A stretch of 41,182 nucleotides of DNA from an uncultured Acidobacteriia bacterium (GTDB lineage Bacteria; Acidobacteriota; Terriglobia; Bryobacterales; Bryobacteraceae): NCBI GenBank assembly GCA_903907865.1, contig CAIVPR010000002.1, positions 1-41,182 of the forward strand. The letters are read 5' to 3'. Made by a program: the position numbers and the translations under genes. This document shows, one piece after another, positions 1 to 41,182 of this stretch (positions are counted from its first letter, which is position 1; each line of letters begins with the position of its first letter). Under the pieces are notes generated by a model. The model made no database searches, was not told the DNA's origin, and saw only the letters and a list, made by a program, of their open reading frames with translations.

Positions 1-76
1 AACCCCGCTGCTGGCAGTTGGCGCACCCCAAACATCCAGGTTGCCAGGTTCCGCGGCAAAAGTCCAGGTCCGAAGC

Positions 77-100
77 GAAGTTTTTTCAGACTTTTTTCAC
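77..100. repeat. T-rich block, copy 1
   Basis: The block reads GAAG, then T6, CAGAC, T6 and CAC. A near copy lies 112 bp downstream (189-213). On the opposite strand it is a pair of A6 runs separated by about five bases. Its function is unknown; a promoter, regulator or dispersed-repeat role is possible. Confidence 0.5.
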
Positions 101-188
101 CCCGCACCTTCGGCTGCCAATCCATGGGGCTGAACTGTTACTTTCGACTCATGTTGCACGCCCCAAAAGAGAACGGTGCGGCGGAGCG

Positions 189-213
189 GAAGTTTTTCTC
201 ATACTTTTTTCTC
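189..213. repeat. T-rich block, copy 2
   Basis: This block reads GAAG, then T5, CTCATAC, T6 and CTC. It keeps the layout of the copy at 77-100: GAAG, a T-run, a short spacer, a T-run and C. It lies 77 bp before the receptor start codon, within promoter or leader distance. Confidence 0.5.
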
Positions 214-289
214 GGACTGGCCGGGCTGCCGCGAAAAAGATTCGGGAACCAACGAACGAATCCGTCGTAACAACCGTCAGACACAGAAG

Positions 290-3200
290 ATGACCTCCCG
301 GCTAGTTCTAACCACCCTGCTGGCCGCCTGCGGCCTGTTCGCCTCCAGCCAGAAGGGCACAGTGCGCTTCGGCGGTCTCCCCGTGCCCGGTGCCACGGTT
401 ACGGTTTCGAAAGGGGAGCAGAAGCTTTCCACCGTTACCGGCTTGGACGGCGGCTACAATTTCCCTGACCTGCCCGACGGCGATTGGACCCTGCGGGTAG
501 AGATGCTGGCCTTCGAGCCTTCCGAGAAGAAACTCGCCATCTCCGGCGAGGCACCGGCCCAGGACATCGACATGAAGGTCCTGTCGTTCGACGCCATCAA
601 GTCGACAGCGACGGCCGTTGCCCCGCCGCCCCCGCCGGTTGCGGCACCGCAACTGCCTACCTCGCTGAACGCGGCGAGCGCCAAGAAGAAAGGCAAGGCA
701 CCAGCAGCAACAACCGCCAACAACGCCAACCCCGGTTTCCAGCGCACCGAGGCCAACGCCGTCCCTGGCGGCGACCGCGCCGCCGACAACGGCCCTACCG
801 AGGCCACCAACCAGTCCGCCGCCGATTCCTTCGCCATCAACGGTAGTTCCAACAACGCCGCCGCGTCGAACTTTGGGACCTCCGCCGCGTTCGGCAATAG
901 CCGCCGTGGCGCAGGATCGCTCTACAACGGCAACTTCGGCTTCAACCTGGGGAACTCGGCGCTCGATGCCCGATCCTACTCGCTCACAGGCCAAGACACG
1001 CCGAAGCCCGCCTACAACCACCTCCAAGGTAGCGGGTCGGTCGGGGGCCCGGTCCGCATCCCCCACCTGATCAACAACCGGCAGCCCGCGCAGTTCTTCC
1101 TCACGTACCAGATGCAGCGCAACCGCAACGCCAACGTGACCAGCACCCGGGTCCCGACGGCCGCCGAGCGCGGAGGCCAACTGGCGTCGGGCACCATCGC
1201 CCCCAGCCTGCTCAGTTCGCAGGCTCAGGGACTGCTCAAGTACTATCCCCTGCCCAATTTCACAGGCACCGCCGCTTACAACTACCAGACCGGCCTTACT
1301 AGCTACAGCGACGCCGACATCGTCCAAGGCCGCCTGTCCAAGACCGTCTCCAAGCGTGACCAGGTCTTCGGGACCTTCGCCTACCAGAACATCCGAACGT
1401 CCAACACCAACATCTTCGCCTTCAAGGACCAGGTCGAGATCCACAACATCGACGTCACCGCCAACATCTCGCATCGCTTCAACAACCGGATCTTCGGTAG
1501 CGGGAAGGTGGAGTACAACAGTTCAGCTACGCGGGTGACCCCCTTCTTCGCCAACACGCAGAACGTCTCGGGCGACCTCGGCATCACCGGCAATCTGCAG
1601 GACCCGCTCAACTGGGGTCCGCCGTCGCTGAATTTCGCCAGCGGGATTGCTTCCCTGTACGATTCGCAGGCGTCCTACAACCGCTCCCCGACCTATTCGG
1701 TTGGCTCCAACATCTACTTGAACCACTCGCCGCACAACTTCACCTTCGGCGGCGACTACAAGCGCCAGCAGTTCAACAACCTGGCCCAGCAGAATCCGCG
1801 GGGCAGTTTCACCTTTACAGGGGCGGCCGCTGGGTCGGACCTGGCGGATTTCTTGACAGGCGTCCCCGACACCAGCTCCATCGCCTGCGGCAATGCCGAC
1901 AAGTACTTCCGGGCCTCGCTCTACGACCTCTACTTCACCGACGACTGGCGCGTAGCCCCCGGCCTCACCCTCAATCTGGGCGCGCGGTGGGAGTACAACG
2001 CGCCGATCACCGAGTTGCGCGGTCGCTTGGTCAACCTCGACATCACACAGGGTTTCAAGACTGTCGCCCCGGTGATCGCCAGCCAACCGACGGGACCGCT
2101 CACCGGCAGCAAATTCGCGTCGTCTTTGGTGAGTCCTGACAAAAGTGGCATCCAACCCCGTTTGGCGGCTTCATGGAGGCCGATCGCGGGCTCCTCGCTC
2201 GTGGTCCGGGCGGGCTACGGGATGAACTACAACACTTCCGTCTACCAGGCGATTGCGAACCAGATGGCGCAGCAGTCGCCGCTCTCGCGCAGTTTCAGCG
2301 TACAGAACACGCCGGGGAATCCGCTGACGTTGGCCAACGGCTTCCGGCAGTCCTCGGCCATCACGGCCAACACGTTCGCGGTTGACCCGAACTTCCGAGT
2401 CGGCTACGTGCACACCTGGTCTTTGTCGGTTCAGCGCGACCTGCCGGGGGCGCTGGTGGCGACGGTCAACTACCTCGGAATACTCGGGCGCAACGCACAG
2501 CAGGCGTCACTGCCGAATACGTACCCGACGGGTGCGGTAAACCCTTGCCCCACTTGCCCGAGCGGGTTCACCTACCTGAGCTCGAACGGCGACTCGTCGA
2601 GGGAATCGCTGCAAGTCCAATTGCGACGCCGTCTGCGGAGCGGCTTGACTTCGACCCTGCAGTACACCTATGCCAAAGCGATTGATAATGCTTCCCTCGG
2701 CGGGCGGAACGGTGGCGGTGCGTTTGGCCTGATCGCGCAGAACTGGCTCAACCTGAAGGCCGAGCGGGCTCTATCGAACTTCGACCAGCGGCAAGTTCTT
2801 TCGTGGACCACCCAGTACACCACCGGCATGGGTATCGCGGGCGGGACCTTGCTCGGCGGTTGGCGCGGCACGGCGTTCAAGGACTGGACCATATCCAACA
2901 ACATCTCGGCGGGTACCGGCACCCCGCAGACCCCGATCTACATTGCCGCTGTCTCGGGTACCGGCGTCACAGGCACCATCCGGCCCGATTACACCGGGGC
3001 TGCGCTCTACACGGCGCCACCGGGATTGTTCCTGAATCCAGCCGCGTTCCGTGCCCCCGCCACCGGGCTGTGGGGTAATACCGGCCGGAACACAATCACC
3101 GGGCCCGGGCAGTTCTCCATGGGTGCCTCCATGACCCGCACGTTCCGCGTCCGCGACCGCATCAACATGGATGTCCGCATCGACGCCAACAATGTGCTGA

Positions 3201-3313
3201 ACCATGTGGTGTACTCGTCATGGGTGACCACGGTCTCCAGCCCGCAATTCGGCCTGCCGTCTTCGGCCAACCAGATGCGCACCGCGCAAGCTTCAGTGAG
3301 GTTGAGGTTTTAA
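290..3313 (+). CDS. TonB-dependent receptor, Oar-like, with carboxypeptidase-regulatory-like N-terminus
   Basis: Outer-membrane beta-barrel protein of about 1007 residues, presumably importing a large substrate with TonB energy. A longer open frame begins at 176, but the ATG at 290 gives a clean signal peptide (MTSRLVLTTLLAACGLFASS), so that start is chosen; the ribosome-binding site is weak. Residues about 22-95 form a carboxypeptidase-regulatory-like beta-sandwich (GTVRFGGLPVPGATVTV, then DGGYNFPDLPDG). Residues about 100-230 are an Ala/Asn/Pro-rich linker. The rest is aromatic-rich alternating barrel sequence ending in SVRLRF with a terminal Phe, as expected for BAM-assembled barrels. Such receptors are expanded in Acidobacteriota. 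The substrate cannot be told. The stop codon overlaps the start of the next gene (TAATG), so the VWA protein is probably co-translated. Confidence 0.85.
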   Translation: MTSRLVLTTLLAACGLFASSQKGTVRFGGLPVPGATVTVSKGEQKLSTVTGLDGGYNFPDLPDGDWTLRVEMLAFEPSEKKLAISGEAPAQDIDMKVLSFDAIKSTATAVAPPPPPVAAPQLPTSLNAASAKKKGKAPAATTANNANPGFQRTEANAVPGGDRAADNGPTEATNQSAADSFAINGSSNNAAASNFGTSAAFGNSRRGAGSLYNGNFGFNLGNSALDARSYSLTGQDTPKPAYNHLQGSGSVGGPVRIPHLINNRQPAQFFLTYQMQRNRNANVTSTRVPTAAERGGQLASGTIAPSLLSSQAQGLLKYYPLPNFTGTAAYNYQTGLTSYSDADIVQGRLSKTVSKRDQVFGTFAYQNIRTSNTNIFAFKDQVEIHNIDVTANISHRFNNRIFGSGKVEYNSSATRVTPFFANTQNVSGDLGITGNLQDPLNWGPPSLNFASGIASLYDSQASYNRSPTYSVGSNIYLNHSPHNFTFGGDYKRQQFNNLAQQNPRGSFTFTGAAAGSDLADFLTGVPDTSSIACGNADKYFRASLYDLYFTDDWRVAPGLTLNLGARWEYNAPITELRGRLVNLDITQGFKTVAPVIASQPTGPLTGSKFASSLVSPDKSGIQPRLAASWRPIAGSSLVVRAGYGMNYNTSVYQAIANQMAQQSPLSRSFSVQNTPGNPLTLANGFRQSSAITANTFAVDPNFRVGYVHTWSLSVQRDLPGALVATVNYLGILGRNAQQASLPNTYPTGAVNPCPTCPSGFTYLSSNGDSSRESLQVQLRRRLRSGLTSTLQYTYAKAIDNASLGGRNGGGAFGLIAQNWLNLKAERALSNFDQRQVLSWTTQYTTGMGIAGGTLLGGWRGTAFKDWTISNNISAGTGTPQTPIYIAAVSGTGVTGTIRPDYTGAALYTAPPGLFLNPAAFRAPATGLWGNTGRNTITGPGQFSMGASMTRTFRVRDRINMDVRIDANNVLNHVVYSSWVTTVSSPQFGLPSSANQMRTAQASVRLRF

Positions 3314-5421
3314 TGCGTAAATTCATCGCTATCGCCCTGACGTGCGCCCTGCTCCTGACCGCACAGCAGCCCGCCCCGAAGCCTGCCGCTCCGTCGGCGC
3401 AGGCTCCCGCCCCTGTCGATGAGGGAGTCGTCACGTTCAAGACCAACACGCAATTGGTGGTGGAAACTGTGATCGTGAAGGACAAGAACGGCAAGGCCAT
3501 TGAGGGTCTAACCGCCAAGGACTTCACCGTGACCGAGGACGGGGCCGTCCAAACGCTGCAGTTCTGCGACTTCCAAAAGCTGGACGACCTGACGCCCCCC
3601 GCCCCGCCGAAGCCGGACGCACAGCCCACGCCGGTCGTCCGCGGGCAGATCACCCCGGAGCCTCCCGGCCAGGTCCGCTACCAGGACCGTCGGCTGGTTG
3701 CGATGTACTTCGACATGTCGGCCATGCCCGTGCCAGACCAGATCCGGTCTCTTGCGGCTGGCATCAAGTTCGTCAACCAGCAAATCAAGCCTGCCGACCT
3801 GGTCGCGATCATGTCCTACACGGGTGCCGGAGTGAAGGTGCTCAACGACTTCACGGCGGACAAAGTGGAGTTGCTGAAGTCGATCCAGGCGCTTACGCCC
3901 GGCGAGGGCCAGGGTTTCGACGAAAACGCCAACGATGATTCGACGGTCGACGCCGGTACCGCCTTCGGCCAGGACGACTCGGAGTTCAACATCTTCAATA
4001 CGGACCGCCAGCTGGCCGCCCTGCAGACCGCCGTAAAGATGCTCGGCGTCCTCAACGAAAAGAAATCGCTGGTCTACTTCGCCAGCGGTTTGCGCCTCAA
4101 CGGCACCAACAACGGCGCGCAGTTGCAGGCGACGACGAACGCCGCCGTCCGCGCCAATGTTTCCTTCTTCCCCATCGACGCCCGCGGCTTGGTCGCGATG
4201 GCCCCGCTGGGCGATGCGACGCAGGGCTCCCCAGGCGGCGTCGGGATGTACTCCGGCGCATCGGCGGGCGCGATGATGTCCAATTTCCAGCGCTCGCAGG
4301 ACACTCTGTACGCTCTGGCTGCGGATACCGGGGGCAAGGCGATGCTCGACAGCAACGACCTCGCGGCGGGCGTCGTCCAAGCCGAACAGGCGATTTCGAG
4401 CTATTACATCCTCGGCTACTACACCACGAAGGCTGCGCTTGACGGCAAGTTTCGGCGCGTGAAGATCACATACAACGGCGACCCGTCGGCCAAGCTGACA
4501 TTCCGCCAAGGCTATTACGCAGGCAAGACCTTCAGCAAGTTCACCACCGCCGACAAGGAGCGCCAGCTCGAGGACGCGCTGCTGCTCGGCGATCCCATTA
4601 CGGAACTGACCATTGCGATGGAGGTCGACTTCTTCCAAATGAACCGCGCCGAGTATTTCGTGCCCGTAACCGTCAAGATTCCTGGCAGCGAGCTGGCCTT
4701 GGCGCGCAAAGGCGGGGCGGAACGGACGCTGATCGACTTCATCGGCGAAGTGAAGGACGAGTACAACACTACCGTCAGCAACGTGCGCGACAAGGTGGAT
4801 ATCCGGCTGAGTGGCGAAACGGCCGCCGAGTTGGTCAAGCATCCGGTGCAGTACGACACAGGCTTCACGCTGCTGCCGGGCACCTACACCATCAAGTTCC
4901 TAGCGCGCGACGACGAAACGGGGCGCATCGGGACCTACATCAACAAGTTCGTGGTGCCCAACCTGAACAAGGAGGAGAAGCGGATCCCGATCAGTTCCGT
5001 CGTGCTCAGCAGCCAGCTGGTCGACATGAAGGACGCGTTGTTCACGGCGAAGGACCGCGACAAGACGGCGGGGGCCAACCCGCTGCTGGAAGGCGGTCGC
5101 AAGCTTCTGCCCAACGTGACGCGGGTGTTTGCAAAGGGGCGCGACTTGTACGTGTACCTGCAGGCCTACCAGCAGACGACGGAGAAGTTCCAGCCCTTGG
5201 TGGCCTTCGTAACGTTCTACAAGGGACAGACGAAGGCCTTCGAGACGGCTCCGATCGCCGTGACGGAGGGTCAGGCCAACAGGTTGAAGACGGCACCGCT
5301 GAAGTTCGACATCGCGCTGGGCAAATTGCCGCAGGGCCGGTACGATTGCCAAGTGACGGTGCTCGATCCGACGGGACAGAAGGCGGCGTTCTGGCGCGCG
5401 CCGATTATGATCGCGCCGTAG
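3313..5421 (+). CDS. Secreted VWA domain protein (acidobacterial VWFA-related type)
   Basis: Protein of about 702 residues. The ATG at 3313 overlaps the receptor stop codon and is preceded by a purine-rich GTGAGGTTGAGG, so coupling is likely. A signal peptide (MRKFIAIALTCALLLTAQQP) is followed by a Pro/Ala linker. Residues about 38-90 are the short domain typical of this family (TNTQLVVETVIVKDKNG, then GLTAKDFTVTEDG). The VWA fold starts near residue 126. Its metal site reads D134-M-S136-A-M138, so the third MIDAS position is Met rather than Ser. The C-terminal 270 residues are a beta-rich region of unknown role. The function is unknown; pairing with the receptor suggests a periplasmic or surface adhesion or assembly role. 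Confidence 0.8.
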   Translation: MRKFIAIALTCALLLTAQQPAPKPAAPSAQAPAPVDEGVVTFKTNTQLVVETVIVKDKNGKAIEGLTAKDFTVTEDGAVQTLQFCDFQKLDDLTPPAPPKPDAQPTPVVRGQITPEPPGQVRYQDRRLVAMYFDMSAMPVPDQIRSLAAGIKFVNQQIKPADLVAIMSYTGAGVKVLNDFTADKVELLKSIQALTPGEGQGFDENANDDSTVDAGTAFGQDDSEFNIFNTDRQLAALQTAVKMLGVLNEKKSLVYFASGLRLNGTNNGAQLQATTNAAVRANVSFFPIDARGLVAMAPLGDATQGSPGGVGMYSGASAGAMMSNFQRSQDTLYALAADTGGKAMLDSNDLAAGVVQAEQAISSYYILGYYTTKAALDGKFRRVKITYNGDPSAKLTFRQGYYAGKTFSKFTTADKERQLEDALLLGDPITELTIAMEVDFFQMNRAEYFVPVTVKIPGSELALARKGGAERTLIDFIGEVKDEYNTTVSNVRDKVDIRLSGETAAELVKHPVQYDTGFTLLPGTYTIKFLARDDETGRIGTYINKFVVPNLNKEEKRIPISSVVLSSQLVDMKDALFTAKDRDKTAGANPLLEGGRKLLPNVTRVFAKGRDLYVYLQAYQQTTEKFQPLVAFVTFYKGQTKAFETAPIAVTEGQANRLKTAPLKFDIALGKLPQGRYDCQVTVLDPTGQKAAFWRAPIMIAP

Positions 5422-5513
5422 GTGGGGGGGGCAACGGTCTGCCCAAAAGCGGACGCTCCCTCGCGGTCGCGGCTCGGCTTGGAGAGAATTTCGCGTCGAC
5501 AACCTCCGGCCGA
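5422..5513. other. Convergent intergenic gap with one repeat copy
   Basis: This is a 92-bp gap between convergent stop codons. It holds a divergent copy of the repeat found near 12.4 kb and 13.5 kb (5452-5478). No clear terminator hairpin with a T-run was seen. Confidence 0.5.
5452..5478 (+). repeat. Divergent copy of the dispersed CTCCCT-CGGTCG-GGCTCGGC repeat
   Basis: The core CTCCCTCGCGGTCGCGGCT plus CGGC matches the repeat at 13558-13599 (CTCCCTTGCGGTCGTGGCT plus CGGC) with two substitutions. It lies between the convergent VWA and DUF1501 genes. It supports the idea of a repeat family dispersed in intergenic gaps. Confidence 0.55.
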
Positions 5514-6944
5514 TCACGCCATGAGGTCGTTCACCACAACGCCATGCACGTCCGTCAACCGGAAATCCCGGCCCGCGTACCGATACGTGAACTTTTCGTG
5601 GTCGAAGCCCAATAGCCGCAACAGAGTCGCGTGGAGGTCGTGGACGTGCACCTTGTCCTCGGCCGCGGCGAAACCGAACTCGTCGGTGGCCCCGTGGACG
5701 TGGCCCTTCTTGAGTCCCGCCCCGGCCAGCCACATGCTGAATCCATAGGGATTGTGGTCGCGGCCGTTCGACATGCCCGAATTCGCTCCCAGGTCGGGCA
5801 GTTCCACGGTCGGAGTCCGTCCGAATTCCCCGCCCCACACAACCAGGGTGTCCTCCAGCATCCCGCGCTGCTTCAGATCCTGCAGCAGCGCCGCGATGGG
5901 CTGGTCGCATTCGCGCGCGAGGCGTCCGTGGTTGGCCTTGATGTCGTCGTGGCTGTCCCACGGCTGCCCGGCCCCGTGCCAGACCTGCACGAACCGCACG
6001 CCGCGCTCCAGCAACCGGCGCGCAATCATCATCTGCCGCGCCTGCAGGCCTTCACCGTACATCTTGTGGACGCTGGCGGGCTCCTTGGTCAGGTCGAAGG
6101 CGTCGTCGGCCTCCATCTGCATCCGGTAAGCGAGTTCGAAGGACTGGATGCGGGCGTCCAGCAGGCCGTCGTTCGGGCGGCTGGCGCGGTAGTTCCCGTC
6201 CAACTGCGCCAGCAGGTCGAGTTGTTTCCGCTGCTCGTCGCGTGTGGTGAAACTGTTGCGGATGTTCTCGATCAGCTTCTCGATCTGCGTCTCGCGGGTG
6301 TCGATGTGGGTGGCCTGGAACGCCCCAGGCAGGAAGGCGGAGCGCCAGTTCTGGTTGCCCTGGGTCGGCAGGCCGTCCGGGCAGAGCACGATGAAGCCCG
6401 GCAGGTTCTGGTTTTCCGAGCCCAGCCCGTAGGTCACCCACGAGCCGAAACTCGGCCGCACCTGGCGGACGTCGCCCGAGTTCATCATCATCAGCGACGG
6501 CTCGTGGTTCGGGATGTCAGTGTGCATGGAGCGGACGACACAGAGGTCGTCCACCTGCGCGCCCACGTTCGAGAAGATTTCGCTGACCTCGATGCCGCTC
6601 TTGCCGAACTTCTTGAACGCGAAGGGCGAGGGCAGTGCCGCGCCGGTGCGCCGTTCCGTCTTCAGCGTGATCGGGACCGGCTTGCCCGCGAACTTCGCCA
6701 GCGACGGCTTGGGATCGAACGTGTCCACATGGGACGCGCCGCCGTTCATGAACAGGTGCAGCACGCGTTTGGCCTTGGCGGGCAGCGGCGGCTGTTTGGG
6801 CGCGAATGGATTCAGAGACGCGGCGTCGGCCGGTGCCGCCTGCAGCAAACCGGCATCGCCCAGGGTTGACGTCAGCGCGACCAACCCCATCCCCATCCCG
6901 GTCCGGGACAGCACCTCACGACGGCTCAATGGAAGTCTCAGCAT
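5514..6944 (-). CDS. DUF1501 domain protein, Tat-exported
   Basis: Protein of about 476 residues of the DUF1501 family (sulfatase/alkaline-phosphatase-like fold). These are common in Planctomycetes, Verrucomicrobia and Acidobacteriota beside DUF1549/DUF1553 proteins. The start at 6944 is preferred over one at 6977: it gives MLRLPLSRREVLSRTGMG with a twin-arginine motif (R8-R9) and a GAGG ribosome-binding site at -9. Family features include MNGGASHVDTFDPKP near the N-terminus, HDDIKANHGRLARECD, and WGGEFGRTP. The ribosome-binding site overlaps the upstream gene's stop codon, so translation is coupled to the DUF1549/DUF1553 gene. Its biochemical activity is not established; polymer or sulfate-ester breakdown is a common guess from context. 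Confidence 0.88.
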   Translation of the reverse strand: MLRLPLSRREVLSRTGMGMGLVALTSTLGDAGLLQAAPADAASLNPFAPKQPPLPAKAKRVLHLFMNGGASHVDTFDPKPSLAKFAGKPVPITLKTERRTGAALPSPFAFKKFGKSGIEVSEIFSNVGAQVDDLCVVRSMHTDIPNHEPSLMMMNSGDVRQVRPSFGSWVTYGLGSENQNLPGFIVLCPDGLPTQGNQNWRSAFLPGAFQATHIDTRETQIEKLIENIRNSFTTRDEQRKQLDLLAQLDGNYRASRPNDGLLDARIQSFELAYRMQMEADDAFDLTKEPASVHKMYGEGLQARQMMIARRLLERGVRFVQVWHGAGQPWDSHDDIKANHGRLARECDQPIAALLQDLKQRGMLEDTLVVWGGEFGRTPTVELPDLGANSGMSNGRDHNPYGFSMWLAGAGLKKGHVHGATDEFGFAAAEDKVHVHDLHATLLRLLGFDHEKFTYRYAGRDFRLTDVHGVVVNDLMA

Positions 6945-6952
6945 GCTATCAG

Positions 6953-6956
6953 CCTC
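6953..6956 (-). promoter_or_regulatory. Ribosome-binding site overlapping upstream stop codon
   Basis: GAGG on the minus strand lies eight bases before the ATG at 6944 and overlaps the TGA (6955-6957) of the DUF1549/DUF1553 gene. This supports the shorter start for the DUF1501 gene and coupled translation. Confidence 0.6.
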
Positions 6957-9900
6957 AGTCGACAAACGCGAATTCATTGCTCTCGAACAGCACGGCGGCG
7001 TAGCGCGACCACGCGCCCAGATGCCGGGGCGAGGGCCCGGCGAAATCGTTCTTGGCGTTCCAAGTCCGGTCCCCCAGCTTGATGGCGGGCGACCAGGAGA
7101 AGCCGTCGTTCTCCGGGTCCCCGTGTTCGTCCACGATGAAATCTAGCGTGTCGCCTTTTTCCACCTTGATGCCGTTCAGCCGGGTGTCGGCGCTCGATCC
7201 GTTGATCGACCACGAAGCGATTTCGCCCAGCCTGCTCGACACCACCCGCCCACGTACACCGTCGCCGAACGGGACGGCTCCCTGGCCGTGGCGAAACGTG
7301 CCATCGATCGCTATGGCTCCGTCCACGGGGCTGGTCCAGCGGAGAACAAGCGTTTGACCCGGTCCTTCCCCCGGCTCCCCGGCTCCGGCACGCCAGAACG
7401 CCTTGCCGAACTTGCCAGCGGGCAGCACCGAGCCGCCCTGCCAGCGGTCCGCGACGAATGCCGGAAATTCGGTGAATGACACGACCCGTCCCGAATCGGC
7501 GCGGTAGTCGCCTATGCCGTACTTCCAGTCGGAAGGCGCGGACGGGGGCGCGTCGGGATCGGCACCGGAGACGAACTTCAGACCCGCTTCGAGTTCGCGC
7601 TTTTCAGGGTCGCGGCCGAAGACCCAGCGGTACAGACGGACGATTCTCGTCTGGTCGTCGCCGCCGTCCGACAGCACACGGGCCGCCATGGCCCGGCTCT
7701 GCTCGGCTACGAACGGGCTGTTGAGGAAGAAGAGGGCCTGCTGGGGCACGGTGGTGGTGAAGCGCATGGGTGCGTGTTGGTCCGGCGACGCAAAGTCGAA
7801 CGCGCCCAAAACGCCCGGAAGCTTGCCTCGTTCCACCAGCCCGTAGACGGTTCTCCGGGGCACGGCGGGCTCGGCCACCAACGAAAACGGCACTCCGCCC
7901 ACAGTCTTCTCGAGGCGTCCGCTCGCGACCAGCATGGCGTCCCGCAACGATTCGACGTCGATCCGCTGCCGGTTCATGCGCCAGAGGAGAGTGTTTTCGG
8001 GGTCGGCCTTGCGCCCTGCCTCGGCATCGGCGCTCGACTGGCGGTAGGTGGCCGAAAGCAAAATCATTCGGTGCAGCGCCTTGACGGACCAACCGGACTG
8101 CATGAATTTCACCGCGAGGTAGTCGAGCAATTCCGGATGCGTCGGGGCCTCGCCGCGATTGCCGAAGTCGCTGGGCGTCCGCACCAGTCCGGCACCGAAA
8201 TGGTGCATCCAGACGCGGTTGACCAGTACCCGGGCGGTGAGTGGATTGTCGGGACTGGTGATATCGCGGGCCAGTTCGAGGCGTCCGCTGCCATCCTTGT
8301 AGAGGTCCGCGCCGCCGCCGAGGCAACTGAGGAAGTGCGCCGGAGCCAGCGCGCCGGGATTGCCGGAATTCCCGCGCAGGAAGATGTGGGTTGGCTCGGG
8401 ACTCGGCACGTCCTCCACCGCCATGGCCCGTGGCACTGCACCGTCGTAGGCCGATTGGGCCAGCATCGTGTTGTAGCGGACCTTGATGGACCGGGTATTG
8501 TTGCTGTCGCCCTCGGTGTAGATGAGTGGGAATTCGTCCACAGGGATGTCCACCGGCGATTTCGAGCCGCGCATCACGGTCCGGAATTGTTGGGCGTCGG
8601 GATCCGTGATCGACTCGACCTTGTCCACCGTGGCGAACGCGGCGGCGTAAGCGGCGGCCACGTCCTTCAGCGCTGACACTGGTCTGGCCTTCAATTCCTC
8701 GGTCAGAACGGCGGGGACCTTGGTCGCGGCTTGCGTTGACGCCCACTTGGCGGCAAATTCGGTCGACGGGATCGCGGCAGCGGAGGTCCAGAGGCGGAAT
8801 ACCGGGTCGGCGGAGGCTTTGGCGGCGTCGAGATGCTTCCGCCAGCGCTCAAGGATGTACTGGTTCAGCTGCCGGTCGCGAACCAATTCCTCGATAGCTA
8901 TGTTGCCCAGACCTTCGGCGTCGTGGGCTGCGACTAGATAGTCGGCCGTCTGGGACTTGAAGAACGCCACCATCTCGGCATTGCGGCGAACGCGGTACTC
9001 GTGGTCCGCTTGACGGATTTTTTCGAGGCGCTCGCGGTACAAGGCCTGCTTCGGCGTCTCCGGTTCCACGGCCACCGGAGGCAGATCCTTCGGCTCGCGG
9101 ATATTCGACAGGATCGAGTACATCGAGTAGTAGTCGGCGGTCGGAATGGGATCGAATTTGTGGTCGTGGCAACGGGCGCAGGCCACCGTCATGCCGAGCA
9201 TGCCGCGCGCGACGGCGTCGATCCGGTCGTCCACCGTCTCCGGGAAGCTCTTGGGGAACTCGCGCCCGAGGCTGAGGAAGCCCAGCGCGGCCAGATTTTT
9301 CTTGTGGCCGTTGGGCACGCGGTCCGCAGCCAGTTGGTAGAGCAGGAACTTGTCGTAGGGGAGATCTTCGTTGAAGGCGCGGATCACCCAGTCGCGGTAG
9401 GTGTAGGACCAGGCATAGCGCTGGCCGGTGTTGACCGAATCGTTGACGGAATCGGCGTAGCGGGCGACGTCGAGCCAGTGCCGCCCCCAGCGCTCGCCAT
9501 ACGCAGGGGAGGCGAGGAGGCGTTCCACTAGGTTCTCGTAAGCATTGGGCGAGGTGTCGGCGACGAACTTCTGGATCTCTTCGGCGCTCGGGGGCAGGCC
9601 GGTCAGATCGAAGGCGATGCGGCGGATGAGGGTGTGTTTGTCGGCTTCGGGCGAGGGGAAAAGGCCCTTCGACTCCAGTTTCTGGATCACAAAGGCGTCG
9701 ATATCGTTGCGCACCCGTTCCTTGGCCGCGACGGTTGGCGCGGGCGGAAGTTCCGGCTTCTTCAGGGACCACAGCGCGGGTTTCTTTACTGCGGGCGCGG
9801 CGGAGTCGGCGGGCAGCTGCGCGCCGTTGCGGACCCAAGTTTCGAAATCCGCGACCACATCCGCGGGCAACGCGGGGCCGGGCGGCATCTGCAACTGCTT

Positions 9901-10182
9901 ATCGGTACGGCGGATGGCGCGGATGAGCAGGCTCCTATCGGGGTCGCCGGGGACGACGACCGGGCCTGAGCGACCGCCGCGACGGATGGCCACGGGGGTG
10001 TCGAGCGACAATCCGGCCTGCGGCACGGGCGAGGCCGTACTGTGGCAGGCGTAGCATTTCGACGCCAGGACAGGGCGAATCCTGGCCTCGAAATGGTCGA
10101 GGACCGCCGTTTGGGCGCAGAGAACGGCCCCACCCGCCCAAGTCAAGGCCGCCAGCCATGCGAAATTGCGGTTCGACACCAT
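6955..10182 (-). CDS. DUF1549/DUF1553 protein with cytochrome-type PSCyt1 domain and an inserted beta domain
   Basis: Secreted protein of 1075 residues. A signal peptide (to about residue 23) is followed by a PSCyt1 region with C43-Y-A-C46-H47, a heme c attachment motif. DUF1549 (PSCyt2) spans about 157-365 and has a second motif, C335-A-R-C338-H339. DUF1553 (PSD1) follows, with LTARVLVNRVWMHHFGAGLV and LLDYLAVKFMQSGWSVKALH. Near residue 888 the sequence leaves PSD1 for about 155 residues of beta-rich sequence, then returns to the usual PSD1 end (SNEFAFVD). The insert resembles a carbohydrate-binding-type module. It is first in an operon with the DUF1501 gene. The role is unproven; extracytoplasmic redox or polymer degradation is the usual inference for this pair. 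Confidence 0.9.
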   Translation of the reverse strand: MVSNRNFAWLAALTWAGGAVLCAQTAVLDHFEARIRPVLASKCYACHSTASPVPQAGLSLDTPVAIRRGGRSGPVVVPGDPDRSLLIRAIRRTDKQLQMPPGPALPADVVADFETWVRNGAQLPADSAAPAVKKPALWSLKKPELPPAPTVAAKERVRNDIDAFVIQKLESKGLFPSPEADKHTLIRRIAFDLTGLPPSAEEIQKFVADTSPNAYENLVERLLASPAYGERWGRHWLDVARYADSVNDSVNTGQRYAWSYTYRDWVIRAFNEDLPYDKFLLYQLAADRVPNGHKKNLAALGFLSLGREFPKSFPETVDDRIDAVARGMLGMTVACARCHDHKFDPIPTADYYSMYSILSNIREPKDLPPVAVEPETPKQALYRERLEKIRQADHEYRVRRNAEMVAFFKSQTADYLVAAHDAEGLGNIAIEELVRDRQLNQYILERWRKHLDAAKASADPVFRLWTSAAAIPSTEFAAKWASTQAATKVPAVLTEELKARPVSALKDVAAAYAAAFATVDKVESITDPDAQQFRTVMRGSKSPVDIPVDEFPLIYTEGDSNNTRSIKVRYNTMLAQSAYDGAVPRAMAVEDVPSPEPTHIFLRGNSGNPGALAPAHFLSCLGGGADLYKDGSGRLELARDITSPDNPLTARVLVNRVWMHHFGAGLVRTPSDFGNRGEAPTHPELLDYLAVKFMQSGWSVKALHRMILLSATYRQSSADAEAGRKADPENTLLWRMNRQRIDVESLRDAMLVASGRLEKTVGGVPFSLVAEPAVPRRTVYGLVERGKLPGVLGAFDFASPDQHAPMRFTTTVPQQALFFLNSPFVAEQSRAMAARVLSDGGDDQTRIVRLYRWVFGRDPEKRELEAGLKFVSGADPDAPPSAPSDWKYGIGDYRADSGRVVSFTEFPAFVADRWQGGSVLPAGKFGKAFWRAGAGEPGEGPGQTLVLRWTSPVDGAIAIDGTFRHGQGAVPFGDGVRGRVVSSRLGEIASWSINGSSADTRLNGIKVEKGDTLDFIVDEHGDPENDGFSWSPAIKLGDRTWNAKNDFAGPSPRHLGAWSRYAAVLFESNEFAFVD

Positions 10183-10276
10183 ACGTCGAGATTATATCGC
10201 CGGTTGAGGCTCCTCGGATGACAGGATCAGCCTTGACTGGGGTAGGTCCTGACGATGACGCCCTTTGGCGGTAAAG

Positions 10277-10954
10277 CTACGCGTTGAAACGGCGCTTTCG
10301 GTACAACCACGGCACCAATCCCCCGGCTCCCGCCGCCAGCAGGACCCAGGTCCCGGGCTCGGGCGTGGCGGCTCCCGACGTTCCCGTAAACAGACGGACA
10401 TCGTCAAATTCGGCCTGTTCACCCGGTCCCGTCGCATAGAGGGTGATGGCGAGTGCGGATCCGATAGCTGCGCCGGTGGACGGGGAATGGTAGCTGATCG
10501 TGGAGGTGGCAAACAGGCCTGCGCCCGGTGTCTGCGAGGAATCCGTCGCCAGTACGGTCCCCCCGGCGCTCAGGGAGACAGTGTAACCGCCGGAGTAGAA
10601 TCCGGCGCGGTTGCCGATTCCCACGAGGAGTGTGTATTGCGTGTCGGCGGCAAGCACGGTGGTGAGCGTCTGTGAGATCGACGCCCCACCCGAAACGGCC
10701 GCGACCTGCAAGCCCTCGGGAATGCCCTGCGGGAAGTCTCCTCCCTGGGTGATGGTTGGCCAGAAGGTCGAGCACAGCCCCTGGTGGCTCCAGCCGGGAA
10801 TGTTGTCCAAGGTGTAGTCGCTTGGATAGGACAGCGACAAGCCCTCAAATCCTGCGTTTGTGACGGGAATCGATGCCGCGCTGGAAATGCCTGCGGTGAA
10901 CAGGGCGATCAAGGTAGTGGTTGTGGCACCCGCTACCTTCGTTGGGAGTTTCAT
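10277..10954 (-). CDS. PEP-CTERM sorted secreted protein
   Basis: Protein of 225 residues. An N-terminal signal peptide (MKLPTKVAGATTTTLIALFTAGISSAAS) is followed by a beta-sandwich-like region (PVTNAGFEGLSLSYPSDYTLDNIPGW) similar to carbohydrate-binding or DUF642-like folds. The C-terminus is a complete PEP-CTERM sorting tail: PEPGTWVLLAAGAGGLVPWL followed by YRKRR. Such tails are recognised by an exosortase at the inner membrane; no exosortase gene lies in this window. AAGG precedes the ATG by six bases. The ligand is unknown. The 94-bp gap to the DUF1549/DUF1553 gene holds nothing recognisable. Confidence 0.85.
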   Translation of the reverse strand: MKLPTKVAGATTTTLIALFTAGISSAASIPVTNAGFEGLSLSYPSDYTLDNIPGWSHQGLCSTFWPTITQGGDFPQGIPEGLQVAAVSGGASISQTLTTVLAADTQYTLLVGIGNRAGFYSGGYTVSLSAGGTVLATDSSQTPGAGLFATSTISYHSPSTGAAIGSALAITLYATGPGEQAEFDDVRLFTGTSGAATPEPGTWVLLAAGAGGLVPWLYRKRRFNA

Positions 10955-11080
10955 TGGAATCCTTCGAGGAGTCTGGCCGCCGTACCACCGGCATACTGTT
11001 CACAACGCAGGGAGCCGGGCAAATCGCTCAAGGACGCCAAAGGTTTCCAAAGAATTCAAGCCGCCCTTAGTGGGTCGCCG

Positions 11081-11947
11081 CTAATGGGTCATGGAATAGA
11101 TCAGGTAGTTGGCGGCGATCCGGAAGGAGACTGCGGAGAATTTCGCGTCGTACTGGGGGTCGTCCGCCCACTCCCAGGAGTCGCCCAAATCCATGTTGTG
11201 GCAGATGGCCACCACGACGCGGCCCTTCCCGTCGTAGATGCCACGCCACTTGGCCTGGTAGCCGTCGAATTCGTACGTACGGCCCGTACGCAGGTACTGC
11301 GCGCCCGGGACTTGGACTTTTTCGTTCAAGTCGTAGACGGTGTGGAAGATGGGCTCGTTGTCGGGAAGGTCGACGATGTCGCGGTCGGGAAAGACCTTCT
11401 TCATGCTCTCGATGAAGACGGCCCATTCGTTGGTGCCGTGGAAGTCGTCGCACATGAAGAAGCCGCCGCGGTCGAAGAATTCGCGCATTTTGACCGCTTG
11501 GTTGTCGGTCAGTGCCCAGTGCCCGACCTCGACGGCGTAAAGCCAAGGATAGTTGTACGCGTCGTCACCGTCGTCGAGGTCGACCGGCTGCTCGACGGAT
11601 CGGACGTGGACGCGGGTCAGTCGGCGCAAGGCCTCCGACAGGTGGCGGTCGGCACGAGGATAGTCGGTGGTCCAACTGGAGGCACCCTCCTTCCAGTTGA
11701 GGCCGCCCCGGAAACCGCCGCGTCTTCCGAATCCGCCGCCGCGCCCGCCCGCTATCGGAGGGTACATGAGGCGGGCGAACTGCCACTCGGTCTTCTCCTG
11801 GTAGTCCGGCGGGAGGGGGAAGTTCTCGTACTCGCGCCCAGGGTACTCGCGGAATGGGCGGGGCTTGGATTCAGTCGCTATGGCAAGCGCTGACGAGATG
11901 ACGACCAAAATGCAACCGGAGGCGAGGGTAGCGGTTGAAAGGCGCAT
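11081..11947 (-). CDS. DUF4159 domain protein, secreted
   Basis: Protein of 288 residues. A signal peptide (MRLSTATLASGCILVVISSALA) is followed by a Pro/Gly/Arg-rich stretch (PPIAGGRGGGFGRRGGFRGG). The DUF4159 domain starts near WTTDYPRADRHLSEALRRLT and includes NYPWLYAVEVGHWALTD and EFFDRGGFFMCDDFHG. DUF4159 has a glutamine-amidotransferase-like fold and often sits in VWA/MoxR-type clusters; its function is not established. The gene stands alone, 126 bp upstream of the PEP-CTERM gene on the same strand. Confidence 0.85.
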   Translation of the reverse strand: MRLSTATLASGCILVVISSALAIATESKPRPFREYPGREYENFPLPPDYQEKTEWQFARLMYPPIAGGRGGGFGRRGGFRGGLNWKEGASSWTTDYPRADRHLSEALRRLTRVHVRSVEQPVDLDDGDDAYNYPWLYAVEVGHWALTDNQAVKMREFFDRGGFFMCDDFHGTNEWAVFIESMKKVFPDRDIVDLPDNEPIFHTVYDLNEKVQVPGAQYLRTGRTYEFDGYQAKWRGIYDGKGRVVVAICHNMDLGDSWEWADDPQYDAKFSAVSFRIAANYLIYSMTH

Positions 11948-12081
11948 GGGGCCGAGTTGGTTTCAGCGTATCACGCGATTCACGCAGGTTGGTCCCGCAG
12001 CTTTGTTGCCCGGCGGTGTCCGGTTCCTCCTCGCATTTCCGCTAAACCAAGTAGGGCAACAGTCCCACAGAAAGGCTACCG

Positions 12082-12313
12082 ATGCACATGACAATTCCAC
12101 GCGCGCTGTCAAGCTCAGCGTTCTGCGGCTTGATCGCGGTGACTATTCTCTCGGCAGCCTCCATTCCGGAATGAGAATCCGGGCGAGGTCTTCCAGGCGC
12201 CATCTACGGGGTCGATTCCCAACGACTCCAGCTTCTACATCGACCCTGCGCTTATGCGGAATGAGGTAAGCCTTGACGGCAAGCAAAGGATTACCTATCC
12301 TCGATCGATATAG
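12082..12313 (+). pseudogene. Possible frameshifted secreted-protein remnant
   Basis: An ATG at 12082, with AAAGG six bases upstream, opens a 30-residue frame that looks like a signal peptide (HMTIPRALSSSAFCGLIAVT, then ILSAASIPE) and stops at 12172-12174. A second frame shifted by one base (12170-12313) continues for 47 residues, including GSIPNDSSFYIDPALMRNEV, to a TAG at 12311. Together they look like one small exported protein broken by a frameshift. No family was recognised. A sequencing error is an alternative to real decay. Confidence 0.35.
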
Positions 12314-12355
12314 TTGGACTATAAAAGGAATACGCCGGAGGGGGGCACTAAGGCC

Positions 12356-12445
12356 ATGCGGGCAAGGCATCTTTGCTGGCCATTGCTCTTGACGGCACTG
12401 GCAGCGCCCGGACAAGCGGACGAACCGGGCGGCGGCCGCGGCTCT
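12356..12445 (+). pseudogene. Possible signal-peptide stub truncated by a repeat
   Basis: An ATG at 12356 encodes MRARHLCWPLLLTALAAPGQ followed by ADEPGGG, a plausible exported N-terminus. The frame then runs straight into the 42-bp repeat at 12446, where the coding appearance ends. The simplest reading is a gene cut off by insertion or recombination at the repeat. Chance similarity to a signal peptide is possible. Confidence 0.25.
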
Positions 12446-12487
12446 GCGCGGAACCGGCATGTTGCCGAGCCACGACCGCAAGGGAGT
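12446..12487 (-). repeat. 42-bp inverted repeat, left arm
   Basis: This is the exact reverse complement of 13558-13599 over all 42 bases. Weaker similarity continues outward on both sides (for example GGTGAGC with GC and ACTCCCT spacing on the minus strand). The two arms bracket the gene at 12620-13291 about 1.1 kb apart. A divergent copy is at 5452-5478. Confidence 0.85.
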
Positions 12488-12619
12488 TTTGCTGAAGCCA
12501 TGCGAAGGCTGCTCACCCAACTGTGAGCGACCGATCAGCGCAAGACCGTTGCACGTGAACGAATCCACCTTCAGCGGCAATTCAGAAATGCCTGATAGCC
12601 TGATACGCGGAGAACACCC

Positions 12620-13291
12620 ATGACCCCGCGTTTCGCGCCCGTCTTCCTCGCATTGGCCTTGGTCCTACCTGCACAGACGGCCAAGGAATGGCAATCCACG
12701 TTCCCGGTCGACAAGAAGAACCTCGGCATCAAGGGCGACAACCCCTACTTCCCGCTGACGCCGGGCTACAAACTCTTTTACCGGCACGAGAAGAATACCG
12801 AAACCATCACGGTTTTGGCTGAAACCAAGGTCATCGACGGTGTCGAGTGCCGCGTCGTGGAGGACCGCGAGGACAAAAGCGGCCGACTGTTCGAGCGCAC
12901 CCTCGACTACTTCGCCATCGACTCCGCCAGCAACGACGTGTACTACATGGGCGAGGACGTCACCGTCTTCAAGAATGGCAAGGAGTCAGGTCACGAGGGC
13001 GCGTGGCTTTCCGGCGTCAAGGGGGCAAGGTTTGGCATGATGCTGCCCGCCAACCCGAAGGTTGGACAGCGCTTCTACCAGGAATGGGCCCCCGGCGTTG
13101 GCATGGATCGGATCGAGGTCAAGTCAGTCGGCGAGAAGATCGTCACCCCGGCGGGCACGTTCGAAAACGCCGTGCTGGTGGAAGAGACGTCGGCCCTCGA
13201 GAAGGGGTTGAAAGATCTGAAGTGGTATGTCCGGGGCGTTGGCACGGTGCGGGACGAGGAGATGCTGCTCGTGTCCTACGGTACGAAATGA
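12620..13291 (+). CDS. Secreted protein of unknown function
   Basis: Protein of 223 residues with a signal peptide (MTPRFAPVFLALALVLPAQT). GGAG lies eight bases before the ATG. The mature part begins NPYFPLTPGYKLFYRH, followed by an alternating beta pattern (TITVLAETKVIDGVECRVVE; VTPAGTFENAVLVEE; DLKWYVRGVGTVRDEE). This layout, a threshold phrase NPYFPL.PG then a beta-barrel-like repeat ending in a YV.GVG.V motif, is seen in secreted hypothetical proteins of soil bacteria. No enzymatic motif is visible, and ligand binding is only a guess. It is bracketed by perfect 42-bp inverted repeats. Confidence 0.75.
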   Translation: MTPRFAPVFLALALVLPAQTAKEWQSTFPVDKKNLGIKGDNPYFPLTPGYKLFYRHEKNTETITVLAETKVIDGVECRVVEDREDKSGRLFERTLDYFAIDSASNDVYYMGEDVTVFKNGKESGHEGAWLSGVKGARFGMMLPANPKVGQRFYQEWAPGVGMDRIEVKSVGEKIVTPAGTFENAVLVEETSALEKGLKDLKWYVRGVGTVRDEEMLLVSYGTK

Positions 13292-13295
13292 GCGG

Positions 13296-13310
13296 CTGGA
13301 GCCCCTCCAG
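13296..13310 (+). terminator. Hairpin just after the stop codon
   Basis: CTGGAG-CCC-CTCCAG is a perfect six-pair stem with a three-base loop, five bases after the stop of the secreted protein gene. No T-run follows, so a role as an intrinsic terminator is only possible; it may instead protect the mRNA end. Confidence 0.35.
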
Positions 13311-13557
13311 AGACGGCGTAGCACCACCAGTCACAACTATTCTCAACTCTATTTCCCATCCCCTCAGCAACTTGCGAGACCATACGTTCGGAATCGACCC
13401 CTTCCCGTGCTAAACCGGTGCCGGAGTATCTCGCATGCAAACTCGACCCCGGCCAGCCCGAAGGACCCGACGAACCCGACTCGCAGCCCTAGATCGATTT
13501 TATTGATTTTGGTGCGTTCACCCATTCGGTGAGCGGCGACGCTCCGCTCCAACGAAC

Positions 13558-13599
13558 ACTCCCTTGCGGTCGTGGCTCGGCAACATGCCGGTTCCGCGC
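13558..13599 (+). repeat. 42-bp inverted repeat, right arm
   Basis: Identical to the reverse complement of 12446-12487. Upstream, GAGCGG-N7-CCGCTC (13531-13549) forms a hairpin. Downstream weak similarity to the other copy continues for about 25 bases. This is probably a member of a dispersed repeat family rather than a transposon end, since a third, diverged copy (5452-5478) has no partner. Confidence 0.85.
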
Positions 13600-13722
13600 G
13601 GAGTTGCGACCACGAGGGTATTCGGGAACAAAAAGTGCGCCGCAGCACAGTCTTCACAAAACGGAAACAGGCCATATGAGAAACTGGAGTTAAGTCGACG
13701 GAAGAGCCCGGTCCTCGGAGGA

Positions 13723-13824
13723 TCACACGAGGGCTCCCAGAACCCGCCGAATCCAGTCCATCATTCGTTTCTCCCGGTTCAAGTGCCATTCACGCACTCT
13801 GTAATCCGGATTCCATCCAGCCAT
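13723..13824 (-). pseudogene. Unidentified short frame, possible gene remnant
   Basis: A 33-codon frame begins at an ATG (13824) and includes AGWNPDYRVREWHLNREKRM followed by MDWIRRVLGALV. The charged, Trp-containing composition looks protein-like rather than random. It has no clear ribosome-binding site and matches no family I recognise, so it could be a truncated fragment or noise. Confidence 0.15.
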
Positions 13825-13926
13825 GTGGCCTGAACCGCGGGCCCGCATTTTCCAGGGCCGCGGCGACAACAACGCAAGCCGGAGGTGTCTCTCCATCTCG
13901 ACCCCTCTTGCCGACAGACCAACAAA

Positions 13927-13931
13927 GGAGG
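13927..13931 (+). promoter_or_regulatory. Ribosome-binding site fixing the TPR gene start
   Basis: AAAGGAGG ends at 13931, ten bases before the ATG at 13942. This selects that start over an in-frame start at 13885, which would add 19 residues without a ribosome-binding site and hide the signal peptide. Confidence 0.65.
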
Positions 13932-13941
13932 ATATGAAACC

Positions 13942-15204
13942 ATGCGCACTCTGGTGGCGCTTACTCTATACGTGTCTTTGTCGTTCTCCACGACGGCGGC
14001 AACGCCCGACTGGAAGACTCTCCGCGAGCAAGGAGCAGCGGACATCGATCGCGGCAACTTCGTCGCAGCCGAGTCGGCACTCCGCGAAAGCCTCGCGCTC
14101 GCTGAAACTCCCACACAAACGGCCCTGAGCTCCAGCGATCTCGGCGTCGCCCTGCACGACCAAGGCAAGGACGCCGCGGCCCGGACCTTCCTCGACCGCG
14201 CCCTGAAAACTTGGATCGAGCTCCCCGACGGCCGCCATCTCGGTCCCACCGCCGAAGCCCTGACCGTCGTCCTCCGCAACTCGGGGGACTACTCAGCCAC
14301 CGAGGCCCTCCTACGCCGCGTCCTCCCTGTTGACGGAATCTCCGTGGACTCCCGTGCCGAACTGCGCAACCTCCTTGGAGACCTCCTCCGCGAGGAAGGT
14401 CGCACCGCCGAGTCCCGCGCCGTCTTCGACTCCGTCGTAGCAATGCCCGGAATCAAATGGCGGACTGAAGCGGAAGCCCGCATCGGTGTGGCGGACCTAG
14501 CCCGCGAGGTGCGCCAATGGGAAGTTAGCTTGGAGAACTGGCGCGTCGTCATCGACCTGGCGCGGAAGCACGACGATTCCCGAGTCGAAGCAGTCGCTCT
14601 CCGCGGCCTTGGCACCACCTGGCACCAACACGGCAGTCCCGCGCAGGCCGAACCGTTGCTCCGGAAGGCGCTGGCGCTCTTCGAGGCCGAAACACCACAA
14701 AACCTGCACCAAACGGCAACTACCCTCGGCAGCCTCGCGGAACTCTATATGCGGGAAGAGAAACCCGCAATGGCCGAAGAGGCCCTCATGCGGGCTATCG
14801 ACCTCGACGAGCGCGGACTCGGCGAATCCCACCCCCAAGTGGGAGCGCTGCTCCAACTCGCCGCCGACGTCGCCGCACGCCGCCGCGATTTCGACCAGGC
14901 CCGGCGCTACATGGACCGCTCCATGCGCATCATGACCTCGCGCTTCGGCGAAAACTCCGTCGTCGCCGGTTCCGCGTGGGCAGGACGCGGGCGCATCGAG
15001 CAAGCCGCTGGCAATCCGGCAGTCGCGCTTTCCGACTACCAGAAGGCACTGGCACTGCTCTCCGCCGGAGGCCCGGACCTCCAGGGATTCCAAGCGGCCG
15101 TAATGGAGAATTGCTCGGAGGTCCTCAAACTGCTGCACCGCAAGGGCGAGGCCAAGGCACTCCAGGCACAGGCCAAGTCCCTCGCCACGGGCTACCGCCC
15201 TTAG
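13942..15204 (+). CDS. Secreted tetratricopeptide-repeat protein
   Basis: Protein of about 420 residues. A signal peptide (MRTLVALTLYVSLSFSTTAA) follows a strong GGAGG. The mature protein is helical repeats of TPR type, many with Ala/Leu spacing (WKTLREQGAADIDRGNFVAA; ALFEAETPQNLHQTATTLGS). The segment ALMRAIDLDERGLGESHPQV and the following repeats resemble the TPR_10/TPR_12 repeats of kinesin-light-chain type. No catalytic domain follows. It is likely a periplasmic scaffold or binding protein. Coding-strand third positions are strongly C-biased compared with genes around 26-30 kb. It stands alone, upstream of the hairpin block at 15249. Confidence 0.75.
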   Translation: MRTLVALTLYVSLSFSTTAATPDWKTLREQGAADIDRGNFVAAESALRESLALAETPTQTALSSSDLGVALHDQGKDAAARTFLDRALKTWIELPDGRHLGPTAEALTVVLRNSGDYSATEALLRRVLPVDGISVDSRAELRNLLGDLLREEGRTAESRAVFDSVVAMPGIKWRTEAEARIGVADLAREVRQWEVSLENWRVVIDLARKHDDSRVEAVALRGLGTTWHQHGSPAQAEPLLRKALALFEAETPQNLHQTATTLGSLAELYMREEKPAMAEEALMRAIDLDERGLGESHPQVGALLQLAADVAARRRDFDQARRYMDRSMRIMTSRFGENSVVAGSAWAGRGRIEQAAGNPAVALSDYQKALALLSAGGPDLQGFQAAVMENCSEVLKLLHRKGEAKALQAQAKSLATGYRP

Positions 15205-15248
15205 CTGTTCCTTACCCGAGTGCAACTTACTTTTGCAGCTCGTGTGGG

Positions 15249-15346
15249 GCAGCCATTCTTGGCTGCAGCCGCCTTTCGAGGCGGCCATAACCGCATTGCC
15301 CGAGGCGTCAGCCTGAACCCCGGGGCTGGCCCAAACGTCAGCCCCG
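15249..15346. terminator. Block of three hairpins between convergent genes
   Basis: Three stem-loops follow one another: GCAGCC-ATTCTT-GGCTGC (15249-15266), GCCGCC-TTTCGA-GGCGGC (15268-15285), and CGGGGCTG-N10-CAGCCCCG (15321-15346). They lie in the 157-bp gap between the converging TPR and glycosylase genes. The first two are tightly spaced like a REP-type dispersed palindrome. A bidirectional termination or mRNA-end role is likely. No T-run follows. Confidence 0.55.
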
Positions 15347-15361
15347 CTTCTAGTACCCCCT

Positions 15362-15967
15362 CTACCCCAATTCCGCCCCGCCCATATTGTCCAGACTCCG
15401 CCACAAATACCAACAAGCCATCGTCCGGTGCGGCCTCCAGGCTTCCGCGATCCGCTGCATCTCCTCCGGTTTCGGCAACTCCGCCAACCCGTACTGCCTC
15501 TTCATCGCGGTCCGAATCCCCAGATCCGCCACCGGCAACACATCCTCCCGCCGCAGTGCGAACATGAGGAACATCTGCACCGTCCAGACCCCGATCCCCT
15601 TCACCGCCGTCAAATGCGCGATCACCGCCTCGTCGTCCATCGACGGCAGCGCCTCGAAATCCACCGCCCCGGTCCGAGTCTTCTCCGCCAAGTCCCGCAC
15701 ATACGACGCCTTCTGCCCCGAAAGCCCAATCTCGCGCAGCCTAGCCGTCTCCAGCGCCAGAATCCCTTCCGGTGTCATCGCTTCCACCGCCCCCTCCAGC
15801 CGACCATAGATCGTGGCCGCCGCCTTCCCGCTCAACTGCTGCGAAACAATCGACCGCACTACCGCCTCGAACGTCGGCGGCCTATATCGGATGTTGTAAT
15901 CCCCCCACTGCGCAATAATCGCTGCAAGGACCGGATCTTTTTTGAGATGCTGTAAAGGAGTGGGCAT
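15362..15967 (-). CDS. DNA-3-methyladenine glycosylase, AlkA-like HhH-GPD family
   Basis: DNA repair glycosylase of about 201 residues that would excise alkylated bases. A longer open frame continues upstream, but MPTPLQHLKKDPVLAAIIAQ (ATG at 15967) is the conserved N-terminus. Features are FEAVVRSIVSQQLSGKAA, the helix-hairpin-helix with G124-I-G126 (VKGIGVWTVQMF), and the catalytic Asp148 in LPVADLGIRTAM. The size is that of the short AlkA branch without the N-terminal TBP-like domain. No strong ribosome-binding site is seen. It is divergent from the VWA gene at 16034 with a 66-bp shared upstream region. Confidence 0.9.
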   Translation of the reverse strand: MPTPLQHLKKDPVLAAIIAQWGDYNIRYRPPTFEAVVRSIVSQQLSGKAAATIYGRLEGAVEAMTPEGILALETARLREIGLSGQKASYVRDLAEKTRTGAVDFEALPSMDDEAVIAHLTAVKGIGVWTVQMFLMFALRREDVLPVADLGIRTAMKRQYGLAELPKPEEMQRIAEAWRPHRTMACWYLWRSLDNMGGAELG

Positions 15968-16033
15968 GAGTCTATCGAAACACGTTTCCGCAGGCGCGCG
16001 TCCCCAACCACGGGACCCGGTCCCTTTCATCTT

Positions 16034-17038
16034 ATGAAAAATTCCGTGCGCCTGTCCGTAATCCTCGCCTCCCTGGCCCTGCCACTCCTGGTAGCCCTCG
16101 CCGTTGCCCAACAGCCCCCGCAGAAACCTGACGAGGACCTGGGTGACGCCATCAAAGTCGATGTCGACGTCGTCAACCTCTACTGCGCCGTCCGCAACAA
16201 ACAGAACGGCCTGGTCAACAACCTCAACAAGGACGACTTCGACCTCGCCGAGGACGGCAAGCACCAGGCCATCAAGTACTTCACCCGCGAGACCGACATC
16301 CCCCTCACCCTCGGCCTCCTCGTCGACGTCTCCGGCAGCCAGCAAAACCTGATCGAGATCGAACGCCGCGCCGCCGGCTCCTTCTTCGGCTCCGTGCTCC
16401 GCAAGAAGGACGTCGCCTTCCTCATCAGTTTCGGTGCCGATTCCGAGCTTCTCCAGGACCTCACAGCCTCCCCGCGCCTCCTGCAGGACGGACTCCGCCG
16501 CCTCAAGCTCAACGCCGGCTTCTCCGGCATCAACTCCGGCCCCGTCCCGACGATGAACCACAACCGCGGCACCGTCCTATACGACGCCGTCTATGTAGCC
16601 GCGAACGACATGCTCTCCCACGAAGTCGGTCGCAAGGCCATCGTCCTGATCACCGACGGCGAGGACCAAGGCAGCAAGCTCAACGAAAAGAATGCCATCG
16701 AGGCCGCCCAGAAGGCCGACGCCATCATCTACGGAATCCTCTACGTCGACCGCCAGTTCTACGGCGGTTTCGGGGCCAATTACGGCGGCGCGAATGTCCT
16801 CAAGCACATGGCCGACGAGACAGGCGGCCACATGTTCCAGGTCGACCGCAAGAACACCCTCGAAAGCATCTTCGACCAGATCCAGCAGGAGATGCGCACC
16901 CAGTATCTGATCGGCTACACCCCGACCAACTCCGCCAAGGACGGCTCCTTCCGCAAGATCGACCTGAAGGCGAATAGCAAAGACCTCAAGGTTGAAGTCC
17001 GCAAGGGCTACTACGCGATGCCCAATAACAACAGATGA
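16034..17038 (+). CDS. Secreted VWA domain protein
   Basis: Protein of 334 residues. A signal peptide (MKNSVRLSVILASLALPLLV) is followed by the family's short N-terminal domain (VDVDVVNLYCAVRNKQNGLV, then LNKDDFDLAEDG). The VWA fold starts near residue 90. It has an intact MIDAS, D98-V-S100-G-S102, the downstream Thr region (GTVLYDAVYVAAND) and VLITDGEDQG. The C-terminus TQYLIGYTPTN followed by KGYYAM is typical of acidobacterial VWFA-related proteins. Unlike the VWA protein at 3313, all metal-site residues are present. It overlaps the next gene by ATGA, so they are probably one transcript. Confidence 0.85.
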   Translation: MKNSVRLSVILASLALPLLVALAVAQQPPQKPDEDLGDAIKVDVDVVNLYCAVRNKQNGLVNNLNKDDFDLAEDGKHQAIKYFTRETDIPLTLGLLVDVSGSQQNLIEIERRAAGSFFGSVLRKKDVAFLISFGADSELLQDLTASPRLLQDGLRRLKLNAGFSGINSGPVPTMNHNRGTVLYDAVYVAANDMLSHEVGRKAIVLITDGEDQGSKLNEKNAIEAAQKADAIIYGILYVDRQFYGGFGANYGGANVLKHMADETGGHMFQVDRKNTLESIFDQIQQEMRTQYLIGYTPTNSAKDGSFRKIDLKANSKDLKVEVRKGYYAMPNNNR

Positions 17039-17514
17039 CGAAACAGATCGTGCGCGCCACCGCCGCCGACGTGCCGGTGATCCTGCAAATGATCCGCGGC
17101 CTCGCGGACTACGAAAACCTCTCCCACATGGTGGAGGCTACAGAGGACAAACTCCGCGAGACCCTGTTCGGCGACCGTCCCGGTGCCGAAGTTCTGCTCG
17201 CCTACCTCGACGGCCGCTGCGAAGGCTTCGCGCTCTTCTTCCCCAACTACTCCACCTTCCTGGCCAAGCCCGGCATCTACCTCGAAGACCTGTACGTCAA
17301 CCCCGAGGCCCGCGGCAAGGGCCTCGGCCTAGCGCTGCTGCGCGAGATCGCCCGGCTCGCCGTCGAGCGCGGCTGCGGACGTGTCGAGTGGTCCGTCCTC
17401 GACTGGAACGCCCCCTCCATCGGCTTCTACAAGAAGCTGGGAGCCGTCCCGATGGACGAATGGACCATCTTCCGTCTTACCGGCGACGCGCTCACGAACC
17501 TCGGCACCCGATAA
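17035..17514 (+). CDS. GNAT family N-acetyltransferase, SSAT-like
   Basis: Cytoplasmic acetyltransferase of 159 residues that would transfer acetyl from acetyl-CoA to an amine. The acetyl-CoA loop is R93-G-K-G-L-G98. The flanking signatures GIYLEDLYVNPEARGKGLG and VEWSVLDWNAPSIGFYKKLG match the diamine/thialysine acetyltransferase (SSAT-like) subgroup. The exact amine substrate is not known. The start ATG overlaps the VWA stop codon, so translation is coupled. Why a cytoplasmic acetyltransferase is coupled to a secreted VWA protein is unclear. Confidence 0.88.
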   Translation: MTKQIVRATAADVPVILQMIRGLADYENLSHMVEATEDKLRETLFGDRPGAEVLLAYLDGRCEGFALFFPNYSTFLAKPGIYLEDLYVNPEARGKGLGLALLREIARLAVERGCGRVEWSVLDWNAPSIGFYKKLGAVPMDEWTIFRLTGDALTNLGTR

Positions 17515-17589
17515 TTTCAGCCCGCGGTCAAAAACTTCGCGCCCGTTTGCGCCCTACCCATTGAAGCACTTCAATCGGAGGACACAAAC

Positions 17590-18342
17590 ATGCAACGCCT
17601 ACTCGCACTCGCCGCCGCCACACTGCTGGCCGGCACCCTCGGACAACTCCAAGCCGGAGTAGTCCAAGTTTTCGGAAATGTCGACCCCGGCACCTCGTAT
17701 CTGGAGATCAGCGTCGGTCAGTATGACGCCGGCCCCTTTGAGACCGGCTTCGCCTTGGCGGGCGGCCTGCTTCTCGACCCGTCCGTGCCGACACCCGAGA
17801 TCCACTACACCGCGTCGGCCCACTTCCTGCTCCATGCCGGTTCGTACCAGCTGGAATCCGTCACCCCGATCCAATTCGACGGCGACACCGGCAACGGCTG
17901 GCTCACGTCCAGCCTTATGACGTCGCAGATCTTTGACACGACCGGTACCACGGCCATCTCGCAGGCCGTCACTGCTGGCGGAAGCGGCTTCGCGCCTGGC
18001 TACTGCCCCATTGCCACCTGTCCCGACCCGGTCTTCTCCGCCGCCGCGGTGTTCCAAATCACGACCACCGGCGACTACACGCTCATCCAGACGTACCAAG
18101 CCACCTTCGCCAACATCGCGCCGGACGACACCTTCGGGGTCGGGTACAACTACGGCAACGCAAGCAACATCACCACACCGGAACCGGGCACCAACGCGCT
18201 TTTCCTGCTCGGCCTGATGCTGATTGGCTACTTCCTGGTGCCCCGGATCCCCGGAACAATGCCGAGCGCGGCGGCTGCGGCTCCCATGGCTTCCACGATC
18301 CTACGGCAGCGGACAGCTTGCACCGCGAGTCGGCCGAAGTAG
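17590..18342 (+). CDS. PEP-CTERM-type protein with an abnormal 3' end
   Basis: Protein of 250 residues with a GGAGG ribosome-binding site and a signal peptide (MQRLLALAAATLLAGTLGQL). The body is beta-rich. A PEP-CTERM motif with its membrane helix appears (PEPGTNALFLLGLMLIGYFL then VPR), but instead of ending in a short Arg cluster it runs another 30 residues (IPGTMPSAAAAAPMASTILR and beyond). These lie over the 3' end of the GT2 gene on the other strand, an overlap of 115 bp. The natural end was probably lost by rearrangement near 18240. An exosortase might still process it. Alternatively the tail is real but unusual. Confidence 0.65.
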   Translation: MQRLLALAAATLLAGTLGQLQAGVVQVFGNVDPGTSYLEISVGQYDAGPFETGFALAGGLLLDPSVPTPEIHYTASAHFLLHAGSYQLESVTPIQFDGDTGNGWLTSSLMTSQIFDTTGTTAISQAVTAGGSGFAPGYCPIATCPDPVFSAAAVFQITTTGDYTLIQTYQATFANIAPDDTFGVGYNYGNASNITTPEPGTNALFLLGLMLIGYFLVPRIPGTMPSAAAAAPMASTILRQRTACTASRPK

Positions 18343-19067
18343 CGGCGTCGTGCCGCCGGATTTGACTTGAGGACGTCTCCAAGCTCCTGGCAGACGATCC
18401 GAAAGTTGCTGAGATTCTTGGCGTAGTCAACCCGGCTCAGTTGGTCAGGTCGTCCGTCCTGCATCCAAATGGCAACATCGGCGGATAGAAACGCTGTCTG
18501 GAATGTGAAGCACACCCGGTTGAAGAACAGCATATCCTCATATTTTCGTAGTCGGGGATCAAACTGGACTCGGTCGAAGACCTTGCGCCGGAACAGTGCC
18601 GAACTGGGGTGGATCACGTTGAAGGCAAAAAGGTTGATCTCTGGCGAGTGAACATGGTCGACGGGCAGGAATTCGCGGCGGGCACCGGTCTCGTCCTCGA
18701 TGCACACGCGGGAGAAAACCAGATCGACCTCGGCGTGTTCGCGCAGGTAGTTTGCCTGCTGCTCGAGCTTTCCGGACAGATACCAGTCGTCGTCGTCGAG
18801 CATGCACAGAAGCTGGCCCCGCGAGGCGCGAAATCCGGCGTTGCGGGATTCGCTGACTCCTTTTGAAACTTCATTCCGGATCAACCGCGCCCTGGGGTCG
18901 CCATCCGGGAGGACAACTGGAACATCGGAGCCGTCATCCACCACGATCAGTTCGAGGTGCGGGTACGTTTGATCGAGGACACTCCGCACCGCGCGTGGCA
19001 GGAGCGACGCCCTGTTTTTTGTCGTAATCACGACCGAGACTAGTGCGGAACCTTCGTTGTCTACCAT
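18228..19067 (-). CDS. GT2 family glycosyltransferase
   Basis: Cytoplasmic glycosyltransferase of 279 residues, GT-A fold. VSVVITTKNRASLLPRAVRS is the nucleotide-binding start, V42-V-D-D-G-S47 the second motif, and D91-D-D-D-W the metal-binding DxD. GVSESRNAGFRASRGQLLCM also fits. It probably adds sugars to a cell-surface polysaccharide or glycoprotein. It lies 11 bp downstream of the membrane glycosyltransferase gene, so the two likely form an operon. Its last 38 codons overlap the PEP-CTERM gene on the other strand; the tail AMGAAAAALGIVPGIRGTRK has no clear family match. Confidence 0.85.
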   Translation of the reverse strand: MVDNEGSALVSVVITTKNRASLLPRAVRSVLDQTYPHLELIVVDDGSDVPVVLPDGDPRARLIRNEVSKGVSESRNAGFRASRGQLLCMLDDDDWYLSGKLEQQANYLREHAEVDLVFSRVCIEDETGARREFLPVDHVHSPEINLFAFNVIHPSSALFRRKVFDRVQFDPRLRKYEDMLFFNRVCFTFQTAFLSADVAIWMQDGRPDQLSRVDYAKNLSNFRIVCQELGDVLKSNPAARRRYFGRLAVQAVRCRRIVEAMGAAAAALGIVPGIRGTRK

Positions 19068-19078
19068 TTTTATCCCAA

Positions 19079-20722
19079 TCAGTGGGTTGACACTATGGGC
19101 CGGTCACGTGCTCCCGTCCCGCAGTCATACAGCCCGACGCCAATTCCATAAAACACGGGGGTCGTTCCCTTCACGCAACCCCTCTCGACGAAAACGTGAT
19201 CGAGGACCTGCGACTCGTCGATGCCGACGAAACTCCAGTGCTCGGGCCTCGTCGTATACACAAGCCACACTCTTCCCGCAAAGCCGGAGGGTAGGGAGGT
19301 GTTGATGTCGGCCCGTACGTCGGCTTCCCGACCCGAGCCCTTCAGGACAACCACGCCCCGCGGACAACACGGCCATCCCGTGTGTCCAGACTGGACCGGC
19401 GCGTTCGTCCAGCCGTCCAAGTGCTGGTAAAGTTTGAATGTCTCTGTGCCGGACGCGTGAACCCAGAGCCGATCACCCTCCCGGAACTGCCCTTTCAGGA
19501 AAGACACGGCTGCCGACATGTCCTCCAAGGGCACCGCCGCCGCGTGGATCGGTTGCCGGATGGCGCTGACAACGAGCAGGAGGGCAACCAAGACGGCAAG
19601 CCCGGAATCGAGGACGGGGACCAGCCTTCTTCTGCGGGCCCCGCGCAGGAGGAAATAGGCAATCAACTGGGAATCGCAAGTGAGCAGCAACGCGACCGCG
19701 GGCAGGAGGAACAGACCCATCCGCTCGTTGACAGGGTAGAGGCCAAGGGCACTGCACACCGTCAGGAGGAACCACGGGACACCGCAGAGCGCCTGGATTT
19801 CCAGCCACTTCCTCCGGCCATGTCGATACCTGAGGACGGAGAGGGCCAAACCGGCTAGCAGGATGATCGCGACACCCGCGCGGACGACGGTACTGTGCAG
19901 CACCGGACGCGGCACGGGAAGGTCGTAGACCAGGCTATAGGCGTCCGTGACCGCATTTCGGGCGAAGTTGTGGGCGCTGCGGTCGTCCGCCCAGTATGCA
20001 TGCAGGGAGGCGGAGGTGTTCGGGCGCACGCAGAAGACATACACGCCCAGCAGCATTCCGCCCCACACCGCAGCCAGAACCGGAGCTCGCCATCGGTGCC
20101 CGCGTGGAGCAAAGGTCTTGGGTCCGGGACGCTCGCCCGCAAGCCAGACGAGCAGCACGACCGGGGGCAGGAGAAACGCCGAGGAGTAGGCAACCAGCGG
20201 GCCCACCGCCGCAGTCGCGAGGAGAAGCCGGAAGCGTTTGTCTGTGCCCCGCTGCAGGTACAGGCAGCAGGTGAGCAAGAGCGCCGTGCTGACCGCCAAT
20301 TCGGCGCTGAACTGCTTCAACGTCCTCGAAAACGAGATGGCCAGTGGAGACAGAACGAACAAGGCCCAGGCGGCACGCGCGAAACGCGGCGCAAGGGTTA
20401 TGCGGGCGAGCTGGAACATCAACACCGCTGCCAGCACGCCAAACAACAGAGGAATGAGCCGCAGGGTCCAATTGGTTGCACCCAGGCTCAGCACTGTCAA
20501 CCGGACCAGCAAGAGGAAGAGGGGAGGCGACGTTTGCAGCCATGCGTCGTAATGAAACATGCCGTCCAAGGACGGTGCCATCACGGAGTTGGCTACCCAC
20601 GCCTCATCCAGCCACAAGCTTCTGGCCAAACCGGGAAGACGGAACGCCAAGCCACAGGCAGCAAGAACAGCCACCACCACGCGTATTACGACCGGGTTGC
20701 GGGTCGGATTCCCGTGGTACAA
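19079..20722 (-). CDS. Integral membrane glycosyltransferase, GT39/ArnT-like (GT-C)
   Basis: Multi-pass membrane protein of about 547 residues. The first extracytoplasmic loop has L-D39-E40-A-W, the acidic pair typical of GT-C enzymes that use polyprenyl-phosphate sugars. The N-terminal two-thirds is a series of hydrophobic segments (for example LIPLLFGVLAAVLMFQLARI; LAISFSRTLKQFSAELAVST), and a soluble C-terminal domain follows. The start is a TTG preceded by GAGAG; an internal GTG near residue 16 is an alternative. It sits between the di-CxxCH protein and the GT2 gene on one strand, so all are likely co-transcribed. Confidence 0.75.
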   Translation of the reverse strand: MYHGNPTRNPVVIRVVVAVLAACGLAFRLPGLARSLWLDEAWVANSVMAPSLDGMFHYDAWLQTSPPLFLLLVRLTVLSLGATNWTLRLIPLLFGVLAAVLMFQLARITLAPRFARAAWALFVLSPLAISFSRTLKQFSAELAVSTALLLTCCLYLQRGTDKRFRLLLATAAVGPLVAYSSAFLLPPVVLLVWLAGERPGPKTFAPRGHRWRAPVLAAVWGGMLLGVYVFCVRPNTSASLHAYWADDRSAHNFARNAVTDAYSLVYDLPVPRPVLHSTVVRAGVAIILLAGLALSVLRYRHGRRKWLEIQALCGVPWFLLTVCSALGLYPVNERMGLFLLPAVALLLTCDSQLIAYFLLRGARRRRLVPVLDSGLAVLVALLLVVSAIRQPIHAAAVPLEDMSAAVSFLKGQFREGDRLWVHASGTETFKLYQHLDGWTNAPVQSGHTGWPCCPRGVVVLKGSGREADVRADINTSLPSGFAGRVWLVYTTRPEHWSFVGIDESQVLDHVFVERGCVKGTTPVFYGIGVGLYDCGTGARDRPIVSTH

Positions 20723-20756
20723 AGTGCTCTCAGGTTACCACGCAACCAATTCGAGG

Positions 20757-23700
20757 CTACTTCCGGGTGCCCCGTATCCATTCGAGGATCGTGTTGTACT
20801 CGACGGACCCTTCGGCCCAGCGCTGACCGCCGCCGTGCGCCGTCGTCCGGGCGTTGACCACGCCCTCGGACTCGGCGGTCGAGGTCGGCTTCTTCAGCAG
20901 CAGCGAGTTCTCCGGCACCTTGGGGTCGATCACGTTCGCCACCGTCGCCCAGGTGCCGTTGAACAGCGTGTGCGTCGAGTGGCAGTTGACGCAGGCGTAG
21001 CCGTCCGGTCCTTTTGCCTGGAAAATCGGTTCGACCTTGGCGTGGAACACGACCTCGTCCAGCTTGGCGGCGGTGGCGGCGGCTCCCACGGGCGGTTTCG
21101 GCTGGTTCTGGCGGTAGTAGAAAGCCGTCGAGACCTCCGCCGTGCCGGGAGTCGCGCTGATCTTCTTGCCAAGGTCCCGGACTTCATCCTGACGGCCCCC
21201 GGCGAGCTTTTCCGTCTCCGGGAACGGTGTCTCGCGCACCAGCAGCGCCGCCTTCAACGCCAGCCCGCGCATCTCAGCGTCCGGCGAATCCACGAGCGGA
21301 CGGATCGCCTTCGACCACTTCGCCGCCGTCGTGCCGAAGAAGGCGATCTGCTCGATGTCGTTCCCGAGCCGATTGTAGACCGGCGGCACAGGCCTCTTGA
21401 GGTCGCTCGTGAGGTCGTAGATGTCGCCCCGCCGCTGCGGCATTTCGACCAGCGACTCCAGCAGGCGCTTCTTGTCGGCATCGGACGCGCTGGCAAGGAA
21501 GGCGCAGAACTTGTCGGCAAGACGGGATTCAATCGCCAGCCGACCCTTCGTCGCGCGTTCCCGATCCGCCGCGTTCGGCAGCAGCGCAACCCAGTTGTTG
21601 TAGAGGTAGCGGATGTTGTCGTCGGCCAGGTTGTACACCGCCGCGTGCAGATTCGTCTCCACCCAGGGATACTGCGGCTGCTTCAACCCCGCCAGTAGCG
21701 TGTCCTCGATGCGACCTCGAACTGCGGCGTCCGGCGTCCAGAACCACCCCTGCCAGAGCGCCCGCACCGCCTGCATGCGGATCGCCGGGGCCCCGTCAGA
21801 CGCCAGCGAGCCTACCGCATCCAGCACTTCAGGCTTCCTCGACAACTCCGAGAAGTGGTGCGCGAACACCCTCACGGCTCCCCAACGCACCCGCTGGCTC
21901 GGCGATTTGAGCACTGCCAGCAACGGGGCTGTCGGAACTTCGGCGTGGTTTGCATAGATCTGGCGCACCGACCATGCCGCCGTCCGCTGGACCATCTTGC
22001 TGGGATCGCCGAGCGCCTTCAGCAACGGCCCGACCGAGCCGGGTTGTGCCAACCGTCCCAACGCCTCCGCCGCCGCCTGCCGGATCAGGGCGTCGTTGGA
22101 CCCCATGGCGTCCTCGATCTGCTTCAGCACCGCAGGGGACGGCCGGTCCCAGACGCGATCCAGTTGGTCGAGGAGTTCAACCGGGTCGGCGCTCAACTTG
22201 GCAACCGGTGTCAGGCCCCAGCCCGCGGCGCGCTCACCTACGGGGAAGTACGCGCTCAACGCGAGGATCGCGAACTGGGTCTCGCGGAACGGCGTCTTGA
22301 AGTTTTCGTACGTCTGAAGCGGGTCCATCCAGCCGCCGAACGACTGCTGCCGCTTCATCAGGTAGGCGATGGCCTTGGCGACATGCGGCTCCTCCTTTGG
22401 GACGCCCGCCGTCGCCAAAGTCCATAGGACGTGCCCGGTCTGGAACTCGACCTCGGCCTCCTTGGGATCGAAACGCATCGACCACTGGCCGTCCTCGCGC
22501 TGCAGCGACAGCAGTCGGTCGGCGTTGGCCTTGATCTTGTCGGTGTACTTGGCCCTGTCGATCTCGGCCAGCGCCAGCGTCTGGTAGCAGAGGTCGACCA
22601 TGTTCTTGACCGGTGCCTCGGCGATCATGTCCGGCAGCTTGGGCGATTTCAGGATCTTCCACGAATACCAGGCGACCTCAAAGGTGCTCACCAGCGGGGT
22701 GTTGCCGTTGGTCTCGTCCGGCGGGAGCTTGGTCAACCCGGCATAGTAGAGTTCCAGGTACTTGGCGATGCGGGCGCGGTATTCGGGCCTCGGGGTGCGC
22801 GAAACCTGGTCCTCGAACATCGCGGTGATGACGGCCATGCGGCTGAGCACGTTGGCCGGGGCGGAAATCACCCGGTTCCAGACGGCCCCGTCGGCCTCGA
22901 AGCCGTAGAACGGGCGCGGGTTGTTGTAGAAGCGCTCCTCCAGAAACGCCAACTGCTGGCGCTGCTCCACAGGATAGCCGTGGGTCGCCGCGACCAACTG
23001 CGCGCGCTGCGAGAAATGCGAAGGGTGGCAGGACACGCACAACGACGTCTCCTGGTGGACCGGCATCACACGGTCCAGCGTGCCGCCGCGGCGCGGGGTG
23101 TTGGCGAACCACGAATCTCCCGCGCCCATGATGTAGTCAATGGCGGTGCGGACGGCCTGCTGCGGGTCGGCGTAGGGCGGGGCGTCGTAAATGCGGGTAC
23201 GCAGCTTGTATTCGGGGTGGTTGGCGCGGACGCGGACGAAATACGTCCCGGTGTCCTTCAGCACGCGCGGAGTGAACTTGTTGCCCGGCAACGCCTGCAC
23301 CTCGTGCGGCTGGCTGACCGGGTCCTGGCCTTCGAGGTATTCGACGAGCTTGCCGTCCTTCTCGCGGAAGACGGCGACGTCGACGGGCAGGTCGTCGCGG
23401 TCCATCAACTCGACCTGGAAGTAGACCAGTCTGGGGCGGGATTCTGTGTAGTCGAACTTATACCAGTCCTCGCCGCGGGTACCGGTGATGGCGTCGGCGC
23501 GGGGCGTGCCGGGGACGGGGATGTATTCCACCTCGTCGTTCGACGCGAAGACGGTCTTTCCGAGCACCATCGCGCCCGCGTCCTTCCAAGTGTGGTTGTT
23601 GCCCGTCTTGATCTGGCTCGAATCGGCCCAGGTCCCGACCCGTAGATGGAACTGCCCGGTTACTCCCATCACGTCCACGTGCAGTTGCGGAACACCGCCG

Positions 23701-23987
23701 GGTCCACGCCGGAAGGTCGTATAAAGGTCGGCGTCGCCCGCGTGCAGGGTTTTGAGGGCGAGGGTTTTGCCGTCCTGTTCGACTTCGACACGGATCCGTG
23801 CGTCGGGACCGGGGAGGGTGTCGAGCGAGAATTCGAGGCTGGAGATGCTGCCTGTCGGCACCTTGGCGAGGGAAATGGTGTGGCTGCGCAGGGGTCCGGA
23901 GACCGCTATCACCTCGGGAACCGAGTAGGGCAGCGCAAAAGCGGACGGGATCACCAGCAGGAGTAATGGAATCAAGGACCGGAACAT
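20757..23987 (-). CDS. Secreted di-CxxCH protein with alpha-toroid and HEAT repeats
   Basis: Protein of 1076 residues with a signal peptide (MFRSLIPLLLLVIPSAFALP). The first 250 residues are beta-rich, like PPC/C-terminal secreted domains. Heme motifs are C317-V-S-C320-H321 and, near the C-terminus, C999-V-N-C1002-H1003. Between them, residues about 470-600 show prenyltransferase-like toroid repeats (LLSLQREDGQWSM; LMKRQQSFGGWMDP), followed by HEAT repeats (MGSNDALIRQAAAEALGRLA; GDPSKMVQRTAAWSVRQIYA). A cytochrome c-like electron carrier role is inferred. The combination is known in large secreted proteins of Planctomycetes and Acidobacteriota, but no substrate is established. Confidence 0.85.
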   Translation of the reverse strand: MFRSLIPLLLLVIPSAFALPYSVPEVIAVSGPLRSHTISLAKVPTGSISSLEFSLDTLPGPDARIRVEVEQDGKTLALKTLHAGDADLYTTFRRGPGGVPQLHVDVMGVTGQFHLRVGTWADSSQIKTGNNHTWKDAGAMVLGKTVFASNDEVEYIPVPGTPRADAITGTRGEDWYKFDYTESRPRLVYFQVELMDRDDLPVDVAVFREKDGKLVEYLEGQDPVSQPHEVQALPGNKFTPRVLKDTGTYFVRVRANHPEYKLRTRIYDAPPYADPQQAVRTAIDYIMGAGDSWFANTPRRGGTLDRVMPVHQETSLCVSCHPSHFSQRAQLVAATHGYPVEQRQQLAFLEERFYNNPRPFYGFEADGAVWNRVISAPANVLSRMAVITAMFEDQVSRTPRPEYRARIAKYLELYYAGLTKLPPDETNGNTPLVSTFEVAWYSWKILKSPKLPDMIAEAPVKNMVDLCYQTLALAEIDRAKYTDKIKANADRLLSLQREDGQWSMRFDPKEAEVEFQTGHVLWTLATAGVPKEEPHVAKAIAYLMKRQQSFGGWMDPLQTYENFKTPFRETQFAILALSAYFPVGERAAGWGLTPVAKLSADPVELLDQLDRVWDRPSPAVLKQIEDAMGSNDALIRQAAAEALGRLAQPGSVGPLLKALGDPSKMVQRTAAWSVRQIYANHAEVPTAPLLAVLKSPSQRVRWGAVRVFAHHFSELSRKPEVLDAVGSLASDGAPAIRMQAVRALWQGWFWTPDAAVRGRIEDTLLAGLKQPQYPWVETNLHAAVYNLADDNIRYLYNNWVALLPNAADRERATKGRLAIESRLADKFCAFLASASDADKKRLLESLVEMPQRRGDIYDLTSDLKRPVPPVYNRLGNDIEQIAFFGTTAAKWSKAIRPLVDSPDAEMRGLALKAALLVRETPFPETEKLAGGRQDEVRDLGKKISATPGTAEVSTAFYYRQNQPKPPVGAAATAAKLDEVVFHAKVEPIFQAKGPDGYACVNCHSTHTLFNGTWATVANVIDPKVPENSLLLKKPTSTAESEGVVNARTTAHGGGQRWAEGSVEYNTILEWIRGTRK

Positions 23988-24013
23988 CAGTCCAATTATT
24001 CCACCCGAGGCGG

Positions 24014-24703
24014 TTAGGCTGCGGCCAGGTGCCGCGTGCGGCCGGGAGCGACGGTATCGAGGATTTCATCTGCCAAGGCCGTTGCCTCGCGATCCCCGTC
24101 GATACGGGCCACCGATGATCCGTAGTGGGCGAGCAGCGGTGCCGACATCCGGTGGAACTGCTCCATCCGGTGAAGAATCACGCCTTCGGAATCATCGTCG
24201 CGCTGGGTGAGTGCGCCGCCGTCCTTCTGGCAGCGGGACCCACGCAGGGACGGCTTCGAGACCAAGTTGTAGACCGTCCCGCAAACGGCGCATTGGCGGC
24301 GACCGGTCAGCCGTCGGAGGATGCCTGTGGTCGAGACGTCGAGATGCAGGACCGTGGGGCGTGGGAGGTGCAGTTCGTCGAGAAGTGCGTCCAAGTATTG
24401 CGCCTGGGCGGTGGTGCGCGGGAAGCCATCGAGGATGAAGCCGCGGCGCGGGTTTTCGCGCTTGAGCCATGCCGCGACAACCGCGCAAACCGTGGCGTCG
24501 TCCACCAGTTGCCCCGTGCCGAGCAGTTGGCGGAGCTGGAAGGATTCCGAGCAGTTCCGTTTGGCCTCGGCACGCAGGATTTCTCCCGTGGAAAGAGTGG
24601 GGATGCCCAAACTTGCCGAAAGCCAAGACGCCTGTGTTCCCTTGCCGCTACCCGGCGCACCCAGGAACAGGACCACGCGCGCCGACTCCGATTTCACAAC
24701 CAT
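24014..24703 (-). CDS. Adenylate kinase
   Basis: Nucleotide kinase of about 229 residues converting ATP and AMP to two ADP. The P-loop is G15-A-P-G-S-G-K21-G-T23, the NMP-binding DGFPR lies at 92-96, and the LID domain carries C138-x2-C141 and C158-x2-D161, a zinc-type long LID with Asp as the fourth ligand. A TTG start at 24739 would extend it by 12 residues; the ATG at 24703 is preferred although its ribosome-binding site is weak. It is not in a ribosomal-protein operon, where the main adk usually lies, so it may be a second copy. It lies 26 bp upstream of the di-CxxCH protein gene, and its upstream region is shared with the TPR-HTH gene. Confidence 0.92.
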   Translation of the reverse strand: MVVKSESARVVLFLGAPGSGKGTQASWLSASLGIPTLSTGEILRAEAKRNCSESFQLRQLLGTGQLVDDATVCAVVAAWLKRENPRRGFILDGFPRTTAQAQYLDALLDELHLPRPTVLHLDVSTTGILRRLTGRRQCAVCGTVYNLVSKPSLRGSRCQKDGGALTQRDDDSEGVILHRMEQFHRMSAPLLAHYGSSVARIDGDREATALADEILDTVAPGRTRHLAAA

Positions 24704-24763
24704 GTTTCCAGTGTTGCGGAAAGGGCGGTCGGGGGGCAACAGGGGTAGTCATGGACGGGTGAG

Positions 24764-24780
24764 TGGTCCGTACTGGACCG
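24764..24780. promoter_or_regulatory. Dyad operator candidate, copy 1
   Basis: TGGTCC-GTACT-GGACCG is a 6+5+6 inverted repeat with one mismatch (last base G instead of A). Its left end lies 60 bp before the adk ATG at 24703. It shares 11 of 12 half-site bases with copy 2. Confidence 0.6.
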
Positions 24781-24861
24781 CTGCGGATGGTGTCGCAACA
24801 AGGTTGCACTGCCGGCATGTTGGCTCGCGTCGAGTCAAAGATGCGCCGAGATCCACCCAAC

Positions 24862-24878
24862 TGGTCCGCCATGGACCA
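24862..24878. promoter_or_regulatory. Dyad operator candidate, copy 2
   Basis: TGGTCC-GCCAT-GGACCA is a perfect 6+5+6 inverted repeat. It ends 23 bases before the TPR-HTH start codon, where binding would block transcription or translation start. It begins 98 bp after copy 1. Confidence 0.65.
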
Positions 24879-24901
24879 CTATTTGATACGCTTTTACGGA
24901 G

Positions 24902-26488
24902 ATGACATCTGCGGTAAGCATAGATCTTCTGGAAGGTCTGCGTGAAGACCTGGGACTCCGCCGTATCGGGCACGGCATGCACAGTCTGGACGCCTATTGG
25001 CCGGGCCAGCCGTCCTTCGATCCCGACGATCCCGATGCCGCCGCGCTCCTATGCTACGTGGCCCAGTGGGTGGATGCCGGGTGGCGCGACATCAATGTCG
25101 TCGTCAAAGGCTTGGAGGCGTTCCCCAAGGGTTACCGCGCCAGTCTGCGCCTGGCCGACTTCATCCACGTCCTGATGGCCGAAGGAGTGGTCTGGGTCCA
25201 CGAGGAACACGTCGACCTCGCGCTCGAGAATTTCGGGCAAATCCTGTCCTTGAAACACGAGACGACCGACCTGCGGCTGGTCGCGCTGGCGCATTTCTGG
25301 TCGTCGCGCTGCCACCGCAAGAGCGGCGAGTACGATAGCGCCCTCATCCATGCGGCAGAGGGCTACCGTTACGCCTCGGACGCCGGGATGGAACCAATGG
25401 CGGCGGCGATGCGGGTGGCCGAAAGCTGGCTCCTTTTCCAAAAGGGCCGCACCAAGGATGCTCTCAAACTGCTGTCGGAGGCCGATGCCGTTCTCAGCCT
25501 GACGGACGATTTCATCACGCGTGGCAACATCCAGTCCAGCTATGGGCGCATGTACCGCCGCGAAGGCCGGTACGACTTGGCCCTGCGCCACTTCTCCCAA
25601 GCCATCGTTGAATACAGCCAGCGGGACTCCGAGCACCGGAACCTGGCTCGGTCCTTGGCGAACATGGGATATGTCGAGCGGTTGTTGGCGCTTCAGATGC
25701 GCAAGCGGATCGACGCCGACGCCGCCCAGCGCCGCAAGGCCGAGCCGGACTTGCGCCGCGAGTACGAGGCCATGCGGGCGCAGGCGCTGGCACACCTCGA
25801 CCGGGCGACCGAAATTTACAACATCCACGCCCAGCACCGGGGCGCGGGAACGGTGTGCGTCAACAGGGGCCACCTGCATCTGGATTCCGGCGATCTGGAC
25901 AACGCCGCAATGGAGGCCAAACAGGCCTACTCGCTCGGCGAGGCCCGGCACGACCACATCCTGATGGCCCGCGCGAAGCTGCTGGAGTGCATGGTGGAGA
26001 ACACCAAGCTGGAGGACGGGATCGAGGACGAGGCCTGGGTGGCCCATTTGGCGCTGGAGTGCGGTCGGGAGGCGGTCGAGCTCGCCAAGCGCACGGAGAA
26101 CCGGCGGCTGCAGGCGAGGGCGCTGATTTGGTACGGGCTGACGGTCTGCAACACGTCGCCCGGGGCGTCTGATAATGCGCGCGACTTATGCGAGCAGGCG
26201 GCGGGGCTGCTCAAGAACGAGGTGCAGGATCATATTTGGGAAGACCTGCAGACGCTGAAGTCAAAGGTGGTGCGCGGCGGGAACATGGATGCCACATTGC
26301 AGGCTTGGTCGCAAGGGGTGGTGGGGGAGCGAACGTTCCAGCAGTTGACGGAAGACTTCGCGGACCTCATCATTCCCAAGATCTGGGACCACGAGGGGCG
26401 CAAGGTGGCGAGGGTGGCCAAGCGCCTCTCGATTTCCCCAAAGAAGGTGCGTCGCGTACTCGCGCGGCTCGGGCTGCACGGGGCATGA
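24902..26488 (+). CDS. TPR protein with C-terminal Fis-like helix-turn-helix
   Basis: Protein of 528 residues without a signal peptide. Residues about 90-440 are helical TPR-like repeats (LRLVALAHFWSSRCHRKSGE; SYGRMYRREGRYDLALRHFS; CVNRGHLHLDSGDLDNAAME). The C-terminus (about 478-528) ends with EDFADLIIPKIWDHEGRKVA followed by RVAKRLSISPKKVRRVLARL, a Fis/HTH_8-type DNA-binding helix pair. It is probably a cytoplasmic transcription regulator whose TPR part senses a partner protein or signal. A GGAG abuts the ATG, so initiation may be unusual (possibly leaderless). Two dyads lie upstream, suggesting self-control. The stop overlaps the next gene's ATG (ATGA), coupling it to the CoA-transferase. 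Confidence 0.75.
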   Translation: MTSAVSIDLLEGLREDLGLRRIGHGMHSLDAYWPGQPSFDPDDPDAAALLCYVAQWVDAGWRDINVVVKGLEAFPKGYRASLRLADFIHVLMAEGVVWVHEEHVDLALENFGQILSLKHETTDLRLVALAHFWSSRCHRKSGEYDSALIHAAEGYRYASDAGMEPMAAAMRVAESWLLFQKGRTKDALKLLSEADAVLSLTDDFITRGNIQSSYGRMYRREGRYDLALRHFSQAIVEYSQRDSEHRNLARSLANMGYVERLLALQMRKRIDADAAQRRKAEPDLRREYEAMRAQALAHLDRATEIYNIHAQHRGAGTVCVNRGHLHLDSGDLDNAAMEAKQAYSLGEARHDHILMARAKLLECMVENTKLEDGIEDEAWVAHLALECGREAVELAKRTENRRLQARALIWYGLTVCNTSPGASDNARDLCEQAAGLLKNEVQDHIWEDLQTLKSKVVRGGNMDATLQAWSQGVVGERTFQQLTEDFADLIIPKIWDHEGRKVARVAKRLSISPKKVRRVLARLGLHGA

Positions 26489-27678
26489 GCCCGCTGCAGG
26501 GCGTCAAGGTCCTCGATTTTTCACACGCGCTGGCGGGTCCGTATGCGACGCTGCTGCTCTCGGACTACGGGGCGGACGTGTACAAGCTAGAGGCCCCGGG
26601 GGGCAGCGACATGGGCCGCGGGTGGGGTCCGCCATTCGTTGGGCCCGATTCGGCGTTCTTTTTGGGGCTGAACCGCGGCAAACAGGGCGTTTCCATCGAT
26701 CTGAAGAAGCCCGAGGGCATTGGGTTGTGCCTCCGGCTGATCGAGAAGATGGACGTGCTCATCGAGAATTTCCGCCCCGGCACGATGGACCGGCTCGGGC
26801 TCGGCTACGCGGCGGCCCACGCGCACAATCCGCGGCTCGTGTATTGCTCGATCTCGGGATACGGCCAGACGGGGCCTTCGAGGGAAGAAGCCGCGATGGA
26901 TCTAATCGTGCAGTGCTCCAGCGGCCTGGTCAGCATCACGGGCAGCGAGGCTGGCGAGGTGGCGCGGTGCGGCTACTCGGTGGCTGACGTGACGTCGGGG
27001 CTGTTCTCGGTGATCGGAATCCTGATGGCGCTGCGGGCGCGGGAGAAGACGGGGGTCGGGCAGTATGTCGACGTCTCGATGCAAGACTGCATGATTTCGA
27101 CGATGACGTCGAATTATATGTACTATCTGGCGTCGGGGGTGGTGCCTAAGCCGCTCGGGACGGGGTTTTCGACGGTTGCGCCGTACCGCGTCTTCGAGGG
27201 GGCGGACCGGGGCTTTTCGATTGCGATTGGCAGCGAGAAGTTGTGGACTGCGTTCTGCGGGGCTGTCGGGCGACCGGACTTGGAGAAGCACCCGGACTTT
27301 GCGGACAACCGGAGCCGCTGCGTGAACCGGTCGGCGCTGGAGCGGGAGTTGAACGCGGTGTTCGCGGGGCGGACGGCGGACGAATGGGTGGCGATCCTGC
27401 ATGCGGCGGGGATTCCGGCGACGCCGGTGCGGGATTTCGGGGATGTGGCGGCGCATCCGCAGTCGGCCGCGCGGGGAATGTTCCCGGAAATTGAGCATCC
27501 AACGGAGGGTCGGCAGAGGGTGACGGGGCCGCCGGTTAAGTTTTCGGAGACGCCGGGGGGCACGCCGAGCGGGTCGTCGCCGAGGCCGGGGGAGCATACC
27601 CGGATGGCCTTGGCGGAGCTTTTGGGGTTGGATGAAGATGCCGTGAACGGGTTGTTTGAGGCGGGGGTGTTGGGGTAG
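26485..27678 (+). CDS. Class III CoA-transferase (CaiB/BaiF family)
   Basis: Cytoplasmic enzyme of about 397 residues that moves CoA between organic acids, or racemises acyl-CoAs in related members. The start ATG overlaps the stop of the TPR-HTH gene. Family motifs are VKVLDFSHALAGPYATLLLS, the nucleotide site near KLEAPGGSD, GLNRGKQGVSIDLK, and the catalytic Asp168 in SVADVTSGLFSVIG. VGQYVDVSMQDCMI follows. Substrates cannot be told from sequence. Codons strongly favour G in the third position, especially in the last third, unlike the C-rich genes of the 14-17 kb region. It lies 10 bp from the convergent BrnA-like gene. Confidence 0.9.
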   Translation: MSPLQGVKVLDFSHALAGPYATLLLSDYGADVYKLEAPGGSDMGRGWGPPFVGPDSAFFLGLNRGKQGVSIDLKKPEGIGLCLRLIEKMDVLIENFRPGTMDRLGLGYAAAHAHNPRLVYCSISGYGQTGPSREEAAMDLIVQCSSGLVSITGSEAGEVARCGYSVADVTSGLFSVIGILMALRAREKTGVGQYVDVSMQDCMISTMTSNYMYYLASGVVPKPLGTGFSTVAPYRVFEGADRGFSIAIGSEKLWTAFCGAVGRPDLEKHPDFADNRSRCVNRSALERELNAVFAGRTADEWVAILHAAGIPATPVRDFGDVAAHPQSAARGMFPEIEHPTEGRQRVTGPPVKFSETPGGTPSGSSPRPGEHTRMALAELLGLDEDAVNGLFEAGVLG

Positions 27679-27688
27679 CGGCGGAGCC

Positions 27689-27889
27689 TCACGCCGCCGC
27701 CCGGGGTGCCTTTTCGAGGTGGACGGCTTTTTCCGGACCGATGTTTGGCTTCCGGCTTGCCGGGGGCCAAGGGACTGCAGGCTTGTCGAGAAAAGCTTGG
27801 TCGAACTCGGGGATGTCGGAGTAGTCGATGTCGGAGTCTCGCATCCGGTCAATTCGCGCCAAGTCGCTCACGATAGGCTTTTTGTTCAC
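27689..27889 (-). CDS. BrnA-like antitoxin, lacking the usual DNA-binding end
   Basis: Protein of 66 residues, GTG start with AGGAAAGG upstream. The N-terminus (IVSDLARIDRMRDSDIDYSD then IPEFDQAF) matches the BrnA-type phrase DSDIDYSDIPE.D. In typical BrnA the ribbon-helix-helix segment follows; here the sequence instead reads PAVPWPPASRKPNIGPEKAV and ends in PRAAA. It overlaps the upstream brnT-like gene by 41 bp, the usual operon order. It probably still neutralises toxin through its N-terminal part, but may not autoregulate. Confidence 0.65.
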   Translation of the reverse strand: MNKKPIVSDLARIDRMRDSDIDYSDIPEFDQAFLDKPAVPWPPASRKPNIGPEKAVHLEKAPRAAA

Positions 27890-28127
27890 GTCGGTTTCCT
27901 TTCCTCATCGAAATGATCCGGGTGGCGTTGGCACGTGGTGTATGAGCCACAACCACCAGCCGTCCATCCAGCCGACCCCAAGTAACGAGTCGCTCTTTCC
28001 CATAGTCGAAGCGGTCGTCGACCAGTGTGAGACTGGGGCCTGAAAGGACCGTTTCCGCGTCCTCAAAACGTAGGCCATGCTTGGCGAAGTTGGCACGGTT
28101 TTTCGCCTCGTCCCACTCGTATCTCAA
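27849..28127 (-). CDS. BrnT family toxin
   Basis: Small ribonuclease-type toxin of about 92 residues. A longer open frame runs upstream to about 28244, but the conserved start is YEWDEAKNRANFAKHGLRFE, so a TTG start at 28127 (LRYEWDEAKN) is chosen. Further family features are DAETVLSGPSLTLVDDRF, RLVVVAHTPRANATRIISMR, and a charged C-terminus KGNRREQKAYRERLGAN. BrnT proteins fold like RelE ribonucleases and arrest translation when free. The ribosome-binding site is poor and the start could be slightly different. Gene order brnT then brnA with overlap fits the known operon. Confidence 0.75.
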   Translation of the reverse strand: MRYEWDEAKNRANFAKHGLRFEDAETVLSGPSLTLVDDRFDYGKERLVTWGRLDGRLVVVAHTPRANATRIISMRKGNRREQKAYRERLGAN

Positions 28128-28182
28128 TTGCGATTGTATCTCTGGTGTGGACCTCGTTGGGCACTTCGCTATATTTGTTTCG

Positions 28183-28944
28183 GTGCCAGTAAACAAGAAT
28201 CTGATCAGCCTCCTCGTTGTTGCCGCCCTCTTCGCGGGCATCATTGTTTACGGACTGGTGGGCAGTATCCGCACCGGGAACTATGTCAGCATCACGATTG
28301 TTTTCACGGGATTGGCCCTGTGCGGCATCATCATCTTTCTGAACCACTTCCGGACCCGCCTGTTCCTGCGCGAAAAAACCCCCGACCGGATCATCGCCTA
28401 CTACCACAAGAGCATCCGGCGGATTCCCCATTCCGACGCGGCCGCAGCCTACCTCTCGGCACTCGCGGCCGCGTTCTTCGGCAAGTTCGACCAGGCGCGC
28501 GGGGAGTTGGAAGCCATCGACTGGAATGCCACCACGCCGATGTACCGCGGCCATAGGCTCTATGTCTTGTCGTTCCTCGCGCTGCTGGAGGAGACAGATT
28601 ACCCCAAGGCCCTGCGGCTGGCCGACGAGGCCGAACATCTGGAAAGCAAGGACACGGCGGGCGGCCTGAAGGTGCTGGACGGGGTGATCCGGCTGGTGGC
28701 TGACGGGGCGACGCCCGAGCGGGTTGCACTCCTCGCAAAGGTGGCGAAACGGCAGCACGGGCTGATGCCCGGCATGTGCGCCTGGGCGCTGGCGGTACAC
28801 CACATGCGGACCAAGGAACCCGAAAAGGCGGCCGAGTTCAAGGAGTTGTTGCGCATGGCCGTCCCCCATGCTGCACCGATGCAGGGCAACAAGCCTGTGG
28901 TGTCGCCGGGGCCGTCGGGGATTTTTTCGGGTCCCGACGCGTAG
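28183..28944 (+). CDS. Membrane-anchored protein with helical repeats
   Basis: Protein of about 253 residues starting at a GTG (VPVNKNLISLLVVAALFAGI). Two transmembrane helices lie near the N-terminus (NLISLLVVAALFAGIIVYGL and VSITIVFTGLALCGIIIFLN). The rest is a soluble, probably cytoplasmic, helical region with TPR-like pairs (DAAAAYLSALAAAFFGKFDQ; LYVLSFLALLEETDYPKALR). No catalytic motif is seen and no family was recognised. The start lacks a clear ribosome-binding site. It lies 55 bp from the divergent brnT start, so the two may share a regulatory region. The following gene is 18 bp downstream. Confidence 0.65.
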   Translation: MPVNKNLISLLVVAALFAGIIVYGLVGSIRTGNYVSITIVFTGLALCGIIIFLNHFRTRLFLREKTPDRIIAYYHKSIRRIPHSDAAAAYLSALAAAFFGKFDQARGELEAIDWNATTPMYRGHRLYVLSFLALLEETDYPKALRLADEAEHLESKDTAGGLKVLDGVIRLVADGATPERVALLAKVAKRQHGLMPGMCAWALAVHHMRTKEPEKAAEFKELLRMAVPHAAPMQGNKPVVSPGPSGIFSGPDA

Positions 28945-28962
28945 CCTGTTATCCTCACTGGA

Positions 28963-30354
28963 ATGAACATCCGGACCGGAGTGCTGCTACTTGCGGCAGT
29001 GCCCGCATTCGCCCAGTTGCCCCCCGCCATGAAAACTTCCGTCGACGAAATTGTCCGCACCGTCCTGGAGGCCACCGGGGTCCCCAGCGCCTCCATCGCC
29101 ATCGTGAAGGACGGCAAGCCGGCGTACATCCACGCCTACGGGGACGCCAAGCTGTCGCCCAAGGTGGCCGCCACGCCAGAGATGCGGTACAAGATCGCGT
29201 CGAACAGCAAGCAGATCCTGGCGAGCGCCATTCTCCTACTGGCGGAGGACCGGAAACTGTCGCTCGACGACACGGTTTCGAAGTACCTCCCCGGCTTAAC
29301 GCGGGCACGCGAGATCACCATCCGGCAGTTGCTGTCGCACACGTCGGGCTATCAGGACTACTACCCGCTCGACTACGTGGCGCCGTTCATGACGCACGAC
29401 GTCACCGCCCAGCAGATCTTGGACACGTGGGCCAAGAAGCCTCTGGATTTCGAGCCGGGCACCCGCTGGCAGTACAGCAACACGAACTACGTGGCGGCAG
29501 GCGTGATCGTGGAGAAAATCACGGGCAAGCCGCTGATCGAATTCCTGCGGGCGCGGATTTTGGACAAGCTCGGCATGCAGTCGGCCATCGACGTGACGCG
29601 CGAGAAGTGGAACACCGCCGATCCCGACGGGCACACGCGGTTCGCGGCAGGTCCCCCTCGCGCGGTGGCTCCCGAGGGCAACGGCTGGATGTGGGCCGCC
29701 GGAGAGTTGGCGATGACCGCATCCGATCTTGCCAAGTGGGATCTCTCGCTGATGAACGGGAGCCTGTTGAAGCCGTCGTCGTTGAGGGAATTGACGACGG
29801 ATGTGCGGACGAAGAGCGGCGTGGGTACCGGCTACGGGCTCGGACTGGGAGTTTCCGTCCTGGCGAACGGCCATCTGCGGTGGCGGCACAGCGGCGGGGC
29901 GTCGGGTTTCGTCAGCATGAACACGACGTACCCGGACGACAAGGTTTCCATCACGGTGCTGACGAACGGAGAGGGCACGGCGGCGTCGACCATCGCGCGC
30001 AAGCTGGAGGAGTTGCTGCTGGCTCCGGCAGCGGATCCGGACGCAAAGGATTGCCTGGAGCGCGCAAAGAAGCTGTTTGCGGGGTTGCAGTCGGGGCACC
30101 CGGACGCGGGGTTGATGTCGGACGACCTGAAGTTCTACTTCACGCCGGAGACGGTGGCCGATTTCGCGGCATCATTGGGCCCGCTGGGTGAGCCGACTGG
30201 CTTCAGCCAGACGAGTCGGCAGGATCGCGGGGGCATGGTGGAACGGTCGTTTTCCGTGAAGACGGGGACGAGGGCGTTCAACGTGTCGACCTACGTCCTG
30301 CCGGACGGCCGGTTCGCACAGTTCCTGGTGCTGCCGATGGTGGCGGACCGCTGA
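28963..30354 (+). CDS. Beta-lactamase class C-like serine hydrolase
   Basis: Secreted protein of 463 residues with a signal peptide (MNIRTGVLLLAAVPAFA). The penicillin-binding fold has all three active motifs: S80-N-S-K83 (SxxK, nucleophile Ser80), Y171-S-N173, and H309-S-G311 in place of KTG. It is more like an esterase or D-amino peptidase of the serine hydrolase family than a true beta-lactamase. From about residue 345 to the end there is an extra beta domain, ending in STYVLPDGRFAQFLVLPMVA, that resembles a small lipocalin-like extension. Located 18 bp after the membrane-protein gene, it may be co-transcribed. Confidence 0.85.
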   Translation: MNIRTGVLLLAAVPAFAQLPPAMKTSVDEIVRTVLEATGVPSASIAIVKDGKPAYIHAYGDAKLSPKVAATPEMRYKIASNSKQILASAILLLAEDRKLSLDDTVSKYLPGLTRAREITIRQLLSHTSGYQDYYPLDYVAPFMTHDVTAQQILDTWAKKPLDFEPGTRWQYSNTNYVAAGVIVEKITGKPLIEFLRARILDKLGMQSAIDVTREKWNTADPDGHTRFAAGPPRAVAPEGNGWMWAAGELAMTASDLAKWDLSLMNGSLLKPSSLRELTTDVRTKSGVGTGYGLGLGVSVLANGHLRWRHSGGASGFVSMNTTYPDDKVSITVLTNGEGTAASTIARKLEELLLAPAADPDAKDCLERAKKLFAGLQSGHPDAGLMSDDLKFYFTPETVADFAASLGPLGEPTGFSQTSRQDRGGMVERSFSVKTGTRAFNVSTYVLPDGRFAQFLVLPMVADR

Positions 30355-30466
30355 ACGCGGTCACAGAAATTTTCAGCCTCTATTTCCTTTGTTTTCAACA
30401 ACGGGTTCTGAAAATCCGGTTCGGGGCGGTTCCGGTCGCGCTACGATCTCCAGCGAGGAGATCCAC
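30355..30466. promoter_or_regulatory. Upstream region of the small gene with inverted repeats
   Basis: Two inverted repeats are visible. ATTTTCAG (30369-30376) pairs with CTGAAAAT (30408-30415), and TTGTT-TTC-AACAA (30389-30401) lies within the gap. This AT-rich island stands out from GC-rich surroundings. It is a candidate promoter/operator for the gene at 30467; termination of the upstream gene is the alternative. Confidence 0.4.
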
Positions 30467-30793
30467 ATGAACATCTACAGCAAAGGCCGCGTCAATGTCA
30501 CGACCCCCGGCACACCCGTTCCGCTCACCACCGATCCCACGATCCGAGCTTGCAAGCTCTTCTTCCAGGTGATCCCCGGACTCACGGGTAAGACCTACGT
30601 CGGACTGACGAACATGACCAAAGGCACCCTCGCCGGCGTGGCGCGGATCCTTTGGCCGAATTCGTCCGGCGGTTTTTCCGAGACCTTCCAAGTCGAATCG
30701 CAGGACGGAACCGATTCCATCCTTCTTTCCCAATACGCGGTCGACGCGGATGTCGCGGGTGAAGGACTGCTGGTAACGTACTGGCAGGCGTAG
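30467..30793 (+). CDS. Small beta-rich protein resembling phage virion proteins
   Basis: Protein of 108 residues with a strong GAGGAG ribosome-binding site. It reads MNIYSKGRVNVTTPGTPVPL, then KLFFQVIPGLTGKTYVGLTN, and ends in VDADVAGEGLLVTYWQA. The layout, a GRVNV..PGTPV.L start, a K/C-[I/L]..QA/V phrase, a GK.YVG phrase, and an end with a D.D..GEGV.V.Y motif, is like small head or tail decoration proteins of tailed phages. It has no signal peptide. No other phage genes surround it. It could be a domesticated virion-type fold or a convergent similarity. Confidence 0.55.
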   Translation: MNIYSKGRVNVTTPGTPVPLTTDPTIRACKLFFQVIPGLTGKTYVGLTNMTKGTLAGVARILWPNSSGGFSETFQVESQDGTDSILLSQYAVDADVAGEGLLVTYWQA

Positions 30794-30808
30794 CCCGGTG
30801 AACGAAAG

Positions 30809-30839
30809 CGGCGCGCGCCCCGCGAGGGAACACGCGCCG
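30809..30839. terminator. GC-rich hairpin between convergent genes
   Basis: CGGCGCG (30809-30815) pairs with CGCGCCG (30833-30839) across a 17-base loop. It lies between the small phage-like gene and the convergent glgC. No long T-run follows, so termination is likely but not certain. Confidence 0.45.
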
Positions 30840-30863
30840 TCTTCCGGTCCTTGCGAATATCTG

Positions 30864-32117
30864 TTAAACCAGCAGCGTCGCCACATCTACGGGCGAACGG
30901 TTGCCCTCCACCACCACGAGCCCGGTTTCCGTTACGTGGTACAGCTTCTTGTCGCGTTCCAAATCGTACCCGATGGTCCAATCCTCCGGGATGCGCACGT
31001 TCTTGTCCAGAATCGCGCGCCGGATCTTAGACCTCCGGCCAATATCACAGTTGTCGAGGATCACGCTGTCCTCAACCTCGGCCCCAGTATGGACCTTCAC
31101 GCCGCGCGCCAGGATTGAATTCTTGACCCTGCCGCCGGAAAGGATGCAACCGCCCGCGACGATGGAATCGATCGCCTCGCCCCTCCGGTTCAACTCGTCG
31201 AAGGTGAACTTCGCTGGCGGATCCGGGTAGCTGGCGCTGCGCAGCGGCCACTGCCGGTTGTAGAGGTTCAGGGGCGGCTTCACGGCGCGCAGGTCCATGT
31301 TGGCCTCCCAGTAGGCTTCAATGGTCCCGACGTCCCGCCAGTAGACCTCGCCCGGGGCCTCTCCGGGGATCTTGTTGGTCTGGAAGTCATAGGCGTAAAT
31401 CGGCTGCTGCTCCTTCACGAGCTTGGGTAGGATGTCGCGGCCGAAATCGTGCGTGCTGTTCTCATCCTCGGCGTCCTCGCGCAAGGCGCGCAAGAGCATG
31501 CGGGTTTCGAACAGGTAGTTGCCCATGGACGCGTACACCATGTCGGGCTGCCCCGGAATGGTGGGTGCGTTGGGGTTTTTCTCGTGGAAGTTGAGGATCC
31601 GGTTGTCCTCGCCCGCCTCGATCACCCCGAACTCGTGGGAATGCTTCTTGTCAACCGGTATGGCCGCGATGGTACATGCCGCGTTCAAGTTCTCGTGGAA
31701 CTCGATCATGTGCGCGATGTTCATCCGGTAGATGTGGTCCGCGCCGAAGATCGCCACCACATGGGGCTCGGCCTGCTCAATCAGGTTGATGTTCTGGTGG
31801 ATCGCGTCGGCGGTGCCCTGATACCAGGTTTCGCCGACGGAGCGCATTTGGGCCGGAACCGGAATGATGAATTGGTTCTTCATGATTCCGCCCATCTGCC
31901 ATCCCTCGCTCAGGTGCTGCAGCAGACTCTGGCTGCGGAACTGCGTCAGCACGTAAATCGAGTGGAGACCCGAGTTGATGAAGTTGCTGAGGACGAAGTC
32001 TACAATTCTGTATTTGCCGCCGAAGGGAACGGCCGGCTTGGCCCTTTCCTTTGTTAGGGGATAGAGGCGCGTGCCCTTGCCCCCGGCGAGAATGATTCCT
32101 AGAACCCGCAGTCTCAT
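30864..32117 (-). CDS. Glucose-1-phosphate adenylyltransferase (ADP-glucose pyrophosphorylase)
   Basis: Enzyme of about 417 residues that makes ADP-glucose for glycogen synthesis. The N-terminal nucleotidyltransferase domain has AGGKGTRLYPLT (11-22), ERAKPAVPFGGKYRIVDFVL, and GTADAIHQN. The C-terminal left-handed beta-helix follows (AIDSIVAGGCILSGGRVKNS; VEDSVILDNCDIGRRSKIRR). The start ATG at 32117 gives the family N-terminus MRLRVLGIILAGG; an ATG seven codons upstream (32138) is possible. No clear ribosome-binding site precedes either. The length is normal for GlgC. Confidence 0.95.
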   Translation of the reverse strand: MRLRVLGIILAGGKGTRLYPLTKERAKPAVPFGGKYRIVDFVLSNFINSGLHSIYVLTQFRSQSLLQHLSEGWQMGGIMKNQFIIPVPAQMRSVGETWYQGTADAIHQNINLIEQAEPHVVAIFGADHIYRMNIAHMIEFHENLNAACTIAAIPVDKKHSHEFGVIEAGEDNRILNFHEKNPNAPTIPGQPDMVYASMGNYLFETRMLLRALREDAEDENSTHDFGRDILPKLVKEQQPIYAYDFQTNKIPGEAPGEVYWRDVGTIEAYWEANMDLRAVKPPLNLYNRQWPLRSASYPDPPAKFTFDELNRRGEAIDSIVAGGCILSGGRVKNSILARGVKVHTGAEVEDSVILDNCDIGRRSKIRRAILDKNVRIPEDWTIGYDLERDKKLYHVTETGLVVVEGNRSPVDVATLLV

Positions 32118-32555
32118 GGCACTGCCATTGTCCAACATGCGTATGCGCGGCGCAAGATACCTCCTTCGACAGATCCGCGGAAGCCAATGTTTACAGGTCT
32201 TTGAGATATGGTGTGTCGAAAACGCCGACCGTCCTCCGCCCTCGCCGTCCATCCCAAAGTTTCCCCGCCGGACTGCGGACTGCGCGATGCTGGCCTTATG
32301 AGCACCTATTGGACGTATCAACCTTGGGATGGTGGAGAGGACGGACATCGGAATTGGCGGGAATCTGGTGGTCACGCTGCGCGGAGGACAGTCGGTGGAG
32401 ATGTCGCGACGGCAGTCGGAACGGTTCCGGGAGGGATTCGGACTGTAGGGAAGCGTTGCCAATAGGTGGACCCAAAGCCGCCACGCTCCAAAGCGGGGAT
32501 CAGGACGTCCCTGCAGTCCATGCTGTCGTCGACCGACGATTTTCGCCCGCGTCCC
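32118..32555. other. Intergenic gap holding a regulator remnant
   Basis: This 438-bp gap lies between gdhA and glgC. Its only recognisable content is the LytTR-like fragment on the plus strand (32302-32448). No promoter for glgC could be defined with confidence. The remainder is non-coding in appearance. Confidence 0.5.
32302..32448 (+). pseudogene. Remnant of a LytTR DNA-binding domain
   Basis: An open stretch of 48 codons runs from just after a stop codon (32299-32301) to a TAG (32446-32448). It reads INLGMVERTDIG, then GGNLVVTLRGGQSVEMSRRQ and SERFREGFGL. The phrase N-L-V-V-T-L-R-x-G-x-x-V-x-[VM]-S-R-R-x-x-x-R-[FL]-R is the C-terminal part of LytTR domains. The upstream half, including the start of the domain and any receiver domain, is missing and preceded by stop codons. 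An ATG at 32329 could still give a 39-residue peptide, but a dead regulator fragment is more likely. Confidence 0.55.
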
Positions 32556-33815
32556 CTACGCGTAGATCCCCCGCAGCCGGATCGCCGCAGCCACCCGGTC
32601 CAAGGCCACCATGTAGGCCGCCGTCCGGTTGTCGACCTTGTGCCGTATACCGTATTCCGCCACGGCGTCGAAACTCCCCACCATGATCTCCTCCAGCCGA
32701 GAGTTCACCAAATCTTCGTTCCAGAAGTAGCCCTGCCGGTCCTGCACCCACTCGAAGTACGACACAGTCACCCCGCCGGCATTGGCGAGGATGTCAGGAA
32801 TCACGAAAACCCCCTTCTCAGCCAGAATGCCGTCCGCGATCGCGGTCGTGGGGCCGTTGGCACCTTCGCAGAGGATCTTGCAGTTCAACCGCGCCGCGTT
32901 CTTGGACGTAATCACGTTCTCGGTCGCCGCAGGCAGCAGTACGTCGCAATCGAGGAACATGGCCTCGGCCTTGTCCACATTCTCGCCACCCGCAAAATCC
33001 ACAATGGAGCCCGTCTTCTTGCGGTGCGCGGCCAACCCCTCAATGTCGAGACCCTCGTCGTTGTATACGGCCCCGTCGTACTCGATCAGCCCTGTGATCT
33101 TGAACCCGCGTTTGGTCATCAACTGCGCCGCCATCCCGCCGACGTTGCCGAAACCCTGGATCACAACGCGCGCGTCTTCGGGCCGGATGCCGAACTTCTT
33201 CAGCGCCTCCAAAGTGACGATCATGCAGCCGCGGCCGGTCGCTTCCTTCCGTCCGCGGGAACCTCCCAGCTCCATCGGTTTGCCGGTCACGACGGCTGTC
33301 GTAGCCTGGCCGACGTGCATGGAGTAGGTGTCCATGATCCAAGCCATCACTTGGTCGTTGGTGTTGACGTCGGGAGCCGGGATGTCCTTCTCCGGACCGA
33401 TCATCTCGATGATCCCGGCAGTATAGCGCCGCGTCAGCCGCTCCAACTCACCGGAGGACATGAGCGACGGCGTGCAAATCACCCCGCCCTTCGCGCCGCC
33501 GAACGGAATGTTCACCACGGCGCACTTCCACGTCATCCACGACGCCAGCGCGCGTACTTCGTCGAGCGTGACATCGGGCGCATAGCGGATGCCGCCTTTG
33601 CCTGGTCCGCGGGCGATGGAGTGTTGAACACGGTAGCCGGTGAAAACCTCCAGCCGACCGTCGTCCAACTGCACCGGAATGTGGACCGTGATTTCGCGCG
33701 CCGGGCTTTTCAGCACCTTGCGCATGCCGTCATCCAAGCCCAACTTCGCAGCGGCGTTCTCGAAACGCGCCTCAGCCGACAACCACGGGTTGTGTTCCTG
33801 ATCGGGAGATACCAT
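32556..33815 (-). CDS. Glutamate dehydrogenase (Glu/Leu/Phe/Val dehydrogenase family)
   Basis: Enzyme of 419 residues converting glutamate to 2-oxoglutarate and ammonia, or the reverse, with NAD(P). AGAGGT precedes the ATG. The substrate domain has [20 protein letters not shown], Lys97 in [16 protein letters not shown], and Lys109 in GGAKGGV. The Rossmann fold has GFGNVGG (221-227). SNEFNEDL-type end motifs are replaced by [16 protein letters not shown]. Substrate specificity within the family cannot be proved from sequence, but Glu is most likely. It lies 16 bp downstream of the S41 protease gene, so they are probably co-transcribed. Confidence 0.93.
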
Positions 33816-33831
33816 TTAACCTCTGTGGGTA

Positions 33832-35334
33832 TTATGACCCGGATTTGAGAATTGATTCCAGCGCACGCTGGATGGGTGGGTCAATCCGTGCCTCGACCTC
33901 GTCGCCCTTTTCAACCCCCAGCCCCAAGTTGTAGATTTCATTGAGCAGGCGGGTGGAGATGAACTCCGAGTTGCGGGACCATTCGAGCAACGACGGCTGC
34001 ACTTGTCGGTCTCCCAGCCACGCCCGGAACTGGTCCAGAACCTCCGGAGGCAGTTCAAAGCCGGGCTCGATTTTACGTCCCCGCACGTACTCTGCCGCGA
34101 ACTGGGTGAACGAGGCGGTGCCTTCGAGGACGGTCCGGAAGCGGTCCATGTCGAGGGGAAGCGCCGGGATGTCGGGCACAATGCCACCGCCACCGGGGAC
34201 CGGACGGCCAGCATCGGTCTTGAAATCGGTGCGCTCGTTGGGGTGCGCCGCCGTTTCGCCGAGCGCGAAATCGGATGCCTTGAACGCCTTCTGGATCGAC
34301 CGCCCGCTCGGAATGTAGTAGAGGGCCGTGGTCAGGGCGAGTCCCGTGCCTTCCGAAAGTGGGAAAACGCTCTGCACCAACCCCTTGCCGAAGGTGGGCT
34401 CCCCGACGATGGTGGCGCGGTCGTGGTCCTGCAGCGCGCCCGACACGATTTCGGAGGCCGAGGCGGTCTTGGCGTTCACGATGATCGCGACGGGGAATTG
34501 GTAAGGCTTGTTGTCGGCGGGCACGCGCTCAATCTTTTCGGGCACGTTGCGCCCGTGGATCGACAGCACCGCTTGGCCGGACTTGAGGAAGTACGACGCC
34601 ATCTGCACCGCCGCCGTCATCAGGCCACCGGGGTTGTTGCGCAGGTCGATGACGAGGCCCTTCAACTCGTAGCCGCCGAGCTTGGTGATCGCCTCGCGTG
34701 TCTGTACGGCGGTCTTTTCCTCGAAGCTGGCGACGCGGATGTAGCCGATACCTGGTTTCAATAGGAACGCCCGCTCAACGCTCGACGACTGCATTTCCTC
34801 CGGCACCAAGGTCAGTTCGGCGAGCCGAACGTTGCCGGGGTGGCGGACGACGAGGTGCGCGGGTTTCTGCTTGGATTCGTTGAGCAGTTCCACGATCTGT
34901 TCGCCTTCGAGCCGGTCGAGCCGGTAGTTGTTGACGGCGAGGATCTCGTCACCCGGCATGAGCCCGGCCTTGGTGGAGGGCGTGTTGGGCAACGTTTGCA
35001 GGATCATGACGCGCCCCGGAAGGATCGACACAACCGTGCCGAAGCCCTTGCGGGTGGACGACTCCATCTGCTTGAGTTGTCCGTACTGGCTTGGGTCGAA
35101 GAAGACCGAGTGGGGGTCGAGGTGGCGCAGCAGGCCGGGGATGGCCCCGGCGTAGAATGCGGGCTCGGTGTCGATGGGCTCGGCCGAGTAGGTTTCCATG
35201 ATGCGCAGTGCGTCGACCATGCGCTTCATCATCTGCTCGTCGGAGTCCTTGGGGGTGTCGGCGGCGAAGAGGGTGCCCGCAAGGAATCCGACGGTGAGCA
35301 GCGCGGCTCGAATGTGTTTGAGGACCCCGGTCAT
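33832..35334 (-). CDS. S41 family carboxyl-terminal processing protease
   Basis: Secreted protease of 500 residues with a signal peptide (MTGVLKHIRAALLTVGFLAG). A PDZ domain (about 90-170; STRKGFGTVVSILPGRVMIL and PSTKAGLMPGDEILAVN) precedes the tail-specific protease domain. The catalytic Ser lies in T290-A-S-A-S-E295 and the Lys at K317 in T-F-G-K317-G. LVIDLRNNPGGLMTAAVQMA is the family signature. A Gly-Pro hinge (PVPGGGGIVPDIPALPL) leads to about 110 C-terminal helical residues. It cleaves proteins at exposed C-termini; targets are unknown. It lies 27 bp after purH on the same strand. Confidence 0.93.
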   Translation of the reverse strand: MTGVLKHIRAALLTVGFLAGTLFAADTPKDSDEQMMKRMVDALRIMETYSAEPIDTEPAFYAGAIPGLLRHLDPHSVFFDPSQYGQLKQMESSTRKGFGTVVSILPGRVMILQTLPNTPSTKAGLMPGDEILAVNNYRLDRLEGEQIVELLNESKQKPAHLVVRHPGNVRLAELTLVPEEMQSSSVERAFLLKPGIGYIRVASFEEKTAVQTREAITKLGGYELKGLVIDLRNNPGGLMTAAVQMASYFLKSGQAVLSIHGRNVPEKIERVPADNKPYQFPVAIIVNAKTASASEIVSGALQDHDRATIVGEPTFGKGLVQSVFPLSEGTGLALTTALYYIPSGRSIQKAFKASDFALGETAAHPNERTDFKTDAGRPVPGGGGIVPDIPALPLDMDRFRTVLEGTASFTQFAAEYVRGRKIEPGFELPPEVLDQFRAWLGDRQVQPSLLEWSRNSEFISTRLLNEIYNLGLGVEKGDEVEARIDPPIQRALESILKSGS

Positions 35335-35361
35335 CTGGGTCCATTATCGCGCGCTGGGAGT

Positions 35362-36894
35362 TTAGTGGCGGAAGTGGCGGACGCCGGTGAAGACCATCGC
35401 GACGCCGAGACGGTCGGCCGCGGCGATGACGTCGGGGTCCTTGACGGAGCCGCCGGGTTGGATGAAGGCGGTCGCGCCGTGCTTCACGGCCTGTACGAGG
35501 CCGTCTGGGAACGGGAAGAATGCATCCGAGGCGACGACGCTGCCCGGAACCGGCAGGTGCGCCTTCATGGCCGCAATATTGACGGAATCGACGCGGCTCA
35601 TCTGGCCCGCGCCCACAGCCACGGTCTGGCCGGCGCGGGTGTAGACGATGGCGTTCGACTTCACGTGCTTGACCACCTTCCAGCCGAATTCGAGGGCGAT
35701 CCACTCCTCGGCGGTGGGCTGGCGCTGGGTCTTGACCTCGACCTTGGAGCGGTCGAAACCTTCGAGGTCCGCCGTCTGGGCGAGGAAGCCGCCCGAAATG
35801 CTCTTCACCACCACAGGCTCGACCACGTTGACTACCTTGACCAGGCGCAGGTTCTTCTTGGCCTTGAGGACGGCGAGGGCTGCGTCGGTGTAGGACGGGG
35901 CGGCGATGGCCTCGACGAAGAGTTTCGACATTTCGACAGCTGTCTCCTCGTCGACTTCGCGGTTCAGGCCGATCACGCCACCGAAGGCGGAAACGGGGTC
36001 GCACTCCAGTGCTTTTCGGTACGCGTCGGCGAGGGTGGCCTGTTCGGCGCAACCAGCGGGGTTGGTGTGCTTGATGATGGCGGCGGCGGGGCCGGAGAAT
36101 TCGCCGACCAACTGCCAGCATGCGTCGAGGTCGACCAGGTTGTTGTACGAAAGCTCCTTGCCGTGGAGCTGCTCGGCACCGGCGATGCCCGTGCTGCCTG
36201 CGGCGTAGAGCGCGGCCTGCTGGTGCGGATTCTCGCCGTAGCGGAGGGAGGCGCGGCGGGGAACGCGGATGTCGAGGGTCGGACGCAGGGTTTCGGAGGG
36301 CACCACGGGCTCGTCGGGCTGGATTTCAGCGAGGCGGGCGGAGATGGCGCGGTCGTAGTTCGCCGTGGTGTCGAAGGCGCGCTGGGCGAGCCCCCACTTG
36401 GTGGCGCGGGAAAGAGCCCCGTCGGCTTGGAGTTCGGCGAGCACGGGGGCGTAGTCCTCGGCGGCGGTTACGATGGCGACGTCCTGCCAGTTCTTGGCGG
36501 CCGAGCGGATCATGGTGGGTCCGCCGATGTCGATGTTCTCGACCAATTCCTGGAAGGTGGCTCCGGGCTTGGCGGCGACCTTCTCGAACTGGTAGAGGTT
36601 GACCACGACCATGTCGATGGGCGAAATGCCATGTTCGGCAAGGGAGGCCATGTGCTCGGCGTTACCTCGGATGGCGAGGATGGCGCCGGTGATCTTCGGG
36701 TGCATGGTTTTCACGCGCCCGTCAAGCATTTCGGGGAAGTTGGTGACTTCGGCGACGTCGCGGACGGGGATGCCGGAGTCGCGGAGGAGGCGGGCGGTGC
36801 CGCCAGTGGAGATGAGTTCGGCCCCGAGAGCGGCGAGGCCGCGCGCGAAGTCGGCAACACCGGTTTTGTCGGTGACGCTGAGGAGGACTTTCAT
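35362..36894 (-). CDS. Bifunctional AICAR formyltransferase/IMP cyclohydrolase
   Basis: Enzyme of 510 residues catalysing the last two steps of IMP synthesis. The N-terminal MGS-like cyclohydrolase domain (about 1-150) has VLLSVTDKTGVADFARGLAA and RVKTMHPKITGAILAIRGN. The last phrase is an unusual form of the common KT.HP.IHGG motif. The AICAR formyltransferase domain has LRYGENPHQQAALY, KHTNPAGCA, and SDAFFPFPDGL. The length is normal. It is likely first in an operon with the S41 protease and gdhA. A palindromic direct-repeat element lies 50-80 bp upstream of the start. Confidence 0.95.
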   Translation of the reverse strand: MKVLLSVTDKTGVADFARGLAALGAELISTGGTARLLRDSGIPVRDVAEVTNFPEMLDGRVKTMHPKITGAILAIRGNAEHMASLAEHGISPIDMVVVNLYQFEKVAAKPGATFQELVENIDIGGPTMIRSAAKNWQDVAIVTAAEDYAPVLAELQADGALSRATKWGLAQRAFDTTANYDRAISARLAEIQPDEPVVPSETLRPTLDIRVPRRASLRYGENPHQQAALYAAGSTGIAGAEQLHGKELSYNNLVDLDACWQLVGEFSGPAAAIIKHTNPAGCAEQATLADAYRKALECDPVSAFGGVIGLNREVDEETAVEMSKLFVEAIAAPSYTDAALAVLKAKKNLRLVKVVNVVEPVVVKSISGGFLAQTADLEGFDRSKVEVKTQRQPTAEEWIALEFGWKVVKHVKSNAIVYTRAGQTVAVGAGQMSRVDSVNIAAMKAHLPVPGSVVASDAFFPFPDGLVQAVKHGATAFIQPGGSVKDPDVIAAADRLGVAMVFTGVRHFRH

Positions 36895-36940
36895 AGTGGG
36901 GAAAGTATTAGGTTAGCAACCGGGGGGCTGGGGGTCCGGC

Positions 36941-36974
36941 AACAGATCTGTTGTACAACAAATCTGTTGTACAA
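36941..36974. promoter_or_regulatory. Tandem TTGTACAA palindromes, 16-bp period
   Basis: ATCTGTTGTACAA occurs at 36946-36958 and again at 36962-36974. The first copy is embedded in the palindromes AACAGATCTGTT (36941-36952) and TGTTGTACAACA (36949-36960). A degraded third unit follows (ATTCTTGTTGT). The 16-bp spacing and symmetry look like a multi-site operator. It lies 47 bp before purH and upstream of the MNT remnant, so it may control purH or be left from the lost gene. Confidence 0.55.
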
Positions 36975-37074
36975 AATTCTTGTTGTGGAGTGCGGCTGGG
37001 GCAAATCGGCTCCCGCGGAACCGGTACCATGGAATCGATATGCCTCAGACTGCCTTGGGCGTTCCGCCAACCTT

Positions 37075-37262
37075 GCCGTCCCGGCATTCGACCGGGACTC
37101 GACTTCTTCGGCATGGCGGACGAGCTGGAATCCATGCTCGGCTGCAAGGTGGATTTGCTTACCCGCAGGTCGGTGGAGCAAGACCGCAACACAATGCGAC
37201 GCCGCTTGATCCTGGAGGGGACGCAGGAGGTCTATGTGGACAGGCAATCTGATTCGCGCTAA
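37075..37262 (+). pseudogene. C-terminal remnant of an MNT nucleotidyltransferase
   Basis: The plus-strand frame ending at a TAA (37260-37262) reads IRPGLDFFGMADELESMLG followed by CKVDLLTRRSVEQDRN and IRRR-like RRRLILEGTQEVYV. This matches the end of minimal nucleotidyltransferases (the MntA-type partner of HEPN toxins), where GLDFF-MADELE-LLG-KVDLVT is typical. The catalytic GSxxR and DxD start is absent; upstream codons are unlike the family. A start at 37029 or 37113 could allow a short protein, but loss of the catalytic half makes a dead remnant the best reading. Confidence 0.6.
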
Positions 37263-37266
37263 ACCA

Positions 37267-37280
37267 CTACAAACTTGTAG
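37267..37280. repeat. CTACAA-AC-TTGTAG inverted repeat
   Basis: A perfect six-pair inverted repeat with a two-base spacer lies between the end of the MNT remnant and the hemA stop codon. The short loop makes a DNA-binding site more likely than a terminator. It echoes the TTGTACAA palindromes 300 bp away. Confidence 0.4.
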
Positions 37281-37285
37281 CGGAA

Positions 37286-38545
37286 TCAAGCCTGCAGATG
37301 GAAAACCTTGCGGATCAGTTCCACCGCCTGGCTCCCGTCGGGCTGTCCCGCGTTCCGCCGCAGTTCTGAAATCGGCCCGTGCGCGATCTTGTTGATGATT
37401 GATTTCGTCAGCGCCTCGACGGCCTGCACCTGCTCCGGTGTCAACCCCGGCATCCGGCGCAGCGCCTTCGCCACCTCTGCCGCCCGGATTTCCTCGAGCT
37501 GGCCCTGCAGACTGACGATGGTCGGCGTCACCTCCTCCAGCTTCAGCCGCGTCAGGATCTGGTCGAGTTCCTTGAGGACAATCGCCTCGGCCGCCTGCGC
37601 CTGCTTGGATCGCTCCTGGATGTTGGCGTTGACCACGCCCTCGAGGTCGTCGACGTCGTAGAGGAAGACGCCGTCGAGATCGTTCACCGCCGGGTCAATG
37701 TTGCGGGGCACGGCGATGTCGATCAGGAACATCGGCCGGTTGCGGCGGAGGGCGATCGCCCGCTGCATGTTGTCGCGGTTTAGGATGTAGTGCTGAGCCC
37801 CGCTCGACGCGATCACGATGTCCACCTCATGGAGCATCGAGGTGAAACTCGTGTAGTCCACGGCGCGCCCGTTGAACACCGCCGCCATCTGCACCGCGCG
37901 CTCATGGGTGCGGTTCGTGACCAAGATCTTACTCGCCCCCGACCGGTGCAGATGCTTGGCCGCAAGCTCCCCCATTTTTCCAGAACCGATGATTAGCACC
38001 GTCTGCCCCTTTAGCGAGCCGAAGATGCGGCGGGCGAGTTCCACCGCCGCGTAGCTGACGGAAACCGCCATTTGGCCGATTCCGGTCTCCGTCCGCACCC
38101 GCTTGGCGACGTTGAACGCACGGGTGACCACCGTTTCCAGCAATCCGCCGACCGTGCCCTCGGACTTCGCCACCGCGTAGGCCGCCTTCAACTGGCCGAG
38201 AATCTGGGGCTCGCCGACCACCATCGAATCGAGGCTCGCAGCCACCCGGAACATGTGGTGGATGGCCTCCTTCGATTCCAGCCGGTACAGATGCCCTTCG
38301 AACGCGTTGGCCGACCCTTGCCAATTCCTCAGGAAGCCGTCAAAGATATCGTTCGGCTGAACCGGTTCCGGCACTGAAAACGCCATCTCGACGCGGTTGC
38401 AGGTGGAAAGGACCATAGCCTCCGTAGCGCCGAGCTTCTGCAATTCCTGCAGCGCCTTCGGCAACGAGGCTTCCGCAATGGCGAACTTTTCGCGCAGATG
38501 GACCGGCGCGGTTTTGTGGCTCAACCCGGCGACGAACAACTTCAC
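37286..38545 (-). CDS. Glutamyl-tRNA reductase
   Basis: Enzyme of about 419 residues reducing glutamyl-tRNA to glutamate-1-semialdehyde, the first step of tetrapyrrole synthesis. The GTG start at 38545 (KLFVAGLSHKTAPVHLREKF) overlaps the stop of the upstream gene as GTGA. Motifs are nucleophile Cys49 in L-S-T-C49-N-R-V-E, VVGEPQILGQLKAAYAVA, NADPH site VLIIGSGKMGELAAKHL, and the dimerisation helices at the C-terminus. The upstream continuation of the open frame is the other gene in a different reading frame. Other hem genes are not nearby downstream. Confidence 0.95.
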   Translation of the reverse strand: MKLFVAGLSHKTAPVHLREKFAIAEASLPKALQELQKLGATEAMVLSTCNRVEMAFSVPEPVQPNDIFDGFLRNWQGSANAFEGHLYRLESKEAIHHMFRVAASLDSMVVGEPQILGQLKAAYAVAKSEGTVGGLLETVVTRAFNVAKRVRTETGIGQMAVSVSYAAVELARRIFGSLKGQTVLIIGSGKMGELAAKHLHRSGASKILVTNRTHERAVQMAAVFNGRAVDYTSFTSMLHEVDIVIASSGAQHYILNRDNMQRAIALRRNRPMFLIDIAVPRNIDPAVNDLDGVFLYDVDDLEGVVNANIQERSKQAQAAEAIVLKELDQILTRLKLEEVTPTIVSLQGQLEEIRAAEVAKALRRMPGLTPEQVQAVEALTKSIINKIAHGPISELRRNAGQPDGSQAVELIRKVFHLQA

Positions 38546-39375
38546 GGAAGCAGCCGCCTTTGCAGTTGGGCGTGGGCGATCCAAGTCACCAGGCAGCACG
38601 TCAGGGCAATGATCGAAAGGATGGCGGTTTTGCGTCCGCGCCAGCCTGCCGATACGCGGAAGAACACCAGCGCCAGGTAGACAGCCCAAGTCACGAACGC
38701 GATCAGGACGCTGCCGTTGCCGATCCACTTGGTGCCGGTTTCCACGAATGCCCAGATGATGCCGAGCACTAGGCCGACGGTGATGAAGAGGAAGCCGATG
38801 CCGAGGGATTTCGAGATCAGGTCGTCCAGGACCCCCAGCGGCGGCAATACACGGAACAAGGATGGCCGGTTCGGGGCGGGCTTGTTCTTGCGCTTCAATT
38901 GGCGTTCCTGCATCAGGTAGACCACCGACGCGCTTGCAGTGAACAGCAACGCCGCGTAGCCGAGCAGCGACGCGACCACATGTACCGCCAGCGCCGTGCT
39001 CCGCACCACCGAATTCGACCACGGCGAAACCGGGTTGCGCAGGGCTCCCACCAGCGTCATTACGAAGACCAGCGGGAAGATGAAGACGCTGAGGCTGGCG
39101 GCGTTGTAGCGATAGTGGATTGCGAGGAACACCACGGTCACGATCCAGCCAAGGAACGACATGGTTTCGAAGATGTCGTTGACAGGCAGGCGACCCTGCG
39201 CCATCCCCATTTCGACGATCGCGACCAGTTGGAATACCGCGCCGAGGGCGAAAGCCGTAAGCGCCACACGGAACAGGGCTTCGCGGCGGCGGATGACCGT
39301 GATGATCGCGTCGAGGAGGCCGAACGAGTAGAGTCCGGCTGCGACGCGGAGCCAAAGGATGCCGGATTCGCCCAT
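38542..39375 (-). CDS. HemX/CcsA-type cytochrome c assembly membrane protein
   Basis: Membrane protein of 277 residues with about eight transmembrane helices (LVAIVEMGMAQGR; LAVHVVASLLGYAALLFTAS; IGFLFITVGLVLGIIWAFVE). It has the CcsA/HemX fold, but the tryptophan-rich WWD heme-handling motif of CcsA is absent; the matching loop reads FVETGTKWIGNGSV. A HemX-like role beside hemA, possibly controlling reductase amount, fits better than cytochrome c synthase. Its stop overlaps the hemA GTG, so the pair is translated together. No clear ribosome-binding site precedes its ATG. Confidence 0.85.
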   Translation of the reverse strand: MGESGILWLRVAAGLYSFGLLDAIITVIRRREALFRVALTAFALGAVFQLVAIVEMGMAQGRLPVNDIFETMSFLGWIVTVVFLAIHYRYNAASLSVFIFPLVFVMTLVGALRNPVSPWSNSVVRSTALAVHVVASLLGYAALLFTASASVVYLMQERQLKRKNKPAPNRPSLFRVLPPLGVLDDLISKSLGIGFLFITVGLVLGIIWAFVETGTKWIGNGSVLIAFVTWAVYLALVFFRVSAGWRGRKTAILSIIALTCCLVTWIAHAQLQRRLLP

Positions 39376-39654
39376 CTGTTACAAGTATAGGGCTGTCGAC
39401 ACCCTACGGCGACCGGCCGCCATCCCTTCGAAACATTGCGCAGCACGACTCCTACGAGATCCTCACGCCCATCGGGCTTGTGCCGCACCCGCTCATCGGG
39501 TCGGTGTGGGCGGCCACTCCAAGTGGCAAACCGTCCAAGTCGCTGGCAACCGTGATTTCACGCGGGCTGCCGTCCGGATTCGCATCGGATGAGGGACCCG
39601 CCACGATATTCCGCAAGTAGGTTGGCAGACGATGCAACCGAGGAACGGGAAGGG
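39376..39654. other. Intergenic gap without an identified gene
   Basis: This 279-bp gap separates the HemX-like start and the PEP-CTERM stop. An open plus-strand stretch without a clear start includes GLVPHPLIGSVWAATPSGKP and ends at a TAG near 39620; an antisense frame overlaps it. Neither has a ribosome-binding site or family match. It may be a gene remnant or chance. Confidence 0.35.
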
Positions 39655-40665
39655 TCAGGCCCGGCGACGGAGTTTGGCGACGCCCGCCAAACCGGCGGCG
39701 GCGATTCCGAGCGTCCAGGTGGCAGGTTCCGGGACGACGGGGTTGGAGTAGTCGAAGCCGCCGGCCGAAGAATAGGTGACGCCGTTCACCACCTGGCCGT
39801 TCTGGGTCACATAGGCGCCGAGGTAGCTGATGGTGTGGCTGAAATCGACCGAAGTGCTGTTTAGCGTATTGCCGCCGCCGGAGGCGTTCTCACCCGCGAT
39901 GAGATTGGCCCAGATGCCGATTTCGATGGGGGAGGCCGATACCAGTGGGAAGACGAAGGTTACGATCTCTGTCGCGTTGTAATTGGGAAAGTCTGTGTTC
40001 GTGCCGTCGTCGTAGACGCCGCGGGCGATCATCATGGAGTCGAACGAGAACCCTATGCCCGGGTTATGGGTATTGTTGAGCGAAAGGAACTCCGTATAGG
40101 CCGCGGCATTGCCGCCGTAGGGGTTCATTACAAAGTGGTTCATGTAGGCTGCCACTTCGAACATGCCCCGCGCGCCCGCGCCGGACGCGGACATTGTGCC
40201 GTCGAACTGGAACTCCAGGTGAAGCAGTCCGTTCGAGAGCGTAACGTTGGGCGAGTTGACCGTGATCGAGTCGTTGAATCCGGCATCGGCGATGGCACCT
40301 GCAAAGGTGGTGATGGCAGCACCGCTGTTGGTGGCGGAGATGTGGATTTGACCGAGCGCGGCGGTGGCAGAGGCGCTGTTGGAGAACGGCGTACCTTGGT
40401 AGCTGCCGGAATTGCTGGCCGACTGGGAGACGGTGCCGCTTGCAACCGCCTGATTGTTGCAGGTGACGAACTGGTCCGTGGCACCGCCGAGCGACGTGGC
40501 CCCAGGCGTGGGAAGACCCGAAAACGCCTGGCTGCCCGCGCAGGCGTTCACCATGGCGCCGCCGTCGACGATCGACGACTGACTGATGTACCCGCCGCGG
40601 GCGACGGGCGCGAGAAGCGATCCGGCGAGGATCGAGATTGAGACAAGATGACTGTGGGTGCGCAA
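39655..40665 (-). CDS. PEP-CTERM sorted secreted protein
   Basis: Protein of about 336 residues. A longer open frame begins at 40704, but a strong GGAGG with a five-base spacer selects the TTG at 40665, giving the signal peptide RTHSHLVSISILAGSLLAPV. The mature part is Ser/Ala/Asn-rich beta sequence (SQSASNSGSYQGTPFSNSAS). The C-terminus is a complete PEP-CTERM tail: PEPATWTLGIAAAGLAGVA followed by KLRRRA. It would be anchored and processed by an exosortase encoded elsewhere. Function is unknown. Confidence 0.85.
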   Translation of the reverse strand: MRTHSHLVSISILAGSLLAPVARGGYISQSSIVDGGAMVNACAGSQAFSGLPTPGATSLGGATDQFVTCNNQAVASGTVSQSASNSGSYQGTPFSNSASATAALGQIHISATNSGAAITTFAGAIADAGFNDSITVNSPNVTLSNGLLHLEFQFDGTMSASGAGARGMFEVAAYMNHFVMNPYGGNAAAYTEFLSLNNTHNPGIGFSFDSMMIARGVYDDGTNTDFPNYNATEIVTFVFPLVSASPIEIGIWANLIAGENASGGGNTLNSTSVDFSHTISYLGAYVTQNGQVVNGVTYSSAGGFDYSNPVVPEPATWTLGIAAAGLAGVAKLRRRA

Positions 40666-40986
40666 AATATCCTCCTTGTTGCCGGGCGGCGACACAAGCC
40701 ACACCGACGTTCTAGCTTTGCTAACGGAAACAGCTGACAGAATCGATCACGTCCTGCCGGTTTTTTTTGGGGCGACGGCGGAGTCACCCATGGCAACAGG
40801 CCGCAGACAAACCAGAACGTCCTGCGTGATCGGCGAGATTCACGGGACGCACGGTTCAGGTCACCCGGCGGGAATCCGCCTGGCATCCATCGGCCAGCCG
40901 CTGTGGGTTGGGCGCACTACTCCTGGTCCGGGGTTAAGTGGTTGAAAATGCTGGGGTGGAAATGTTGATCTGGGTTGTGACTGGGG
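40666..40986. other. Leader region of the PEP-CTERM gene
   Basis: This 321-bp gap between two minus-strand genes holds no gene. On the minus strand it includes an A8 run (near 40762-40769), the hairpin TAGC-AAA-GCTA, and a distant 8-bp inverted pair CGATCACG (40744-40751) / CGTGATCG (40825-40832). These suggest a structured 5' leader, but no riboswitch family could be confirmed. Confidence 0.35.
40671..40675 (-). promoter_or_regulatory. Ribosome-binding site selecting a TTG start
   Basis: GGAGG lies five bases before the TTG at 40665. No comparable site precedes the upstream in-frame start, so the TTG is preferred for the PEP-CTERM protein. Confidence 0.65.
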
Positions 40987-41182
40987 CTATTTGCGCCTCC
41001 GGTTCTTCTTGAATTTGTTTCGGGCGGGGTGGTTGTTGTGGGGTTTTGAGGGGGCCGACGGGGTTGGCGTGGGGGTGGGCTTGGGTTCGTTTGGTAGAAC
41101 GGGATGTTGGGTTGGCAGAAGCGGGGCGGCGTTGGTTGGGATTTGGGGACCGCTTGCTTGCGCGCGCGGTTCGGTTTGGGCG
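40987..41182 (-). CDS. C-terminal end of a protein with a Pro-rich tail, cut by the window edge
   Basis: A minus-strand frame enters from beyond the window and stops at a TAG (40987-40989). The visible 64 residues are Pro/Thr/Asn-rich (HPVLPNEPKPTPTPTPSAP) and end in the basic cluster RNKFKKNRRRK. Such low-complexity linkers with basic tails occur in RNA-binding proteins such as DEAD-box helicases, but the family cannot be set from this part alone. The strong G-richness of the plus strand here reflects the Pro codons. Confidence 0.45.
   Translation of the reverse strand, partial: AQTEPRAQASGPQIPTNAAPLLPTQHPVLPNEPKPTPTPTPSAPSKPHNNHPARNKFKKNRRRK

Follow-up and report, generated by a model that had tools for sequence, protein, structure and literature searches.

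A conserved GTCC-N5-GGAC dyad as the probable operator of a TPR-HTH protein linked to glyoxylate-shunt genes in an acidobacterial class

Introduction

The dyad that precedes a TPR-HTH gene in an acidobacterial contig is, to judge from sequence comparison, a real operator that is conserved across families of the class, and almost certainly a protein-binding switch. We consider it likely that the protein which it serves is the TPR-HTH protein, with the glyoxylate-shunt genes aceA and aceB and the regulator's own gene as the ancestral targets. Proteins in which TPR are combined with a Fis/NtrC-like HTH would probably constitute a new family that regulates the glyoxylate shunt, and its members have so far turned up in this class alone. 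The stretch analysed here, called the window below, is a whole contig of 41,182 nucleotides from a genome of 7.5 Mb.

The Two Dyads of the Window

The TPR-HTH gene (24902..26488, plus strand, 528 aa, ATG start) and the adenylate kinase gene adk (ATG at 24703, minus strand) are divergent, and a preliminary description had placed two 6+5+6 dyads between them, one perfect and one with a single mismatch. Both were found as described. Copy 1 (TGGTCCGTACTGGACCG, 24764..24780, no strand assigned), the probable second operator on the adk side, reads TGGTCC-GTACT-GGACCG, with the mismatch at the last base, and lies 60 bp from adk. Copy 2 (TGGTCCGCCATGGACCA, 24862..24878, no strand assigned), the putative operator at the TPR-HTH promoter, is the perfect dyad TGGTCC-GCCAT-GGACCA and ends 23 bp before the start codon at 24902. 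Both distances are likewise as first given.

In relaxed form, such dyads are not unusual in the window, where 4 matches with at most two mismatches were found compared to 2.43 expected, and 4 or more also occur in 19 of 100 shuffles. Near-perfect dyads are rare in the genome: TGGTCCN5GGACC occurs at 5 distinct sites (4 forward and 4 reverse matches), while the reversed control gives 2 and 3 matches. Copies 1 and 2, which are 98 bp apart, are two of these five sites, and given the other three, the chance of a second site within 200 bp is, by post hoc arithmetic, about 2e-4.

Conservation of the Dyad

Orthologs of the TPR-HTH protein were searched for in the genus, the family, the class, a phylum sample and a close-relative scan, the named relatives in the latter being acidobacterial MAGs, many of them labelled Bryobacterales or Acidobacteriia. 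The protein is present in 18 of the 19 genus genomes, in one of them cut at the contig end; with this partial gene (G008) and the genome without an ortholog (G014) dropping out, 17 of 19 remain. All 17 genus orthologs having upstream DNA, which is where the preliminary description had proposed to look, keep the complete 8/8 core GTCC-N5-GGAC at −28 to −56, counted from where the start codon of the window falls in the alignment. A conserved operator-like element is thus found at the gene's own promoter in 17/17 genus orthologs. The DNA around it is diverged, the mean information per column being 1.29 bits in the dyad and 0.22 in the upstream flank (first 36 columns; 16 full-flank sequences). 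The neighbours vary across the genus loci while the dyad is constant, which means that the dyad goes with the TPR-HTH gene. Since the two are conserved together, self-control of the regulator, as first proposed, would be the simplest reading.

The strict pattern TNGTCCRNNNYGGACNA has 51 sites across the 19 genus genomes (0–8 per genome; 28 for the reversed control), 11 of which are the TPR-HTH promoter; in the window's genome the numbers are 8 sites and 2 for the control. Among the 40 remaining sites 19 were examined, and all 19 are inside an ORF with a length of 70 aa or more, several of these ORFs being doubtful; four lie inside a dxr-type gene (one confirmed). As strict sites also occur elsewhere in the genus genomes, the pattern is enriched at the TPR-HTH promoter but not demonstrably exclusive to it. 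One strict dyad with matching flanks in the window's own genome, TCGTCCGATCCGGACCA (L072:2499-2515, that is, G000:C81:47998-48014), is upstream of a 210-aa ORF without a Pfam match, and may be a promoter site and a further target.

At the level of the class, 47 of 399 genomes have an ortholog, and at that of the family 55 of 237 (both E <= 1e-40); in the phylum sample there are 4 of 396 (E <= 1e-30), all four from the same class. From the 59 non-genus genomes with an ortholog, G435, G446, G279 and G455 were left out because of broken or partial matches, and contigs L047 and L049 were added, which gives 57 non-genus records. We scanned the 300 bp that precede the TPR-HTH start and, in extended records, also those preceding malate synthase; the non-genus start codons were picked by rule and may be wrong, and the site in G085 is probably inside adk. 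Combining the 256 four-base half-sites with spacers of 0–12 yields 3,328 palindromes, of which GTCC-N5 ranked first, with 17/17 in the genus and 27/57 outside it (mean 0.42, sd 1.10); when the spacer is changed, GTCC occurs in 0–1 records. The next-ranked outside the genus, TCCG-N3 and CCGA-N1, are overlapping frames of the same motif. The best unrelated palindrome there, TGCC-N12-GGCA (15/57), was discarded, as it reads as malate-synthase coding sequence. By eye, the wider consensus is about ACTnGTCCGAWTCGGACnAGT.

One can argue that the dyads are chance palindromes in GC-rich DNA, given that relaxed matches are nothing unusual in the window and that the strict genus pattern has most of its sites away from the promoter and many in the reversed control. 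However, the 17/17 conservation and the first rank among 3,328 combinations refute this for copy 2, and we give the explanation practically no weight.

For the 46 strict sites, the distance to a second site of at least 6/8 is mostly 18 bp, with 11 counts, or 17 bp, with 5, pairs of strict sites counting twice; other distances have 0–2 counts, except 9 bp (5). The spacing of 17–18 bp suggests that binding may be cooperative.

A strict GTCC-N5-GGAC is lacking from the 300-bp scanned regions of as many as 30 of the 57 non-genus records, and 12 of these 30 have aceA or aceB adjacent. In three genomes (L126, L127 and L128, from G404, G332 and G133, respectively) the ortholog adjoins a distant gene of the ICL superfamily with 30–33% identity (PF00463 match of 75 bits in L126), and the upstream DNA carries an altered motif near TAGACCGAATCGG, perhaps a coevolved operator.

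The TPR-HTH Protein

The only Pfam models above cut-off are generic TPR ones (TPR_12, E 3.6e-11), the HTH matches being weak, and no NCBIfam model is above cut-off. The AlphaFold model (mean pLDDT 85.8) is an all-helical TPR array followed by three C-terminal helices; the link at 460–477 is predicted poorly. The tri-helical HTH covers residues 479–522 (26336..26467, plus strand), with predicted helices at 479–495, 502–509 and 513–522. The C-terminal 65–69 residues of 19 orthologs are 48–97% identical to those of the window, and the recognition-helix stretch SPKKVRR is invariant in 20 aligned orthologs.

The preliminary description called the C-terminus Fis-like. In a Foldseek search with the C-terminal model (mean pLDDT 67.8, but 86–89 over the HTH), the helices appear to resemble the Fis/NtrC fold, the NtrC4 DNA-binding domain coming first and Fis and PrrA ranking high, although the best E-value is 0.44 and none is significant. 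HTH_8 of Pfam is matched by 1 of 20 members. With the full model, TPR and other helical-repeat proteins are among the 50 Foldseek matches listed. The search of solved structures similarly gave TPR-type chains for the whole protein and weak matches for the HTH, for example 1umq (PrrA) with E 0.27.

Glyoxylate-Shunt Genes

The preliminary reading, which is supported in part, overlooked that aceA or aceB stands beside the gene in at least 33 of the 57 non-genus records. Only 18 of the 57 extended several kb upstream, and the adjacency counts are therefore lower bounds. The strict dyad is present in 21 of the 33 records with adjacent aceA/aceB, compared to 6 of the 24 others.

Two arrangements were seen. 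In the first, aceA and aceB form a divergent pair, with the TPR-HTH gene downstream of aceB; here, the best aceA–aceB intergenic site is 7/8 or better in 13 of 13 loci examined, of which 11 are strict 8/8. The identity of the two genes is given in L143 by E-values of 2.4e-103 for isocitrate lyase and 8.1e-117 for malate synthase (malate synthase A, 837.7 bits), and in the other loci by blast matches. In the second, the TPR-HTH gene is itself divergent from aceA (9 records), and the strict dyad is upstream in 7 of the 9, the exceptions being G390 with a 7/8 dyad and G444 with none. Malate synthase takes the divergent place in G425, G329 and G383, where the strict dyad is present. In G277 there is no strict dyad at the TPR-HTH gene, and a separate contig has strict sites between its aceB and aceA. 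G045, G046 and G390 have no strict dyad despite the adjacent aceA/aceB, with a 7/8 site kept, and no dyad was found in G388, G036 and G498, where the gene is flanked by adk and aceB.

In 35 chosen genomes, TNGTCCGAWTCGGACNA has 13 sites in 12 genomes and its reversed control 0. Eleven of the 13 are at TPR-HTH, aceA or aceB promoters, the exceptions being G010:C127 and G526:C20. On G526:C20, tandem dyads 18 bp apart (L160:2027-2061) precede an ORF that matches Melibiase (PF02065, 44 bits) and may be an additional target of the regulator there.

We also considered genomes in which one of the partners is absent. Among 37 chosen class genomes that lack the ortholog, none yielded a full-strength isocitrate lyase. 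Eleven of these have partial matches of 43–70 bits, which are above the Pfam cut-off and confined to positions 144–250 of 526; true isocitrate lyases give 146–193 bits per half, and the partial matches are read as PrpB-like. A full malate synthase is present in 11 of the 37, and 0 of these 11 have a dyad within the 400 bp upstream of it.

In the window's genus, isocitrate lyase was found in 0 of the 18 genomes searched, and malate synthase in 15 of the 18, unlinked to the TPR-HTH gene. The latter was dismissed as a general target in trans, there being no strict dyad in any of the 14 upstream regions examined, out of 15. A degenerate 7/8 dyad, TAGTCCAATGCGGATCG, is located about 71 bp before the unlinked malate synthase gene on L206 (G424:C166), which makes control in trans possible in this genome. 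The ethylmalonyl-CoA pathway found no support in the genus either, as 0 of 29 genomes pass the cut-off for crotonyl-CoA carboxylase/reductase.

These results bear on the option that the dyad serves as operator for a different, unlinked transcription factor, with the TPR-HTH protein as a downstream effector or partner. This would be consistent with SPKKVRR being invariant even in orthologs without a strict dyad at the promoter. However, the site persists at the TPR-HTH promoter in the genus, where aceA was not found, and malate synthase is without a strict dyad both in the 11 genomes without the TPR-HTH gene and, unlinked, in 14 genus genomes. We therefore regard such a factor as rather improbable and prefer the TPR-HTH protein as the binder.

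Promoter Architecture and Proposed Mechanism

The sequence TGRTACnnT follows the dyad after 5–6 nt in 16 of 17 genus promoters and after 14 nt in the remaining one. In the window, this extended −10-like element is TGATACGCT (24884..24892, plus strand), and it would be part of the TPR-HTH promoter. Another explanation considered was that the dyad forms a hairpin in the mRNA leader of the TPR-HTH gene, since it could be drawn as a short stem and, in the window, ends 23 bp ahead of the ATG. The −10-like element coming after the dyad in 17/17 should, however, place the dyad upstream of the start site, and the site is also present between the divergent aceA and aceB. In addition, there is little covariation, the variable pair positions being nearly independent (2/16: 17 of 46 complementary, compared to 14.6 expected). 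Such nearly independent variation of the half-sites would be expected of two protein subunits more than of an RNA stem, and the hairpin is very improbable.

In the protein-operator mechanism that we favour, a dimer would place its two C-terminal Fis/NtrC-like HTHs into the half-sites of the 17-bp dyad TnGTCCRnnnYGGACnA, at some promoters with the help of a second, weaker site 17–18 bp away, and the TPR array would likely be the sensor of a partner or ligand. In the genus, where isocitrate lyase was not found, the putative operator persists in front of the regulator gene itself, with 8 nt between it and the −10-like hexamer. There it would lie over the −35/spacer region, which fits negative autoregulation. 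In the window, control might reach adk through copy 1 and the CoA-transferase through a shared operon.

Copy 1, adk and the CoA-Transferase

The divergent adk (24014..24703, minus strand) encodes an adenylate kinase with lid domain (ADK, E 1.1e-36; ADK_lid, E 2.4e-10; TIGR01351, 187.4 bits compared to a cut-off of 168). Copy 1 was seen only in the window's genome. The two nearest relatives (L002/L032 and L003/L031) have no adk found near the TPR-HTH gene, and six other genus members with a divergent adk have one strict dyad each. There is no TGRTA-type element between copy 1 and adk. Copy 1 is possibly a chance palindrome. Shared control of adk, as first proposed, is thus weakened, its evidence being copy 1 in one genome, though adk is divergent from the TPR-HTH gene in 7 of 17 genus members and also in some other lineages. 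Acetate activation produces AMP, which would give a reason for an adk nearby.

The CoA-transferase gene (26485..27678, plus strand; family III, PF02515, E 8.9e-126) overlaps the TPR-HTH stop codon (ATGA); its nearest NCBIfam models are all under cut-off. Of the 17 full-length genus loci, 7 have it behind the TPR-HTH gene, as does the partial locus of G008, and the proposed control of a coupled CoA-transferase is likewise weaker than first stated.

Further downstream, a small TPR-like gene (28147-28944, plus strand) has a weak TPR_19 match, and a homolog follows the TPR-HTH gene or the CoA-transferase in 11 of 17 genus loci besides the window. After the CoA-transferase there is also a BrnT-type ribonuclease toxin gene (27849-28244, minus strand; PF04365, 88.1 bits), whose end is overlapped by a 66-aa GTG ORF (27689-27889, minus strand), BrnA-like by eye and without a Pfam match.

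Overall Assessment

Taking all parts together, we find it somewhat more convincing than the contrary that an undescribed family without NTPase or receiver runs the shunt of one acidobacterial class, and that in the genus it was kept when the pathway was lost and has been redirected to itself, adk and the CoA-transferase operon. Counting against the TPR-HTH protein as the binder of the dyad are the 30 records without a strict dyad in the scanned regions, although SPKKVRR is invariant in the 20 aligned orthologs, the non-significant likeness to Fis, and the strict sites elsewhere in the genomes.

Acidobacteria are among the most abundant soil bacteria, and the results point to an undescribed regulator family for acetate use in such organisms. 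They yield a candidate regulator, a defined operator of 17–21 bp and a target pathway, testable with one purified protein, as well as a likely example of a regulator retained after the loss of its pathway enzyme. Our searches of the open-access literature listed nothing on acidobacterial glyoxylate-shunt control, nor any study of an acidobacterial regulon or of a glyoxylate regulator of TPR-HTH type. The passage of PMC11636273 concerned lists A. capsulatum 161 as being without aceA and aceB, and the relevant passage of PMC5506826 holds no operator consensus.

Comparison with Known Systems

The C-terminal model has NtrC4, Fis and PrrA/RegA among its top fold matches, with non-significant E-values, and NtrC sites are also 17-bp dyads with a 5-bp centre. 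In contrast to the NtrC-type sigma-54 activators, no AAA+ or receiver model matched in the 528 aa, which have a TPR array instead. Of the TPR regulators of MalT type, TPR_MalT matches the TPR region with 32.3 bits (cut-off 45), but the window protein has no match to an NTPase or a LuxR-type HTH.

IclR is the dedicated glyoxylate-operon regulator of enterobacteria and also controls itself; no IclR model matched the window protein. ScfR/RamB regulators have an XRE-type N-terminal HTH and an ScfR sensor region, whereas the window protein matches no ScfR-type model, Pfam and NCBIfam giving TPR, weak HTH and unrelated models. The relevant parts of PMC10370305, which also name IclR of enterobacteria, describe a glyoxylate-cycle regulator of the RamB/ScfR family in Paracoccus denitrificans that is encoded beside aceA/aceB, binds CoA esters, and binds a conserved motif upstream of the aceA/aceB operon, found by comparison of many genomes and consisting of two near-identical boxes with an 18-bp spacer. 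As far as these parts go, the likeness is that here, too, the gene and its putative site are linked to aceA/aceB, in 33 of the 57 non-genus records though not in the window's genus. The regulator would be ordinary in kind and new in identity.
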